From the NCBI RefSeq assembly GCF_900129455.1, contig NZ_FQVU01000001.1, positions 806,001-870,000 of the forward strand: DNA of 64,000 nucleotides, in the 5' to 3' direction. Position numbers and translations under genes: made by a program. Within the stretch, counting starts at the first letter, position 1; each line of letters opens with the position of its first letter. Of this stretch, positions 1 through 64,000 are shown one piece after another. The notes under the pieces are model-generated. The model saw only the letters and a list, made by a program, of their open reading frames with translations. It was not told where the DNA came from and made no database searches. Source of the DNA: Jatrophihabitans endophyticus. Lineage in GTDB: Bacteria > Actinomycetota > Actinomycetes > Mycobacteriales > Jatrophihabitantaceae.

Positions 1-637
1 GCCGGGTCGGGCTGACCCCGCCGGGGACGGGATCGGCCGGGTCGACGGGGTCGTGCTCGCCGGAGTCGTCCCCGGTCTGGAAGGACCCGTCGCCGGGCTT
101 GGGGTCGGCCAGCACCATCGAGCTGGTCTCGAGCAGCAGGTAGCCGAGCAGGAAGCTGTTGAAGGTCCGATAGGTGAACAGCACCTGGTCGTCGGTGAAG
201 TCGGCCGCGCGCAGCGTCTCCAGCATCGCCTCGATCCAGCGCAGCGAGCGCAGCGGCGGGTTGACCCACGGCGCGTGGGGCGGCCGGGTCGCGACGAGCG
301 GGAACGCGTGGGGATGCGCCCGCGCGTAGCGCCGGACGCCCCAGGCGAGCCCGCGCAGGTAGTCGCGCCAGCCGACCGACTCGGCCGAGGCCGGCACGTC
401 CGGGTCCTCGGACAGCTCGTTGACGATCCGCTCGACGACCGCGTCGAAGAGATCCTCGCGGTTGTCGATGTGCCGGTACAGCGACATCGCCCGCACGCCG
501 AGCCGATCGGCGACCGTGCGCATCGACGCGGCGGCGATGCCCTGCTCGTCGATCAGCGCCAGGGTCTCGCTGATGATCCGCTCCGGCGACAGCGGGGAGC
601 GCCGGGGCGCACTGCCACCCGTCCCGTTGTCAGTCAT
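1..637 (-). CDS. TetR/AcrR family transcriptional regulator, 3' end cut by window
   Basis: Reading the minus strand from the ATG at 637 gives an open frame to base 1 (212 codons) with no stop, so the C-terminus lies outside the window. Residues about 15-62 form a TetR-type helix-turn-helix with the recognition-helix signature MSLYRHIDNREDLFDAVV. The following segment (WRDYLRGLAWGVRRYARAHPH) resembles the all-alpha ligand and dimer domain of the TetR-C (tetracycline repressor) subgroup. Such proteins normally repress their own or a neighbouring promoter and release DNA on binding a small hydrophobic ligand. The ligand cannot be read from sequence. The last visible residues are rich in Asp, Pro and Gly and probably form a flexible tail. 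The upstream gap at 638-1090 holds palindromes that could be its operator. Confidence 0.85.
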   Translation of the reverse strand, partial: MTDNGTGGSAPRRSPLSPERIISETLALIDEQGIAAASMRTVADRLGVRAMSLYRHIDNREDLFDAVVERIVNELSEDPDVPASAESVGWRDYLRGLAWGVRRYARAHPHAFPLVATRPPHAPWVNPPLRSLRWIEAMLETLRAADFTDDQVLFTYRTFNSFLLGYLLLETSSMVLADPKPGDGSFQTGDDSGEHDPVDPADPVPGGVSPTR

Positions 638-1090
638 CGCCACCTCCGACCCGGAATTTTCCCACGAGGAGCGTTCCGAACACCGCCCAGGGCCCGAAAT
701 CTGGGGCCCGTGGAGCATCGGCCATATTTCGAAATGAATGGGCGCGAGAGGGTTAGACCGTACCGCCGGCCTGGTATACGGTGTAAGCATCGCGTTGCAG
801 AGCCGAAGCGAAAAGCGCGCCATTAACCACCGCGGGACAGACCGAAGGAGCTGCGCCCACCCGGGCGCATCGCAGTAGCCGTTTCTGCCGGTAAAAGCTG
901 TGCGGAGCGGGCGGGACCGGCAGGAGGCCCGCCGTCTCCGGTAATGCGACGACCCGTAACACCATAAACCGCGCCGCCGTCCCGGTCCGCGCGTAATGAG
1001 TCGCGCCCAATACGTTGTAACGCGACGCAACGATAACACCGATTTAGCACCCGTTTCATCACTGGCCCCAATTCGGAGGAGAAGAGACAC
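638..1090. promoter_or_regulatory. divergent intergenic region with candidate operators
   Basis: This 453-bp gap separates the tetR gene (leftward) from the PRC-barrel gene (rightward) and is less GC-rich than its flanks. It contains a perfect 10-bp palindrome ATTTCGAAAT at 726-735. It also contains an imperfect inverted repeat, CCGTACC at 758-764 with GGTATACGG at 773-781, centred near a GTATAC hexamer. Both are plausible TetR operators. A strong ribosome site (GGAGGAG) lies just before 1091. No convincing protein-coding frame is present. The two short minus-strand frames at 753-1092 look like chance. Confidence 0.4.
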
Positions 1091-1951
1091 ATGACGAACC
1101 CGGATCAGTTGCTCGACCTGATCGGCCGCAACGCCATCGACGTCGACGGCGACAAGATCGGCAAGATCGGGCAGCTCTACACCGACGACCGCACCGGCGA
1201 CCCGCAGTGGGTCACCGTGTCGACCGGGCTGTTCGGCAGCAAGCAGAGCTTCGCCCCGCTCTACGACTCGAAGCGCAACGGCGACGACCTCCAGCTCGCG
1301 GTGACGAAGGAGCAGGTCAAGGACGCGCCGAACGTCGACGACGACGGGCATCTCGAGGACGACGAGAACGACGCCCTCTTCGCGCACTACCGCGGGCACC
1401 TCGGCGACCAGGACGGCCAGCAGGGCGGTCAGCCGGCGGCGGGCCGTACCGATCGCGAGACCGGCGACCGCACCGGCGACGGCGACCGCGACCGCCTCGC
1501 GGACGTCGCGGACGCCGAAGGCGCCGGCCGGTCCGCGGACCGCGGCGAGGGCCGCGACGTCTCGGGGCCGAACACCGACGACGCCATGACCCGTTCGGAG
1601 GAGCGGCTGCGCGTCGGCACCGAGCAGGTCGAGGCGGGACGGGCCCGGCTGCGCAAGTACGTCGTCACCGAGAACGTGACCCAGACGGTGCCGGTGAGCC
1701 ACGAGGAGGTCCGCATCGAGCGGGAGCCCATCACCGACGCCAACCGCGACGAGGCAGTGAGCGGCGAGCCGATCAGCGAGGAGGAGCACGAGGTGACGCT
1801 GCACGCGGAGCGACCGGTCGTGGACAAGGAGACCGTGCCCGTGGAGCGCGTCAAGCTCGGCACCGAGACCGTCACCGAGGAGCAGACGGTCAGCGAAGAG
1901 GTCCGCAAGGAGCAGATCGACACGCCCGACGAGGGCCGTTCCCGGCGCTGA
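1091..1951 (+). CDS. PRC-barrel and DUF2382 (YsnF/AvaK-like) stress protein
   Basis: The 286-residue acidic, soluble protein has two recognisable parts. Residues about 5-85 form a PRC-barrel (IGRNAIDVDGDKIGKIGQLY), a small beta-barrel often used as an adaptor. Residues about 165-280 match DUF2382 (LRKYVVTENVTQTVPVSHEE), found in general-stress proteins such as YsnF. The two are joined by a charged, low-complexity Asp/Arg/Gly linker. The start is fixed by a GGAGGAG ribosome site about 10 nt upstream. Proteins of this build are commonly induced by desiccation, osmotic or heat stress in actinobacteria, but the biochemical role is unknown. A hairpin at 1966-1998 probably ends this transcript, separating it from the next operon. 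Confidence 0.85.
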   Translation: MTNPDQLLDLIGRNAIDVDGDKIGKIGQLYTDDRTGDPQWVTVSTGLFGSKQSFAPLYDSKRNGDDLQLAVTKEQVKDAPNVDDDGHLEDDENDALFAHYRGHLGDQDGQQGGQPAAGRTDRETGDRTGDGDRDRLADVADAEGAGRSADRGEGRDVSGPNTDDAMTRSEERLRVGTEQVEAGRARLRKYVVTENVTQTVPVSHEEVRIEREPITDANRDEAVSGEPISEEEHEVTLHAERPVVDKETVPVERVKLGTETVTEEQTVSEEVRKEQIDTPDEGRSRR

Positions 1952-1965
1952 CCACCCAGACCGCG

Positions 1966-1998
1966 GTGCGGGCCGTTACGGCTACTGGCGGCCCGCAC
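1966..1998 (+). terminator. stem-loop terminator after PRC/DUF2382 gene
   Basis: A perfect 10-bp inverted repeat (GTGCGGGCCG at 1966-1975, CGGCCCGCAC at 1989-1998) with a 13-nt loop lies 15 bp past the stop codon. No U-tract follows, as is usual for hairpin terminators in GC-rich actinobacteria. Confidence 0.55.
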
Positions 1999-2099
1999 TG
2001 CGCCCTCCCCCGTCAGTGGCCCGTTCGTCCGGAGGCGCCCGTCCCCTACCGACCACCAGCAGTTCCCGCACGCACCACCACGAGTAGCCGGAGTAGCCA

Positions 2100-2807
2100 A
2101 TGAGTGACGAGTTCCCGAGACATGCTGCCCAGGGGCAGCCCCAGAACGACGTGGCGTCGCGCGCCGGCGAGGCGAAGGACGCGGCGGCCGATGTCGCGTC
2201 GAGCGGCAAGCAGGCGGCGGCCGACGTCGCCGAGACCGGCAAGCAGGCCGCGGGCGAGGTCGTCGACCAGGCCAAGCAGCACGCCGGCGACCTGATGGGC
2301 CGGACCCGCGACCAGGTCAACGAGCAGGTCGACGCACAGAAGAGCTCCACCGTCGAGACGCTGCGCTCGCTGGGCGATCAGCTCGCCTCGATGACCGACA
2401 ACACCGACGAGACCGGGACGGCCGTCGACCTCGCCGGCCGAGCCCGCGACCGCGCGCGGAACGCGGCGGACTGGCTCGAGTCGCGCGACACCGACCAGAT
2501 CCTCGACGAGGTGCGCAAGCTCGGCCGGGAACGGCCCGGCGCCTTCCTCCTCGGCGCCGTCGTCGCCGGCGTGGTGACGGGCCGGCTGACCCGCGGAGCG
2601 GTCGCCGTCCACACCGACGACTCGAGCGGCACGTCCACCACAGGCACGTCCACCACGGGCACGACCACCGACCGCCAGCACCGTGCCGCACCCACGCCGA
2701 CCCCGACGCGCGCGCCCGCGCCGTCGCGGAGCGGTGTCGACACCGGCCCGCTGCCGCGCCACGACGCGCTCGGCGAGTACCCCGCCGGCGGGCAGGTGCG
2801 CCCGTGA
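2100..2807 (+). CDS. LEA/apolipophorin-like repetitive stress protein
   Basis: The 235-residue protein starts with an Ala/Lys/Asp-rich stretch (KDAAADVASSGKQAAADVAETGKQ) containing loose 11-residue repeats typical of amphipathic LEA-like or apolipophorin-type helices. A short hydrophobic segment follows near residues 148-158 (GAFLLGAVVAGVV), then a Thr/Ser/Pro-rich tail. The pattern suggests a peripheral, membrane-associated stress protein. The stop codon overlaps the GTG start of the next gene, so the two are probably translated in a coupled way. No enzymatic motif is seen. The assignment rests on composition and context, not on a clear family match. Confidence 0.6.
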   Translation: MSDEFPRHAAQGQPQNDVASRAGEAKDAAADVASSGKQAAADVAETGKQAAGEVVDQAKQHAGDLMGRTRDQVNEQVDAQKSSTVETLRSLGDQLASMTDNTDETGTAVDLAGRARDRARNAADWLESRDTDQILDEVRKLGRERPGAFLLGAVVAGVVTGRLTRGAVAVHTDDSSGTSTTGTSTTGTTTDRQHRAAPTPTPTRAPAPSRSGVDTGPLPRHDALGEYPAGGQVRP

Positions 2808-3250
2808 CGTCGGTACGCGACGAGGTGGCCGGCATCGGCTCCGACCTCGCGCCGAGTCAGCAGGAGAAGGACGCCGTCCGTGGCTTCGTCTCGGACGTGA
2901 CCCGCGACGTCAAGCAGTTGGTGCAGCAGGAGGTCGCGCTGGCCAAGGCCGAGATCTCGGCCGAGGCGGGCAAGGTCGGCAAGGGCGCCGGCATGCTCGG
3001 CGGCGCGGCGTTCGCCGGCATCATGGCCGTCGTCTTCCTGTCGACGGCCCTGTGGTGGGCCCTCGCGAACGTCATGGACCAGAGCTGGGCCGCCCTGATC
3101 GTGGCCGGCCTGTGGCTGGTCATCGCGGCCGTGCTGTTCGTCGTCGGCCGCGGCACGCTGCGCTCGATCAGCCTCAAGCCCGAACGCACCATCAACTCGT
3201 TGAAGAAGATCCCCGGCGCCGTCAAGCCGCCGGCGAGGAGGAACGCATGA
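2804..3250 (+). CDS. phage-holin-like (Holin-X/DUF1469) membrane protein
   Basis: The 148-residue protein has a soluble N-terminal helix (LVQQEVALAKAEISAEAGKVGKG) followed by two close transmembrane segments (about residues 63-86 and 96-118). This is the layout of the actinobacterial Holin-X superfamily (Pfam PF07332). Despite the name these are chromosomal membrane proteins with no shown lytic role, usually found beside DUF3618 genes, as here. The GTG start at 2804 overlaps the previous stop, and its own stop overlaps the ATG at 3247. A paralogous pair is at 47484-48426. Confidence 0.8.
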   Translation: MTSVRDEVAGIGSDLAPSQQEKDAVRGFVSDVTRDVKQLVQQEVALAKAEISAEAGKVGKGAGMLGGAAFAGIMAVVFLSTALWWALANVMDQSWAALIVAGLWLVIAAVLFVVGRGTLRSISLKPERTINSLKKIPGAVKPPARRNA

Positions 3251-3900
3251 GCAGCAACCCCGACCAGCTCGAAGCCGACGTCGACCGCTCCCGCGACTCG
3301 CTCGGCCGCGATGTCGCCCGGCTCAACGACCGCGTCTCGCCGGCCCGCTTCGTGGGCACGCGCACCGACCGGGTCAAGCAGGGCGCGGCGTCGATCAAGG
3401 ACAAGCTCATGGGGTCGTCGAACTCCGCCGGCGACGCCGCCAAGGACCGGCTGGGTTCGGCCGTGGGCTCGGTCAAGGACGCGACCGACAACGCCGCCGG
3501 CAGGCTCGGCGACGCCACCGGGTCCGCACCCGAGACGCTGCGTCAGCAGACCCAGGGCAACCCGGTCGCCGCCGGTCTCATCGCGTTCGGCGTCGGCTGG
3601 CTGCTCTCCTCGCTCGTTCCCGCGAGCCAGGCCGAGCAGCAGGCGGCGGCGAAGCTCGAGGAGAACGCCGATGCCGTCGTCGAGCCGCTCACCGAGTCGG
3701 CCAAGGAGGTCGCGGGCAACCTGCAGCAGCCGCTGCAGGACTCGGCCGCCGCGCTCAAGGACACCGCCACCGACGCCGTCGACCGCACCACCGAGCACGC
3801 GAAGTCGGCCGCCGGTGACGTGAAGGACCAGGCCGCCGACGCCAAGGACGACGTCGCGGGCGGCAGCGGGGACAGCACCCGTGCCACGCGGTCGTACTGA
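3247..3900 (+). CDS. DUF3618 membrane-associated protein
   Basis: The 217-residue protein begins with the DUF3618 signature (NPDQLEADVDRSRDSLGRDV), continues as a long Ala/Asp/Lys-rich amphipathic region, has one hydrophobic segment (GLIAFGVGWLLSSLVPA, about residues 112-128), and ends in further LEA-like repeats (KDTATDAVDRTTEHAKSAAG). DUF3618 proteins accompany Holin-X proteins in actinobacteria and their function is not established. ATGA overlap with the preceding gene indicates a coupled operon. Confidence 0.8.
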   Translation: MSSNPDQLEADVDRSRDSLGRDVARLNDRVSPARFVGTRTDRVKQGAASIKDKLMGSSNSAGDAAKDRLGSAVGSVKDATDNAAGRLGDATGSAPETLRQQTQGNPVAAGLIAFGVGWLLSSLVPASQAEQQAAAKLEENADAVVEPLTESAKEVAGNLQQPLQDSAAALKDTATDAVDRTTEHAKSAAGDVKDQAADAKDDVAGGSGDSTRATRSY

Positions 3901-3912
3901 CGGGAGGGGTTC

Positions 3913-4977
3913 ATGGCAACGCACTCGTCGTCCGACCGTGACCGCGACGACCGCGACGACCCCGGTCGCCGCAACGGTCGCGACCGCACGGTTCCCGACC
4001 GCCCGAAGGAGATGCCGAAGGCGGGCTGGTTCGCGATCCTCAAGCGCGCGGTCAAGCAGTTCAAGCACGACGACATCACCGACCGCGCCGCGGCACTGAC
4101 CTACTACGGGGTGCTGGCGATCTTCCCCGGCGTGCTCGCTCTCGTGTCGATCCTCGGGCTGCTGGGCAAGTCGAGCGTCAACTCGATCCTGACCAACATC
4201 CAGGCGGTCGCCCCGAGCGGTGCCACGAGCTTCCTGCGCACCGTCATCAACCAGGTGCAGGGCAAGGCGGGGGCTGCCGGCATCGCGTTCGTCGTCGGGC
4301 TGGTGCTCGCCCTGTGGTCCGCGTCGGGGTACGTCGCCGGGTTCATGCGGGCGTCCAACGCGATCTACGACGTCGACGAGGGCCGGCCGATCTGGAAGAC
4401 CGCGCCGGTGCGGCTGCTCGTCACGCTCGCCCTCGTGGTCATGCTGGCGCTCAGCGCGCTGATGGTCGTGCTGACCGGCCCGATCGCCAAGCAGATCGGC
4501 TCGGCGTTCGGCATCGGCGACACGGCGGTGCTCGTCTGGGACATCGCGAAGTGGCCGGTCCTGCTCATCATCGTCAGCCTGATGTTCTCGCTGCTCTACC
4601 GGGCCTGTCCGAACGTCAAGCAGCCCGGCTTCACGTGGATCACGCTGGGCGGCGTCATCGCGGTCGTGGTGTGGATCGTCGCGTCGGCGCTGTTCGCGCT
4701 GTACGTGTCGTTCTCGGGGTCGTACAACAAGACGTACGGCTCGCTGGCCACGGTGATCGTGTTCCTCGTGTGGCTGTGGATCACCAACATCGCGGTGCTG
4801 CTCGGCGCGGAGTTCAACGCCGAGACCCAGCGCGAGCGGGCGATCCGGGCCGGCCTGCCCGAGGACGTCGAACCGTTCGCCGAGCTGCGCGACACGCGCA
4901 AGCTGGAGGAGCCGCAGAAGCGCGAGGCCGACGAGGCGGCCGCGATCCGCGACCGCACGATGCGACGCCCGCGCTAG
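3913..4977 (+). CDS. YihY/BrkB family inner-membrane protein
   Basis: The 354-residue protein contains the YihY (virulence factor BrkB, once called ribonuclease BN) domain over about residues 35-310. It has the conserved opening DDITDRAAALTYYGVLAIFPG and around six membrane spans, flanked by charged cytoplasmic tails. The older RNase annotation of this family is known to be wrong; the proteins are thought to be membrane proteins of unknown transport or envelope role. A GGGAGGGG ribosome site precedes the ATG. It is the last gene of the stress operon and is followed by a strong hairpin at 4991-5029. Confidence 0.9.
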   Translation: MATHSSSDRDRDDRDDPGRRNGRDRTVPDRPKEMPKAGWFAILKRAVKQFKHDDITDRAAALTYYGVLAIFPGVLALVSILGLLGKSSVNSILTNIQAVAPSGATSFLRTVINQVQGKAGAAGIAFVVGLVLALWSASGYVAGFMRASNAIYDVDEGRPIWKTAPVRLLVTLALVVMLALSALMVVLTGPIAKQIGSAFGIGDTAVLVWDIAKWPVLLIIVSLMFSLLYRACPNVKQPGFTWITLGGVIAVVVWIVASALFALYVSFSGSYNKTYGSLATVIVFLVWLWITNIAVLLGAEFNAETQRERAIRAGLPEDVEPFAELRDTRKLEEPQKREADEAAAIRDRTMRRPR

Positions 4978-4990
4978 TCCGGGTCCGTCA

Positions 4991-5029
4991 CCACGGCCGT
5001 CCCCTCCCCTCGGAGGCGGACGGCCGTGG
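4991..5029. terminator. bidirectional hairpin terminator
   Basis: A perfect 12-bp inverted repeat (CCACGGCCGTCC at 4991-5002 and GGACGGCCGTGG at 5018-5029) sits between the convergent yihY gene and the small gene at 5041-5121, so it can serve both. An inner CCTC/GAGG pairing can lengthen the stem. Confidence 0.65.
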
Positions 5030-5040
5030 CGCGTCGGTGC

Positions 5041-5121
5041 TCACCGCCGGCGCGCGGAGTAGGCCCAGTACAGCCCACCCGCGACCAGCAGGACGACGGC
5101 GGTGACGGCGGCGACGCTCAT
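5041..5121 (-). CDS. 26-residue single-pass membrane peptide
   Basis: A complete small gene reads leftward from the ATG at 5121: about 16 hydrophobic residues (VAAVTAVVLLVAGGLYWAY) and a positively charged end (SARRR). A good ribosome site (AAAGGA) lies 6 nt upstream. The peptide would span the membrane once with the Arg-rich tail inside. It faces the winged-helix regulator at 5213 across a promoter/operator region, suggesting joint regulation. No family is recognised. Confidence 0.6.
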   Translation of the reverse strand: MSVAAVTAVVLLVAGGLYWAYSARRR

Positions 5122-5152
5122 GGGGTTGTCCTTTCCGAGACGATGATCGGTC

Positions 5153-5178
5153 TAGGATGACGTAATTACGGAATTACG
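5153..5178 (+). promoter_or_regulatory. -10 element and inverted-repeat operator for the regulator at 5213
   Basis: TAGGAT at 5153-5158 fits an actinobacterial -10 box reading rightward. It is followed directly by CGTAATT-ACGG-AATTACG at 5161-5178, a 7-bp inverted repeat with a 4-bp centre. The AT-rich repeat stands out in GC-rich DNA and would overlap the transcription start, an ideal place for autorepression. Confidence 0.5.
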
Positions 5179-5212
5179 CAATCCCGGAACGGGGTCCGGC
5201 ACAGGAGGCGCG

Positions 5213-5683
5213 ATGGCTGACCGCGGTGTGACGGCTCGACTCGACGCGCTCGAGGCCCGCGTCCGGGCACTCGAGACCGGAGCGCCGGCGCGACCGCCGG
5301 CCCCCGCCTCGGACGACGCGGGGTCGGTCGAGTACCGAGGACGGGTCCACCTCGCCGGCTCGGTGACCTGGTCCCGGCAGCTGTCGACGTCAGCCGTCCT
5401 CGACCTCCCCGGGCCGGTGACCGTCGACGTCCTCGCCGCGTTGGGGCATCCGCTCCGGCTCGACGTGGTGCGCCGGCTGCTGCGCGCACCGGCGAGCGCG
5501 AACGAGCTGCAGGAAGCTCTGGACCTCAACTCGACCGGGCAGGTCTACCACCACCTGCGGGCGCTCGTGAGTGCCCGCGTCGTCGTGGCCGAGCACCAGG
5601 TCTACTCGGTGGCGCCGACGGCGGTCGTCCCGTTGCTCGTGATCGTGCTCGCCGCCGGCGACGTCGCCGGGGTGCTGCCGTGA
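5213..5683 (+). CDS. ArsR-like winged-helix regulator with N-terminal coiled coil
   Basis: The 156-residue protein opens with a short coiled-coil (TARLDALEARVRALETG), then an extended region, then a winged helix (residues about 78-145). It resembles ArsR-type domains: LAALGHPLRLDVVRRLLRAP and a recognition helix around LNSTGQVYHHLRALV. The C-terminus is hydrophobic. No metal-binding Cys cluster is visible, so the signal is unlikely to be a soft metal. The ATG is preceded by AGGAGG at 5-nt spacing. An inverted repeat just upstream (5161-5178) is the probable operator. The divergently placed small membrane peptide is the likeliest shared target. Confidence 0.75.
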   Translation: MADRGVTARLDALEARVRALETGAPARPPAPASDDAGSVEYRGRVHLAGSVTWSRQLSTSAVLDLPGPVTVDVLAALGHPLRLDVVRRLLRAPASANELQEALDLNSTGQVYHHLRALVSARVVVAEHQVYSVAPTAVVPLLVIVLAAGDVAGVLP

Positions 5684-5697
5684 GGGCCGGGCCGCCG

Positions 5698-7434
5698 TCA
5701 GCGCGACGGTGACGCCGACGCCGTTCCGGTCGTCGGCGATCCGGTCGGCGATCCGGTCGGCGTCGCGGCCGGCGCTGTCGAGGACGACGCCGATGAGCTC
5801 GGCACCGAGGTCGTGGCCGGCGCGGTCGACGTCGTCGGCGGGGTCGTCGGCGGGGTCGTCGGCGGGGTCGTCGGCGGGGTCGTCGAACGGCCTTCGGACG
5901 GGGCCGCGGCCGTCTTCCCGCCGTGACCGCTCGGCGCGGTGGTCGTCGGGCTCGGCGACGGCGACGCGACGTAGGTGAAGGTCCTCGCGTTCGACGTGCC
6001 GAAACGCGACACCAGGGTGAGCGAGACCTTGCCGGCGTCGTGGGCGGGCATCGTGACCGTCAACCGGGAGCCGGCCCGGGCGAAGCGGACGGCCTTCGTC
6101 CCCAGCTTCACGCTGGTCACCGTGGTGAGGTTCTTGCCCGCGACGGTGACGGCGGTGCCGCCCGCGGTCGTCCCGGTGGCCGGGCTGAGCGACGAGATCG
6201 TCGGAGCGCCGACGTAGGCGAGCGAGCGCTTCACGCTCCCCCAGGCGTTCGACACGGTCACGGTGGCCTTGCCGGCGGCGTGGGCGGGCGCCTTCACCAC
6301 GAGCTTGGTGGACGTGCGCTTGAGGAACGAGTAGCGCGTCGCCGTGCCGATCGACACGGTGGTCGTCGCCGTCAGCCCCCGGCCGCGGATGATCACGTTG
6401 CCACCCTTGGTCGCGAGCTGCGTCGTCACCGACGTCACGCGCGGGCTCGCGCCCTGCTTGCCGGTCGAGGTGGGCCGGGTGGCGCCGCGGTAGACGCCGT
6501 TGCCGGCGATGGCGTCGACGAGACGTGAGCGCCGCACGGTCGTGCCGCTCTCGGCCGCCTCGATGATGTTGCCGTTGCCCTCGTAGACGGCGACGTGGCC
6601 GATGCCACCGGCGATGTAGCCGGAGAAGAAGACGAGGTCACCCGGCATCAACTGCCCGATGGACGGGTGGAATCGGCCCGCGGCGCTGTGCTGCGTCGCG
6701 GCGTAGTGGACGAGCGACTTGTACGGCGACCACGCGTACAGGGCCAGGCCCGAGCAGTCGAAGCCGACGACGTGGCAGTCGAGGTCGCCGCCGTTGTGCG
6801 CGCAGACGCCCTTGGTCGGGCCGCTGCCGTTGCCCCCGGCCCACGAGTAGGGCAGGCCCAGCCACGATCGCGCCCGCTTGAGCGCCGTGACGCCCATGGC
6901 CGGCGTCCACCGGCTCGCGCGACGTGCGGTGGCGACGCCGTGGTGGGCCTTGCGGACCTTGGCCGAGATGCGCTGCTCCTGCCGCGCGGTGAGGCCGCCC
7001 ATGATCTTGCTGTTCATCGAGGGGCGGGTGAAGGTGAACTGGTCGGCCTTGGTCTTGCTGGACGCACCGGTGGCACTGAAGACCCGGACGTGGATCGTCC
7101 CGTACTCGTGCCACGGGCTCGTGACGGTCAGCGAGGTGGCCGACGTGACGTGCACGTTCCAGGCCGTCGCACCGCCGAAGATGACCTTGGTGACGTTGGT
7201 GAAGTTGCGCCCCCGGACGGTCACGGCGGTGCCGCCCCAGTAGGCCCCGCGGTGCGCGGAGAGGCTGGTGACGGAGGGGCGGGTGCCGGCCGTCGCGGGT
7301 GTGACGACCACGGCGACGGGGACGAGCGCCAACGCGGTGACGGCGCACAACGCCTTCGTCCACGAGCGTCGGATCGCGGTGCGAGGGGCGCGATGGCGTC
7401 CCGTGGTCGTGTCGTTGACACCCGTCGAATCCAT
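5698..7434 (-). CDS. secreted NlpC/P60 peptidase with three IPT/TIG domains
   Basis: The 578-residue precursor has an Arg-rich start and a hydrophobic signal segment ending near residue 49. One IPT/TIG immunoglobulin-like domain (about 52-137) precedes an NlpC/P60 domain (about 180-320) with the catalytic Cys227 in GFDCSGL and His280 in GGIGHVAVY. Two more TIG domains follow (about 330-490), then a Thr/Pro/Ser tail with TPPT and GSPT repeats that is probably wall-spanning. NlpC/P60 enzymes cut D-gamma-glutamyl-diaminopimelate bonds of peptidoglycan stems. An insertion with two extra Cys (CAHNGGDLDC) just before the active site may form a disulfide. It is a monocistronic secreted hydrolase candidate. 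The upstream 264 bp show no recognised riboswitch. Confidence 0.9.
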   Translation of the reverse strand: MDSTGVNDTTTGRHRAPRTAIRRSWTKALCAVTALALVPVAVVVTPATAGTRPSVTSLSAHRGAYWGGTAVTVRGRNFTNVTKVIFGGATAWNVHVTSATSLTVTSPWHEYGTIHVRVFSATGASSKTKADQFTFTRPSMNSKIMGGLTARQEQRISAKVRKAHHGVATARRASRWTPAMGVTALKRARSWLGLPYSWAGGNGSGPTKGVCAHNGGDLDCHVVGFDCSGLALYAWSPYKSLVHYAATQHSAAGRFHPSIGQLMPGDLVFFSGYIAGGIGHVAVYEGNGNIIEAAESGTTVRRSRLVDAIAGNGVYRGATRPTSTGKQGASPRVTSVTTQLATKGGNVIIRGRGLTATTTVSIGTATRYSFLKRTSTKLVVKAPAHAAGKATVTVSNAWGSVKRSLAYVGAPTISSLSPATGTTAGGTAVTVAGKNLTTVTSVKLGTKAVRFARAGSRLTVTMPAHDAGKVSLTLVSRFGTSNARTFTYVASPSPSPTTTAPSGHGGKTAAAPSEGRSTTPPTTPPTTPPTTPPTTSTAPATTSVPSSSASSSTAPAATPTGSPTGSPTTGTASASPSR

Positions 7435-7698
7435 GCCGACCCATCACTCCTCGCGGCGCGCGGCTACCACCCTCTGCGGTGACCATCGGCGGCGTCGTCG
7501 TGATCTTGAGCGTCACGGTCGGGACTTCGTCGGGGGTCGCGGCATCGGACGGGGCCGGCACCTGGTCCGGCACACCGATGTCCTCGGCGCGGTGATCGTC
7601 GGACGGGTCGACGGGGTTACGAGCGCGGGCTTACGAGCACGGGGTCGATCCGGTTCCACCGGCCCGGAATGTCCGAGGGTGGCCCTATCGTCCTCGCC

Positions 7699-8805
7699 AT
7701 GGCCGTCCACGAGCTGACCCGGCGCGACGCGCGGCGGGTGGCGGTGCGGGCGCAGCTGCTCGACGCGCAGCGGCCCACCGACCTGTTCGACACCGTCTCG
7801 CACCTCACGCTGCTGCAGCACGACCTCACCGCGGCCGTGGCACCCAACGCCGAGCTGGTCGCGTGGAGCCGCCTCGGTTCGGCGTCCCCCCGCACCGCGG
7901 TCCCCGACGCGGTCGACGAGCAGCGGCTCGTCGACCTGCAGGGGGCGCTGCGCCCGGCCGCGGACCTCGCCCTCTACCGCGCCGAGATGGCCGAGTGGCC
8001 CGGCGTCGGCGAGGTCCCGTACTGGCTCGAGGGCCAGCACCACTGGTTGCAGGCCAACGAGTCCTTCCGTCGCGACATCGTCGACGAACTGCGGCGCGAC
8101 GGCCCCCTGGTCTCGCGCGACCTGCTCGACACGTGTGTCGTGCCCTGGCGCTCGTCGGGCTGGAACAACAACCGCAACGTGCCCATGATGCTCGAGACGT
8201 TGGTGCAGTGCGGCGAGGTCGCCGTGGCCGGCCGCCGCGGTCGCGACCGGCTGTGGGACCTCGCCTCGCGCGTCTACCCCGACGACGATCCCGTCCCGAC
8301 GGCCGAGGCCCTGCGCACCCGCAACGAGCGACGCCTCGCCGCGCTCGGCATCGCCCGGGCCAAGGGGCCGGTCAGCCCCCACGAGCCCAACGGCGTGGCG
8401 GAGGTCGGCGAGGCCGCCGTGATCGAGGGCGTGAAGGGCCGGTGGCGGGTCGACCCCCGGTATCTCGACGGCGCGTTCGCCGGGCGCACCGCGATCCTGT
8501 CGCCGCTCGACCGGCTCGTCTTCGATCGCAAACGCATGGTGGAGCTGTTCGAGTTCGACTACCAGCTGGAGATGTACAAGCCGGCGGCGAAGCGGCGCTG
8601 GGGCTACTGGGCGATGCCGATCCTCGCCGGCGACCGGCTCGTGGGCAAGGTCGACGCGACGACCGACCTCGATCAGCACGTGCTGCGTGTCGATGCGATT
8701 CACCGCGACGTCGACTTCGGCGTCCGTCTCGACCGCGAGGTCTCCCGCGAGCTCGCCGACCTCGCCGCGTGGCTCGGCGTCGAGCTCCTGCTGCCCGAAC
8801 ACTGA
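7699..8805 (+). CDS. YcaQ/AlkX-like winged-helix DNA glycosylase family protein
   Basis: The 368-residue protein belongs to the YcaQ (DUF1006, HTH_42) family. Marks are LTRRDARRVAVRAQLLD at the N-terminus, QHDLTAAVAPNAELVAWSRLG, and the C-terminal FEFDYQLEMYKPAAKRRWGYWAMPIL. Known members are DNA glycosylases that unhook interstrand crosslinks or excise bulky N-alkyl adducts, including the self-resistance glycosylase AlkX/AlkZ group. The gene stands alone with no biosynthetic cluster nearby, so a housekeeping repair role is more likely than antibiotic self-resistance. The start at 7699 is chosen because the family begins just before LTRRDAR. A longer in-frame start at 7669 has no better ribosome site. 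Confidence 0.85.
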   Translation: MAVHELTRRDARRVAVRAQLLDAQRPTDLFDTVSHLTLLQHDLTAAVAPNAELVAWSRLGSASPRTAVPDAVDEQRLVDLQGALRPAADLALYRAEMAEWPGVGEVPYWLEGQHHWLQANESFRRDIVDELRRDGPLVSRDLLDTCVVPWRSSGWNNNRNVPMMLETLVQCGEVAVAGRRGRDRLWDLASRVYPDDDPVPTAEALRTRNERRLAALGIARAKGPVSPHEPNGVAEVGEAAVIEGVKGRWRVDPRYLDGAFAGRTAILSPLDRLVFDRKRMVELFEFDYQLEMYKPAAKRRWGYWAMPILAGDRLVGKVDATTDLDQHVLRVDAIHRDVDFGVRLDREVSRELADLAAWLGVELLLPEH

Positions 8806-8866
8806 CGACGGGCCATCCTGGCGATACCGCTGCGAGTGGTGCGGACGGTGCGGGGCCACACCGGCG

Positions 8867-8981
8867 CGGAAGGACATGTGCCGCTTCGCCAGCGCGCGAC
8901 AAGGGGGGAGGGGGAAAGTCGGCGAGGCGAAGCGGCATCCGGCACGGCTCACGGCCAGTGCCCCGTCAGCATGTCCTGCCG
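8867..8981. ncRNA. candidate three-way-junction structured RNA (strand undetermined)
   Basis: Three nested or adjacent stems are directly visible in the gap between convergent genes. P1 pairs 8867-8878 with 8970-8981 (core AGGACATG/CATGTCCT plus three outer pairs after one mismatch). P2 pairs TGCCGCTTCGCC (8879-8890) with GGCGAAGCGGCA (8926-8937), with an inner CGAC/GTCG stem (8897-8900, 8918-8921). P3 pairs GGCAC (8941-8945) with GTGCC (8959-8963). The P2 loop is purine-only on plus (runs of six and five G), so it would be C-rich on minus, recalling actinobacterial C-loop RNAs. It could alternatively be an elaborate bidirectional terminator. Confidence 0.4.
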
Positions 8982-9078
8982 GGTGAATTGCGCGCAACCT
9001 AGGAGGGGAATGCGGGTCCAACGTCCCGGGATCCGGCCCGATCGGCCACCGGTCGGGCAAGCGGGCCGGCCCCCCGTG

Positions 9079-9945
9079 TCAGCCGCCGATGGCGTCCAGC
9101 TCGGCGACGACGTCGTCGGGGAGCTCCAGCCCGGCCCCCGCGACGTTCTCGCGCAGGTGCGCCACCGAGGACGTTCCCGGGATCAGCAGCACGTTGGGCG
9201 ACCGCTGCAACAACCAGGCGAGCGCCACCGACATCGGCGTCGCGTCGAGCCGCCGCGCGACGGCGTGCAGCTCGTCGGACTGCAGGGGCGTGAACCCACC
9301 AAGCGGGAAGTACGGCACGTAGGCGATGCCCTGCGCGGCCGTGCTCGCGACGAGCGCGTCGTCCTCGCGCCGCGCGATGTTGTAGAGGTTCTGGACGCAG
9401 ACGACGGGCGCGATCGTCTGCGCCTCGGCGAGCTGGTCGGCGTTCACCGTGCTCAGGCCGAGATGGCGGACGAGCCCCTGCTGCTGCAGCTCGGCCAACG
9501 TCTCGAACTGCTCGGCGATGGAACCGGGCTCCGGGCCCTCCGGCGCACCCATCCGCAGGTTGACGACGTCGAGCACGTCGAGGCCGAGATTGCGCAGGTT
9601 GTCGTGCACGGCGTCGCGCAGCTCGGCCGGCGTGCGCGCGTGCGGCCAGCCACCCTGCTCGTCGCGGCGGGCGCCGACCTTCGTCACGAGGTGCAGGTCC
9701 GCCGGGTACGGGGCCAGCGCCTCGCGGATGATCTCGTTGGTGACGTGCGGGCCGTAGAAGTCCGACGTGTCGATGTGGCGGATGCCGAGCTCCACCGCCG
9801 CGCGCAGCACGGCGAGCGCGGCGTCGCGGTCCGCGGGTGGCCCGAACACGCCGGGCCCGGCGAGCTGCATGGCGCCGTAGCCGACGCGGGGGATCTCGAG
9901 GTCGCCGAGCGGGTAGGAGCCGCCGGGCAGGGTCGTGGTGGTCAT
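9079..9945 (-). CDS. aldo/keto reductase
   Basis: The 288-residue protein is a complete aldo/keto reductase TIM barrel. It shows VGYGAMQLAG near the N-terminus, the catalytic DTSDFYG (Asp and Tyr), the Lys in LVTKVGARRD, and the C-terminal NADPH-binding loop LLIPGTSSVAHLREN. It would reduce carbonyl groups of small aldehydes or ketones with NADPH; the substrate is not predictable. It is divergent from an XRE regulator at 10048, and the 102-bp gap between them carries inverted repeats, so it is probably that regulator's target. Confidence 0.9.
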   Translation of the reverse strand: MTTTTLPGGSYPLGDLEIPRVGYGAMQLAGPGVFGPPADRDAALAVLRAAVELGIRHIDTSDFYGPHVTNEIIREALAPYPADLHLVTKVGARRDEQGGWPHARTPAELRDAVHDNLRNLGLDVLDVVNLRMGAPEGPEPGSIAEQFETLAELQQQGLVRHLGLSTVNADQLAEAQTIAPVVCVQNLYNIARREDDALVASTAAQGIAYVPYFPLGGFTPLQSDELHAVARRLDATPMSVALAWLLQRSPNVLLIPGTSSVAHLRENVAGAGLELPDDVVAELDAIGG

Positions 9946-9969
9946 GCCTCCACGGTGCTCCCCCGGCGC

Positions 9970-10016
9970 GGTCCCAGCGACCGCCCCGCGCATCCTGGGA
10001 CCGGCGGGACCAGGAT
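9970..10016. promoter_or_regulatory. overlapping inverted repeats between AKR and XRE genes
   Basis: GGTCCCAG (9970-9977) and CTGGGACC (9995-10002) form a perfect 8-bp inverted repeat. ATCCTGG (9992-9998) and CCAGGAT (10010-10016) form a second that overlaps it. Placed between divergent starts at 9945 and 10048, these are good operator candidates for the XRE protein. Confidence 0.45.
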
Positions 10017-10047
10017 CGGCGCGACGGACGCCGTTACCGTGGCCGCC

Positions 10048-10866
10048 ATGACCGGCTCCACCGCACTGGGCGAGTACCTGCGCGCCCGCCGGGCGCTCGT
10101 CGACCCGGCCGACGTCGGCCTCACGACGGCGGGCGTGCGCCGCACCCCGGGCCTGCGTCGCGAGGAGGTCGCCACGCTTGCCGGCATCAGCGCCGACTAC
10201 TACCTGCGCCTCGAGCAGGGACGCGACCGCAACCCGTCGACGCAGGTGCTCGAGGCGCTGGCGCGGGTGCTCCGGCTCGACGCCGCGGCGACGCAGTACC
10301 TGCTCGGGCTCCCGGCCGCCCGGCCGCCGGCCCGGCGCCGGGCCCGGCGGGACACGGTGCCGGTGGGGATCCGCCTGCTGCTCGACACGCTGACCCTGCC
10401 CGCGTTCGTCGAGAACCGCCGCTTCGACGTCATCGCCGCCAATCGCCTGGCGAGCGCCGTGTCGCCCGCGATCAGGGTCGGCGGGAACCGGGTGCGGGCC
10501 GTGCTGCTCGACGACGCGGAGCGCGATCTCTGGGTGGACTGGGAGGAAGTCGCGGCGTCCATGGTGGCCTCGCTGCGCACCTCGATCGGCACCGACGACG
10601 ACCCCGCCACCGCCCAGCTCGTGGGCGAGCTGTCGCTCGCGAGCGAGACCTTCCGCCAGCACTGGGCACGTCACGACGTGCGGGCCCTGGGCGGCGGGGT
10701 CATCCGTATGCGGCACCCCCAGGTCGGCGATCTCGAACTGCGGCGCGAGAAGCTGCCGATTCCCGACACGGCCGGGCAGCTGCTGGCGATCTACCACGCC
10801 GAGCCGGGCTCCCCGAGCGCCCAGGCCCTCGCCCTGCTCGGCACCCTGGCTGCGGCGCCGACGTGA
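10048..10866 (+). CDS. XRE-family regulator with MmyB-like ligand domain
   Basis: The 272-residue protein has an N-terminal helix-turn-helix (GVRRTPGLRREEVATLAGIS...YYLRLEQGRDRNPS) typical of the MmyB/SCO-type XRE regulators. The C-terminal domain (about residues 105-265, LPAFVENRRFDVIAANRLASAV ... LWVDWEEVAASMVASLR) is the PAS-like MmyB ligand-binding fold, reported in relatives to bind fatty-acid-like molecules. Such regulators usually control a divergent oxidoreductase; here the aldo/keto reductase at 9079-9945 fits that pattern exactly. Confidence 0.9.
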   Translation: MTGSTALGEYLRARRALVDPADVGLTTAGVRRTPGLRREEVATLAGISADYYLRLEQGRDRNPSTQVLEALARVLRLDAAATQYLLGLPAARPPARRRARRDTVPVGIRLLLDTLTLPAFVENRRFDVIAANRLASAVSPAIRVGGNRVRAVLLDDAERDLWVDWEEVAASMVASLRTSIGTDDDPATAQLVGELSLASETFRQHWARHDVRALGGGVIRMRHPQVGDLELRREKLPIPDTAGQLLAIYHAEPGSPSAQALALLGTLAAAPT

Positions 10867-10867
10867 C

Positions 10868-12088
10868 TCAGCCGCCGACGGACCGGCGCAGCTCGTCGAA
10901 GGTCTGCCGCCAGGGCACGTCGGACAGCTCCTGCCGCGCCCACGCGTAGGCCGCGACTGCACACCCGGCGAGCACCGCGAGCAGGACGGCGGTCAACAGC
11001 AGCCGGCGCAGCAGGCGTCGGACGAGCGAGCGTCGCTTCGGAGGTCGGGACGTCGGTCGGGACGTCGGACGCGGTGCGGCGACCGGACCAGCCGGTCGTG
11101 GCCGCCCATCCCGCTGCGGCGCGACCGGTCCCCGCGGTGGCGGGACGGCTCCGCGGGGCGACCCGGACGGCGGCGGCACCGGCCCGCGTGCCGGTGCGGG
11201 CATCGGCGGCGCGGGCATCGGCGGCGCGAGCAGGGTCGGCGGGACGGGAGGGCCTGCCGGTGGGACGGACCGGACGGCAGCGAGCCGCGTCCCGACGCGG
11301 CGGATGCCGTCGACGGCGGCGAGGTCCACCGCGGCCGGCCGGGCCCGGTGGTCCTTGGCGAGCGCGGCGAGCACGGCCCCGCGCAGCCACTCGGGCACGC
11401 CACGCAGGTCGGGCTGCTCGTAGCGGATGCGGTGGGCGAGCGCCTCGATGGCGCCCGTGCCGAACGGGGCCCGGCCGGTCGCCGCGTACGTCGCGACCGA
11501 CGCCCAGCCCCAGAGGTCCACGGCCGGACCGCTGCCCTGGCCGGTGAACTGCTCGGGCGCCATCCACTCCGGGGTGCCCACCACCATGCCGACGGCCGTG
11601 AGCGCGGTGAGCTCGCCGCCGACGGCGATACCGAGGTCGACCAGCACCGGGCCGTCGTGGGTCAGGATGATGTTGCCGGGTTTCACGTCCCGGTGCGTGA
11701 GCCCCTGCCGGTGCAGTGCGGCGAGCGCGTCGGCCAGCCCCTCGGTCAGGTGCCGCAACTGCGCGGGCCCCAGCGGTACCGAGGCCTGCGCCAGCGACGG
11801 CCCGGCGACGTACTGCATCGCGATCCACGGCCGGCCGGCGTGGGTGTCGGCCGCGACGAACGCTGCCACCCGCGGGTGGTCGACCGCCGACAGGAACGCG
11901 GCCTCGCGCCGCAGCCGGCTGCGGACGTCGCCGCCGACCCCGTGCGGCAGGCACTTCACCGCGACGAGCTCGCCGCCGGGCGCCTCGCCCAGGTAGACCA
12001 CGCCCATGCCGCCCGACCCGAGCCGGTGCAGCAACCGGTAGGGGCCGACCTGTGCCGGGTCGGTGGCGACGAGCTCGAGAGTGGGCAC
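10868..12088 (-). CDS. membrane-anchored Ser/Thr protein kinase
   Basis: This 406-residue Hanks-type kinase shows the glycine loop LGSGGMGVVYLG, Lys45 (VAVK), catalytic HRDVKPGN and APE-type WMAPEQ. The metal-binding triplet is DLG (LVDLGIAVGG) instead of DFG, which is frequent in actinobacterial kinases. After the kinase domain (about 17-270) come a long Pro/Ala/Arg juxtamembrane linker, one transmembrane helix (about 366-388) and a short outside tail of about 20 residues. No PASTA or other sensor is present, so it probably senses through a partner. The GTG start at 12088 has GAGGA at good spacing. It ends 1 bp from the end of the convergent XRE gene. Confidence 0.9.
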   Translation of the reverse strand: MPTLELVATDPAQVGPYRLLHRLGSGGMGVVYLGEAPGGELVAVKCLPHGVGGDVRSRLRREAAFLSAVDHPRVAAFVAADTHAGRPWIAMQYVAGPSLAQASVPLGPAQLRHLTEGLADALAALHRQGLTHRDVKPGNIILTHDGPVLVDLGIAVGGELTALTAVGMVVGTPEWMAPEQFTGQGSGPAVDLWGWASVATYAATGRAPFGTGAIEALAHRIRYEQPDLRGVPEWLRGAVLAALAKDHRARPAAVDLAAVDGIRRVGTRLAAVRSVPPAGPPVPPTLLAPPMPAPPMPAPARGPVPPPSGSPRGAVPPPRGPVAPQRDGRPRPAGPVAAPRPTSRPTSRPPKRRSLVRRLLRRLLLTAVLLAVLAGCAVAAYAWARQELSDVPWRQTFDELRRSVGG

Positions 12089-12185
12089 GGCAGCATCCTC
12101 ACACGCGCCGGCTGTGGGGGACCCCGTCGCCGGGCGGGGAGGGGTTCCCGGCCACTCGCACCCGCGCGCGGGGCACGCTGGGGTC

Positions 12186-12662
12186 ATGCCTCCCGCCCGC
12201 AGCGCCGGTCTGCTCCTCTGGCGCCGGACCACCGGCACGCACGAGGTGCTCGTCGCGCACCCGGGTGGCCCGCTGTGGGCCCGCAGGGACGAGCGCGCCT
12301 GGACGATCCCCAAGGGCGAGTACGTCGCGAGCGGCCCCGGGGCCGAGGCCCCGCTCGACGCCGCGCGACGCGAGTTCGCCGAGGAGCTCGGCTCCCCCGC
12401 GCCGCCCGGCGAGCCGTTCCCGCTCGGCGAGGTCAGGCAGCGCAACGGCAAGGTCGTCGTCGCCTGGGCCGTCGAGGGCGAGTTCGACGTGACCACCGTG
12501 AGCAGCAACACCTTCGAGATGGAGTGGCCGCCGCGCTCGGGCCGACGGCAGGAGTTCCCGGAGATCGACCGCGCCGCGTGGGTCGATCTCGAGACCGCGG
12601 GCGTGAGACTCGTCGCGGCGCAGACGGCGTTCCTCGAGCGGCTGCCGTGGGTAGGCCAGTAA
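12186..12662 (+). CDS. Nudix hydrolase
   Basis: The 158-residue protein has the Nudix core with REFAEELGS, the helix that binds divalent metal and catalyses hydrolysis of a nucleoside diphosphate linked to another group. The segment TIPKGEYVASG shows that the first part of the box is lengthened relative to the GX5E consensus. It resembles a subgroup of house-cleaning Nudix enzymes (ARSAGLLLWRR start, PEIDRAAWVDLETA near the end). The substrate is unknown. It is divergent from the kinase gene and 38 bp upstream of the alcohol dehydrogenase. Confidence 0.85.
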   Translation: MPPARSAGLLLWRRTTGTHEVLVAHPGGPLWARRDERAWTIPKGEYVASGPGAEAPLDAARREFAEELGSPAPPGEPFPLGEVRQRNGKVVVAWAVEGEFDVTTVSSNTFEMEWPPRSGRRQEFPEIDRAAWVDLETAGVRLVAAQTAFLERLPWVGQ

Positions 12663-12700
12663 GAGAGTTGTCCACAATCCAATGAGGAGTTCGCCCGCTC

Positions 12701-13750
12701 ATGCAGGTCACCGCCTACCAGACCCCCAGCGCCAAGGCACCGTTTCAGAAGGCCACCATCGAGCGCCGGGACGTGGGCCCGCACGACGTTCTGATCACCA
12801 TCGCCTTCGCCGGCATCTGCCACTCCGACATCCACACCGCCCGCAACGAGTGGGGCGAGGCGATGTTCCCGCTCGTCCCCGGTCACGAGATCGCCGGCAC
12901 CGTCGCGGAGGTCGGCGCCGAGGTCACCAAGTTCGCCGTCGGCGACCACGTCGGCGTCGGCTGCATGGTCGACTCGTGTCGCGAGTGCGAGAACTGCAAG
13001 GCCGGCGAGGAGCAGTTCTGCACGAACGGCGGAATGACGGGGACGTACAACGCCATCGACCGCGTCGAGGGCCGGCCGACCGCCGGGGGTTACAGCACCA
13101 GCATCGTCGTCGACGAGAAGTACACCCTGCGCATCCCGGACTCGATCCCGCTCGACGAGGCCGCGCCGCTGCTGTGTGCGGGCATCACCCTGTACTCGCC
13201 GCTCAATCACTGGGGCGCCGGGCCGGGCAAGAAGGTCGCCATCGTCGGGATGGGCGGCCTGGGCCACATGGGCGTCAAGATCGCCGCCGCCATGGGCGCC
13301 GACGTCACCGTCCTGTCACAGAGCGACGCGAAGAAGGCCGACGGCGAGAGGTTCGGCGCCCAGCACCACTACGCGACGGCCGACGGCACCGTGTTCGACG
13401 ACCAGGCGGGCACCTTCGACCTGATCGTGAACACGGTGGCCGCCAACATTCCGGTCGCCCAGTACCTCGGCCTGCTCAAGACCCGCGGCGTCATGGTCAA
13501 CGTCGGCGCCCCGGCCGAGCCGCTCGAGATCAACGCGTTCGGCCTGCTCGGCGGGGCCAAGGTCTGGGCGGGGTCGATGATCGGCGGCATCGCCGAGACC
13601 CAGGAGATGCTGGACTTCTGCGCGGAGCACCACATCGGCGCCACGATCGAGAAGATCACCGCCGACCAGATCGACGAGGCCTACGACCGGACCGTCGACA
13701 GCGACGTCCGCTACCGGTTCGTCATCGACATCGACTCGATGCGCGACTGA
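12701..13750 (+). CDS. zinc-dependent alcohol dehydrogenase (cinnamyl/AdhC-type)
   Basis: The 349-residue medium-chain dehydrogenase carries the catalytic-zinc motif GICHSDIH and GHEIAGTV, the structural-zinc cysteines in [17 protein letters not shown], and the nucleotide-binding motif [12 protein letters not shown]. The overall layout matches the NADP-dependent cinnamyl-alcohol/YahK-type branch, which reduces a wide range of aldehydes. A strong GAGGAG ribosome site is present. A DnaA-box-like nonamer (TTGTCCACA) lies at 12668-12676, between the Nudix stop and this start. A strong terminator hairpin lies downstream at 13889. Confidence 0.92.
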
Positions 13751-13888
13751 CCGTCCGTCCCCGCCGCGCGGGGTCGTCCACCGCGTCCGGGACGCCGCGC
13801 CCTTCGGGGCGGCGGCTCCTACGCGCGGGTGGGACCGTCCGCCGCGCCGTCCGCATCGGGGGATCGGGCGGGGCGGCAGGACTGCGAC

Positions 13889-13918
13889 GTGCCCGGCCGG
13901 CGAACGCCGGCCGGGCAC
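13889..13918. terminator. strong hairpin terminator between adh and xylulokinase
   Basis: A perfect 14-bp inverted repeat with a 2-nt loop (arms 13889-13902 and 13905-13918, GTGCCCGG outermost) lies between the convergent alcohol dehydrogenase and xylulokinase genes and can end both transcripts. Confidence 0.7.
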
Positions 13919-13960
13919 GATCGCGACCGCTGCCGGGAGGAGCCGACTGACACGGATGTG

Positions 13961-15385
13961 TCAGTCCCCTAGGCGGCGCGCGGTCAGGTCGCGCACCTCG
14001 GCGTAGCGGCTCCGGACCGAGGGCGCGGCCTCGGCCTCGAAGGTCGCATCGCCGGCCCGGGTCCACTCCGGCGGCGCGTCATCCCCGGCCAGCACCCACG
14101 CGGCCTGCCGTGCGGCGCCCCTCGCCACGTACTCCGCGGGTTCGGGCACGGTGACCGGCGCGCCGAGCAGGGCGGGCGCGATCCGACGCACCGCCACCGA
14201 CTGCGCCCCACCCCCGACCAGGAGCACGCGGCGTACCTCGCTCCCCTGCTCGACGAGCGCGTCGAGGCCGTCGGCCAGCCCGCAGAGCAGACCCTCGACG
14301 GCGGCCCGCGCGAGGTGGCTCGGCGTCGTGTTGCCCAGTTCCAGACCGTGCACCGCCGCGGCGGAGTCGGGACGGTTCGGCGTGCGCTCCCCCTCGAGGT
14401 AGGGCACGAGCACGAGCCCGTCGGCCCCGGACGGCGCGGCCAGGGCGAGGTCGGCGAGCGCGCCCAGCTCGACGCCCAGCATGCGGGCGACCGACGACAG
14501 CACCCGCGCGGCGTTGAGCGTGCAGGCGAGCGGCAGGTAACGGCCCGTCGCGTCGGCGAAGCCCGCGACGATGCCGGACGGGTCCGCGGTGGGCCGATCG
14601 CTCACCGCGCTGACCACGCCGGACGTCCCGATCGAGACGACGACGTCGCCGGCGGCGGCGCCGAGCCCGATCGCCGCTCCGGCGTTGTCACCGGTGCCGG
14701 CGCCCAGCAGCGCACCCCCGGGCGTCGTGCCGGCCGTCCCGTCCGGCGCGAGCACGCGCGGCACGTGCGGTGCCCGCCCGAAGGCGAGCTCGAGCAGGTC
14801 GGTGCGGTATTCACCCCGCGGCGTGGACCAGTAGCCGGTGCCGCTGGCGTCGCCGCGGTCGGTGACGAGGTCGTCGAGCGCGCCCGAGCCGAGCAACCGC
14901 CACGTCAACCAGTCGTGGGGCAGGCAGACCGCGGCCACCCGGTCCGCGTTCGCCGGCTCGTGCTCGGCCAGCCAGCGCAGCTTGGTCGCGGTGATGGCGC
15001 CGACCGGCACGGTGCCGACCGCCTCGGCCCATCCCGCGGCCCCGCCGGGCAGCTCGGCGACGAGCGCGTCGGCCGCGGCGGCCGAGCGGGTGTCGTTCCA
15101 CAGCAGCGCGTCGCGGACGACCTCGCCGGCGTCGTCCAGGCACACCATTCCGTGCTGCTGACCGCCGACGGCGAGCGCCGCGACATCGTCCAGCCCGCCC
15201 GCGGCGGCCGCGGCCTCCTGCAGCGCGTCCCACCAGCGGTCGGGATGCACCGCCGTGCCGTCGGGGTGACGCGCCGAGCCGTGCCGCACGACCGCCCCGG
15301 TGTCGGCGTCGTGGACGACGACCTTGCACGACTGCGTGGAGGAGTCGACGCCGGCGACGAGGCGTGGGCTCGTAGGTGGGCTCAT
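13961..15385 (-). CDS. xylB: xylulokinase (FGGY family)
   Basis: The 474-residue protein is a FGGY-family sugar kinase with N-terminal [14 protein letters not shown] (phosphate loop), [21 protein letters not shown], the TWRLLGSG and [12 protein letters not shown] regions typical of xylulokinase, and the C-terminal ATP site [20 protein letters not shown]. It phosphorylates D-xylulose to xylulose 5-phosphate, feeding the pentose phosphate pathway. No xylose isomerase, transporter or regulator lies next to it here, so the natural substrate could also be another ketopentose or polyol-derived sugar. Confidence 0.88.
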
Positions 15386-15469
15386 GGACAGACGCTAACC
15401 CCGCCCTGCGCTCCCGCGGCCCGCATCGGGAGCGCCGGCGGGCCCCGCCGTGCTGGTTACGCTCGCACG

Positions 15470-16600
15470 ATGCCCGTGACACCGGGCGGCGACGCCGCCG
15501 CACCGCTCGGCGCCACGCTCGGCATCGAGGAGGAGTACCACCTCGTCGACCCCACCACGTTCACCTTGCAGAACCGCCCCGAGCTCTCGACCCGCGCGCT
15601 CGACGGCCGGGCCGGGCCGCACCTGCGACCGGAGATGCTCACCAGCCAGCTCGAGGCCGCCAGCGACGTCTGCACGACCCTGGCGGAGGCCCGCGCCGCC
15701 GTCGTGGCCATGCGGCAGGAGGCCACCCGCGCTGCGGCCTCGACCGGGGCGACGATCCTCGCGACCAGCACGCATCCGTCGGCCACGCTGGCCGAGATCG
15801 AGCTCATGGCGCGCGAGCGGTACGACCGGCTGACCGATCGCTTCGGTCCGGTGGTGCGCGCCGTCAACCTGTGCGGCTGCCACGTGCACGTGGCGGTGCC
15901 CGACCTCGAGCTCGCCGTCCGGATCATGGCGCACGCACGGCCCTCCCTGCCGCTGCTCGGCGCGCTGACCGGGAGCTCGCCGTTCCACGAGGGCGCCGAC
16001 ACCGGCTACGAGAGCTTCCGGGTCGCGTGGTTGTCGCTGTGGCAGCAGGGCGGTCCCCCGCCCCAGCTGGACTCCGCCGAGGACTACCTGGCCACCGTGG
16101 ACCAGCTGCTCGACGTCGGCCTGGTCGACGAGCCGAGCCAGCTGCTGTGGGACCTGCGCCCGTCGTCGCGGTACCCGACCCTCGAGTTCCGGATGGCCGA
16201 CGTGTGCCCCGTGGTCGACGACGTCGTGCTCTTCGCCGCCGTCGTGCGCTCACTGGTGCGGACGCTCGGCGCGCGGATCGCCGGCGGCGTGCCGGCGCTT
16301 CGCGTGTCGGACCCGGTGCTGCGCGGTTGGCGTTGGCGCGCCGCCCGCCACGGCCTGCGCGACCGACTCTGGAGCCCGGCGCGATGCGGACTCGTCCCCG
16401 CGCGCGTCGCCGTCGACGACCTGCTGGCCGAGCTGCGCGACGACCTCGCCGCGCACGACGAGCTGGCCACCGTGACCGACCTCGGGGCCGGACTGCTCGA
16501 CCGCGGCACGTCGGCACGTCGTCAGCGCGCGTGCCACGACCGCAGCGGCGACCTGGGCGAGGTCGTCCGCGACGCCGTGGCGGTCACCGCGGGCCGATAG
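15470..16600 (+). CDS. YbdK-type carboxylate-amine ligase (glutamate-cysteine ligase family 2)
   Basis: The 376-residue protein matches the YbdK/GCS2 family: LGIEEEYHLVDP at the start, LRPEMLTSQLEAASDVC, NLCGCHVHVAVPD and the SSRYPTLEFRMADVCP motif. Members have weak glutamate-cysteine ligase activity or act as ATP-dependent carboxylate-amine ligases of unknown product. In several actinobacteria they are thought to start ergothioneine- or mycothiol-related reactions, but that cannot be concluded here. It overlaps the end of the convergent methyltransferase gene by 17 bp. Confidence 0.88.
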   Translation: MPVTPGGDAAAPLGATLGIEEEYHLVDPTTFTLQNRPELSTRALDGRAGPHLRPEMLTSQLEAASDVCTTLAEARAAVVAMRQEATRAAASTGATILATSTHPSATLAEIELMARERYDRLTDRFGPVVRAVNLCGCHVHVAVPDLELAVRIMAHARPSLPLLGALTGSSPFHEGADTGYESFRVAWLSLWQQGGPPPQLDSAEDYLATVDQLLDVGLVDEPSQLLWDLRPSSRYPTLEFRMADVCPVVDDVVLFAAVVRSLVRTLGARIAGGVPALRVSDPVLRGWRWRAARHGLRDRLWSPARCGLVPARVAVDDLLAELRDDLAAHDELATVTDLGAGLLDRGTSARRQRACHDRSGDLGEVVRDAVAVTAGR

Positions 16601-17282
16601 CGCCCGACGCGCCGGCCCGGATCGCCACGACGGCGCGGGCGTCGTCGATCACGCGCCGATCCACGACCCGCAGGCCGTCGGCGCGGCCGGCACACGCAGC
16701 CCCGACCGCGTCGGCCTGGGCCGGGCCGGCGACCTGCAGCAGCAGCCAGCCACCGGGCGCGAGGTGCACCCCGGCGACGTCGAGGCAGGCGTGCACCAGC
16801 GCCAGGCCGTCCGCGCCGCCGTCGATGGCGGTCACCGGGTCCTCGGGCCAGCGCGCGATCTCCGCGGTGGGCAGGTACGGCGGGTCGGCGAGGACGACGG
16901 GGAAGCGCTCGTCGGGACGCACCGCCACCTGCAGGCGCTGCTCGCGCACCTCGACCCGCTCGCCCCACCCGGCTGCGGTGGCGTTCACGCGCGCGTATCC
17001 CGCCGCGACGCCGTCGGCCTCGACCTGCACCAGGTCGCGGTCGGCGAGCACCGCTGCGGCGAGTCCGATATGGCCCGCCCCCGCGCACAGTTCGAGCAGC
17101 GGCCCCGGGGGCGCCGCGGCCGCCAGCTCGGCCGCCCACGAGCTCTGCGTCAACGTCCACGACCTCGGGGTCAGCACCCGTTCGTCGTAGCGCACCGTGA
17201 CCGGTCCGAAGCGGCACGTCGACTCGCTCGGCTCGTCCACGACGACCGGGTTCTCCTCGCCCACACCGGCGTCGTACCCCAT
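16584..17282 (-). CDS. HemK2-like class I methyltransferase
   Basis: The 232-residue SAM-dependent methyltransferase shows motif I LLELCAGAGHIGLAAA and the catalytic motif DPPYLP, characteristic of N5-glutamine or N6-adenine methyltransferases (HemK2/MTQ2-like). The target could be a glutamine in a protein or an amino group elsewhere. It is divergent from the heme-oxygenase-like gene at 17359, which is followed by a CDGSH protein gene; the same set recurs as neighbours in other actinobacteria as far as I recall. The start at 17282 is the best fit, but a nearby downstream GTG is possible. Confidence 0.75.
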   Translation of the reverse strand: MGYDAGVGEENPVVVDEPSESTCRFGPVTVRYDERVLTPRSWTLTQSSWAAELAAAAPPGPLLELCAGAGHIGLAAAVLADRDLVQVEADGVAAGYARVNATAAGWGERVEVREQRLQVAVRPDERFPVVLADPPYLPTAEIARWPEDPVTAIDGGADGLALVHACLDVAGVHLAPGGWLLLQVAGPAQADAVGAACAGRADGLRVVDRRVIDDARAVVAIRAGASGAIGPR

Positions 17283-17358
17283 CGGTGACGGTTTGCCGCT
17301 CAGGGGGCGCGGGTACCTCGCCGACGCGAAGACACCGCACCCACGACTCGAGGAACCC

Positions 17359-18381
17359 ATGCTGTTGCCCGAACCGCGCGGTGAGTTCACCTCCACCCTG
17401 ATCGACGCGCTGCGACGTGACGACGACGCGGCACTGCCTGCCGCCCACGACGTCCCCTCGTCACCCGACCCGCTGGCCGACGACGAGCTACAGCTCGCGC
17501 TCTGGATCTGCTACGAGCTGCACTACCGCGGCTTCGCCGACGTCGCGGCGTCCTGGGAATGGCGCCCGGCGCTGCTCGCGGTACGCGCCGCGCTCGAGAC
17601 CCTCGTCCTCGACGCGCTGCACGCCGAGGTCAAGGTGGGCGCGGGTGACGCGCCCGTGGCGGACCGGTTGCGCGAGATCGTCGACGGTGACGACGGGCCC
17701 GGCCTGGCCCGCTTCGTGCAGGTGCGGGCCGACCGGAAGCAGTTCCTGGAGTTCGCGAAGCACCGGTCGCTCTACCAGCTCAAGGAAGCCGATCCGCACA
17801 GCTGGGCCATCCCCCGCCTCGGCGGCCGCGCCAAGGCCGCGCTGCTGGAGATCCAGTTCGACGAGTACGGCGACGGCACGATCGAGCGCATGCACTCGGA
17901 GCTCTACCGCCGGTTGCTGCGCGGGGTGGGCCTCGACGATGACTACGGCGCCTATCTCGACGACGCTCCGGGCATCACGCTCGCCGTCAGCAACGTCATG
18001 TCGTTGTTCGGGCTGCACCGCGCGCTGCGCGGCGCGCTGGTCGGTCACCTCGCCGCGTACGAGATGACGTCCTCGGACCCGTGTCGGCGCTACGCCCGCG
18101 GCCTGCGCCGCCTCGGTGGCGACGACGACACCTGCCGGTTCTACGACGAGCACGTGACCGCCGACGCCCTGCACGAGCAGGTGGCCGCCCACGACTTGTG
18201 CGGCGGCCTCGCCGAGGCCGAACCGGAGCTCGCCGAGGACATCCTCTTCGGAGCGCTGGCGTGTCTGCACGTCGACAACCGCTTCGCCGCCCATGTGCTC
18301 GACCGGTGGGGCGCGGGACGCACGTCGCTGCGCGATCGGACGTCGCAGCAGGGCGTGCCGATCGGTGCCCGATCCTGGTGA
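17359..18381 (+). CDS. iron-containing redox enzyme family protein (heme-oxygenase-like fold)
   Basis: The 340-residue helical protein resembles the iron-containing redox enzyme family, related to heme-oxygenase-like diiron oxidases. Candidate metal ligands are spread over helices: CYELHYRG (Glu, His), LDALHAEVKVG, LLEIQFDEYGDGTIERMHSELY (Glu, Asp, Glu, His), HLAAYEMTSS, YDEHV and FGALACLHVDN. Enzymes of this fold activate O2 at a nonheme diiron centre to oxidise amino acid or fatty acid derived substrates. The substrate here is unknown. The immediate partner genes are a methyltransferase (divergent) and a [2Fe-2S] CDGSH protein (convergent), which could supply electrons. Confidence 0.8.
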   Translation: MLLPEPRGEFTSTLIDALRRDDDAALPAAHDVPSSPDPLADDELQLALWICYELHYRGFADVAASWEWRPALLAVRAALETLVLDALHAEVKVGAGDAPVADRLREIVDGDDGPGLARFVQVRADRKQFLEFAKHRSLYQLKEADPHSWAIPRLGGRAKAALLEIQFDEYGDGTIERMHSELYRRLLRGVGLDDDYGAYLDDAPGITLAVSNVMSLFGLHRALRGALVGHLAAYEMTSSDPCRRYARGLRRLGGDDDTCRFYDEHVTADALHEQVAAHDLCGGLAEAEPELAEDILFGALACLHVDNRFAAHVLDRWGAGRTSLRDRTSQQGVPIGARSW

Positions 18382-18392
18382 GCCGGCGCGCG

Positions 18393-18662
18393 TCAGCCGT
18401 CGCACCTGCGAGGGTTCCGGGCGCGCTTGTGGCTGCCGTCGCACAGCGGTTTGAGCGCGGAGCGGCCGCAGCGGCACAGCGCGACGACGCGCCCGGTCTC
18501 CACCGGCGTGCCGTCGACGTCGGCGACGGCGAAGTCGCCCCGCACGACGAGCGGGCCGTCGGGGTAGACGGTCACCGTCGCCGCTGGCCTGGCCTGCACC
18601 GTCCCCGCCGCGGCCCGTCGCGAAGTACCTGCGTCGCCGTCGTCACGAGCCTGTCCGTCCAC
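18393..18662 (-). CDS. CDGSH-type [2Fe-2S] protein
   Basis: The C-terminal half contains VALCRCGRSALKPLCDGSH, the complete CDGSH (mitoNEET-type) ligand set of three Cys and one His that holds a [2Fe-2S] cluster; the preceding TVYPDGPLVVRGDFAVAD is the usual bacterial lead-in. A GTG at 18662 gives 89 residues, but a second GTG about 20 codons further in is also plausible since the first residues are low-complexity. It ends 11 bp from the end of the iron-redox gene. A role as electron donor to that oxidase is inferred from context only. Confidence 0.85.
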   Translation of the reverse strand: MDGQARDDGDAGTSRRAAAGTVQARPAATVTVYPDGPLVVRGDFAVADVDGTPVETGRVVALCRCGRSALKPLCDGSHKRARNPRRCDG

Positions 18663-18732
18663 CGTTGACCCATTCCCCGGGGCCGTGCCGCACAAACGGC
18701 GGCCGGCCCGGCCCGATCCGTTCGGAGCACTC

Positions 18733-19470
18733 ATGCCCACACCCGTACGCAGCATCGCCGACACGGTCGTCTCCGTCACCGGCGCCAGCGCGGGGATCGG
18801 CGCCGCGTCCGCCCGCCTGCTCGCCGAGCGCGGCGCGCGCGTCGCCGTCCAGGCCCGCAGGCGGGAACGGCTCGACGAGCTCGTCGACGAGCTCGGCGAC
18901 GACACGGTGCTGCCGGTTCCGGGCGACGTCCAGGACCCGGCCGCGGCGACCGAGCTCGTCGCGGCCGCGGTGGAGCGCTTCGGACGGCTCGACAGCGTCG
19001 TCGTCAACGCCGGCATCGGCAGCTACGGCGGCATCCTGGACGTCGACGAGGACACCCTGCGCACGATGATGCGCACCAACATCGAGGGCACCGTCTGGGC
19101 AGTCCGCGCCGCCGTCGCGCAGTTCCGCGCGGCCGGCGACGGTGGGGACGTCGTGATCGTCAGCTCGGTGGCGGGGTTGCGCGGCGGTGCCGACGAAGCC
19201 GTGTACGCCGCCACGAAGTTCGCGCAGGTCGGCCTCGCCGGCGCGCTCGATCGCGAGGTGCGGGCCGAGGGCATCCGGGTCACCACGATCTGCCCGGCGG
19301 GCGTCGAGACCGAGTTCGCGATCGGCGCGGGACGCACCGCCGGGGATCCCGCGCTGGCGGACTACCTCCGCCCCGAGGACGTCGCCCACACCATCGCCAC
19401 CGTGCTCGAGCAGCCCCGCCGCGTGCGCACCACCCAGTGGCAGCTGTGGAGCATGGGACAGGGCAGCTGA
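18733..19470 (+). CDS. short-chain dehydrogenase/reductase
   Basis: The 245-residue classical SDR has the cofactor motif TGASAGIG, the NAG motif (VNAGIG), active-site Ser in IVSSVAG and the YAATK catalytic Tyr-Lys pair. The Arg after the second strand (VQARRRERL) suggests NADP(H) preference. The close C-terminal RVRTTQWQLWSMGQ resembles general SDRs that reduce acetoacetyl-like or aldehyde substrates; the true substrate is unknown. A GGAG ribosome site precedes the ATG. It reads towards the LLM gene, 50 bp away, and may be co-transcribed. Confidence 0.9.
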   Translation: MPTPVRSIADTVVSVTGASAGIGAASARLLAERGARVAVQARRRERLDELVDELGDDTVLPVPGDVQDPAAATELVAAAVERFGRLDSVVVNAGIGSYGGILDVDEDTLRTMMRTNIEGTVWAVRAAVAQFRAAGDGGDVVIVSSVAGLRGGADEAVYAATKFAQVGLAGALDREVRAEGIRVTTICPAGVETEFAIGAGRTAGDPALADYLRPEDVAHTIATVLEQPRRVRTTQWQLWSMGQGS

Positions 19471-19520
19471 CGCCGCGCGGGAGCCGTCAACGCGTCGCGA
19501 GGCGCGGGTAGTCACCTCGC

Positions 19521-20498
19521 ATGACGCGATTCGGCTACACGTTGATGACCGAGCAGAGCGGCCCGCGCGAGCTGGTGCGTTACGCCGGTGCCGCCGAGCG
19601 GGCGGGCTTCGACTTCGAGGTCTCCAGCGATCACTACTTCCCGTGGCTCACCTCGATGGGCCATGCGCCGTACGCGTGGACGATGCTCGGCGCGGTCGCG
19701 CACGCGACCGACCGCGTCGAGCTCATGACGTACGTGACCTGCCCGACGCTGCGCTACCACCCCGCGGTGGTGGCGCAGAAGGCCGCGACGCTCGCGCTGC
19801 TGTCGGACAACCGCTTCACCCTCGGCCTGGGCTCGGGCGAGAACCTCAACGAGCACGTCGTCGGTGCACCGTGGCCGGTGGCGCGGGTGCGGCAGGAGAT
19901 GCTCGTCGAGGCCCTGCAGATCATCCGCGAGCTGCACGGCGGCCGGCAGCTGAGCTGGCAGGGCAAGCACTTCACCGTCGAGTCGGCCAAGCTCTGGGAC
20001 GTGCCGGAGCAGCCCATCCCGATCGGTGTCGCGGTGTCCGGCGAGTCGTCGATCGAGAAGTTCGCACCCCTCGCCGATCACCTGATCGCCGTGCAGCCCG
20101 ACGGGGACGCCGTCTCGCAGTGGGACGCGGTGCGCTCCGGGCGACAACTGGACGCGGGCCGCAAGATCGGTCAGCTGCCGATCTGCTGGGGCAAGGACGA
20201 GCAGGCGGCGATCGGGCGGGCGCACGAGCTGTTCCGCTGGTTCGGCGGCGGCTGGCACGTCAACGCCGATCTGCCGACGCCGCTGGCGTTCGACGCCGCC
20301 AGCCAGTTCGTCACCGAGGACGACGTCGCCGACGCCATCGCGTGCGGCCCCGACCTCGACGCGATCGCCGAGTCGTTCCGACCGTTCCTCGACGCCGGCT
20401 TCACCGACGTGGCCCTTGTCCAGGTGGGCGACGAGTCGCAGGACGAGTTCCTCGCCGACGTCGCGCCGGCGCTGTTGGAGAAACTGCGCGCACTGTGA
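19521..20498 (+). CDS. F420-dependent LLM-class oxidoreductase
   Basis: The 325-residue protein is a luciferase-like TIM barrel: MTRFGYTLMTEQSGPRELVRY, DFEVSSDHYFPWL, FTLGLGSGENLNEHVVG, VAVSGESSIEKFAPLADHLIAV. These match the subgroup annotated as F420-dependent glucose-6-phosphate dehydrogenase-like (TIGR03557 type), in which the Asp/His of SSDHYFPW lie at the flavin ring. The substrate in this subgroup is often not glucose 6-phosphate and is not assigned here. F420 use fits an actinobacterium. The lower-GC island starts right after this gene. Confidence 0.85.
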   Translation: MTRFGYTLMTEQSGPRELVRYAGAAERAGFDFEVSSDHYFPWLTSMGHAPYAWTMLGAVAHATDRVELMTYVTCPTLRYHPAVVAQKAATLALLSDNRFTLGLGSGENLNEHVVGAPWPVARVRQEMLVEALQIIRELHGGRQLSWQGKHFTVESAKLWDVPEQPIPIGVAVSGESSIEKFAPLADHLIAVQPDGDAVSQWDAVRSGRQLDAGRKIGQLPICWGKDEQAAIGRAHELFRWFGGGWHVNADLPTPLAFDAASQFVTEDDVADAIACGPDLDAIAESFRPFLDAGFTDVALVQVGDESQDEFLADVAPALLEKLRAL

Positions 20499-20574
20499 AG
20501 CCAGTGTCATGACCGGCACGTCGAGGAAGCTCGGGCGGTGACCCACCGACGGTGGCCGGGACGGCCAGAGCAAA

Positions 20575-21432
20575 ATGTTGCGCAATCGCTTCGGCTCAAA
20601 CACGGTGGTGTTCCACCAGAGTCGGTTCACTTTCGCCGTCAAACGTGACCGGATGAGGGCGGGTATCAAACGTAGACACGTCGTGGCCAGCAAGACGACG
20701 AAATCACGTCGAAATCCCACCAAATCCGCCTCGCGAGCAGTGGCGACGGCGAACAAGTTATCAGATATCAAACCGTACTGGGGTGGCGACCGCATCCTGT
20801 CCACCCAGGGGGACTACATCGTCCAGTGCACGGCCAATTTCAAGGCCGTCGAGACCACGGGATCGAAATCCGCGGCAGCAATCACTGCGGGGCATTGTGG
20901 GCCGACCGGAACTAAGTGGCAACAGGCCTATCTGAGCGGTAACACCATATATTCAACAGGCGATTACGGTACGGATGCGAAAAGACATTTCAGCACGGCG
21001 GGTGATCAGGAATTGCTCACAGGTTCTTCCTGGGACTATTCGGCCTGGACCACGTACAACCCCGGGGGAAACTCGGGAAACGTGATCGAGTACTACGCTC
21101 GATCGGTGGCCAAAGGCGCCCATATCTGCTCGGACGGGTCGTACACCAACTACACCTGCGGGGGCACCGTCACCGCGGTGAAGGCCTGCGCCAACATCGA
21201 CGAGGACGGCACGCTGCACAATGTCTGTGGCCTTGACACCGCGACTGCGACGCATCGATTGGTGCAGAGTGGCGACAGCGGCGGACCTGTCTGGGATCAG
21301 GCCAGCCCTGCCGGTTACGCGATCAACGCAGGGATCATCTCGGCTGGCAGTGACGACGGTAAGACACTGCTGTTCGAGGACATCATCACTGCCGCGAAAG
21401 ACCTACAGTTCACTGAGCCCAAGCAGGCCTGA
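20575..21432 (+). CDS. chymotrypsin-like (S1) protease without signal peptide; likely acquired or truncated
   Basis: The 285-residue frame carries a full streptogrisin-like S1 triad: His in AITAGHCG, Asp in SSWDYSAW and Ser in GDSGGPVW. Several Cys pairs (CTANF/HCG, CSDG/CGG, CANI/CGLD) fit disulfides of an exported enzyme. Yet the N-terminus is basic and polar (MLRNRFGSNTVVF and RRHVVASKTTKSRR) with no signal peptide or proregion. Either the 5' part was lost or export uses another route. The gene is clearly less GC-rich than its neighbours (28 G/C in the 60 bases 20941-21000) and contains a rare TTA leucine codon at 20758-20760. The exact start is uncertain; an ATG at 20653 is an alternative. 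Confidence 0.7.
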   Translation: MLRNRFGSNTVVFHQSRFTFAVKRDRMRAGIKRRHVVASKTTKSRRNPTKSASRAVATANKLSDIKPYWGGDRILSTQGDYIVQCTANFKAVETTGSKSAAAITAGHCGPTGTKWQQAYLSGNTIYSTGDYGTDAKRHFSTAGDQELLTGSSWDYSAWTTYNPGGNSGNVIEYYARSVAKGAHICSDGSYTNYTCGGTVTAVKACANIDEDGTLHNVCGLDTATATHRLVQSGDSGGPVWDQASPAGYAINAGIISAGSDDGKTLLFEDIITAAKDLQFTEPKQA

Positions 21433-21452
21433 CACCCGACCAAGGAGACCCC

Positions 21453-21893
21453 GTGCGATTGCGTGTCGTGCTGAGCGGAGCCTTGGCCCTTGCGTGCGTC
21501 CTCGACTGTTCCGCGTGCGCGTCCGGGGGTTCACCCGCCGAGGAGTCCCAGGGACGGACGTTTGATGGTCACTCAGATTCTGTCGTCGCCACTCGGTCAT
21601 TTCCTGTCAGGCCTGCGCCCACCGCAGGGGATCTCAGCCTGCCATGGCGGTTGATCAGGGCCGATTTGGCGCACGACGAGATCGTCATCAGCGCTTCCAC
21701 TTCGCACTGCCGCAAACCAGCATTCGCAGTGGTGCTCAGCGAACATACGCATGTGCAAGTTGGGGTGTACGCGCGCAAAGGCACCACGTCGAGCGCGCCG
21801 TGCGCTGCAACCCGTTCGACTCTCGTCGGCTACGTCAGAGTCCATGGCGTTTCACCCTCGGCACCGCTCACACATGCGGACGTGTCAGGCTGA
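21453..21893 (+). CDS. small putative lipoprotein or secreted protein
   Basis: The 146-residue product begins MRLRVVLSGALALACVLDCSAC, a positive start plus hydrophobic stretch followed by Cys residues that could serve as a lipobox, although neither candidate has the ideal Leu at -3. The rest has no recognised domain but holds further Cys residues (SHCRKPAF, SAPCAATR). An AAGGAG ribosome site lies 5 nt before the GTG start, 20 bp after the protease stop, so the two are probably one operon. It shares the lower GC of the protease gene and may be its partner or inhibitor; that is speculation. Confidence 0.55.
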   Translation: MRLRVVLSGALALACVLDCSACASGGSPAEESQGRTFDGHSDSVVATRSFPVRPAPTAGDLSLPWRLIRADLAHDEIVISASTSHCRKPAFAVVLSEHTHVQVGVYARKGTTSSAPCAATRSTLVGYVRVHGVSPSAPLTHADVSG

Positions 21894-21952
21894 GTTCTTG
21901 ATTCGACTGGATCGCGCCGTTCGGCACATCCCGACCCGCTCGGTAGATCCGG

Positions 21953-23152
21953 TCACGACCTCCGACCGGTGAGGCGTACCGCCGGCGTCCCCACGTGGCG
22001 GAAGTCGGCGGAGGTGTCGACCTGGGGCTGCGTGCCGGCCTGGAACAGCAGGACGATGTCCGAGCCGCCGAACTGGAAGTACCCGAACTCCTCCCCCTTG
22101 GCGACCTCGGCCCCGGCCTGCGCGGTGAGCACGACCGAGGCGACGTGCGCCATGCCGACCGGCACGACGCCCACCAGCCCGACGTCGCCGCCCGGGCTGC
22201 CGGCCGTGTCGACCACGACCACGCCGCGCGTCTGGAAGAACTCGTAGCCGGTCTCGGTGCGGTCGAGCGAGGCCAGCTGCCCGTCGCGCAGGTCGACCTG
22301 CATGTAGACCTGCCCCTGGACGACCCGGGCCTCGCGGACGGCGCCGGCCACCGGGACGTGGAAGCGGTGGTAGGCCGACGGCGGGAGCATGTAGTGCACG
22401 AAGGTGCCGCCGGCGAACGCGTCGGCGTATTCGCTGCCCTCGAGCAGCGTCCGGATGTTGCCGTAGGTCTTGATGTTCTTCACGCGGACGGCGGGGATGT
22501 TCGACTCGTCGTCGATGTCGTAGCTGTGCTGGTAGCTGCAGTCCGCCGGAGAGGTGACGAGCAGATTGCTGCCCGGCTCGGCGATCGGGCGCAGCCCGGC
22601 GTTGAGCTCCCGGGCGAAGAACTGGTTGAACGTCCGCCAGCCGCTCGGCTCGTTCGGCCGGCCGTCGACCAGCGACTCCTCGACGGTGTACTCCGGCGAG
22701 TCCTGGACGAAGGTGCGCAGGATGTCGTCGTCGAAGGACTCCGGCGTGTCCAGGAACGCGCCCCACTCGGTCGCGACCTGCGTCAACCACTCACGGAACT
22801 CCGCGGACCCTTCGGCCGCGCCGGCGTCCTCACCGTCGTGCTGGTCGACGAGGAAGAAGAAGTGCGCGAGCCGATCGCTGACCTCGCGGGAGTTGCGGTG
22901 CTGCGGATCGTCGTCCGTCCACGCTGTGGCGTCCGACTGCTGCGGGATCCAGCGCAGGAACGTCGTGATGTAGTCGGTGTACGCCTCGATCGTGGTGGGC
23001 CACTCGAGTGCGGCGAAGAGCGCCGGGTCCAGGTCGGCCTCGGCGCGCTCGTGTGCTCGCTGCAACGACCGCTGGAGCAGCCGCGCCAGCCTGGCATCGC
23101 CGTCGAGGGTCTCGTGCAGTCGCTCGATCAAGTGCGTCGCCGTCGGAGCCAT
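21953..23152 (-). CDS. phosphatidylserine decarboxylase-like pyruvoyl enzyme
   Basis: The 399-residue protein matches the class of long phosphatidylserine decarboxylase-related enzymes: WRTFNQFFARELNAGLRPIA, FVHYMLPPSAYHRFHVPVAG (His of the maturation triad), and EFGYFQFGGSDIVLLFQ near the end. The canonical self-cleavage motif is LGST; here it is GGSD, retaining the Gly-Ser bond that becomes the pyruvoyl group. An N-terminal helical region of about 150 residues (AALEWPTTIEAYTDYITTFLRWIPQQ) is typical of this subgroup, which decarboxylates amino-acid-like substrates and not always phosphatidylserine. A GGGAGG ribosome site supports the start. Whether the substrate is a lipid is open. Confidence 0.82.
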   Translation of the reverse strand: MAPTATHLIERLHETLDGDARLARLLQRSLQRAHERAEADLDPALFAALEWPTTIEAYTDYITTFLRWIPQQSDATAWTDDDPQHRNSREVSDRLAHFFFLVDQHDGEDAGAAEGSAEFREWLTQVATEWGAFLDTPESFDDDILRTFVQDSPEYTVEESLVDGRPNEPSGWRTFNQFFARELNAGLRPIAEPGSNLLVTSPADCSYQHSYDIDDESNIPAVRVKNIKTYGNIRTLLEGSEYADAFAGGTFVHYMLPPSAYHRFHVPVAGAVREARVVQGQVYMQVDLRDGQLASLDRTETGYEFFQTRGVVVVDTAGSPGGDVGLVGVVPVGMAHVASVVLTAQAGAEVAKGEEFGYFQFGGSDIVLLFQAGTQPQVDTSADFRHVGTPAVRLTGRRS

Positions 23153-23291
23153 CGGACCTCCCGGACGTGGGAGCGCGCCGACCGCCTCCCCTCGAGAGTC
23201 GAGCTTGCCCCCACCCACCCGTCCGCCTCACCACCGACACCGGACATTCGTCGCCTGGTAACCGGGCGGGCGCGGTGGGCACGGTGGTGTC

Positions 23292-24272
23292 GTGCTGACC
23301 GGCGACACCGCGTGCCCCAAGCGCATGGTGTTCGGCCCGTGCGGCGGCGTCCGGCCGGACGGTGCCTGCGAGATGGTGGCCATGCCGTGCGTGTTCCCGG
23401 AGCCGGTGCTGCGTCCCGACCGGGTCGCCGGGGTCGCGCCCGGCACGGCACCGCGCGTGCTCGCCGACGTCAGCTCGCCGCCCTTCGACGTCGCCGGCCT
23501 GCGCCGCGTGGCCACGCTGCTGCGCGACAGCAGCGACGCGCTTCTCGTCGGTGAGCACCACAACCGCCCGGACTTCCCGCCCACCGTGGTGGCCCGCATC
23601 CTGCAGGACGAGGGCTGCCGGCCCTGGATCACGCTCGCCTGCCGGGACCGCAACCGCGTCGTGCTGGAGCAGGAGCTGCGCGGCCTGCAGTTGAGCGGCG
23701 TCGACACCGTGCTGTGCGTGACCGGCGACGGCCGCGGCCCGGACGTCCGCCCCGACGTCACGCAGGTGTGGGATCTCGACGGGCCCCGCCTCGCGGAGCT
23801 CGCCGCGTCGCTCGGGCTGTGCGCGGCCGTGCCCGAGACCCCGACCGCACCACCCATCGTCGGCCGACCGGCCCGGCTCGCCGCCAAGGAGCGCTCGGGG
23901 GCGGGCATCGCGGTGCTGAACCACGTCCGCGAGCCGGGGCAGGTGGCGCGATTCATGGCGCAGGCGCATGCGGCCGGGCTCACCATCCCGGTGGTCGCCG
24001 CCGTGGCCGCCTTCACCGACGCCGAGTCGGCCGCCGCGCTGCAGCGACTGCCCGGCCTCGAGCTCGATCCCGAGGTCGTGGCTGCGGTGCTCGCGTCGGC
24101 CGATCCGGTCGCGGCCGGGATCTCCGCCGCGGTCGACGAGGCCGCGGCCCTGCTCGCGATCGACGGCGTCGTCGGGGTGAACGTCTCGGGCCTCGCGTCG
24201 TCCCGGGGCTGGGACCACGCCGCCGAGGTGAAGGCGGCCATCGGCGCCCGGATCAAGGAGCTGGTCGTATGA
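23292..24272 (+). CDS. methylenetetrahydrofolate reductase-like protein with N-terminal Cys cluster
   Basis: The 326-residue protein starts with TACPKRMVFGPCGGVRPDGACE, the cysteine cluster of the MTHFR C-terminal/zinc-finger domain found in acetogen and actinobacterial MTHFR-related proteins. After it comes a TIM-barrel of MTHFR type (ITLACRDRNRVVLEQELRGLQLSGVDTVLCVTGDG). MTHFR makes 5-methyltetrahydrofolate with NADH or another donor. The position of the Cys domain ahead of the barrel, and the ATGA overlap with a methyltransferase gene, suggest use of the methyl group nearby. The GTG start has a weak ribosome site. Confidence 0.8.
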   Translation: MLTGDTACPKRMVFGPCGGVRPDGACEMVAMPCVFPEPVLRPDRVAGVAPGTAPRVLADVSSPPFDVAGLRRVATLLRDSSDALLVGEHHNRPDFPPTVVARILQDEGCRPWITLACRDRNRVVLEQELRGLQLSGVDTVLCVTGDGRGPDVRPDVTQVWDLDGPRLAELAASLGLCAAVPETPTAPPIVGRPARLAAKERSGAGIAVLNHVREPGQVARFMAQAHAAGLTIPVVAAVAAFTDAESAAALQRLPGLELDPEVVAAVLASADPVAAGISAAVDEAAALLAIDGVVGVNVSGLASSRGWDHAAEVKAAIGARIKELVV

Positions 24273-25015
24273 GTGACGCCATGGACGCGGAGTTCGACGT
24301 CCTCGCGGAGTGGACGGCCGACGCCGCCCTCGAGCTCGGCCCGGACCATCACCTGCCAGCGGCGTGCCGGGGCAGCGGGGGTCCGCGCACGCTCGACCTG
24401 CTGCTCGACGAGCTGGCGCCGTCGGCCGGTCAGACCCTGCTGGACGTCGGGGCCGGCGTCGGCGGTCCGGGCGCGTACGCCGCGCGACGTCACGGGGTCG
24501 CGCCGCTGCTGAGCGACCCGGAGGCCGGCGCGGGCCGGGCCGCCCGCCGGCTGTTCGACCTGCCGGCCGTCCAGGCCGACGCGCAGGCGCTGCCCGTCGC
24601 CGACGCCGCCGTGCCGCTCGCCTGGGCGCTCGGCGTGCTGTGCACGACCGACGACCACACCGCGGTGCTGCGGGAGCTCCGACGGGTCGTCGCGGCCGGC
24701 GGCCGGGCGGGTCTGCTCGTCTACGTGGCGCAGTGCGACGTCGTCGACCCGCCGGCGGGCAACAACTTCCCGACCGAGGGCGGCCTCGCCGCCGCCGTGC
24801 GCGACGCCGGCTTCATCGTGCGGTGGACGACTCCCATGCCGCCGCCGTCGCAGGAGCCGCCGGCCTGGCAGGAGCATGCCGACGCCGTCGAACGAGTGGT
24901 GCAGGAACGCCACGGCGACAGCGACGCGTGGCGCACCGCCGACCGGCAGAGCACGCGCTTCGGCGAGCTGCTCGCGAGCGGCGACGTCCGCGGCCGGTTG
25001 CTCGTGCTCGAATGA
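24269..25015 (+). CDS. SAM-dependent methyltransferase, coupled to MTHFR-like gene
   Basis: The 248-residue class I methyltransferase has motif I LLDVGAGVGGPGAYA, the acidic loop VQADAQALPVADAAVPLAWALGVL, and a post-motif helix (VLRELRRVVAAGGRAGLLVY). The form resembles small-molecule (UbiE/ubiquinone-like) methyltransferases, but the substrate is unknown. Its ATG overlaps the MTHFR-like stop (ATGA), indicating translational coupling. Together they might supply and use a methyl group in one pathway, though this is inference from coupling alone. Confidence 0.85.
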   Translation: MSDAMDAEFDVLAEWTADAALELGPDHHLPAACRGSGGPRTLDLLLDELAPSAGQTLLDVGAGVGGPGAYAARRHGVAPLLSDPEAGAGRAARRLFDLPAVQADAQALPVADAAVPLAWALGVLCTTDDHTAVLRELRRVVAAGGRAGLLVYVAQCDVVDPPAGNNFPTEGGLAAAVRDAGFIVRWTTPMPPPSQEPPAWQEHADAVERVVQERHGDSDAWRTADRQSTRFGELLASGDVRGRLLVLE

Positions 25016-25054
25016 GACCGCGTCGCGAACACGTCGTCCGGGTAGAGCTGTCGC

Positions 25055-25258
25055 ATGAGCGACTTCCATGAGGGCGACCGGGTGACGTGGGCGAGCCACG
25101 GCAGTGAGGCCACGGGCAAGGTCGTCCGCAAGATCACGAGCGAGACCGAGGCGGGTGGCCGCACGGTCAAGGCGAGCAAGGACGAGCCGCAGTACCTGGT
25201 GAAGAGCGACAACGGCGGCGAGGCCGTTCACAAACCCGACGCCCTGCAGAAGGCCTGA
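25055..25258 (+). CDS. DUF2945 (Tudor-like) small protein
   Basis: The 67-residue protein (FHEGDRVTWASHGSEATGKVVRKIT ... LVKSDNGGEAVHKPDALQ) is a typical DUF2945/hypervirulence-associated Tudor-like fold, known from many soil bacteria and fungi. The biochemical role is not known. It is 39 bp after the methyltransferase stop and is separated from the convergent focA gene by a hairpin-forming gap. Confidence 0.85.
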   Translation: MSDFHEGDRVTWASHGSEATGKVVRKITSETEAGGRTVKASKDEPQYLVKSDNGGEAVHKPDALQKA

Positions 25259-25309
25259 CCGTCCGATGAGCCGGGGTCTCGACCTGCTGCAGTCGTAGCG
25301 CCGTCCGGC

Positions 25310-25350
25310 GATCCTCCGGCGCAGGACGACGCGGCATTCGCAGGAGGATC
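25310..25350. terminator. inverted repeat between DUF2945 gene and focA
   Basis: GATCCTCC at 25310-25317 and GGAGGATC at 25343-25350 form a perfect 8-bp stem in the 119-bp gap between convergent genes; likely a bidirectional terminator. Confidence 0.4.
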
Positions 25351-25377
25351 CGCCCGCCGGAAGATCCACCGGCTGGC

Positions 25378-26184
25378 TCAGTCGGCCGGCGCGTCCTTCA
25401 GGTAGAGGTAGTAGTAGGCGCCGCCGACGAACACGCCGGCCCCGACGGCGTTGCCGAGGAACGCGAAGATCAGGTTCAGCACCATGTCGCCGCCGGTGAT
25501 GCCGGTGTTCTCGAAGATCGCGAGCGGCAGGAAGAACATGTTGGCGACGACGTGGTCGAAGCCGAGCGCGACGAACGCGGTGATCGGGAAGACGATGGCG
25601 AGGATCTTGCCGCCGACGGTGGTGGCCGCGAGGGCGAGCCAGACGGCGAGGCACACCAGCCAGTTGCAGCCCAGCGCGCGCAGGAACTGCTCCAGGTGGG
25701 TCTCGGTCATGCCCTTGCCGGCGGCGATGGCCTGCAGCCGGATCCAGGACGACCCCGCCGACCCGGGTGCCCCCTGCTTGATCACGCCCGTCTTGTCGGC
25801 CAGCACGTAGGCCACGAACAACGACCCGGCGAAGTTGCCGATGGTGACCCAGAGCCAGTTCAGCAGCACCCGCACCACGCTGACCTTGCCGGCGAACACG
25901 GCCATCGGGCCCAGCGCCATGTTGCCGGTCAGCAGCTCGGCACCGCCGATCACGACGAGGATGAGGCCCAGGCTGAACACGAGACCGGTGACGACCGTGA
26001 CCAGCCCGCCCCACGTCTTCGGGTCGAGCCCGGACGATGCCACGATCGCCAGCAGGCCTCCGAACGCGATGTAGGCGCCGGCGAGGAAGCCGCCGATCAG
26101 CGCCTTCGGCGGCGGCAGCAGCGTCTTGGTCGTCCCGCTCGCGACGGCGGCCGCCGCGACGGCAGGGGGCGCGTTGTAGCTCAT
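25378..26184 (-). CDS. focA: formate/nitrite channel (FocA family)
   Basis: The 268-residue protein is a FocA/NirC-family channel with six predicted membrane spans. It includes KALIGGFLAGAYIAFGG, the GGAELLTGN signature, a cytoplasm-facing NFAGSLFV, and the conserved GCNWLVCLAVW. FocA channels carry formate (or nitrite) across the membrane as pentamers. The gene is divergent from the formate dehydrogenase operon at 26340, across a 155-bp shared promoter region, which argues for formate as substrate and shared regulation. It would feed formate to, or release it from, the dehydrogenase. Confidence 0.9.
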   Translation of the reverse strand: MSYNAPPAVAAAAVASGTTKTLLPPPKALIGGFLAGAYIAFGGLLAIVASSGLDPKTWGGLVTVVTGLVFSLGLILVVIGGAELLTGNMALGPMAVFAGKVSVVRVLLNWLWVTIGNFAGSLFVAYVLADKTGVIKQGAPGSAGSSWIRLQAIAAGKGMTETHLEQFLRALGCNWLVCLAVWLALAATTVGGKILAIVFPITAFVALGFDHVVANMFFLPLAIFENTGITGGDMVLNLIFAFLGNAVGAGVFVGGAYYYLYLKDAPAD

Positions 26185-26339
26185 GTCGACGTTCCTCTCC
26201 GCAGGTCAGCGTCCGACGTCGGGCGGCTTACCCCGGCCGCAGCACGGGAACGCCGCGTCCCGGCGATCACTTCGCCCGATCAGGGGGTAGCGTCGTCACC
26301 GCGTCGAGACGAACGGCGCCGACCTCGTGGGGGAACCCG

Positions 26340-29300
26340 GTGGCTCTGGGCAAGACGTTCCTCGGCTGGCCGGTCGTCCGGCAGCTGACCGGCGCCGACC
26401 GTCTCGGTCGCGGCGCCGCCGCGCAGTCGGCCGCCACGCGTGAGCGGGTGGCCCGCACCGAGACCGCCGACCGTGTCGTCAAGAGCATCTGCCCCTACTG
26501 TGCCGTCGGCTGCGGCCAGCGCGTGTACGTCAAGGACGAGAAGGTCGTCCAGATCGAGGGTGACCACGACTCCCCCATCTCGCGCGGTCGGCTCTGCCCG
26601 AAGGGCTCGGCGAGCGAGCAGCTCGTCAACTCCCCCGGCCGGCAGACGGCGATGCTCTACCGGCGGCCCTACGCGACCGAGTGGGAACCGCTCGATCTCG
26701 AGACGGCCACCGACATGCTCGTCGACCGCATCCTCGACACCCGGTCTCGCACCTGGCAGGACGAGTGCGAGGGCAAGACCGTCCGACGCACGCTCGGGAT
26801 CGCCGCGCTCGGCGGCGCGACGCTGGACAACGAGGAGAACTACCTGATCAAGAAGATCTTCACGGCCATGGGTGCCGTGCAGATCGAGAACCAGGCCCGG
26901 ATTTGACACAGCGCCACCGTCCCCAGTCTGGGGGCTTCCTTCGGTCGTGGCGGGGCCACCACCTTCCAGCAGGACCTGCAGCACTCCGACTGCATCGTCA
27001 TCCAGGGCTCGAACATGGCCGAGTGCCACCCGGTCGGGTTCCAGTGGGTGATGGAGGCGAAGAAGCGCGGCGCCAAGGTCATCCACATCGACCCGCGGTT
27101 CACGCGGACGTCGGCGGTGTCGGACCTGCACGTCCCGCTGCGGGCCGGTAGCGACATCGCGTTCCTGGGCGGGATCGTCAACTACATCCTGAGCAACGGG
27201 AAGTGGTTCGACGAGTACGTGAAGGCGTACACGAACGCCTCGACGATCGTCGGCGCGGACTTCGTCGACACCGAGGACCTCGACGGCCTGTTCAGCGGGT
27301 ACGACCCCGAGACCGGCACCTACGACACCGCGTCGTGGCAGTACGACGGGGTCGAGGAGGTCGCGGCCGGCGGGCAGCGCGAGCTCTCCGACGAGGAGAA
27401 GGCGCAGGGACCCGACGGCGCCGAGACCAGCGAGGGCGAGGGCGACGTGTCGCGCCGCGAGCGCGGGGCGGCGTACGAGATGGGCGGGCACGGCGCGTCG
27501 CTGCACCACGCCGAGGTCAAGCGCGACGAGTCGCTGCAACACCCGCGCTGCGTTTTCCAGATCCTCAAGCGTCACTACGCCCGGTACAGCCCAGAGATGG
27601 TGGCACGGGTGTGCGGCGTCCCCGTGGAGCAGTTCCTCGAGGTCTGCGAGGCCGTCACCGCCAACAGCAATCGCGAGCGGACGACGTCCTGGGTGTACTC
27701 GGTCGGCTGGACGCACCACTCGGTCGGCGTGCAGTACATCCGCGGCTCGGCCATCATCCAGCTGTTGCTGGGCAACATGGGGCGGCCGGGCGGTGGCATC
27801 CTCGCCCTGCGCGGTCATGCCAGCATCCAGGGCTCGACCGACATCCCCACCCTGTTCAACCTGCTGCCGGGCTACCTGCCGATGCCCAAGTCAGGCGAGC
27901 ACGACACGCTCGACGACTACATCGCGACCATCACGTCACCTGCGCAGAAGGGTTTTTGGGCAGAAGCACGCAAATTCACGGTGTCGCTGCTCAAGTCGTA
28001 CTGGGGCGACGCCGCGACGGCCGACAACGACTACTGCTTCGACTACCTGCCCAAGCTCACCGGCGACCACAGCACTTATCCCACGGTGATGGGCATGCTC
28101 GCCGACGAGGTCGAGGGCTACTTCCTGCTCGGGCAGAACCCCGCGGTGGGCTCGGCGCACGGGAAGATGCAGCGCCTGGGCATGTCGCACCTGAAGTGGC
28201 TCGTCGTCCGCGACCTGAACATGATCGAGTCGGCGACGTTCTGGAAGGACGGTCCGGAGATCGAGACCGGCGAACTGCGCACTGAGGACATCGGCACCGA
28301 GGTGTTCTTCTTCCCGGCCGCGTCCCACGTCGAGAAGGACGGCACGTTCACGCAGACGCAGCGCGTGCTGCAGTGGCACCACAAGGCGATCGAGCCCCCG
28401 GGCGACTGTCGCAGCGACCTGCACTTCTTCTTCCACCTCGGCCGCAAGCTGCGCGAGCGGCTGGCGACCTCGACCGAGGAGCGCGACCGGCCGCTGCTGG
28501 ACCTCACCTGGGACTACCCGACCGAGGGCCCGCTCGCGGACCCGTCGGCCGACGCGGTCCTGCAGGAGATCAACGGTCGCCACCTCGCCGGCGACAAGGC
28601 CGGCCGGCCGCTCGACTCGTACCTGGCGATGGCCGACGACGGGTCGACCTCGGGCGGTTGCTGGATCTACACCGGCGTCTACGCCGACGGCGTGAACCAG
28701 GCCGCGCGTCGCAAGCCGGGCCGTGAGCAGTCCTGGGTCGCGCCCGAATGGGGCTGGGCGTGGCCGGCGAACCGGCGCATCCTCTACAACCGGGCCTCCG
28801 CCGACCCGGAGGGTCGGCCGTGGAGCGAGCGCAAGGCCTACGTCTGGTGGGACGAGGAACAGGGCAAGTGGACGGGGCACGACATCCCCGACTTCGTCCC
28901 CGACAAGGCGCCCGGTTACCGACCGGAACGCGGCACGGGCGGGGTCGAGGGCCTCGCCGGCGACGACCCGTTCATCATGCAGGCCGACGGCAAGGCGTGG
29001 CTCTACGCGCCGACCGGGCTGCTCGACGGCCCGCTGCCGGCGCACTACGAACCGGCCGAGTCGCCGGTGCGCAATCCGCTCTACCGGCAGCAGGCCAACC
29101 CGACCCGCCAGGTCTTCAAACGCAAGGACAACCTGCAGAACCCGTCGCCGCCGGAGTTCGCCGCCGACGTCTTCCCCTACGTGTTCACCACGTACCGGCT
29201 CACCGAGCACCACACGGCCGGCGGCATGAGCCGGTGGCTGCCGTTCCTGGCCGAGTTGCAGCCGGAGTTCTTCTGCGAGGTATCGCCCGAGCTCGCACGG

Positions 29301-29678
29301 GAACGACAGCTGCAGCACCTCGGCTGGGCCACCATCGTGACGGCCCGGACGGCCATCGAGGCGCGGGTGCTGGTCACCGATCGGATGACGCCGCTGCGGA
29401 TCGGGGCCGACGGCGACACCAAGGTCGTCCATCAGGTGGGGTTGCCGTACCACTGGGGCGTGGGGTCGTCCGCACTCGTGAGCGGCGACTCCGCGAACGA
29501 CCTGTTCGGTGTCACCCTGGACCCCAACGTGCACATCCAGGAGTCGAAGGTCGCGTCCTGCGACATCCAACCGGGGCGCCGCCCCACCGGGCCGGCCCTG
29601 CTGCGCTACGTCGCGGAGTACCAGAGCCGCGCGGGCATCACGGTGGAGACCGGCAACCAGCGACGGACGGAGAGCTGA
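26340..29678 (+). CDS. selenocysteine-containing formate dehydrogenase catalytic (alpha) subunit
   Basis: The gene reads through an in-frame TGA at 26904-26906, giving 1112 residues with selenocysteine at position 189 in QIENQARI-Sec-HSATVPSLGASFGRG. This is the exact place where FdnG/FdoG-type enzymes have Sec, which ligates molybdenum or tungsten together with the bis-MGD cofactor. Other marks are the [4Fe-4S] motif SICPYCAVGCGQ ... GRLCPKGSAS, VIQGSNMAECHPV, and the C-terminal GLPYHWGVG. A SECIS-like hairpin follows the UGA. A GTG start at 26340 fits family members that begin with WPVVRQLTG. No twin-arginine signal is seen, so the catalytic side probably faces the cytoplasm. The ATG of the beta subunit overlaps the stop. 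A hydrophilic insert (27364-27510) separates two core regions. Confidence 0.95.
26912..26952 (+). promoter_or_regulatory. bacterial SECIS element for UGA recoding
   Basis: Downstream of the UGA, GTCCCC (26919-26924) pairs with GGGGGC (26930-26935) around a 5-nt apical loop AGUCU. It carries the GU that SelB recognises in E. coli SECIS elements. The stem starts 12 nt after the UGA, within the normal window. A second helix, CGCCAC (26912-26917) with GTGGCG (26947-26952), extends the structure with an asymmetric internal loop. All lies inside the coding sequence. Confidence 0.85.
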
Positions 29679-30703
29679 TGGCGTCGCATCGCCGCGACCC
29701 CGACCCCCGGGTCGCGCAGCGGGCGGGCTGGGAGGACCCGCCGCCGCGCAAGGGCTTCTTCACCGACACGTCGATCTGCATCGGCTGCAAGGCGTGCGAG
29801 GTCGCCTGCAAGGAGTGGAACGGCGTCCCCGACGACGGGTTCAACCTGCTCGGGTCCTCGTACGACAACACCGGCGCGCTCGGCGCCTCCACGTGGCGGC
29901 ACGTCGCGTTCATCGAGCAGCCCAAGGAGCTGCCCGGGGTCGACCCGGGGCTGCGCGGCACCCCGGTCGGCCCCCCGGCCACCGACGCCGTCAACGCCGC
30001 CGCCGACGACGCGCTGACCGGTGAGCGCACCGCGCTGGGCACCGACACCACCAAGGTCTCGCTCGGTATGCCGTCGTTCGACCTCCCCGGCTCCGCCGAC
30101 CCCGACGGCAAGCGCACCGACTTCCGGTGGCTGATGTCGTCCGACGTCTGCAAGCACTGCACGCACGCGGCCTGCCTGGACGTGTGCCCGACGGGGTCGC
30201 TCTTCCGCACGGAGTTCGGCACCGTCGTCGTGCAGGACGACATCTGCAACGGCTGCGGCTACTGCGTGCCCGCCTGCCCGTTCGGCGTCATCGACCGGCG
30301 CATCGGCGACAAGGGGACGAAGAACGTCGGCATCGCCCAGAAGTGCACGCTGTGCTACGACCGGCTCGGCGCGGGCAAGACACCGGCGTGCGCGCAGGCC
30401 TGCCCCACCGAGTCGATCCAGTTCGGCGATCTCGACGAGTTGCGCGAGCGCGCTCAACGACGTGTCGAGGCCCTGCACGAGCGCGGGGTGACCGACGCCC
30501 GCCTGTACGGGGAGAGTCCCGACGACGGCATCGGCGGGGCCGGCGCGATGTTCCTGCTGCTCGACGAGCCGGAGGTCTACGGCCTGCCGCCGGACCCGGT
30601 CGTCACCACCCGTGACCTGCCCGCGATGTGGCGGCAGGCGGGGCTGGCCGCCGCAGGCCTGCTGGCCGCGGCCGTCACCTCGTTCCTGGGGCGGCGGCGG
30701 TGA
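29678..30703 (+). CDS. formate dehydrogenase beta subunit (four-cluster ferredoxin)
   Basis: The 341-residue protein has the arrangement of FdnH-type beta subunits. Four Cys clusters are visible: ICIGCKACEVACKEWN, VCKHCTHAACLDVCPTGSL, ICNGCGYCVPACPFGV, and CTLCYDRLGAGKTPACAQACPTESI. These hold four [4Fe-4S] clusters that pass electrons from the molybdenum site to the membrane subunit. An insert (about residues 65-140) lies between the first cluster and the rest. The C-terminus has one membrane-anchoring helix (LAAAGLLAAAVTSFLG). ATGA overlap links it to the alpha subunit and the next start overlaps its stop. Confidence 0.95.
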   Translation: MASHRRDPDPRVAQRAGWEDPPPRKGFFTDTSICIGCKACEVACKEWNGVPDDGFNLLGSSYDNTGALGASTWRHVAFIEQPKELPGVDPGLRGTPVGPPATDAVNAAADDALTGERTALGTDTTKVSLGMPSFDLPGSADPDGKRTDFRWLMSSDVCKHCTHAACLDVCPTGSLFRTEFGTVVVQDDICNGCGYCVPACPFGVIDRRIGDKGTKNVGIAQKCTLCYDRLGAGKTPACAQACPTESIQFGDLDELRERAQRRVEALHERGVTDARLYGESPDDGIGGAGAMFLLLDEPEVYGLPPDPVVTTRDLPAMWRQAGLAAAGLLAAAVTSFLGRRR

Positions 30704-31716
30704 CCGAGCAGGCGCCCGAGCGGGGTCGGCGACGTGGCCGAGGTCGCGGCCGGGGCTCCGCCGACGGCGCGCCGATGGTGCCGGACGTCGAGTTCACGTC
30801 GTACTACGGCCGTCCGGTCGTCAAGGTGGCGCCATGGACGGCCGACATCCCCGCCTACCTGTTCCTCGGCGGGCTCGCCGGCGGCTCGTCGCTGCTGGCC
30901 GCGGGTGCCGATCTCACCGGCCGGCCGGGGCTACGCCGGGTCGGCCGGCTCGGCGCCGCCGCCGGGATCACGCTGAGCTTCGGGGCGCTGGTCCACGACC
31001 TCGGCAGGCCGCTGCGGTTCCTCAACATGCTGCGGGTGGCCAAGCCGACGTCGCCGATGTCCACCGGCACCTGGATCCTCATGGGGTACGGACCCGCCGC
31101 GGGGATCGCCGGAGCGGCCGAGCTAGGCGAGCTGGTCCGCCCGTACCTGCCGCGGTCGCTGCGGTGGACGGTGCGGTTGCTCTCGGCGCTCGCGCCCTCT
31201 GCCGGCTTCGCGGCCGCGGTCGCCGCGCCGGCCGTCGCGTCCTACACCGCCGTGCTGCTCGCCGACACCGCCACACCGTCGTGGCACGAGGCCTACCGCG
31301 AGCTGCCGTTCGTGTTCGTCGGCTCGGCGGCCGCCGCGGCGGGCGGTCTCGGCATGCTGGCCGGGCCGCCGGCCGAGGCCGGCCCCGCCCGTCGGCTGGC
31401 CGCGGCCGGTGCCGTCGCCGAGCTCGTCGCGGAGCGCGTCATGGAGTCGTCCATGGGTGTGACGGCCGAGCCGCTGCACGAGGGGCGGGCGGGCGCACTG
31501 CTGCGAGCCAGCAAGGCCCTCACCGCGGGCGGTGCCCTGGTCGGCGCGCTGCTCGGGGGCCGCTCCCGCGTCGCCGCCGTGGCCGGCGGGGCCGCGCTGG
31601 TACTGGGCTCGGCCTGCACCCGGTTCGGCATCTTCGAGGCCGGGCAGGCGTCGGCTCGCGACCCGAAGTACACCGTCGTCCCGCAGCGCGAGCGCATTGC
31701 CGAGCGGGAGGCGTGA
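30700..31716 (+). CDS. NrfD/PsrC-like membrane subunit of formate dehydrogenase
   Basis: The 338-residue protein starts with an Arg/Gly-rich tail and has about eight membrane spans with the NrfD signature (APWTADIPAYLFLGGLAGGSS, LGRPLRFLNMLRVAKPTSPMS). NrfD subunits bind quinone and need no heme, unlike the cytochrome b gamma subunits of E. coli FDH-N. So this enzyme most probably passes electrons from formate to menaquinone through an NrfD subunit. The GTG start at 30700 overlaps the beta-subunit stop. A separate fdhD gene for sulfuration of the cofactor was not found in the window. Confidence 0.88.
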   Translation: MTEQAPERGRRRGRGRGRGSADGAPMVPDVEFTSYYGRPVVKVAPWTADIPAYLFLGGLAGGSSLLAAGADLTGRPGLRRVGRLGAAAGITLSFGALVHDLGRPLRFLNMLRVAKPTSPMSTGTWILMGYGPAAGIAGAAELGELVRPYLPRSLRWTVRLLSALAPSAGFAAAVAAPAVASYTAVLLADTATPSWHEAYRELPFVFVGSAAAAAGGLGMLAGPPAEAGPARRLAAAGAVAELVAERVMESSMGVTAEPLHEGRAGALLRASKALTAGGALVGALLGGRSRVAAVAGGAALVLGSACTRFGIFEAGQASARDPKYTVVPQRERIAEREA

Positions 31717-31770
31717 CCCACCCGCCCGCCGGCGCCGCGACGCGAGCTCCGACCCGCTCACCACGTCGGG

Positions 31771-31859
31771 TTGGCCCCACGCGAGCGCGGCCAGTCGATC
31801 TTCGACACCGCGCGCACATGGGGCCAACCTCGCCGATCACCGCGCGCGCATGGGGCCAA
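31771..31859. repeat. small intergenic repeat cluster (two direct, one inverted)
   Basis: The stretch between the FDH operon and selD has two direct copies, about 32 bp apart, of a unit ending in ATGGGGCCAA and starting with CGCGCGC/GCGCGCAC (ends at 31827 and 31859). An inverted degenerate copy TTGGCCCCACGCGAGCGCG lies at 31771-31789. The inverted and direct copies can pair into long hairpins, which would make a terminator for both the FDH operon and the convergent selD gene. Confidence 0.5.
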
Positions 31860-31884
31860 GCCCGCACCACGGCAAGCTGGCGGG

Positions 31885-32874
31885 TCAGCGGACGGTGAGC
31901 ACGGTGTCGCCGGCCGCGACCGTCTCGCCGACGACCGGGGCGCCCGGCACCTCGCCGACCACGAGTAGGCCGCCGCTGGTCTGGGCGTCGGCGAGCAGCA
32001 GCAGCTCGTCCTCGGGCACGGTGGCCGCGAGGTGCGGGCGCACCCAGTCCAGGTTGCGCTTCGTGCCGCCGCTGACGAAGCCGTCGCGGAGCGCGTCACG
32101 GGCACCGTCGAGGTACGGGACGGCGGCCGCGTGGACCACCGCCGATACCCCGGACGCCCGCGCGAGCTTGTAGAGGTGGCCGAGCAGCCCGAAACCGGTG
32201 ACGTCGGTGGCCGCCTCGGCCCCGGCGGCCAGCGCCGCCACCGACGCATCGGCGTTCAGCGCGACCATCGACTCGATCGCCTGGGGAAAGACCTCGCCGG
32301 TGCTCTTGTGCCGGTTGTTGAGCACGCCGACGCCCAACGGCTTGGTGAGGCTGACGGGCAGGCCGGGACGCGCCGCGTCGTTGCGCAGCAGCCGCGCCGG
32401 ATCGGCCACCCCGGTGACGGCCATGCCGTACTTGGGCTCGGGGTCGTCGATGCTGTGACCGCCGCCGACGTGGCAGCGCGCCTGCCGTGCGACGTCCAGA
32501 CCGCCGCGCAGCACCTCGCGCAGCAGCTCGGTGGGCAGCACGTCGCGGGGCCAGCCGACGAGGTTCACCGCGACCAGCGGCCGTCCGCCCATCGCGTAGA
32601 CGTCCGACAGCGCGTTGGCGGCGGCGATGCGGCCGAAGGTGTAGGCGTCGTCCACCACCGGGGTGAAGAAGTCCGCGGTCGTGACCACCGCGGTGCGCTC
32701 GTCGATCACCACCACCGCCGCGTCGTCGCCGTCGTCGAGCCCCACGAGCAGGTCCGGCGACGGCGGCCCGACGAGGTCGCGGACCACGTCCTCGAGCTCA
32801 CCCGGCGGGATCTTGCAGGCGCAGCCCCCACCGTGGGCGTACTGCGTGAGGCGGACGGCGTCGGTCTTCGTCAC
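31885..32874 (-). CDS. selD: selenophosphate synthetase
   Basis: The 329-residue protein has the SelD opening LTQYAHGGGCACKIPPGEL. The catalytic residue is Cys18 (where some homologues have Sec) with Lys21, matching E. coli Cys17/Lys20. Later motifs include LLVGLDDGDDAAVV, ATDVTGFGLLGHLYKLARASG and DAQTSGGLL. SelD makes selenophosphate from selenide and ATP, the donor for tRNA-Sec synthesis. The GTG start at 32874 fits the family N-terminus. It converges on the FDH operon and lies 111 bp downstream of the GGDEF-EAL gene, on the same strand. It works with selA, selB and selC nearby. Confidence 0.95.
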   Translation of the reverse strand: MTKTDAVRLTQYAHGGGCACKIPPGELEDVVRDLVGPPSPDLLVGLDDGDDAAVVVIDERTAVVTTADFFTPVVDDAYTFGRIAAANALSDVYAMGGRPLVAVNLVGWPRDVLPTELLREVLRGGLDVARQARCHVGGGHSIDDPEPKYGMAVTGVADPARLLRNDAARPGLPVSLTKPLGVGVLNNRHKSTGEVFPQAIESMVALNADASVAALAAGAEAATDVTGFGLLGHLYKLARASGVSAVVHAAAVPYLDGARDALRDGFVSGGTKRNLDWVRPHLAATVPEDELLLLADAQTSGGLLVVGEVPGAPVVGETVAAGDTVLTVR

Positions 32875-32985
32875 CCGCTCGACCGTACGCGGCGTGCGGG
32901 TGTGCGGTCGGCGGCGACCAGACCCTGCTCCCGCCGTCTTTCCCGGCCGGGCGCGCGGCGCGGCAGACCGCCGGCACCGCACGGG

Positions 32986-35541
32986 TCAGGCCGACGCCCG
33001 GTCGTCCAGCAGACGCGGCCGCGGCGAGCCGGCGAACGCGCTCTCGTCCAGCCAGCGGGCGAAGTCCGGCGCACTCAACGGCCGGGCGATCACGTACCCC
33101 TGCGCGACGTCGCAGCCGAGGACGCGCAGCTCGTCGAGCATCTCGGCCAGCTCTGCCCCCTCGGCCACGACGTGCAGGTCGAGGCTGCGGCACAGGCTGG
33201 TGATGGCGCTGATCAGCGCGCGGCTGTTGCGCGCGTCCTCCTGCTGGGCCAGCCCGAACACGAAGGAGCGGTCGATCTTGACCTCCTGCACTGGCAGCCG
33301 CTGCAGGTAGGACAGGCTGGAGTACCCGGTGCCGAAGTCGTCCAGCGAGATCCGCACACCCTGCGCGGCCAGCCGCGCGAGGACGCTGAGGGTCTGCGCC
33401 GGGTCGGCGATGACGCTGCTCTCCGTGATCTCGATGGTCAGCGACGAGCTGGGCACTCCGGCGCGGCGCAGGGCGGCGGCCACCTGCTGCGGCAGACGCG
33501 GATCGCCGACGTTGCGCGCGGACAGGTTGACGGCCACCCCGATGTCGCGGCCGGACTCGGCCCAGGCGCGGCACTCGTGCAGCGCCGCGTCCAGGATGAG
33601 CGGGGTGAACTGGTCGATGAGGCCGGCCGTCTCGGCAAGCGGGATGAAGCGGTCGGGCGACACGACGCCGAGGGTGGGGTGATGCCAGCGAACCAGGGCC
33701 TCGGCGCTGCAGACCGAGCGGCTGGCGAGGTCGATCTGCGGCTGGAAGTACACGGCGATGCGTTCCGGATGCTCCTGCAGGGTGGTCCGCAGGTCAGCCA
33801 GCAGCGCCAGCTTCTCCGTACGGTCGCGCTCCATGCGCGCGTCGTAGACGGCCACCCGGTCGTCGCCGCGCTTCGCCGCGTACATGGCGGTGTCCGCGTG
33901 ACGGAGCAGGTCCTTCGACAGCGCCGGGTCGACGCTGGTCGCGATGCCGATGCTCGCCGCCGCAGCGAGGACGACCTCGTCGATCACGATGGGCTCGGCG
34001 AGAGCGGCGACGATCTGCTCGGCGATGCAAACGGCCGACGCGGCGTCGTCGGCGGCCAGTGAGAAGCACGCCGCGAACTCGTCGCCGCCGAGCCGGGCCG
34101 CGACGGCGTCGGCCGGCAGCGCGGCGGCGAACCGGTCGGCCACCACCTGCAGCAACTGGTCGCCCGCACCGTGCCCGAGGCTGTCGTTGACCTCCTTGAA
34201 CTCGTCGAGGTCGAGCAGCAGCACCGCCGTGCGCGTCCCGTCGCCGATCGGGGTCTCGAGGATGCTGCGGGTCAGCCGGGCCCGGTTGGCCAAGCCGGTC
34301 AGGGTGTCGTGGGTCGCGTCGTAGGCCAGCCGCTCCACCATCTGCGCGCGCTCACCGGCCACCGCGAAATGGCTCGTCAAGGTCTGCAGCAGCCGCAGGT
34401 CGTCGTCGGTGAAGCTCGCGAGGTCGCCCATGCGGTCGGTCACGGTGATGACGCCACCGAGGCCGGCCGCGCCGGGCAGCGGAGCGACCATCGCGTCGCG
34501 GTAGCCGCGCTCGGTCAGCCACTTGCGCAGCGCCCGGTCGCGGGTCGTGCGCGGCACGACGAGCGACTCGTTGTCGGTCACCGCACGCATGGCGGTCCAG
34601 TCGAGGGCGGCCTGTTCGACGACGGCCGCGCTGAAGCCGGACTCGTCGCTGGTGAAGCGGGTGGCCTTGGCCCCGGCGCGCTGGTCGACGCCGGTCTCCG
34701 CGTCGAGGACCGTGACCTCGGCCCGGGCCGCCCGGAGCAGCGTCCGCACGCGCGCCAGCAGATCCTCGGTCGTGGCGGTGAGCGACGCGGTGCCGGCGCT
34801 GCCCGTGACGAACTCGTGGATGGTCTCCAGCTTGGTGTGACGCCGCGAGGCGACGAGGAAGCCGCGGTACATCGCGATGGCCGAGCCCGCCGTCACGACG
34901 ACGACGACCCACCCCACCACGCCCGCCCCGGCGAGCAGCACGATCCCGAACGTCGCCGACATCGTCACCGTCGCGAGCACGGCGGCGGGGACGAGGACCT
35001 CCGCCACGTCGCGGCGCGAGAGCGGCCCGTTGTGCATGCGGATGACGGCCAGGACCGCGCAGCTCATCAGCTGGTCGACGGCGACGGTGACCAGCAGTGC
35101 GACGGCGGCGAGCCCGAGATCGGGCCCGCTCCGCGTGCCCACCAGTGCGTGGATCGCCGCGGTGTCGACCGCGGCCTCGAAGCCGTACATGGACAGGTTG
35201 AAGAACGTCTTCTCCGGCCGCATCCGCTGGATCGCGAGCGCCGTTCCGGCGCCGAGGACACGTGCGGCGAGCACCACGGGCAGCGGCACCAGCAGCGCGC
35301 CCAGGACGAGCGGGATGCCGCCGAGCGTGAGCGAGTGGGCCTGCCTGCGGAACTCGATGTTGAGCAGGAACTGCTCACCCAGCAGGAACCCCACGAACAG
35401 GGCCGCGCCGAGCAACCAGGTGCTCGTCGACGTGCTCAGGGTGGCAGGCTGGCGGTACCCGACGGCGATGGCGATCGCCCCGGCGGCGAGCGCGACGCTC
35501 AGCTGCGTCGTGCGGCGCCGGGCCCGCGACGTGGAGCTCAT
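32986..35541 (-). CDS. membrane GAF-GGDEF-EAL protein (c-di-GMP turnover)
   Basis: The 851-residue protein has about six N-terminal membrane spans (residues about 12-230), then a GAF-like sensor domain (about 245-390). A GGDEF domain follows (about 405-560, RLGGDEFAACF), then an EAL domain (about 585-830, SAEALVRWHH, NLSARNV, EITESSV, DDFGTGYSSL). Both catalytic motifs are intact, so either synthesis or breakdown of cyclic di-GMP is possible. The inhibitory RxxD motif that usually precedes GGDEF by five residues is absent, so product inhibition is not expected. It begins only 3 bp after the end of the S8 protease gene on the same strand, so the two are co-transcribed. Confidence 0.92.
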   Translation of the reverse strand: MSSTSRARRRTTQLSVALAAGAIAIAVGYRQPATLSTSTSTWLLGAALFVGFLLGEQFLLNIEFRRQAHSLTLGGIPLVLGALLVPLPVVLAARVLGAGTALAIQRMRPEKTFFNLSMYGFEAAVDTAAIHALVGTRSGPDLGLAAVALLVTVAVDQLMSCAVLAVIRMHNGPLSRRDVAEVLVPAAVLATVTMSATFGIVLLAGAGVVGWVVVVVTAGSAIAMYRGFLVASRRHTKLETIHEFVTGSAGTASLTATTEDLLARVRTLLRAARAEVTVLDAETGVDQRAGAKATRFTSDESGFSAAVVEQAALDWTAMRAVTDNESLVVPRTTRDRALRKWLTERGYRDAMVAPLPGAAGLGGVITVTDRMGDLASFTDDDLRLLQTLTSHFAVAGERAQMVERLAYDATHDTLTGLANRARLTRSILETPIGDGTRTAVLLLDLDEFKEVNDSLGHGAGDQLLQVVADRFAAALPADAVAARLGGDEFAACFSLAADDAASAVCIAEQIVAALAEPIVIDEVVLAAAASIGIATSVDPALSKDLLRHADTAMYAAKRGDDRVAVYDARMERDRTEKLALLADLRTTLQEHPERIAVYFQPQIDLASRSVCSAEALVRWHHPTLGVVSPDRFIPLAETAGLIDQFTPLILDAALHECRAWAESGRDIGVAVNLSARNVGDPRLPQQVAAALRRAGVPSSSLTIEITESSVIADPAQTLSVLARLAAQGVRISLDDFGTGYSSLSYLQRLPVQEVKIDRSFVFGLAQQEDARNSRALISAITSLCRSLDLHVVAEGAELAEMLDELRVLGCDVAQGYVIARPLSAPDFARWLDESAFAGSPRPRLLDDRASA

Positions 35542-35544
35542 GCG

Positions 35545-37296
35545 CTAGGCCCAGGCGGCGGCGGACCAGCGCGCGGAGTCCCAGTCCGCGTCCGACCAGC
35601 GGGCAGACGACCAGCGAGCGGACGACCAGCGAGCGGACGACCAGCGGGCGGACGACCAGCGAGCCGAGTCCCAGTCCGCGTCCGACCACCGTGCCGACGA
35701 CCAGCGGGCGGACGACCAGCGCGCCGCGTCCCAGGAGGAGCCGGTTCGCCACCCGGTGCCGGTCCAGATCGCGCCGTTCCACGAGCCGCCGTCCCACGCG
35801 TTCGCCGCGGACGCGGCTGCCCACCAGGTCGCGCCGTCCCAGGGCTGCCCCTGCACGTCGATCTCGCCGGCGAGCTCGGTGCCCTCGGCATCGACGAGCC
35901 GGCTGCCACCGCGGGCCGCGTCGAGCGAGCCGGTGCCCGTGGCCGCCGGCCAGCTCTGCGTCACGGACGCGGTGGTGAGGCGTCCCAGGAGGCTGGTCAT
36001 CGACCGGGCGAGGTCCAGCGCGGAGGCGATGTTCAGCTGGCCGGCGCCGGCGTCGGCCGGAGCGGCGGCCACGTCGGTCGCGCTGCGTGTGAGCACGTAC
36101 TTGACCTGGTCCGGCGTCAGGTTCGGGTAGGCCTGCAGCAGCAGCGCCACCGCGCCCGAGACGACTGCGGCGGCCTGACTCGTGCCGCTGCCGCGGAACA
36201 GCCGGCCGGCGCTGTCGCCGTCCACCCGTCCCTCGGGGTGGTTCGTGTCCACGAAGGAGCCCGGGTCGCGCAGCGAGACGACGGAGCGTCCCGGCGCGAG
36301 GAGGTCGACGTGTCGTTGCGCCGAACCGGAGCTGCTGAAGTCCGCCACCGACGGCGTGGCCCAGCCGGCGACCGTGTCACCGCCGTCGGACGCGCCGACG
36401 GCGAGGACGTAGGGGTCGGTGGCCGGATCGGTGAGCCGCCCCGCGGAACGCCCCTCGTTGCCGCCCGAGACCACGACCACGAGGCCGTGACGCCACGCGT
36501 TCTCGACCGCCGCGGCGAGCGGGTCGACCTGGTAGGGCTGCACCGAGTCGGTGCCGTACGCGAGGTTGACGACACGGATGCGCGTCCCGTCGGCCGTGAC
36601 CGGGTGCTGGACGATCCAGTCGAGACCGGCGATGACCTGGCTGACGTCGGTGCTGCCGTCGGTCGTCGCCAGCTTGAGCGCCTCGACCTGGGCGTCGGGA
36701 GCGACACCGAGCTGGGTGTTCGGGTCCTGGGTGGCGAGCTTGGCCGACTTCGCGGCGGTGTCGCGGCCGGCGATGATGCCGGCCAGGTGCGTGCCGTGGC
36801 CGTAGGTGTCGGCGCCGTCGAGCACGCCGTTGGTCTCGACGGAGAGGTCCGGCCCGTAGGTGACCTTCCCCTGGCCGTCCAACCCGGACACGCGGGCGAC
36901 GCCGGAGTCGAGCAGGGCGACGGCGATTCCCTTGCCGGTGACGGCGTGGCCGGCGCTGTCGTTGCTCGCCCACACCCGGCGGGCGCCGATGGCGCGCTCG
37001 ACGGTGTACAGCGAGCCCGGGTCGGTGGCCGCGGCGTACTGCCCCGTGCTCACGGCAGCCTTGTCCGCCGCGTGGTCGCCCCAGAGCGCACCGCCGGATG
37101 CGAGCCAGTCGCGGGCGGCCTTCACGGCGGCGGTGACCGTCCCCGACGGAGCGTTCGGTGCGGCCGCGGCGGGCGCTCCCGGGGTGGCGACGACGAGCGT
37201 CGCGGCGGTCGCGGCGCCGAGGGCGACGGCCGCGGCACACCGTCCCCAGCGGGTGGTGTGCACCGACGTGCGGAGGGCCGTGCGTCGTGTCGTCAT
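35545..37296 (-). CDS. secreted subtilisin-like (S8) protease with C-terminal Trp pentapeptide repeats
   Basis: The 583-residue precursor has an Arg-rich start, a signal segment ending in PGAPAAAAPN, and an S8 domain. Its triad is Asp in IAVALLDSGV, His in YGHGTHLAGIIAG, and Ser in FRGSGTSQAAAVVSG. After the catalytic domain comes a spaced Trp region (AWDGGSWNGAIWTGTGW), then 12 uninterrupted pentads of type WSSAR with WSDAD/WDSAR variants. No wall anchor or other domain follows; the tail may bind sugar or wall polymer through regularly spaced Trp. The ATG at 37296 has a GGGGA ribosome site. The long open frame upstream is antisense chance over selA. The protease is co-transcribed with the GGDEF-EAL gene. 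Confidence 0.85.
   Translation of the reverse strand: MTTRRTALRTSVHTTRWGRCAAAVALGAATAATLVVATPGAPAAAAPNAPSGTVTAAVKAARDWLASGGALWGDHAADKAAVSTGQYAAATDPGSLYTVERAIGARRVWASNDSAGHAVTGKGIAVALLDSGVARVSGLDGQGKVTYGPDLSVETNGVLDGADTYGHGTHLAGIIAGRDTAAKSAKLATQDPNTQLGVAPDAQVEALKLATTDGSTDVSQVIAGLDWIVQHPVTADGTRIRVVNLAYGTDSVQPYQVDPLAAAVENAWRHGLVVVVSGGNEGRSAGRLTDPATDPYVLAVGASDGGDTVAGWATPSVADFSSSGSAQRHVDLLAPGRSVVSLRDPGSFVDTNHPEGRVDGDSAGRLFRGSGTSQAAAVVSGAVALLLQAYPNLTPDQVKYVLTRSATDVAAAPADAGAGQLNIASALDLARSMTSLLGRLTTASVTQSWPAATGTGSLDAARGGSRLVDAEGTELAGEIDVQGQPWDGATWWAAASAANAWDGGSWNGAIWTGTGWRTGSSWDAARWSSARWSSARWSDADWDSARWSSARWSSARWSSARWSSARWSDADWDSARWSAAAWA
35554..35733 (-). repeat. in-gene 15-bp tandem repeat coding Trp pentapeptides
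   Basis: Twelve consecutive 15-bp units encode W[SD][SAD]A[RDA] pentads of the S8 protease tail. A higher-order pattern is visible: WSDAD-WDSAR pairs separate runs of WSSAR. Such repeats expand and contract easily by slippage or recombination. Confidence 0.85.
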
Positions 37297-37449
37297 GCGG
37301 GTCCCCATCCATGGGATCGTCATTCCTAACACGAAACTTACACGATCGCGGTGTCTCGTCCACAACCGGGTCGGCCGCGACGGACGCGGCTGACCGCCGC
37401 CGGGTCGCGTCCGTTGACGCTCGGACGGGGGCCCGGAGACACTGGCGCC

Positions 37450-37728
37450 GTGGTGGGGGACGTGCTGGCCGGGTTGTGCGCCGGCCTCGTCATCGGGGTC
37501 GTGGAGCAGCTGACCAGGACGGCCTGGGCCGTGCGGCGATTGCGCCCCTGGATGCTCGAGGCCGTCGACCGTGTCGTGCTCTTCGTCGCGATCGTGGGCG
37601 TGGTGCGGGTCGTCGGCGCCGCGCCGCTGTGGCGCACGCTCGTCGCCGCGGCGGGCATGGCTGCGACGGTGGTGCTGGTCCGGCTCGTCACCCGAGGCTC
37701 GGTGCGGGCGGAGTCGCGCTCGGGCTGA
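37450..37728 (+). CDS. small two-span membrane protein of unknown function
   Basis: From the GTG at 37450 the product has 92 residues with two hydrophobic segments (DVLAGLCAGLVIGVVEQLT and VVLFVAIVGVVRVVGAAPLW ... LVAAAGMAATVVLVRLVT) and Arg-rich ends. It lies just 33 bp upstream of tRNA-Sec on the same strand. No family is recognised. The gene is divergent from the S8 protease. Start choice is uncertain because the frame continues upstream. Confidence 0.5.
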   Translation: MVGDVLAGLCAGLVIGVVEQLTRTAWAVRRLRPWMLEAVDRVVLFVAIVGVVRVVGAAPLWRTLVAAAGMAATVVLVRLVTRGSVRAESRSG

Positions 37729-37761
37729 TCGCCGGTCGTGCGGCTGGGTACGGTCGTGCGC

Positions 37762-37857
37762 GGAGGCGTACAGGTGCCTGGTGGCCCTCCCGGTCTTCAA
37801 AACCGGTGGAGCCGAGCAACTCGGTTCGGCGGGTTCGATTCCCGTCCGCCTCCGCCA
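37762..37857 (+). tRNA. selC: tRNA-Sec(UCA)
   Basis: A 96-nt tRNA with CCA encoded at 37855-37857 shows the selenocysteine tRNA form. The acceptor GGAGGCG pairs with CGCCTCC. The anticodon arm CCGGT-CTTCAAA-ACCGG presents UCA for reading UGA. The D arm is long and a large variable arm is formed by GCCGAG/CTCGGT. The T arm is CGGG-TTCGATT-CCCG. The discriminator is G. It sits 24 bp upstream of selA, the usual arrangement, and reads the in-frame UGA of the formate dehydrogenase. Confidence 0.95.
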
Positions 37858-37881
37858 CGGACCACGTTGGAGGACGCGCGC

Positions 37882-39168
37882 ATGACCGACCCGCGCCGCG
37901 CGGTGCCGCGCACCGACGCCGTGCTGGCCGATCCGCGCCTCGTCGCCGCGGCGGCGCGCCTCGGCCGCGCGGACGTGAAGCGCGTCGTCGCCGAGACACT
38001 GGCCGACGTGCGGGCCGGGACGCTCGTGGCCGGCGATCCCGGTGACGTGGCCGACGTCGTCGTACGGCGACTCCCGACGCCGCCGCGCCGGGTGATCAAC
38101 GCGACCGGCGTGGTGCTGCACACGAACCTCGGCCGGGCGCCGCTGTCGGCCGAGGCGCTGACCGCCGTGGGCGCCGCGGCCGGGTACACCGACGTGGAGT
38201 TCGACCTCGCCACGGGCCGGCGCGCACCGCGCGGTCGGGGCGCGCTCGCGGCGCTGGCCGCCGCGGTGCCCGGCGCGGGCGGGGTGCTCGTGGCCAACAA
38301 CGGCGCGGCCGCGCTCGCTCTCGCCACCACCGCGCTGGCGGGCGGGCGCGAGGTCGTGGTCAGCCGCGGCGAGATGGTGGAGATCGGCGACGGGTTCCGG
38401 CTCCCGGACCTCGTCGAGTCCACCGGCGTCCGGCTGCGGGAGGTGGGGACGACGAACCGGGTGACCGTCGCGGACTACGCCGCGGCGGTCGGCCCGGGCA
38501 CCGGGGCGATCCTCAAGGTGCACCCGAGCAACTTCCGCATCGAGGGCTTCACCGGCTCGGTGGCGGTGCGCGAGCTCGCCGCATTGACGCCGCCGGTGAT
38601 CGTGGACGTCGGCAGCGGACTGCTCGCCCCGCACCCGCTGCTGCCCGACGAACCCGATGTCGCGGGCGCGGTCGCTGCGGGTGCCGCCGTCGTCACCTGC
38701 AGCGGTGACAAGCTGCTCGGCGGTCCGCAGGCGGGTCTGCTGTTCGGCACCGCCGAGATGATCGCGACGCTGCGCCGGCATCCGCTCTACCGCGCGTTCC
38801 GCGTCGACAAGCTCACCCTCGCCGCCCTCGAGGCCACCGTCCGGATGCCGGCCAACCCGACCTGGCGGGCGCTGACCGCCGACGCCCACGGCCTCGAACA
38901 GCGATGCGGCCGCGTTGCCCGGGGCGTCGGCGGCGAGGTGGCGACGCACGACGGCGCGGTCGGCGGCGGCAGCGCGCCCGGGACGACGCTCGCCGGCTGG
39001 GCCGTGTCGCTGCCGGCGGCGCTGGCACCGGCGCTGCGCACCGGCGAACCGCCCGTGGTGGGCCGGATCCTGGACGACCGGCTGCTGCTCGACCTGCGCT
39101 GCGTCGACCCCGACGACGACGACGTCCTCGTCGCGGCCGTCGCGGCCGCTCGCCGGGCGGCGGGGTAG
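37882..39168 (+). CDS. selA: L-seryl-tRNA(Sec) selenium transferase
   Basis: The 428-residue PLP enzyme converts Ser-tRNA-Sec into Sec-tRNA-Sec using selenophosphate. Family marks are RVINATGVVLHTNLGRAPLS, VLVANNGAAALAL, GEMVEIGDGFRLPDL, and TCSGDKLLGGPQAG with the PLP-binding Lys277. The ATG has GGAGGA at 7-nt spacing and is 24 bp after tRNA-Sec. The GTG of selB overlaps its stop by one base, so selA and selB are coupled. It works as a decamer in E. coli. Confidence 0.96.
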   Translation: MTDPRRAVPRTDAVLADPRLVAAAARLGRADVKRVVAETLADVRAGTLVAGDPGDVADVVVRRLPTPPRRVINATGVVLHTNLGRAPLSAEALTAVGAAAGYTDVEFDLATGRRAPRGRGALAALAAAVPGAGGVLVANNGAAALALATTALAGGREVVVSRGEMVEIGDGFRLPDLVESTGVRLREVGTTNRVTVADYAAAVGPGTGAILKVHPSNFRIEGFTGSVAVRELAALTPPVIVDVGSGLLAPHPLLPDEPDVAGAVAAGAAVVTCSGDKLLGGPQAGLLFGTAEMIATLRRHPLYRAFRVDKLTLAALEATVRMPANPTWRALTADAHGLEQRCGRVARGVGGEVATHDGAVGGGSAPGTTLAGWAVSLPAALAPALRTGEPPVVGRILDDRLLLDLRCVDPDDDDVLVAAVAAARRAAG

Positions 39169-40946
39169 TGCACGTCCTCGCCACCGCCGGGCACGTCGAC
39201 CACGGCAAGTCGACGCTCGTGCGCGCCCTCACCGGCATGGAGCCCGACCGCTTCGCCGAGGAGAGGCGGCGTGGCCTCACCATCGACCTCGGCTATGCGT
39301 GGACGACGCTCCCGTCCGACGAGGAGATCGCGTTCGTCGACGTCCCCGGGCACCAGCGCTTCATCGCCAACATGCTGGCCGGCCTCGGCCCGGCGCCGGC
39401 GGTGCTGTTCGTCGTCGCCGCGGACGAGGGGTGGTCGCGGCAGTCCGGCGAGCACCTGGCCGCGATCGACGCGCTGCAGGTCCGGCACGCGGTCCTCGCC
39501 GTCACCCGGGCCGACCTGGCCGATCCCGCCCCGGCCCTCGCGGACGCGGCGGCCCGGCTGGCGGCGACCAGCCTCGGCACCGTCGACGCGGTCGCGGTCT
39601 CCGGGGCGACCGGCGCCGGGCTCGCCGCGCTGCGGACGGCCCTCGACCGGCTGGTGGCCTCGCTCCCCCTGCCGGACGCCCTCGCCCCGGTTCGGCTCTG
39701 GCTCGACCGGAGCTTCAGCATTCGGGGTGCCGGCACCGTCGTGACGGGGACGCTCGCGGCCGGCTCGGTCGGGGTGGGTGACACGCTCGCCCTGCGCGAG
39801 GGCACGGTGACGGTCCGCGGCGTGCAGAGCACCGGCACCGAGCTCGACCGCGTCGACGGGGTGGCGCGGGTCGCGCTCAACCTCCGCGGCACCAAGCCCG
39901 ACGCCGTCGGCCGTGGCGACGTCCTGCTCACCCCCGACGCCTGGCACCGCACCGACGCGCTCGACGTCCGGCTCACCGCCACCGAGGACGCCCTGCCGGC
40001 CGAGCTCGTCCTGCACGTCGGGACGGCGGCGGTGCCCGTGCGGGTCCGGCCCCTGGACCCGTCCGCCACCCTCGCCCGCCTCACGCTGGCCGAGGCGCTG
40101 CCCTTGCGCGCGGGCGACCGCGCCGTGCTGCGCGATCCCGGCCGGCAGGCGGTGGCCGCCGGCGTCCTCGTGCTGGACGCCGATCCGCCGTCACTGCGTC
40201 GGCGCGGCGCCGCGCGGGCCCGGGCCGGCGAGCTCGTGGGCGCCACCGGAACGCCGGACGTGACCGTCGAGGTGGGTCGCCGGGGCGTCGCACGCCGGGA
40301 CCACCTCGCACGGCTGGGCGTGCCGGTCGGCGAGGCGGACCTCGCTCCGGGTGCGGTACGCGCGCTCGGCGACTGGCTGGTGGCCGATCCGACCTGGCGG
40401 CGCTGGGTCGCGAACGCGCCGGCGGTGCTGGCCACCCGGGCGCGGTCGCATCCGCTGGACCCCTCCCCCAGCCTCGGCGCCTTCGGCCGTGCGCTCGCAC
40501 TGCCCGACGACGCGGTGCTCGTCCGCGCCGTCGTGGCCGCCGCGGGGCTGCGGGTAGGCGACGGCCGGGTGGAGCAGCCGGGCGCACGCCCCGCCCCGCA
40601 GGACGTCCATCCCGGCATCCGCGCCCTCGTCGACCGGCTCGCCGGCGCTCCGTTCGCGGCCCCCGAACGTGACGAGCTCGCCGAGCTCGGGCTCGGGCCC
40701 CGCCAGCTCGCTGCGGCGGCGAAGGCCGGGCTGGTGGTGCGTCTCGGCGGGGACGTCGTCCTCGCCGCCGACGCCGCCGCCCGCGCCACGACCGTCCTCG
40801 CCGGTCTCGAGCAGCCGTTCACCGCCAGCGCCGCGCGCCAGGCGCTCGGCACCACCCGCCGCGTCGCGATCCCGCTGCTCGAGCACCTCGACCACGTCGG
40901 GGTGACCGTCCGCGTCGACGCCACCCGGCGTCTCGTACGGTCGTGA
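39168..40946 (+). CDS. selB: selenocysteine-specific elongation factor
   Basis: The 592-residue GTPase begins ATAGHVDHGKSTLVRALTG (G1), then DVPGHQRFI (G3). The NKxD motif is replaced by TRAD (AVTRADL), as commonly seen in SelB. Two beta-barrel domains follow, then the winged-helix C-terminal half (about 370-592) that binds the SECIS RNA loop. SelB brings Sec-tRNA-Sec to the ribosome at UGA codons with a SECIS. The GTG start overlaps the selA stop. The C-terminal domains should match the AGUCU loop at 26925-26929. Confidence 0.95.
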   Translation: MHVLATAGHVDHGKSTLVRALTGMEPDRFAEERRRGLTIDLGYAWTTLPSDEEIAFVDVPGHQRFIANMLAGLGPAPAVLFVVAADEGWSRQSGEHLAAIDALQVRHAVLAVTRADLADPAPALADAAARLAATSLGTVDAVAVSGATGAGLAALRTALDRLVASLPLPDALAPVRLWLDRSFSIRGAGTVVTGTLAAGSVGVGDTLALREGTVTVRGVQSTGTELDRVDGVARVALNLRGTKPDAVGRGDVLLTPDAWHRTDALDVRLTATEDALPAELVLHVGTAAVPVRVRPLDPSATLARLTLAEALPLRAGDRAVLRDPGRQAVAAGVLVLDADPPSLRRRGAARARAGELVGATGTPDVTVEVGRRGVARRDHLARLGVPVGEADLAPGAVRALGDWLVADPTWRRWVANAPAVLATRARSHPLDPSPSLGAFGRALALPDDAVLVRAVVAAAGLRVGDGRVEQPGARPAPQDVHPGIRALVDRLAGAPFAAPERDELAELGLGPRQLAAAAKAGLVVRLGGDVVLAADAAARATTVLAGLEQPFTASAARQALGTTRRVAIPLLEHLDHVGVTVRVDATRRLVRS

Positions 40947-40947
40947 C

Positions 40948-41268
40948 GTGACCTCCGGCCCCACCGACGAGCGAGACCCTGCCGTCGCCGACCGTCTCGC
41001 CGAGCTGCGGGGCAGCATCGACAATCTCGACGCGGCCCTCGTCCACCTGCTCGCCGAACGGTTCAAGCTGACCCGCGCCGTCGGCGAGCTGAAGGCGCGC
41101 ACGGGGATGCCCGCGGCCGACCCCGGTCGCGAGGAACGGCAGATAGCGCGGTTGCGCGCACTCGCCGACGACGCCCACCTCGACCCGGCGTTCGCCGAGC
41201 AGTTCCTGACGTTCATCGTCGCCGAGGTCGTCCGTCACCACGAGGCCATCGCGCGCCGGCACCGCTGA
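40948..41268 (+). CDS. chorismate mutase (AroQ type)
   Basis: The 106-residue helical protein matches AroQ-class chorismate mutases: LAELRGSIDNLDAALVHLLAERFKLTRAVGELKA, with the conserved Arg and Lys that hold chorismate. The later EERQIARLRALADD and FAEQFLTFIVAEVVRHH complete the fold. It converts chorismate to prephenate for Phe and Tyr synthesis. It starts 1 bp after selB and is probably co-transcribed, though functionally unrelated. Confidence 0.9.
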   Translation: MTSGPTDERDPAVADRLAELRGSIDNLDAALVHLLAERFKLTRAVGELKARTGMPAADPGREERQIARLRALADDAHLDPAFAEQFLTFIVAEVVRHHEAIARRHR

Positions 41269-41355
41269 AGTAGTGGCGGCGGCAGCGATGGCCGCGGGCC
41301 GCAGTCGCCGTGACGATCCCGGTTGAGGTCAAGGCGCGGCGGGCACGCTCCCCCC

Positions 41356-42078
41356 GTGCCTCTGGGACTCCCGGACGGAATCTCCGTCTGCCTCTTCGAC
41401 CTCGACGGCGTGCTCACCGACACCGCCGCCGTCCACCGCGCCGCGTGGAAGGCGACCTTCGACCCCGTGCTCGCCGACGAGGGCCAGGGCGAGTTCACCG
41501 CCGACGACTACGCGGAGTACGTCGACGGGAAGCCCCGCCTCGACGGCGTGCGCGACTTCCTCGCCTCGCGCGACATCCACCTCCCCGAGGGCGAGGCGGA
41601 CGACGCGGACGACAAGCGCACCGTCAACGGCATCGGCAACCGCAAGAACGACGACGTGCTGGGCCGGATCAAGCGCGACGGCGTGAAGGTCTTCGAGGGC
41701 TCGCGCCGCTACCTCGAAGCCGCCCGCGACGCCGGGCTGCGCCGCATCGTGGTGTCGTCGAGCGCCAACACCGCCGACGTGCTGAAGGTGACCGGCCTGG
41801 CCGAACTGGTCGAGGGTCGCGTCGACGGCGTGACGATCCGCGAGGAGGGGATCAAGGGCAAGCCCGCCCCCGACTCCTTCCTCGCCGGCGCGAAGCTCGT
41901 CGACGCCGAGCCCGCCGCCGCCGTCGTGTTCGAGGACGCGACGTCCGGTGTGGAGGCCGGCCGGCGCGGCGAGTTCGGCTACGTCGTCGGCGTGAACCGG
42001 ATCGACGACCGGCATGCCGACGAGCTGCGCAAGCACGGCGCCAGCGTCGTCGTCGACGACCTGGACGACCTGCTGTGA
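41356..42078 (+). CDS. beta-phosphoglucomutase family HAD hydrolase
   Basis: From the GTG at 41356 the product is 240 residues with the HAD motif [14 protein letters not shown] (nucleophile Asp15, acid Asp17), motif [10 protein letters not shown], and Lys/Asp motifs KGKPAPDSF and [13 protein letters not shown]. The build is that of beta-phosphoglucomutase, which interconverts beta-glucose 1-phosphate and glucose 6-phosphate. Its stop overlaps the GTG start of the GH65 phosphorylase, which releases beta-glucose 1-phosphate; the two together break down a disaccharide without spending ATP. Confidence 0.88.
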
Positions 42079-44516
42079 CCCACGACATCACCGACCGATC
42101 GCCTCGCGACGGCCGCTTCCCGGTCGACCCCTGGCTCATCCGCGAGGTGGGGCTGGACCAGTCGTTCCTGCCGCAGTCCGAGTCGCTGTTCGCGCTGTCC
42201 AACGGTCACGTGGGCCTGCGCGGGAACCTCGACGAGGGCGATCCGAGCGGGCTGCCGGGCACGTACCTGAACTCGTTCTACGAGACCCGGCCGCTGCCCT
42301 ACGCCGAAGCCGGCTACGGCTACCCGGAGTCGGGCCAGACGGTGCTCAACGTGACCAACGGCAAGCTGATCCGGCTGCTCGTCGACGACGAGCCGCTCGA
42401 TCTGCGCTACGGCACGATCGAGAGTCACGAGCGCACCCTGGACATGAAGCGCGGCGTGCTCGAGCGCGAGCTGGTCTGGTGCTCGCCGTCGGGGACGCAC
42501 GTGCGGTTGCACACCAGTCGTCTCGTCTCGCTGCGGCGCCGTTCGCTCGTCGCGATCCGCTACCGCGTCACGGCGGTCGACAAGCGCGTGCGGGTCGTCA
42601 TGCAGTCCGAGCTCGTCGCCAACGAGCACGTGCCGGCGCAGTCGAAGGACCCGCGGGTGGCCGCGGTCGTCGAGCACGCGCTCAAGGCGGTCGAGAAGGG
42701 CGGCAAGCACGCCCGCGCACTGCTGGTGCACCGCACCGAGGGCAGCAGGCTGCAGATGGCCGCGCTCATGGACCACGTCGTGCACAGTCCCGACGGCAAC
42801 ATCACCGAGCTCGCGGTCGAGGACGACTGGGCGCGCTACACCTTCTCGACCGCGCTCGAACCCGACGACGAGCTCGACGTCACCAAGTTCGTCTCCTACG
42901 GCTGGTCCAGCCAGCGTTCGGTGCCGGCCCTGCGCGACCAGGTCACCGCCGCCATGGTGAGCGCCCTGCACGCCGGCTGGGACGGTGTGAAACGCGAACA
43001 GGAAGACGAGTTCGCGAAGTTCTGGGACGGTGCCGACGTCCGCATCGACGGCGACGACGAGCTGCAGCAGGCCGTCCGCTTCGGCATCTTCCACTCCTTC
43101 CAGGCCGGGGCGCGCGCCGAGCAGCGGGCGATCCCGGCCAAGGGGCTGACCGGTCCGGGCTACGACGGGCACGCCTTCTGGGACACCGAGATGTTCGTCC
43201 TCCCGCTGCTCACGGCCACCGATCCCGACGCCGCCGCCGATGCGCTGCGCTGGCGTGCGGCGACCCTCCAGCAGGCCCGCGAACGCGCCGGCACACTGCA
43301 CCTGTCCGGTGCGACGTTCCCCTGGCGCACCATCCGTGGCCACGAGTGCTCCGCGTACTGGCCCGCGGGCACGGCCGCCTTCCACGTCAACGCCGACGTC
43401 GCGGCCGCGGTGCTGCGCTACCTGCGCTGGACCGGTGACGAGAACTTCGAACGCGAGGTCGCGCTGCCCGTGCTCGTGGAGACCGCGCGGCTGTGGCGCT
43501 CGCTCGGCTACCACGGCGAGGACGGCTGCTTCCACATCGACGGCGTCACCGGACCCGACGAGTACAGCGCCGTCTCGCACGACAACGTCTACACCAACCT
43601 GCTCGCCGCGCAGAACCTCACCGGCGCGGCCGACGTGGTCGCCCGCTGGCACGACCAGGCGCAGGAGCTCGGGGTCACGGAGGACGAGACCGCCGAGTGG
43701 CGGCGCGCCGCCGACACCGTCGCGATCCCCTACAGCGAACGGCACGGGGTGCACGAGCAGTCCCGCGGCTTCACCGCGCTCGACGTGTGGGACTTCGCGG
43801 CGTCCGACCGCGATCACGCGTATCCGCTGCTGCTCAACGACTCGTACTTCGACCTCTATCGCAAGCAGGTCGTCAAGCAGGCCGACCTCGCGCTCGCGCT
43901 GCACTGGGCCGGCGACCGGTTCACCGCCGAGGAGAAGGCGCGCGACTTCGCCTACTACGAACCGCTCACCGTCCGCGACTCGTCACTGTCGGCGTGCACC
44001 CAGGCGGTCGTCGCGGCCGAGGTCGGGCACCTGGAGCTCGCCACCGCCTACCTCGCCGAGGCCGCGCTCATGGATCTGCACGATCTGAACAAGAACGGCG
44101 GCGACGGTCTGCACATCGCGTCGCTCGCCGGGGGGTGGCTCGCGGTCGTGGCGGGATTCGGCGGCATGCGCGACCACGGCGACCGGCTCACCTTCCGCCC
44201 GCAGCTCCCACCCGGCTGGCACGGTCTCGACTTCACGGTGCGCTACCGCGGTCACCATCTGCGCGTCGCGATCGGCCCCGACTCGGTGACGTACCGCGTC
44301 GAGGGCGATCCGGACGACGGGGGCAGCGTGCCGGTGACACATCTGTCCGGCGACGCAGCCGACGGTGGCGCGGGCGAGGACCTCGACGTCGCCGTCGGGT
44401 CGAGCGTCGAGCGGTCGTGGACTGCCGTCACCCCGTTGACCGAGACACCGGGCCAGCCCGCGGGCCGGGTGCCGGCCCGGGCGCAGTCGCGCTCGGCCAA
44501 CCGCTCCGCCGACTGA
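42075..44516 (+). CDS. GH65 glycoside phosphorylase (maltose/trehalose/kojibiose type)
   Basis: The 813-residue protein has the GH65 layout: N-terminal beta-sandwich ([30 protein letters not shown]), (alpha/alpha)6 barrel with the general acid Glu496 in [18 protein letters not shown], and phosphate-site motifs including [26 protein letters not shown] and [13 protein letters not shown]. It would split a maltose-, trehalose- or kojibiose-like disaccharide with phosphate, giving beta-glucose 1-phosphate. The exact linkage is not clear from sequence. The GTG start overlaps the phosphoglucomutase-like stop, so the pair forms a pathway module. Confidence 0.92.
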
Positions 44517-44540
44517 CGCCCTCGCGACCCGTCGGTCGGC

Positions 44541-45032
44541 TCACGCCGGCTGTCGGAGCAGGTCCAGCAGACGACCGAGCACCGGGCCGCGCCAGCCACC
44601 ACCCATGAAGCTGCGAGCGAGTTGCTGAGTCGGGTCGTCGGCGTCGAATCCGGCGTGTTCGAGGACGAGGCGGGTGCCGTCTCCCTCGGCGTGCAACGTC
44701 CAGGTGACCGTGGTGTCCATCGCGTGCGACGGGTCCGCGTCGCGCCAGCTGATCCGAAGCCGCTGCTGCGGCACGAGATCCAGGACCTCGCAGGCGATCA
44801 GCCCGGAGAAGCCGGTCTGCGCGACCGGGCGGGCACGGAGGACGAACCTCGTGCCGACGACGGGTCGGAAGTCGTTGGGCATCAGCCATTCGGCCATCAG
44901 GTCCGGCGTGGTGAGCGCGCGCCACACCTTCGCAGGTGGGTGCGGGAAGTACTGGTCGACCTCGATGCGGGTGAGGTCATCGGTCGTCGTCGTCTCGTCA
45001 GTCGTCATCGTCATCCATTCGGTCGAGGACAC
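44541..45032 (-). CDS. SRPBCC (AHSA1-like) protein
   Basis: The 163-residue protein is an AHSA1/Bet v1-like hydrophobic-pocket fold (IEVDQYFPHPPAKVWRALTTPDLMAEWLMPNDF ... TWTLHAEGDGTRLVLEHAGFD). It follows the ArsR gene with overlapping reading frames (44998-45032). ArsR plus AHSA1 is a frequent operon in actinobacteria whose ligand is unknown. An internal ATG a few codons in is also a possible start. Confidence 0.88.
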   Translation of the reverse strand: MSSTEWMTMTTDETTTTDDLTRIEVDQYFPHPPAKVWRALTTPDLMAEWLMPNDFRPVVGTRFVLRARPVAQTGFSGLIACEVLDLVPQQRLRISWRDADPSHAMDTTVTWTLHAEGDGTRLVLEHAGFDADDPTQQLARSFMGGGWRGPVLGRLLDLLRQPA

Positions 45033-45342
45033 CGCCCAGCGCGGTCATCCGATCTCGCCAGAACCGCTCGTACGGTGTGAGCCACTCGACGAGCTCTGCC
45101 AACGGCTCCCCGGTGACGCGGTAGAAGCGGTGCCGACCCTGCTGTCGCTCCTCGATCAGACCCGCCTCCCGCAACGTCCGCAGGTGTTCGGACACACTCG
45201 GCCGGGCCATGTCGAACCGGCCGGCGAGGTCGCCCGCCGTGTGGTCGCCGCCGAGCAGTGCGTCGAGGATCTCTCGTCGGGTGGGGTTCGCGAGCGCGCC
45301 GAACACGTCGTCCAGCGGCTCGCTCTTCAGGCGGCGGGGCAC
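44998..45342 (-). CDS. ArsR-family winged-helix repressor
   Basis: From a GTG at 45342 the product has 114 residues with the ArsR core (LDDVFGALANPTRREILDALL ... ARPSVSEHLRTLREAGLIEERQQGRHRFYRVT). No CxC metal motif is present in the recognition region, so it is of the non-metal type often paired with AHSA1 proteins. The frame is open further up to 45426 and the true start is uncertain. An inverted repeat at 45430-45445 is the likely operator. It probably represses itself and the downstream SRPBCC gene. Confidence 0.85.
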   Translation of the reverse strand: MPRRLKSEPLDDVFGALANPTRREILDALLGGDHTAGDLAGRFDMARPSVSEHLRTLREAGLIEERQQGRHRFYRVTGEPLAELVEWLTPYERFWRDRMTALGGVLDRMDDDDD

Positions 45343-45416
45343 CGGCGGTCGGTCCGCAGCGGGGAGCCGTTGCCGTCCGGGTCGGCGAGCGTCGCCTGCA
45401 CGGTGCCGATGGTCAT
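45327..45416 (-). pseudogene. 29-codon frame resembling a VOC-protein end; leader or remnant
   Basis: An ATG at 45416 opens a 29-residue frame containing QATLADPDGN, the C-terminal signature of glyoxalase/VOC proteins. VOC genes often join ArsR/AHSA1 operons. The frame ends inside the start of the ArsR gene. It may be the decayed end of a VOC gene or a short leader peptide. The evidence is one motif. Confidence 0.3.
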
Positions 45417-45429
45417 GCCACCACAATAG

Positions 45430-45445
45430 GTAGGTTTTCTCCTAC
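45430..45445. promoter_or_regulatory. candidate ArsR operator
   Basis: GTAGG-TTTTCT-CCTAC (45430-45445), an AT-rich inverted repeat between the ArsR gene and the DUF222 gene, fits an ArsR-type operator. It lies 85 bp above the chosen ArsR start, overlapping the probable promoter. Confidence 0.5.
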
Positions 45446-45575
45446 GCGTCAACAGCAGGCTTTCTGCACCGTCCCTCGGTGACGACGACGGAGAACCCGG
45501 GCGCACAATCCTCGTCCGTCCACAGGCCGGTCTCGACGGTTGTCGAGTGTCTTGTCCGACGGTAGAATCGAACGC

Positions 45576-46853
45576 ATGACCACAACGCTCGGTGACGCGG
45601 CGGACTCGCTGCTGACTACCGAGCTGTCGTCGTGGGACGAGTCCTGCCTGCTGGACACCTGGCGTGAGGTGGAGCGGCTGCGGAACCGGCTCGCGGCGAT
45701 GGAGCATCGCTTCGTGGCGGAGGCGGAGCGGCGGGGGTTGCCGTTCACGTACGGGGCGCGGAACACGGCGGCGTTCGTGCGGGCGCTGTTGCGGGTGCAT
45801 CCGCGCGAGGCGGTGGCGCGGGTGGCTGCCGCGTCGGCGGCGGCGCCGGTGACCACGTTGACCGGTGAGGTGGTGCCGGCGCCGTTCCCGCGGGTCGCGG
45901 CCGCGCAGGCCGAGGGCACGATCTCACCCCGCCATGCACAGACGATCGTCGCCGCCGTGGAGCGGCTGCCCGACGTGGTGCAGGTCGAGCACGGCGCCCG
46001 CGTCGAACAGGACTTGGTCGAGTACGCCGAGCAGTTCGATCCGCACCAGTTGGGGACGCTCGCGCTGCGGGTGACGACGCTGCTCGATCAGGACGGCACC
46101 CTGGCCGACGTCGCCTACCGCGAGCGGCACCGGGACCTGACGATCCGGCAACGCCCCGACGGGTCCGCGTCGATCACCGGCGAGGCGACCGCCGAGCTGG
46201 CCGAACGGCTGCTCACCGTACTGGACGCCTTGGCCGCGCCGAGACCCGCCGAAGGCGGGGTGCGGGATCCGCGCACCGCGGGGCAGCGCCGCCACGACGG
46301 CCTGCTCGACGCCCTCGATCTCGTGCAGCGGGCCGAACTGCTTCCGACCGTCGCGGGCATCTCCACGACGGTGTTGTTGACCGCGTCGGCCGAGGATTGG
46401 CAGACCGGCGGCGGCGTCACGACGACGGGTCACGGCGCGATCCTCCCCACCCGGGAGGCCATCCGCCTCTCCGGCGGCGACACCCGGGTGATGAACGTCG
46501 ATCTCGACGGGCACGGCGCGGTCACCGGCCACACCGATGCGCGCAGACTGTTCACCGAGACCCAGCGCCTCGCCCTGATCGCCCGCGACGGCGGCTGCAC
46601 CTTCCCCGGCTGCGACGTCCCCCCGGCCTGGACCCAAGCCCACCACGTGATCGACCACGCCCGAGGCGGCCCGACGACCATCGCCAACGGCACCCTCGTC
46701 TGCGGCCACCACCACCGACACCACCAGAGACAAGGCTGGCAATCGGTCATGAGAGACGGCCGACCCGCCTGGCTCCCTCCACCCTGGCTCGACCCCCACC
46801 GACGACCCCGGACCAACCCGCGCTACCGGACCGGAGCCGACCGCACCGACTAG
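45576..46853 (+). CDS. DUF222 and HNH endonuclease-type protein (13E12 family)
   Basis: The 425-residue protein has the DUF222 helical domain (residues about 20-300) and a C-terminal HNH nuclease domain with CTFPGCDVPPAWTQAHHVIDHARGGPT ... LVCGHHHRHHQ, in which Cys and His residues hold zinc and the catalytic His lies in AHHV. This is the 13E12-repeat family, present in many paralogues in actinobacterial genomes; its role (mobile nuclease, defence or competence) is not settled. The ATG at 45576 is preceded by ATCGAACGC, recalling the conserved lead-in of the family. It overlaps the convergent membrane protein by 4 bp (CTAG). Confidence 0.88.
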   Translation: MTTTLGDAADSLLTTELSSWDESCLLDTWREVERLRNRLAAMEHRFVAEAERRGLPFTYGARNTAAFVRALLRVHPREAVARVAAASAAAPVTTLTGEVVPAPFPRVAAAQAEGTISPRHAQTIVAAVERLPDVVQVEHGARVEQDLVEYAEQFDPHQLGTLALRVTTLLDQDGTLADVAYRERHRDLTIRQRPDGSASITGEATAELAERLLTVLDALAAPRPAEGGVRDPRTAGQRRHDGLLDALDLVQRAELLPTVAGISTTVLLTASAEDWQTGGGVTTTGHGAILPTREAIRLSGGDTRVMNVDLDGHGAVTGHTDARRLFTETQRLALIARDGGCTFPGCDVPPAWTQAHHVIDHARGGPTTIANGTLVCGHHHRHHQRQGWQSVMRDGRPAWLPPPWLDPHRRPRTNPRYRTGADRTD

Positions 46854-47371
46854 TGGTGCTGTCCGGGCCGGCTCCGCCCGCGCGCCGGATCGTCGTCGGT
46901 GTCGGGGCGGCGGACGACGGCCGCCGGCATCACCACCCAGGTGACGACCGTGACCAGACCGAGCGCGCCGGTGATGCCGATGCCCCACCCGATGCCGACG
47001 ACGACGGTGGTGATGAGCAGCACCGCACAGACGATCGCGATCCCGAGGAACGCGAGTCCGGCGACGGCCAATCGCCCCGTGATCATCACGAGCTCGTCCT
47101 TGCGGTGCCTCGCGAAGAGCACCCGGTGGGCGGCGACGGGAGCGATGAGCAGGACGGCCGCGAAGGCAGCGCTCGCGAGGGTGACGACGTAGCGGGTCCG
47201 CTCGGCGTCCGACAGTGTGGTGAAGCGTTGCTGAAAGGCGATGCCCAGCAGGAACGCGAAGAGGATCTGCACGCCGGTCTGCGCGACCCGCAGCTCCTGC
47301 AGCAGTTCGGCGTAGTTGCGGTCGAAGCGATGCGCCGCCGACTCGTCGCGCTCGTAACCCCGATGCGTCAC
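46850..47371 (-). CDS. DUF6328-like four-span membrane protein
   Basis: The 173-residue protein opens with NYAELLQELRVAQTGVQILFAFLLGIAFQQRF, followed by three more hydrophobic segments. It resembles the actinobacterial DUF6328 membrane proteins. Function is unknown. It is divergent from the Holin-X gene at 47484, with a 112-bp gap, and may share stress regulation. Confidence 0.75.
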   Translation of the reverse strand: MTHRGYERDESAAHRFDRNYAELLQELRVAQTGVQILFAFLLGIAFQQRFTTLSDAERTRYVVTLASAAFAAVLLIAPVAAHRVLFARHRKDELVMITGRLAVAGLAFLGIAIVCAVLLITTVVVGIGWGIGITGALGLVTVVTWVVMPAAVVRRPDTDDDPARGRSRPGQHH

Positions 47372-47483
47372 GTCACCCGTCCCGTCCGTTGCCGACGCCG
47401 GAGGGGATACCCGGTCACGGGACGATCTGTCCCGCCGCCCCGTACACCGTTACTTTCGGGGCCGGAGTGGGGACTCATCCGGC

Positions 47484-47906
47484 ATGACGTCATCAGCACC
47501 GCGGCCGGCCGGGTCCGCCACCGACGACGCGTCCATCGGCCAGCTCGCCTCCCAGCTCAGCGAACAGGTGTCGCGGCTCGTGCGCGACGAGCTCGCGCTC
47601 GCCCAGGCCGAGACCAAGGAGAAGGGCAAGAAGCTCGGGGTGGGCGCGGGAGCCTTCGGCGGCACCGCCGTGCTGGCCCTCTACGCGCTCGGCGTGTTGA
47701 TCGCCGCCGCCGTGCTCGGCCTCGCCACCGCCGTCGATGCCTGGCTCGCCGCCGTCATCGTGGGCGTGGTGCTGCTGCTGATCGCCGGTGTGCTCGCTCT
47801 CGTGGGCAAGAGCAACGTGAGCAAGGCCAGTCCGCCGGTGCCGACCGACGCGATCCACAGCGTCCAGGCCGACGTCGATGCCGTGAAGGGTGCCGTCAAG
47901 CGATGA
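47484..47906 (+). CDS. phage-holin-like (Holin-X) membrane protein, second copy
   Basis: The 140-residue protein has the same build as 2804-3250: an amphipathic helix (LSEQVSRLVRDELALAQAETKEKGKK) and two membrane spans (about 52-78 and 84-108). Its stop overlaps the ATG of a 15-codon frame, which in turn overlaps the DUF3618 start. It is the second Holin-X/DUF3618 unit in the window. Confidence 0.82.
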   Translation: MTSSAPRPAGSATDDASIGQLASQLSEQVSRLVRDELALAQAETKEKGKKLGVGAGAFGGTAVLALYALGVLIAAAVLGLATAVDAWLAAVIVGVVLLLIAGVLALVGKSNVSKASPPVPTDAIHSVQADVDAVKGAVKR

Positions 47907-47950
47907 CCACGATGACCACGACGGCCGCGACCAAGCGAGGGAAGCGATGA
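47903..47950 (+). CDS. 15-codon mini-ORF translationally coupled at both ends
   Basis: ATG at 47903 overlaps the Holin-X stop as ATGA. The frame encodes MTTMTTTAATKRGKR and stops with ATGA over the DUF3618 start at 47947. Both overlaps have the form of true coupled genes. The peptide is basic and Thr-rich. It may be a real peptide or only a coupling bridge. Confidence 0.4.
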   Translation: MTTMTTTAATKRGKR

Positions 47951-48426
47951 GCGACGAGACGAGCACCGCCGGCGCCGCCGGGGCACCCCAGGGTGATGCC
48001 ACGAAGCGCGCCGACACGAGCGCCGACACGAGCGCCGACCGGGCGAAGGACGCGGCCACCGCGGGTGCCGCCGGGGCGCCGCAGGACGGTGCCCCCAAGA
48101 ACCCCGACGAGATCAAGGCCGACATCGAGCAGACCCGCGCCCAGCTGGCGGAGACCGCCGACGCGCTGGCCGCGAAGCTGGACGTCAAGTCGCAGGCCGG
48201 CAAGAAGGTGCACGAGGTCGGCGAGAAGGCCTCGGCCAAGTACGACTCGGCGAAGCAGTCCGCACCGGCGCCGGTGCAACAGGCCCTCGGCAAGGTCGAG
48301 CATGCTGGCGCGCCGGTCGTGGCCAAGGCGGCCGAGGACAAGAAGCGGACGGCACTGATCGTCGGCGGCGCCGTGGCCGTGGTCTTCGTCGCCCTGCGCA
48401 TCAAGAAGCGTCGCTCGTCGTCCTGA
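47947..48426 (+). CDS. DUF3618 protein, second copy
   Basis: The 159-residue protein has an Ala/Thr/Asp-rich start containing the repeat GAAGAPQ, then the DUF3618 signature (NPDEIKADIEQTRAQLAETADALAAKLDV), and a C-terminal membrane helix (ALIVGGAVAVVFVALRIKKR). It is shorter than the copy at 3247-3900 and lacks that gene's long C-terminal repeat region. Operon with the Holin-X gene. Confidence 0.82.
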   Translation: MSDETSTAGAAGAPQGDATKRADTSADTSADRAKDAATAGAAGAPQDGAPKNPDEIKADIEQTRAQLAETADALAAKLDVKSQAGKKVHEVGEKASAKYDSAKQSAPAPVQQALGKVEHAGAPVVAKAAEDKKRTALIVGGAVAVVFVALRIKKRRSSS

Positions 48427-48460
48427 CCTGGCACCGCCGCGCAGCAGGGACGCTGCCGGG

Positions 48461-49183
48461 ATGACGTCGCCACGCCGGCCGTTGCCGATCGCCGCAACGG
48501 CCGGCGTGGCGTTTCTCGTCCTGACCGCCCTCGTGGCGACGCGGTGGTCGCCGCTGCTGTCGCTCGACCGGGCCACCGCCGACACGCTCGACCGCGCGAC
48601 GGCGCCGCATCCGCTGCTCGTGCACGCCTGGCGCACGATCAGCGCCGTGGGTCAACCGCTCACCTGGCAGCTCGTGTCGCTGACGGTCGCGATCCTGCTG
48701 TGGCGCGCGGGCGCGGTCCGACGGGCCGTCCTCGTCGCGGGATCGGTGCTGGTGGCCGGTCTGCTCAGCCGCATCGTCAAGGCGCTGGTCGGGCGCGCAC
48801 GGCCCACCGTGCCGGACCCGATCGCCCACGCCGGCGGGTACTCCTTCCCGAGCGGGCACTCGCTGCTGTCGTTCGTCGCCGTGGGGGCCCTGCTGATCGT
48901 CGCCGTCCCCCGACTGGCCGGGGCCGCGCGGATGGTCACCCTCGCCGCCGGCGCGCTCGTCGTCGTCCTCGTCGGCGTCAGCCGACTGACCCTCGGGGTC
49001 CACTACGCGAGCGACGTCGTGGCCGCCTGGCTGCTGGGCACGGCCTGGCTCGCCATCGCGCTGGCCGCGCTGCGGCGGCCGCTGCCCGGCCGACGGCTCA
49101 CCGGCCGGCCGCGTACCCCTGTGCGCCCCGCGGATTGGCGCCGGCGCGCAAGACGCCGTCGGGGTCGCGAGAGACCGCGCTGA
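48461..49183 (+). CDS. PAP2-superfamily phosphatase
   Basis: The 240-residue membrane protein has the three PAP2 catalytic motifs: KALVGRARP, PSGHS and SRLTLGVHYASDV, placed between hydrophobic spans. The family removes phosphate from lipid phosphates such as phosphatidic acid or polyprenyl diphosphate. The C-terminal tail is strongly basic ([14 protein letters not shown]). It overlaps the end of the gamma-glutamyltransferase gene on the opposite strand by 86 bp. Confidence 0.9.
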   Translation: MTSPRRPLPIAATAGVAFLVLTALVATRWSPLLSLDRATADTLDRATAPHPLLVHAWRTISAVGQPLTWQLVSLTVAILLWRAGAVRRAVLVAGSVLVAGLLSRIVKALVGRARPTVPDPIAHAGGYSFPSGHSLLSFVAVGALLIVAVPRLAGAARMVTLAAGALVVVLVGVSRLTLGVHYASDVVAAWLLGTAWLAIALAALRRPLPGRRLTGRPRTPVRPADWRRRARRRRGRERPR

Positions 49184-50894
49184 GCCGGCCGAGCGTCCAC
49201 CCGTCCACGACGGTGACGTCGTGGCCGCGGCGGCGCAGCTCGGCGATCGTCCCCGCCCCGACCCGCTCCTCGACGACGGCGCCGCGCGGGCTCGCGTCGC
49301 GCGGGAAGAACGACGACGGGAAGTGCGTGCTGTGCCACGTCGCGGCGTCGATCGCGGCCTGCAGGTTCAGCCCGAACACGGTGTGGAACAGCCAGAACTG
49401 CAGCTGCCACTGATCCTGCTGGTCCCCGCCCGGCGTGCCGAACGCCAGGTACGGTGCGCCGTCGCGGAGCGCAAGCGACGGCGACAGCGTGGTGCGCGGG
49501 CGCTTGCCGGGCGCCACCGAGTTCGGCAACCCGGGCTGCACGCTGAACATCTGTGCGCGTGTCCCCAGCCCGAAGCCGAGCGACGGGACGACGGGCGAGC
49601 TCTGCAGCCAGCCCCCGCTCGGGGTCGCCGAGATCATGTTGCCGAAACGGTCGACGACGTCGACGTGGCACGTGTCGCCGCGGGTACCGCCCCGCGCGTC
49701 GACGGCGGGGCCGACGTCGATCGTCGGCTCACCGGTGCCCGCCGCACCCTCGGCGACGCCGAAGCGGGCCAGCACCGGCTCGCGCCCGTCGGGACGGCCG
49801 GGTCGCAGGTCACGGCTCGCCTCGTCCCCCACCAGCGCGCGGCGCTCGTCGGCGTACGCGCTCGACAACAACGTGGCGAGCGGGACGTCGGGAACGTCGC
49901 CGTAGAACGCCTCCCGGTCGGCGAAGGCCAGCTTCGCGCACTCCAGCACGACGTGGACGAGCTGCGGGTCGTTCACGCCGGTGTCGGCGAGGTCGAAGCC
50001 GGCGAGCAGCGCGAGCTGCTGCAGCAGCACCGGTCCCTGCCCCCAGGCCGCCGTCTTCGCCACCCGGTAGCGGCCCACGTCGAGCGTCGCCGGCGCCTCG
50101 AGCGGGGTCTGCCACCGGGCGAGGTCGGCGGCCGTGAGCACGCCCGCGTGCGGCGTGCCCGACGTGTCCATCAGCGGCGTCCGCACGAACTGCTCGATCG
50201 CCGCGGCGACGCCACCGCGGTAGAACTCGTCGCGGGCCGCGGCGATGCCCGCCCCCCGGTCGCCGGCCGCGGCGGCGATGCCGGCGAGCCGTTCGTACGT
50301 GTCGGCCAGTGCGGGGTTCGTCAGCCGCGACCCGACGGCGGGCACCGTGCCGCCGGGCAGCCACACCGCCGCCGACGTCGGCCAGTGGTCGCGGAACAGC
50401 TGCTCGACCGCGGTGATCGTGCGCGCGATCGCCGGCAACACCGGGTACCCGCGCCGTGCGTACCCGATCGCGGGCGCGAGGACGTCGGGCAGCGACATCG
50501 ACCCGAACCGGTCGAGCAGCGTGCACCACGCGTCGAAGGACCCGGGCACGGTCGCGGCGAGGTGCCCGGTGCCGGGCACGAGGTCGAGGCCGAGGTCGGC
50601 GAACAGCTCCGGCGTCGCCGCGGCTGGTGCCGGCCCCTGCCCGGCCACCACCTGCACGTCGGCGCTCCCCGCCGTCGCCACCAGCATCGGCACCTCACCA
50701 CCGGGCCCGTTCAGGTGCGGCTCGACGACCTGCAGCGTGAAGCCGGCCGCGGCCGCCGCGTCGAAGGCGTTCCCACCGCGCTCCAGCACGCCCATGCCGA
50801 CGGCGGACGCGAGCCAGTGCGTCGAGCCGACCATGCCGAAGTCGCCGACCAGCTCGGGACGGGTGGTCATCGAGGGTGTCGCGCCGCTGCTCAC
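49098..50894 (-). CDS. gamma-glutamyltransferase family protein
   Basis: The 598-residue protein shows the Ntn-hydrolase build of gamma-glutamyltransferases: FDAAAAAGFTLQVVEPHLNGPGGEVPML (large subunit), KLAFADREAFYGD, and the autoprocessing site GGTRGDTCHVDVVDRFGN, in which Thr is the nucleophile. Later SPSLALRDGAPYLAFGTPGGDQQDQ is typical. It would hydrolyse gamma-glutamyl bonds or a related amide. There is no signal peptide, so it is cytoplasmic, unlike E. coli Ggt. A GTG at 50894 with AGGA is taken as start; an ATG at 50870 is possible. Confidence 0.88.
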   Translation of the reverse strand: MSSGATPSMTTRPELVGDFGMVGSTHWLASAVGMGVLERGGNAFDAAAAAGFTLQVVEPHLNGPGGEVPMLVATAGSADVQVVAGQGPAPAAATPELFADLGLDLVPGTGHLAATVPGSFDAWCTLLDRFGSMSLPDVLAPAIGYARRGYPVLPAIARTITAVEQLFRDHWPTSAAVWLPGGTVPAVGSRLTNPALADTYERLAGIAAAAGDRGAGIAAARDEFYRGGVAAAIEQFVRTPLMDTSGTPHAGVLTAADLARWQTPLEAPATLDVGRYRVAKTAAWGQGPVLLQQLALLAGFDLADTGVNDPQLVHVVLECAKLAFADREAFYGDVPDVPLATLLSSAYADERRALVGDEASRDLRPGRPDGREPVLARFGVAEGAAGTGEPTIDVGPAVDARGGTRGDTCHVDVVDRFGNMISATPSGGWLQSSPVVPSLGFGLGTRAQMFSVQPGLPNSVAPGKRPRTTLSPSLALRDGAPYLAFGTPGGDQQDQWQLQFWLFHTVFGLNLQAAIDAATWHSTHFPSSFFPRDASPRGAVVEERVGAGTIAELRRRGHDVTVVDGWTLGRLSAVSRDPDGVLRAGANPRGAQGYAAGR

Positions 50895-50965
50895 ACCGTC
50901 ATCCTGCCCCGGTGCCGGTTGTGGCTTCCCACGGTGAGCCGCATGCGCATGGTGGGATGGCCGGC

Positions 50966-51889
50966 ATGACCGCCCCGCCGATCTCCCGCGACCCCGCCGC
51001 CGGGCGGATCGTCGTCGAGGGCCTGACCAAGCAGTTCCGCAGCGTGCGGGCGGTCGACCAGCTGAGCTTCACCGTGGAACCCGGTTCGGTCACCGGCTTC
51101 CTCGGCCCGAACGGCGCCGGCAAGACCACGACGCTGCGCATGGTGCTCGGCCTCGTCTCCCCGTCCGCCGGCAGCGCGACGATCGGAGGGCAGCCCTACC
51201 GGCAGCTCGCCGCGCCGTCGCACGCGGTGGGCGCGGCGCTCGAGGCGTCGTCGTTCCACCCGGCTCGCTCCGCCCGCAACCACCTGCGGGTGCTGTGCAT
51301 TGCGGCGGGCCTGCCGGTGGGGCGCGCCGACGAGCTGCTGGGCCTCGTCGGGCTCACCGACGCCGCACGGCGCAAGGTGCGCGGCTACTCGCTCGGCATG
51401 CGGCAGCGGCTCGGGCTGGCGCAGGCGCTGCTCGGCGACCCCGCGGTGCTGATCCTCGACGAGCCGGCCAACGGCCTCGACCCGGAGGGCATCCGCTGGC
51501 TGCGCGGGCTGCTGCGTCACCTCGCCGACGAGGGACGCACCGTGCTCGTGTCGAGTCATCAGCTGAACGAGGTCCAGGAGATCGCGGACCGGGTGGTCAT
51601 CCTCAGCCGGGGCCGGCTGGTCCGCCAGGGGACGATCGCCGAGCTGACGGCCGGCACCGACCGGGTGGTCGTCCGCTCCCCCGACCCGGCCCGCCTGCAC
51701 GAGGCGGTCGCGCGCGCCGGCGGGGACGTCACGCCGCTCGACGCCACCGGCATGCAGGTGCGCGGCCTCGACGCCGCACAGATCGGGCACGTCGCGTTCA
51801 CCGAGGGGATCGAGCTGCACGAGCTCTCCGCCCGACGAACCGATCTCGAAGACCTGTTCTTCGAGCTCACCGCAGGCGGCCCCCGATGA
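50966..51889 (+). CDS. ABC transporter ATP-binding protein
   Basis: The 307-residue ATPase has Walker A FLGPNGAGKTTTLRM, signature YSLGMRQRLGLAQALL, Walker B VLILDEPANGLDP and the H-loop VLVSSHQ. It belongs to the drug/antibiotic-export (CcmA-like) type with a C-terminal extension. The ATG at 50966 has a GGTGGG ribosome site at suitable distance; an upstream ATG at 50957 would have none. The stop overlaps the permease start. Confidence 0.9.
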   Translation: MTAPPISRDPAAGRIVVEGLTKQFRSVRAVDQLSFTVEPGSVTGFLGPNGAGKTTTLRMVLGLVSPSAGSATIGGQPYRQLAAPSHAVGAALEASSFHPARSARNHLRVLCIAAGLPVGRADELLGLVGLTDAARRKVRGYSLGMRQRLGLAQALLGDPAVLILDEPANGLDPEGIRWLRGLLRHLADEGRTVLVSSHQLNEVQEIADRVVILSRGRLVRQGTIAELTAGTDRVVVRSPDPARLHEAVARAGGDVTPLDATGMQVRGLDAAQIGHVAFTEGIELHELSARRTDLEDLFFELTAGGPR

Positions 51890-52641
51890 TCCGCCTGATC
51901 CGCGCCGAGCTGCTCAAGCTGCGCACCACCCAGGTCTGGTTCTGGCTGCTGCTGGCCACCGTGGCCGTGAGCGTCCTGCTGGTGGTCGCGCAGATCGCGC
52001 CGTCCGACGGTGTCCGAGACGCGAGCCAGGTCCCCGACCTCTTCTCCTCCGCCGCGAACGGCTACGTCGTCGTCTTCGTGCTGGGCGTCCTCGGCATCAC
52101 GACCGAGTTCCGCTACCAGACGATCACGCCGACGGTGCTCATCACGCCGTCGCGTTGGGCCGTCGTCACCGCGAAGATGATCACCTACGCGCTGGTCGGG
52201 ATCGTCTACGCGTTGGCCGCCACGCTGGCCGAGCTCGTGGTCGCGGTGCCGTGGCTCGCGGCCGAGGACGTCGATGTCGACTTCGGCAACGGCGACGTGC
52301 AGCACGCGGTCGTCGGGGTCTTCGCCGTGCTGGCGCTCTTCGGCATCGTGGGCCTGGGCATCGGGGCGCTGCTGCGCAACCAGATCGTGGCCGTCGTCGT
52401 CGGCATCGTCTACCTGATCGTGCTGCAGCCGATCATCTCGGCCGTCCCCGGCCTCAAGCAGATCTTCCCGTACACGCCCGGTGGTGCGGTGATCTCGATC
52501 CTGCACACCGGGGGCGGCGACGCCACGATCGGCAACCTGACCCTGCTGCCGACCGCCGGCGGCGTGGTCGCCCTGCTGCTGTGGGCCTTCGTCCCCGCCG
52601 TGCTCGGTGCGCAGTTCACGCTGACCCGCGACATCACCTGA
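51886..52641 (+). CDS. ABC transporter permease
   Basis: The 251-residue membrane protein (ABC2 type, six spans) begins MIRLIRAELLKLRTTQVWFW, the typical start of such permeases, and has FRYQTITPTVLITPSRW between spans 2 and 3. It pairs with the ATPase just upstream (ATGA overlap). The exported substrate is not known. Confidence 0.88.
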   Translation: MIRLIRAELLKLRTTQVWFWLLLATVAVSVLLVVAQIAPSDGVRDASQVPDLFSSAANGYVVVFVLGVLGITTEFRYQTITPTVLITPSRWAVVTAKMITYALVGIVYALAATLAELVVAVPWLAAEDVDVDFGNGDVQHAVVGVFAVLALFGIVGLGIGALLRNQIVAVVVGIVYLIVLQPIISAVPGLKQIFPYTPGGAVISILHTGGGDATIGNLTLLPTAGGVVALLLWAFVPAVLGAQFTLTRDIT

Positions 52642-52765
52642 CGTCGAACGTCGTGTCGGGCACACCGTCCGCGCGTGCGCATGCCCGGACCAGGCGTAAC
52701 GCGTAATGTCACGGGTACAGCCGGTGCACGGGAACCAGACACGCCAGATTGAGGACGGCCGAGAC

Positions 52766-56590
<3,825 letters not shown>

Positions 56591-56601
56591 GGACGGCACC
56601 G

Positions 56602-56778
56602 GTGTACTTCACCGATCGCGGCATCGAGGAGCTCGTGTCGCGCCGGGGCGACGAGCAGGTCAGCGTCGCGTGGCTCGGCGACCGGCTGCAGAGCTTCGTC
56701 GACCAGCACCCGGAGTTCGAGACGGCGATCGACCGGCTCGCCACCTGGCTCGCCCGCGACGACGAGGAGGACGAGTAG
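56602..56778 (+). CDS. small DUF6104-like protein
   Basis: The 58-residue protein (GTG start at 56602) reads YFTDRGIEELVSRRGDEQVSVAWLGDRLQSFVDQHPEFE with an acidic end. It matches the actinobacterial DUF6104 family found downstream of kgd. Function unknown. It overlaps the end of the convergent YczE gene. Confidence 0.78.
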   Translation: MYFTDRGIEELVSRRGDEQVSVAWLGDRLQSFVDQHPEFETAIDRLATWLARDDEEDE

Positions 56779-57427
56779 CGGCCGCGCGCCCGGGCTCGCG
56801 GACGTCGAACAGCGGCAGGAAGAACTGCGTCAGCGGCCCGATCGCGAGTGCGAACAGCACCGTCCCCACGCCGACCGTCCCACCGAGCAGCCAGCCCACC
56901 ACGAGCACGGTGAGCTCCAGCCCGGTGCGCACCAGCCGGATCGAGCGGCCGGTACGGCGGGCCAGCCCCGTCATCAGCCCGTCGCGAGGTCCGGGGCCGA
57001 GGTTGGCGCCGATGTACATGCCGGTGGCCACGCCGAGTGCGACGATGCCGCCGAGCAGCTCGCCCCATCGCACCCACAGCGGGGCATGGGCGGGCAGCAG
57101 CTCGAGCGACACGTTCACCGAGACGCCGACGAGCACCGCGTTGCTGATCGTGCCGAGCCCGGGTCGCTGCCGCAGCGGGATCCAGAACAGCAGCACCACC
57201 GCGCTCATGACGATGGTGACCGTGCCGATCGCCAGCCCGACACGCTCGCTGATGCCCTGGTGCAGCACGTCCCAGGGATCGAGGCCGAGCCGGGCGCGGA
57301 CGAACATCGCGCACGCCAGGCCGTAGAGCCACAGCCCGAGGTAGAGCTGGACGAGGCGTCGGGGCAGCCGGCGCGGGCGGACGCTCCTCGACGCCGGTCC
57401 GCGCGGCGCGGGTGGCACGGGTGGCAC
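56660..57427 (-). CDS. YczE/YyaS/YitT-like membrane protein
   Basis: The protein of 255 residues has five or six membrane spans and the family signature ARLGLDPWDVLHQGISERVGLAIGT and GANLGPGPRDGLMTGLARRTG. YczE members are membrane proteins needed for some secondary-metabolite synthesis in Bacillus; their activity is unclear. The basic C-terminal tail beyond FFLPLFDV overlaps the DUF6104 gene and may not be functional. The start lies 5 bp after the malic enzyme stop, so they share a transcript. Confidence 0.85.
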   Translation of the reverse strand: MPPVPPAPRGPASRSVRPRRLPRRLVQLYLGLWLYGLACAMFVRARLGLDPWDVLHQGISERVGLAIGTVTIVMSAVVLLFWIPLRQRPGLGTISNAVLVGVSVNVSLELLPAHAPLWVRWGELLGGIVALGVATGMYIGANLGPGPRDGLMTGLARRTGRSIRLVRTGLELTVLVVGWLLGGTVGVGTVLFALAIGPLTQFFLPLFDVREPGRAAATRPPRRRGRARWRAGRSPSRTPGAGRRSSAAGRRATRR

Positions 57428-57432
57428 GGGCG

Positions 57433-58605
57433 TCAGCTCGGCGCCGCGAGCGCGACCCCGTCGACGACCGCCTGCCGGGCCACGGCGGCGGCCACCGCCG
57501 GGGCCACCCGGGCGTCGAACGGGGTCGGCACGATGTACTGCGGCGTGAGCGCCTCGGCGACGACGTCACCGAGCGCCGTCGCCGCCGCCAGCTTCATGCC
57601 CTCGGTGATGGCGGTGGCGCCGGCGTCGAACGCGCCGGCGAACACGCCCGGGAAGGCCAGGACGTTGTTGATCTGGTTGGGGTAGTCGCTGCGCCCGGTG
57701 GCGACGACCGCGGCGTAGCGGTGCGCGACCTCGGGGTCGACCTCCGGGCGAGGGTTGGCCAGCGCGAACACGATCGATCCGGGCGCCATCCGCTTGACCG
57801 CGTCCTCCTCGACCAGCCCGGCACTGAGCCCGAGGAACACGTCGGCGTCGACGAGGGCGTCGGCGAGCGATCCGGTGAGCCCGGCCCGGTTGGTCGTCGC
57901 GGCGAGCTCGGCCTTGACCGGTGTGAGGTCGGCCCGCCCGCCGTGGACGATGCCCTTGGAGTCGGCGACGGCGATGTCGCCGATCCCGGCCGCCAGCAGG
58001 ATCTTCGTGCAGGCGACACCGGCAGCGCCGGCGCCGGAGACCACGACCCGGAGGTCCGCCAGCGTGCGCCCGGTGACGGTCGCCGCGTTGCGCAGCGCGG
58101 CGAGCGTGACGATCGCGGTGCCGTGCTGGTCGTCGTGGAAGACCGGGATATCGAGCCGGTCGCGCAGCCGTGCCTCGATCTCGAAGCAGCGCGGCGCGGA
58201 GATGTCCTCGAGGTTGATGCCGCCGAAGGACGGCGCGATGCGCTCGACGGTCTCGACGATCTCGTCGGCGTCGGTGGTCGACAGCACGACCGGGACGGCG
58301 TTGAGCCCGGCGAACTCGCTGAACAGCGCCGCCTTGCCCTCCATCACCGGCAGCGCCGCGGCCGGGCCGATGTTGCCGAGACCGAGGACGGCCGTCCCGT
58401 CGCTGACGACCGCGACGAGGCGCGAGCGCCACGTGTAGTCGCGGGCGCGGGCCTCGTCCTCGGCGATCACCGAGCAGACCTCGGCCACGCCCGGCGTGTA
58501 GGCCAGCGAGAGCGATTCGCGGTCGACGAGCGGCAGCGTGCTCGCCAGCCGCAGCTTGCCGCCCTCGTGCGCACGGAACACCGCATCCTGCGGATCGAAC
58601 CCCAC
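57433..58605 (-). CDS. NAD-dependent malic enzyme
   Basis: From the GTG at 58605, with AGGAG 7 nt upstream, the product is 390 residues. Marks are [13 protein letters not shown] (catalytic Tyr), [30 protein letters not shown], the cofactor site [16 protein letters not shown], and the end [20 protein letters not shown]. It oxidatively decarboxylates malate to pyruvate. The longer frame to 58842 adds a low-complexity extension with poor ribosome site. It faces the S53 peptidase gene. Confidence 0.92.
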
Positions 58606-58873
58606 CTGCTGCTCCTGCTCGAACGTCTGGATCCTTGCGCCAGTCCGGTGCGGTGCGGCCAGGTTGCGGCCGCGCCGTGAACGGCTACGGGGTTCGCCCG
58701 TCGCATTCAGTCTGTCACGCGGCTCCGCGCGGCCGGACACGCCCGATTTCTCCGGTTCTGTCTGGACGTACCCGATTCCACCGGGCACGATATGCCCACA
58801 TTCATCACCGACGCACAGCGAAAGGGCTTGCTCCGCCCCCATCCGTCGCCCTCAACCCGAGGAGACCCCGCAC

Positions 58874-60112
58874 ATGATCCGAACCACGTCCCCGACGAGG
58901 CGACTCGTCGTCGCACTCGCCGCCGGTGCGAGCACCGTCGCGGCCACCGCCGCCGCCCTCGCCACCCCTGCCACGGCCTCACCCGCACCCTCGGCCGCGC
59001 CGGCGGCCGGCACCCGTGTCCCCGCCGCCCAGTTCGCGGCCAAGGCCCACGGCAACGAGCGCACGTGCGCCACGGCCGCCGCCGGGTACGCCGCCTGTCT
59101 GGCGCGCGTCGTCACCGACCGGGCCGGCAAGCCGCTGGCCACGAGCACGCCGGCCGGGTACGGCCCGGCCGACCTCAGCTCGGCGTACAAGCTCGCGGGG
59201 ACGTCGAGCGGCGGCAAGACCGTCGCGATCGTCGACGCCTACGACGCGCCCACCGCCGAGGCGGACCTCAAGGTCTACCGCGCCCAGTACGGCCTGCCCG
59301 CGTGCACCAAGGCCAACGGCTGCTTCACCAAGGTCAACCAGAGCGGCGGCAGCTCGCTGCCGGCGGCCGACGCCGGCTGGGCCACCGAGATCAGCCTGGA
59401 CCTCGACATGGTGTCGGCGGCGTGCCCCGACTGCAAGATCCTGCTCGTCGAGGCCAACTCGCCGTCGTTCGCCAACCTCGGGGCCGCCGTGAACTACGCC
59501 GCGTCGCGGGGTGTCGCCGCGATCAGCAACAGCTACGGCGGCAGCGACTCGAGCGCGACGTCGGCCTACGACCACCCCGGCATCGCCATCACCGCCTCGA
59601 CCGGGGACGCCGGGTACGAGGTCGAGTCGCCGGCCAGCTTCAAGGGCGTGGTCGCGGTGGGCGGCACCAGCCTGAGCACGTCGTCGAACGCGCGCGGCTG
59701 GACCGAGAAGGCGTGGAGCGGCGCGGGCAGCGGCTGCTCGACCATCAACGCGAAGCCCAGTTGGCAGACGAGCGCGACCAGCTGCTCGAAGAAGGCCACG
59801 GCGGACGTCTCCGCGGTGGCCGACCCCAACACCGGCGTCGCGGTCTACGACTCGACGCCCTACGAGGGCAGCTCGGGCTGGCAGGTCTACGGCGGCACCA
59901 GTGCCTCCGCACCGATCATCGCGAGCGTCTACGCCCTCGGCGGGAACCTGTCCGGTTATCCGGCGTCCTACACCTGGGCGCACAGCAGCGCGCTGAACGA
60001 CGTCACCAGCGGGTCGAACGGCTCGTGCACGACGACGAAGTGGTGCACCGCCGGCACCGGCTGGGACGGTCCGACCGGGCTCGGCACCCCCAACGGGGTG
60101 AGCGCCTTCTAG
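58874..60112 (+). CDS. secreted sedolisin-like (S53) peptidase
   Basis: The 412-residue precursor has a signal peptide (about 1-35, ending ATPATASPA) and a short pre-region, then a subtilisin-like fold. EISLDLDMVSAACP supplies the Glu and Asp of the S53 triad, and YGGTSASAPIIASVYA the Ser. The segment SNSYGGSDSS carries the oxyanion Asp-like site of this family. Unlike classical S53 enzymes the prodomain is very short, suggesting a subgroup. Four pairs of Cys point to export. The gene ends at CTAG, shared with the convergent sodX. Confidence 0.88.
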   Translation: MIRTTSPTRRLVVALAAGASTVAATAAALATPATASPAPSAAPAAGTRVPAAQFAAKAHGNERTCATAAAGYAACLARVVTDRAGKPLATSTPAGYGPADLSSAYKLAGTSSGGKTVAIVDAYDAPTAEADLKVYRAQYGLPACTKANGCFTKVNQSGGSSLPAADAGWATEISLDLDMVSAACPDCKILLVEANSPSFANLGAAVNYAASRGVAAISNSYGGSDSSATSAYDHPGIAITASTGDAGYEVESPASFKGVVAVGGTSLSTSSNARGWTEKAWSGAGSGCSTINAKPSWQTSATSCSKKATADVSAVADPNTGVAVYDSTPYEGSSGWQVYGGTSASAPIIASVYALGGNLSGYPASYTWAHSSALNDVTSGSNGSCTTTKWCTAGTGWDGPTGLGTPNGVSAF

Positions 60113-60465
60113 CGGCCGCGCGACGACTCCGGCTCACCGGGCCGGTCGCGACGGACGATCCGTCGTGGCCGGCCCGGTGCCAGTCGGAGCACGACCCGCC
60201 CCTCGACGTCGGCGACGCCGTGGGTGTCGCTGTCGCCGCCGGCGAACGGGTTGTCCGAGGCCAGCCACCAGCCCGCACCGGTCCGACGGACGGCGCGCTT
60301 GACGACGAGCCGGTCGGGCAGGTCGCGGAACCGCGCGAGCACGACGTCGCCCGCCGCGACCCGGCGCGGGCCGACCGCGACCACCAGGTCGCCGGAGCGC
60401 AGCGTCGGCACCATGGACGGCCCCGAGACCAGCACCCGGCGCCACGGCCAACGACGTCTTCTCAC
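60109..60465 (-). CDS. sodX: nickel superoxide dismutase maturation peptidase (S26)
   Basis: From the GTG at 60465 the product has 118 residues. It has the S26 signal-peptidase motif VSGPSMVPTLRSGDLVV (Ser nucleophile), the general base Lys in LVVKRAVR, and the later SDNPFAGGDSDTHG region. It trims the N-terminal propeptide of SodN, exposing His1. It is divergent from sodN with a 91-bp gap, the usual pairing. An earlier start at 60534 is open but less fitting. Confidence 0.88.
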   Translation of the reverse strand: MRRRRWPWRRVLVSGPSMVPTLRSGDLVVAVGPRRVAAGDVVLARFRDLPDRLVVKRAVRRTGAGWWLASDNPFAGGDSDTHGVADVEGRVVLRLAPGRPRRIVRRDRPGEPESSRGR

Positions 60466-60556
60466 CTGATAACCGCAGCCTTCGGACGGGCAGTGTGCCA
60501 GGAGTAGGGTCGAAATCGTCCCGGCTCTTCGCAACGATCCTGGAGGTCACAAGGCT

Positions 60557-60964
60557 ATGCGCCTGCTCCGCACCACGACCGCGACCACCGTCGCACACGC
60601 GCACTGCGACCTGCCCTGCGGCGTCTACGACCCCGCGCAGGCCCGTATCGAGGCCGAGTCGGTCAAGGCCATCATGGAGAAGTACCAGGGCAACGACGAC
60701 CCGGTCTTCCGCACCCGCGCGCTCATCATCAAGGAACAGCGTGCCGAGCTCGTGAAGCACCACCTCTGGGTGCTGTGGACCGACTACTTCAAGCCCCCGC
60801 ACTTCGAGAAGTACCCGCAGCTGCACGAGCTGTTCAACAAGGCCACCAAGGCCGCCGGCGCCGCGGGCGGCAAGGGCGAGGTCGACCCCGCCAAGGGCGA
60901 CGAGCTCCTCGGGCTGATCCAGGAGATCGACACGATCTTCTGGGAGACGAAGCAGGCGTCCTGA
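60557..60964 (+). CDS. sodN: nickel superoxide dismutase
   Basis: The 135-residue protein shows the Ni-SOD hook HCDLPCGVYDP at residues 16-26, after a 15-residue propeptide (MRLLRTTTATTVAHA). After SodX cleavage, His1, Cys2 and Cys6 bind nickel. The rest forms the four-helix bundle of the hexameric enzyme (FRTRALIIKEQRAELVKHHLWVLWTDYFKPPHFEKYP). It removes superoxide in the cytoplasm. A GGAGG ribosome site lies 10 nt upstream. Expression is probably nickel-controlled, as in Streptomyces. Confidence 0.96.
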   Translation: MRLLRTTTATTVAHAHCDLPCGVYDPAQARIEAESVKAIMEKYQGNDDPVFRTRALIIKEQRAELVKHHLWVLWTDYFKPPHFEKYPQLHELFNKATKAAGAAGGKGEVDPAKGDELLGLIQEIDTIFWETKQAS

Positions 60965-60983
60965 CGCCACCGGGAGTACACGC

Positions 60984-61640
60984 GTGACCACGCCGAAGGC
61001 CGGCTCCGACCAGGAGCCGGCCTTCGACTCCTATCCCGTCCGCGGTCTGGCCGACGACGCCGAGGTCTGGCTCGTCCGCCACGGCGAGACCGAGTGGAGC
61101 AAGTCCGGGCAGCACACCGGGACCACCGACATCCCCCTGACCGAGGACGGCGAGCGGCAGGCCGCTGCCCTGCGGGCGCTGCTCGCCGACGTCGACCCGG
61201 TACTCGTGCTCGCCAGCCCGCGCAGCCGCGCCGTCGAGACCGCCCGCCTCGCCGGGCTGACGGTCGACGAGACCGTCGAGGACCTCGGCGAGTGGAACTA
61301 CGGCGACTACGAGGGCCGCACGACCCCGGACATCCGCCGCGAGGTGCCGGGCTGGACTATCTGGTCGCACGGCTGCCCGGGCGGCGAGGCCCCCGCCCAG
61401 GTGCAGGCCCGCGCCGACCGCGTGCTGCGCCGCGTCGCCGAGCGGGTCGGCGACGGCCCGGTCGTGCTCGTCGGCCACGGCCACTTCAGCCGTGCACTGG
61501 GCGCACGCTGGATTGGGCTGCCGGTCACCGGCGGCGCCAACCTGCTGCTGAGCACGGCCACCACGTCGGTGCTCGGCGCCCAGTACGGCACCCCTACGCT
61601 GCGGTACTGGAACCTGCCCAACCCCACCACCCAGAGCTGA
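60984..61640 (+). CDS. histidine phosphatase family protein
   Basis: The 218-residue protein has the RHG motif LVRHGETEWS, the second Arg in ASPRSRAVETA, and VLVGHGHFSRALGARW with the second catalytic His. The family includes acid phosphatases and phosphoglycerate mutase-like enzymes; the substrate is unknown. It is 19 bp downstream of sodN and 29 bp upstream of the anti-sigma gene; the three may form one operon. Confidence 0.9.
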   Translation: MTTPKAGSDQEPAFDSYPVRGLADDAEVWLVRHGETEWSKSGQHTGTTDIPLTEDGERQAAALRALLADVDPVLVLASPRSRAVETARLAGLTVDETVEDLGEWNYGDYEGRTTPDIRREVPGWTIWSHGCPGGEAPAQVQARADRVLRRVAERVGDGPVVLVGHGHFSRALGARWIGLPVTGGANLLLSTATTSVLGAQYGTPTLRYWNLPNPTTQS

Positions 61641-61669
61641 CCACCGCCGCACACAGAGCCGAGGAGCCC

Positions 61670-62068
61670 ATGACGACCCCGGAACAGGTTGGAACCGACG
61701 TCGACGTCATCGAGGTGCGCACGCCCGCCGACGTCGCCTACGTGTCCACCCTGCGCTTGACCGCGGCCAGCCTCGCCTCCCGCTGCGATCTCACGATCGA
61801 CGACATCGAGGACCTCCGGCTCGCCGTCGACGAGGCGTGCGCGCTGCTGCTGCCGCACGCCACCGTCTCGTCCCCGCTCGACGCGCGCTTCGAGGTCGGT
61901 GCCGGCGAGCTGCGGGTCCACACCAGCGTCGCGACGTCCGGCCCCGCCGACCCCGACCGCGACGGGTTCGCCTGGACGGTCCTCGGGGCGCTGGCCACCG
62001 CCGTGGACGTCGACGCCGGGGCCGACCGGCTCACCATCACGGTGGCCAAGAAGCGCGAGCCGCAGTGA
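61670..62068 (+). CDS. RsbW-like anti-sigma factor (GHKL type)
   Basis: The 132-residue protein has the reduced HATPase/RsbW fold: LRLTAASLASRCDLTIDDIEDLRLAVDEACALLL includes the N-box (DEAC). Such proteins bind and hold a SigB/SigF-type sigma factor and are released by an anti-anti-sigma partner. The partner is not in the window. Its stop overlaps the sigma-factor GTG start (GTGA), a direct sign of pairing. Confidence 0.88.
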   Translation: MTTPEQVGTDVDVIEVRTPADVAYVSTLRLTAASLASRCDLTIDDIEDLRLAVDEACALLLPHATVSSPLDARFEVGAGELRVHTSVATSGPADPDRDGFAWTVLGALATAVDVDAGADRLTITVAKKREPQ

Positions 62069-62880
62069 CGGCTTCGACCGGCAACCAGCGACCGAGCCGG
62101 GACCACGGCCAGGCCGCGAAGCTCCTCGCCGAGCTGCACGAGCTCCCCGAGGACAGCCCGCGTCGCCGCACCCTGCGCGACCGGCTCGTCGAGCAGCACA
62201 TGCCGCTCGTCGTGTACCTCGCCCGCCGCTTCTCCGGCCGCAACGAGCCGATGAACGACCTCGTCCAGGTCGGGGCGATCGGCCTGATCAAGGCGATCGA
62301 CCGCTTCGACCCCGAACGCAAGCTCGAGTTCTCGACCTACGCGACGCCGACCATCCTCGGCGAGATCAAGCGCCACTTCCGCGACACCGGCTGGCTCATC
62401 CACGTGCCCCGCCGGGCGCAGGAGCTGCAGACGACGCTCAACGCCGCCCGCGCCGATCTCAGCCAGGAGCTCGGTCGCGCCCCCACGGTCAAGGAGATCT
62501 CCGAACGCATCGAGGTGGACGAGGACACCGTCCTCGAGGCCCTCGACGCGGCCCGGGCGTACTCCGGCGTGCCCATCGACGTCCTCGCCGCACCGGGTGA
62601 GAACGTGCCCGAGCACCCGATGCTTGGCATCATCGACGAGGGCTTCGACCAGGTCGAGCAGCGCGCGATGCTGCGCAAGGTCATCGCCAACCTGCCCGAG
62701 GCCGAGCGCGAGATCCTGCTGCTGCGCTTCATCGCGAACAAGACGCAGACCGAGATCGCGGCCATCGTGGGCGTCTCGCAGATGCAGGTGTCGCGCCTCG
62801 TGGCCCGCGGGCTGCGCCGGCTGCGCGAGAGCCTGGGTGCCCCCGAGCCGCCGACCGAGCCGCGACGCCGCAAGAGCTGA
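62065..62880 (+). CDS. SigF/SigB-type general stress sigma factor
   Basis: The 271-residue protein shows sigma-70 region 2 (YLARRFSGRNEPMNDLVQVGAIGLIKAIDRFDPERKLEFSTYATPTILGEIKRHFRD), region 3 and region 4 (LPEAEREILLLRFIANKTQTEIAAIVGVSQMQVSRL). The lack of region 1.1 and the length fit group 3 stress sigma factors. It is released from the RsbW-like protein under stress. It could drive the PRC/Holin-X/DUF3618 stress operons in this window, but I could not find a clear GTTT/GGGTAT promoter before them. A perfect palindrome terminates the transcript. Confidence 0.93.
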   Translation: MTASTGNQRPSRDHGQAAKLLAELHELPEDSPRRRTLRDRLVEQHMPLVVYLARRFSGRNEPMNDLVQVGAIGLIKAIDRFDPERKLEFSTYATPTILGEIKRHFRDTGWLIHVPRRAQELQTTLNAARADLSQELGRAPTVKEISERIEVDEDTVLEALDAARAYSGVPIDVLAAPGENVPEHPMLGIIDEGFDQVEQRAMLRKVIANLPEAEREILLLRFIANKTQTEIAAIVGVSQMQVSRLVARGLRRLRESLGAPEPPTEPRRRKS

Positions 62881-62889
62881 CGCCCGCCT

Positions 62890-62947
62890 CCCCCCGCTTT
62901 TGGCGGCTGAGCGCAGCATGCTGCGCTCAGCCGCCAAAAGCGGGGGG
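62890..62947. terminator. perfect 58-bp palindrome, terminator
   Basis: Two arms of 29 bp (62890-62918 and 62919-62947) are exact reverse complements with no loop, beginning with a run of six C and a CTTTTGGCGG core. It lies just after the sigma-factor stop (62880) and just before the end of the convergent membrane gene (62959). It probably terminates both. Confidence 0.75.
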
Positions 62948-62958
62948 TGGGGTGGTCC

Positions 62959-63390
62959 TCAGTCCGGCGGGACGCGGTCCAGCGCCTCGCGGGCAGGGGG
63001 CGTGAACAGCAGGTAGAGGACGGCGAGCGCGGCGACCAGGATCGGTCCGCCCCAGAGGACGCGGCTGGCCTGGAAGGCGAGGCTGTACGCCACCGGCAGC
63101 GCCAGCAGCTGGATCACCACCATGGGCGTGCGCGCGGCCGGACGCAGCAGCTGCAGCGACCGGGCGCCGAGCAGCAGCGCCGCTGCCCCGCCGTAGGCCA
63201 TGAGTGCGCCGAGCAGGCTGCGCAGCACGCCGCCGGGATGGCCGAAGATCGTGCCGTAGACGAGGAAGGTCCCCGCCGCGACGAGGCCGAGGGCCTCCAG
63301 CCCGAGGATCGCGCAGGCGACCCGGATCGGTGACGGCACCGGATCGGGCGTCCCGGCGACGTCGTCCGGTCCGCCGTCCGCCTCGCTCAC
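62959..63390 (-). CDS. four-span membrane protein of unknown function
   Basis: The 143-residue protein has four hydrophobic segments (VACAILGLEALGLVAAGTFLVYGTIF, LLGALMAYGGAAALLLGARS, MVVIQLLALPVAYSLAF, GGPILVAALAVLYLLF) and acidic ends. No family is assigned. It is divergent from the diacylglycerol kinase-like gene at 63485. Confidence 0.75.
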   Translation of the reverse strand: MSEADGGPDDVAGTPDPVPSPIRVACAILGLEALGLVAAGTFLVYGTIFGHPGGVLRSLLGALMAYGGAAALLLGARSLQLLRPAARTPMVVIQLLALPVAYSLAFQASRVLWGGPILVAALAVLYLLFTPPAREALDRVPPD

Positions 63391-63484
63391 CGAATCAGCC
63401 TAGCGACGCCGCTGCCGCCGTTCGGAGCACCCTCGCCCCGTCGGGCCGGGCCGCGCCCGCGCGGGGTCAGTAGGCTGGCCGACC

Positions 63485-64000
63485 GTGCGTGTTCTCGTCG
63501 TGACCAACCCGCGGGCCACCGCCATGAGCGATCGCGAGCGCGACGTCCTGGCGCACGCCCTCGCCAGCGACGCCGAGCTCGAGGTGGCCGAGACCGCGAA
63601 CCGTGGCCACGCCGCCGCCCTCGCGTGCCGCGCGATGCGCAACGGCACCGACGTCGTGGTGGCCCTCGGCGGCGACGGGACCGTGAACGAGGTCATCAAC
63701 GGCCTGCTGACCGACGGCGTCCACGACGGGGTCCCGGCCTTGGGCGTGGTGCCGGCCGGCTCGACGAACGTGTTCGTGCGTGCGCTGGGCCTGCCCAACG
63801 ACCCCATCGAGGCGACCGGCTCGCTGCTGGAGGGGCTGCGTTCGGGCAGCCGTCGCTCGGTGAGCATGGGCATGGCCGACGACCGCTACTTCTGCTTCGC
63901 CGCCGGCCTCGGCTTCGACGCCGCGATCGTGCACGGCGTGGAGCGCAAGCGACGTCAGGGCAAGCGCTCGACGCACGTCCTGTACAGCCGGGTGGGGGTC
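63485..64000 (+). CDS. diacylglycerol kinase family lipid kinase, 3' end cut by window
   Basis: The GTG at 63485 opens a frame that runs to the window end (172 codons). VTNPRATAMSDRERD and the nucleotide-binding ALGGDGTVNEVINGLL and GVVPAGSTNVFVRALGLP identify a diacylglycerol kinase/sphingosine kinase-like catalytic domain (YegS/DgkB type). The C-terminal domain is outside the window. It would phosphorylate diacylglycerol or a related lipid with ATP. The start is fitted to the family opening; a ribosome site is weak. Confidence 0.85.
   Translation, partial: MRVLVVTNPRATAMSDRERDVLAHALASDAELEVAETANRGHAAALACRAMRNGTDVVVALGGDGTVNEVINGLLTDGVHDGVPALGVVPAGSTNVFVRALGLPNDPIEATGSLLEGLRSGSRRSVSMGMADDRYFCFAAGLGFDAAIVHGVERKRRQGKRSTHVLYSRVGV

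Follow-up and report, generated by a model that had tools for sequence, protein, structure and literature searches.

A formate dehydrogenase gene of Jatrophihabitans endophyticus with an in-frame UGA predicted to encode selenocysteine

Background

Does the TGA at positions 26904-26906 of the Jatrophihabitans endophyticus DNA studied here end a protein, or does it specify a residue within one? The window (the whole 64,000-nucleotide stretch that was analyzed) had been given a sequence-only reading, which proposed a selenocysteine (Sec) formate dehydrogenase hidden as two broken reading frames. Our comparison with relatives supports the predicted Sec189, the SECIS-type hairpin and the full sel set of that proposal. 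We conclude, from the sequences compared, that 26340-29678 is very probably a single gene, for the catalytic subunit of a molybdopterin formate dehydrogenase, and that its UGA would be decoded as Sec189.

Comparable systems have been described. In the published annotation of Corynebacterium aurimucosum (2010; PMC2830990), a UGA-interrupted fdnG is clustered with sel genes, selA, selB, selC and selD being present; the window resembles it in this clustering and differs in genus and source. According to the published description of Actinomycetospora chiangmaiensis FDH1 (2020; PMC7176365), the cluster reads FdhA1-FdhB1-FdhC1-permease-SelA-SelB with a Sec-containing FdhA of about 1080 residues, and added selenite nearly abolishes formate accumulation, that is, formate removal is selenium-dependent. 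The sections of PMC5029168 that we consulted describe how the Sec trait was transferred between actinobacteria, for example from Nakamurella to Arthrobacter. Because of the published clusters (PMC2830990, PMC7176365, as far as these are described) and of full-length coding sequences annotated by NCBI in two relatives, the Sec formate dehydrogenase gene is almost certainly a correct and ordinary finding, its arrangement being well known in actinobacteria. Its main relevance is to annotation accuracy: a Sec-blind tool splits fdhA and drops the catalytic residue.

Results and discussion

A single reading frame with one internal stop

The coordinates of all features are collected in Table 1. No stop other than the TGA at 26904-26906 lies inside the frame, which is therefore continuous apart from this codon, as had been claimed. 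The codon is flanked by QIENQARI on one side and HSATVPSLGASFGRG on the other. A plain listing of open reading frames yields an upstream piece at 26037-26906 (289 residues, or 188 from GTG 26340) and a downstream piece at 27015-29678 (887 residues). GTG 26340 is preceded, at 5 nt, by GGGGGA, and it is probably near the correct start of fdhA, since residue 7 aligns with position 3 of the family profile NF041513, where the alignment begins. The open frame extends upstream to 26037; this extension is Arg-rich, is not covered by the family profile and in part overlaps the divergent transporter gene.

The prediction that automatic gene calling loses the Sec residue is true of such a plain listing, but not of NCBI annotation, which has a dedicated family (NF041513) and gives full-length coding sequences in the two relatives examined. 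Arthrobacter sp. YA7-1 and Tsukamurella tyrosinosolvens are annotated actinobacterial relatives with a UGA copy; the codon was read as TGA in both, and each gene is annotated as a single coding sequence (3333 and 3165 nt, respectively).

Table 1. Features of the predicted formate dehydrogenase and sel region (window coordinates)
Feature	Position	Strand	Remarks
Formate/nitrite transporter family protein, likely formate channel	25378..26184	-	Divergent from fdhA; PF01226 233.3 bits; TIGR00790 215.9 bits, below cut-off 232.3
fdhA, formate dehydrogenase alpha subunit	26340..29678	+	GTG start, stop TGA 29676-29678; 1112 residues with UGA read through; NF041513
UGA codon, most likely Sec189	26904..26906	+	Aligns with 1kqf position 196 (X); UGA 90, UAG 8, Cys 19 among 117 copies
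SECIS-type hairpin	26919..26935	+	Stem GUCCCC/GGGGGC, loop AGUCU (26925-26929)
fdhB, 4Fe-4S dicluster electron-transfer subunit	29678..30703	+	Hydrophobic C-terminal stretch; TIGR01582 169.1 bits, below cut-off 334.7
fdhC, NrfD-type membrane subunit	30700..31716	+	Likely GTG start overlapping fdhB stop; ORF opens at 30628
selD, selenophosphate synthetase	31885..~32874	-	Cys, not Sec, in GGCACK motif; ORF opens at 32982, start uncertain
selC, tRNA-Sec	37762..37857	+	Anticodon UCA; RF01852, 79.7 bits
selA, L-seryl-tRNA(Sec) selenium transferase	~37882..39168	+	TIGR00474, 403.4 bits
selB, Sec-specific elongation factor	~39165..40946	+	TIGR00475, 261.5 bits; exact start uncertain

The read-through protein matches formate dehydrogenase catalytic subunits

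Read through the UGA, the protein matches NF041513 (NCBIfam formate_DH_Act, actinobacterial formate dehydrogenase) with 1969.8 bits against a cut-off of 1400, in one stretch that spans the UGA and covers almost the whole model (profile 3-1067 of 1067); this near full-length match reveals no notable difference from the family. It also exceeds the cut-off of the FDH-N alpha model TIGR01553 (955.7 bits versus 814.2). Escherichia coli FdnG (1kqf) is the best match among solved structures; its X at position 196, within NQARV-X-H, is the counterpart of residue 189. We take this X to be Sec, and His197 and Arg446 to be its active-site partners. The window protein has His and Arg aligned at these two positions, Arg491 being the counterpart of position 446, and resembles FdnG in the Sec site itself. 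His190 is conserved in 116/117 copies of the gene (see below), and Arg491 and Cys 51, 54, 58 and 86 in all 117; these residues presumably have active-site roles.

Whether the enzyme is 'FdnG-type', as had been stated, depends on what is compared. Enzymes of the FDH-N (FdnGHI) type have a Tat signal peptide on the alpha subunit and a cytochrome b gamma subunit: FdnG is Tat-exported and its partner is the cytochrome b FdnI. The label fits the sequence of the catalytic subunit, by its score with TIGR01553, but not the rest. The first 44 residues counted from GTG 26340 contain no twin-arginine motif, and a loose form of the pattern occurs in 1 of the 116 copies with at least 30 aligned residues in that region. 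Residues ~337-392 of the window protein fall outside the FdnG alignment. As for the gamma subunit, the third gene is NrfD-type and not a cytochrome b, NrfD (PF03916, 46.8 bits) being the only Pfam family that it matched. With a Tat signal not visible on FdhA, the active site is likely to face the cytoplasm.

The Sec site in relatives

The site was compared in 117 copies: the window, 80 loci kept of at least 589 confirmed relatives (at least 594 stretches), 30 best-match loci (from 296 genomes searched, 80 of which had a match over the cut-off) and six further loci, L115 and L118-L122, with L116-L117 left out. All 117 copies have UGA, UAG or a Cys codon at the site, and every copy with a sense codon has Cys (19/19). 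At the site of the in-frame UGA, homologues thus have Cys or Sec, the sign by which selenoproteins are recognized, and the alignment proposed earlier as a check returned the expected Sec/Cys column.

These counts bear on the idea that the gene is a pseudogene, or that the TGA is a sequencing error for a Cys codon. TGA is indeed one base away from TGC and TGT, and Cys is found at the site in 19 copies, yet UGA stands at the same codon in 90 of the 117, the frame has no other internal stop, the sel set in the window is complete, and the complete hairpin described below accompanies UGA or UAG but was seen in no Cys copy. We regard decay or error as extremely unlikely.

The eight UAG copies, from Modestobacter (six), Geodermatophilus and Blastococcus, have an intact hairpin (L016, L018, L019, L020, L022, L027, L032 and L080; codon at 10556 or 10559). 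For the Geodermatophilaceae, the part of PMC5330540 available to us reports both UAG-Sec in formate dehydrogenases and a tRNA-Sec whose anticodon is CUA; within the eight loci themselves ARAGORN found no tRNA genes. On a tree of the copies (FastTree, with one long branch, L122), three changes are needed among the UGA, UAG and Cys states, and the UAG copies form one side of a well-supported branch. Two of the label changes are to or from Cys; the tree gives them no direction, gain and loss being indistinguishable on it. FdhA and SelD are named in PMC1794560, in the portion consulted, as the proteins where Sec-to-Cys changes concentrate.

Other in-frame stops occur elsewhere in the genes of five relatives. 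One is at alignment position 1109, near the gene end, and L011, L044, L075 and L097 have an additional stop at residues 166, 640, 181 and 887, respectively (window numbering), from sequencing error, decay or something else.

Codons downstream of the UGA are under selection

A further possibility is that translation stops at 26904 and that a separate 887-residue protein begins at ATG 27015. Plain ORF listing gives both pieces, and AGGG lies 7 nt before this ATG; with such a start signal present, it is selection on the intervening codons, and not a missing signal, that argues against a second protein. Residues 190-225, whose 36 codons separate the UGA from ATG 27015, are under purifying selection: in 85 UGA relatives the median pN is 0.124 and the median pS 0.315, and a paired count finds pN equal to or above pS in only 2 of the 85. 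Moreover, these codons align to solved formate dehydrogenases, and a split would divide the active site. A second protein starting downstream, which had been named beforehand as the outcome that would overturn the Sec proposal, is accordingly given hardly any credence, and a single protein crossing the UGA is preferred.

A conserved hairpin after the UGA

The hairpin announced by the sequence-only reading, with its 5-nt AGUCU loop, is present: GTCCCC-AGTCT-GGGGGC (6 bp) begins at 26919, 12 nt past the UGA. The count of the hairpin was made in 111 copies, that is, the 115 records in which the site was first read minus L001 (the copy from the window itself) and L002-L004 (distant paralogue pieces from the same genome). 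All six pairs form in 83/86 UGA copies and 8/8 UAG copies, and in 0/17 Cys copies; the three remaining UGA copies have U-U at the second pair. The loop is RGUYU in 86/86 UGA copies. Thermomicrobium and the alphaproteobacterium Indioceanicola, about 48-51% identical, have the same kind of hairpin after the UGA.

The pair +15/+27 is informative, as it joins the wobble positions of Val194 and Gly198. Among 98 Sec-type copies it is C-G in 65, U-A in 25, U-G in 6 and G-C in 2, and never unpaired; the tree requires 15 changes or more. Among nine independent pairs with a 5'-side difference, a mean of 6.4 show the same kind of difference on the 3' side, 0 the opposite and 2.6 none; this covariation gives a modest sign test (median p 0.031; p from 0.016 to 0.125). 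Pro195 is CCC in 98/98 Sec-type copies, a codon that makes up 1691 of the 6155 remaining Pro codons, counted in 93 of these copies. Coding alone hardly accounts for the +15/+27 pairing and the invariant CCC.

Folding energy was tried as proof of a SECIS and dropped, as it is no better than that of shuffles and depends on where the stretch is cut. For a 55-nt stretch the z-score is +0.46, the best fold differs from the hairpin and 132 of 200 shuffles fold equally well or better; with the window sequence, the pair probabilities of the hairpin are 0.87-1.0 at 34, 40, 46 and 52 nt and 0.13-0.15 at 55 nt, while at 60 nt the best fold again contains it. In the window, at Rfam gathering scores, tRNA-Sec is the sole match and no SECIS family is found. 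The case for a SECIS-type function thus rests on conservation, without support from energy.

A pattern search for UGA, spacing and inner hairpin in the 4.48-Mb genome returned one match, fdhA itself, and none in the reversed control. This single match, together with UGA, UAG or Cys in 117/117 copies, places the Sec site and its hairpin beyond chance. No second gene with the fdhA pattern was found in the genome; since the pattern is narrow, other SECIS shapes would escape it.

In 18 of the 19 Cys copies, position 195 is Ala, Val or Ser, and there is no hairpin. A tentative interpretation, which we hold to be somewhat less probable than its opposite, is that the hairpin dictates the enzyme sequence: the RNA signal would hold a Pro195, near the active site, that the protein does not need, and each Sec-Cys exchange would free it.

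The sel genes and tRNA-Sec

As had been noted, selA, selB, selC and selD are all in the window; they lie at 31885-40946, downstream of fdhA. The likeness to A. chiangmaiensis FDH1, by its published description, extends to a Sec FdhA, an FdhB, a membrane gamma subunit, and selA and selB in the same cluster. Compared with that description, the window cluster differs in including selD and in having two unrelated genes between selD and selC, namely a GGDEF-EAL cyclic-di-GMP protein (32986-35541, minus strand) and a mycosin-like subtilase (35545 to ~37740, minus strand).

At E <= 0.001, tRNA-Sec is matched in 32/32 genomes and also in 14/14 control genomes, probably because other long-armed tRNAs match weakly, and we therefore used bit scores. 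A gap separates 69.3 from the next score, 51.1 bits, and the line was set at 69 bits after the scores had been seen. By this measure a strong tRNA-Sec is present in 17/17 genomes with a UGA copy versus 1/14 Cys-only genomes (Fisher p = 7e-8). One genome (G250), whose codon is unread, was left out of this 2x2 count; in another (G131) the UGA copy was deduced from the stop count, its second copy being Cys. The exception to the simple rule, G206 (L096), has a Cys-type formate dehydrogenase and a tRNA-Sec of 80.7 bits; as it keeps a strong tRNA-Sec despite its Cys-type enzyme, it may encode another selenoprotein.

These data also weigh on a third alternative, in which the UGA is read by a near-cognate tRNA (Trp or other) and not as Sec. 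A tRNA-Sec with anticodon UCA lies ~11 kb downstream beside selA and selB, the residue in sense-codon copies is always Cys, and the Geodermatophilaceae copies use UAG, for which PMC5330540, in the part seen, reports a CUA tRNA-Sec. Near-cognate reading is therefore highly improbable, and decoding as Sec is retained.

A probable membrane complex and its mechanism

The ATG of fdhB overlaps the stop of fdhA by one base. From this gene set, the Sec-decoding FdhA is most likely part of an FdhA-FdhB-NrfD membrane complex. In the mechanism that we propose, selA, selC and selD would supply the Sec-tRNA, and SelB, bound to the hairpin 13-29 nt downstream of the UGA, would deliver Sec-tRNA(Sec) to the ribosome. 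In the active site, Sec is most likely a ligand of Mo (or W), with His190 and Arg491 as neighbors. Electrons would flow from the 4Fe-4S cluster of FdhA through the clusters of FdhB and the NrfD-type membrane subunit into the quinone pool; formate may pass through the neighboring FocA-like channel. Besides the folding energy and the AGGG before ATG 27015, a further observation was counted against this explanation: the genome has a single FdhD-like match, outside the cluster, of 129.4 bits against a family cut-off of 140.9.

Arthrobacter sp. YA7-1 and T. tyrosinosolvens share the gene order fdhA-fdhB-nrfD-selD(-)-selC-selA-selB with the window. In the former, the whole fdhABC-selDCAB cluster (L115) is carried by plasmid pYA7-1a, which is typed as conjugative, and it adjoins a Tn3 family transposase. 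In the window, a plus-strand frame at 23292-24272, ~2 kb upstream of fdhA, has weak similarity to methylenetetrahydrofolate reductase and a DUF5981 piece, and possibly belongs to one-carbon metabolism.
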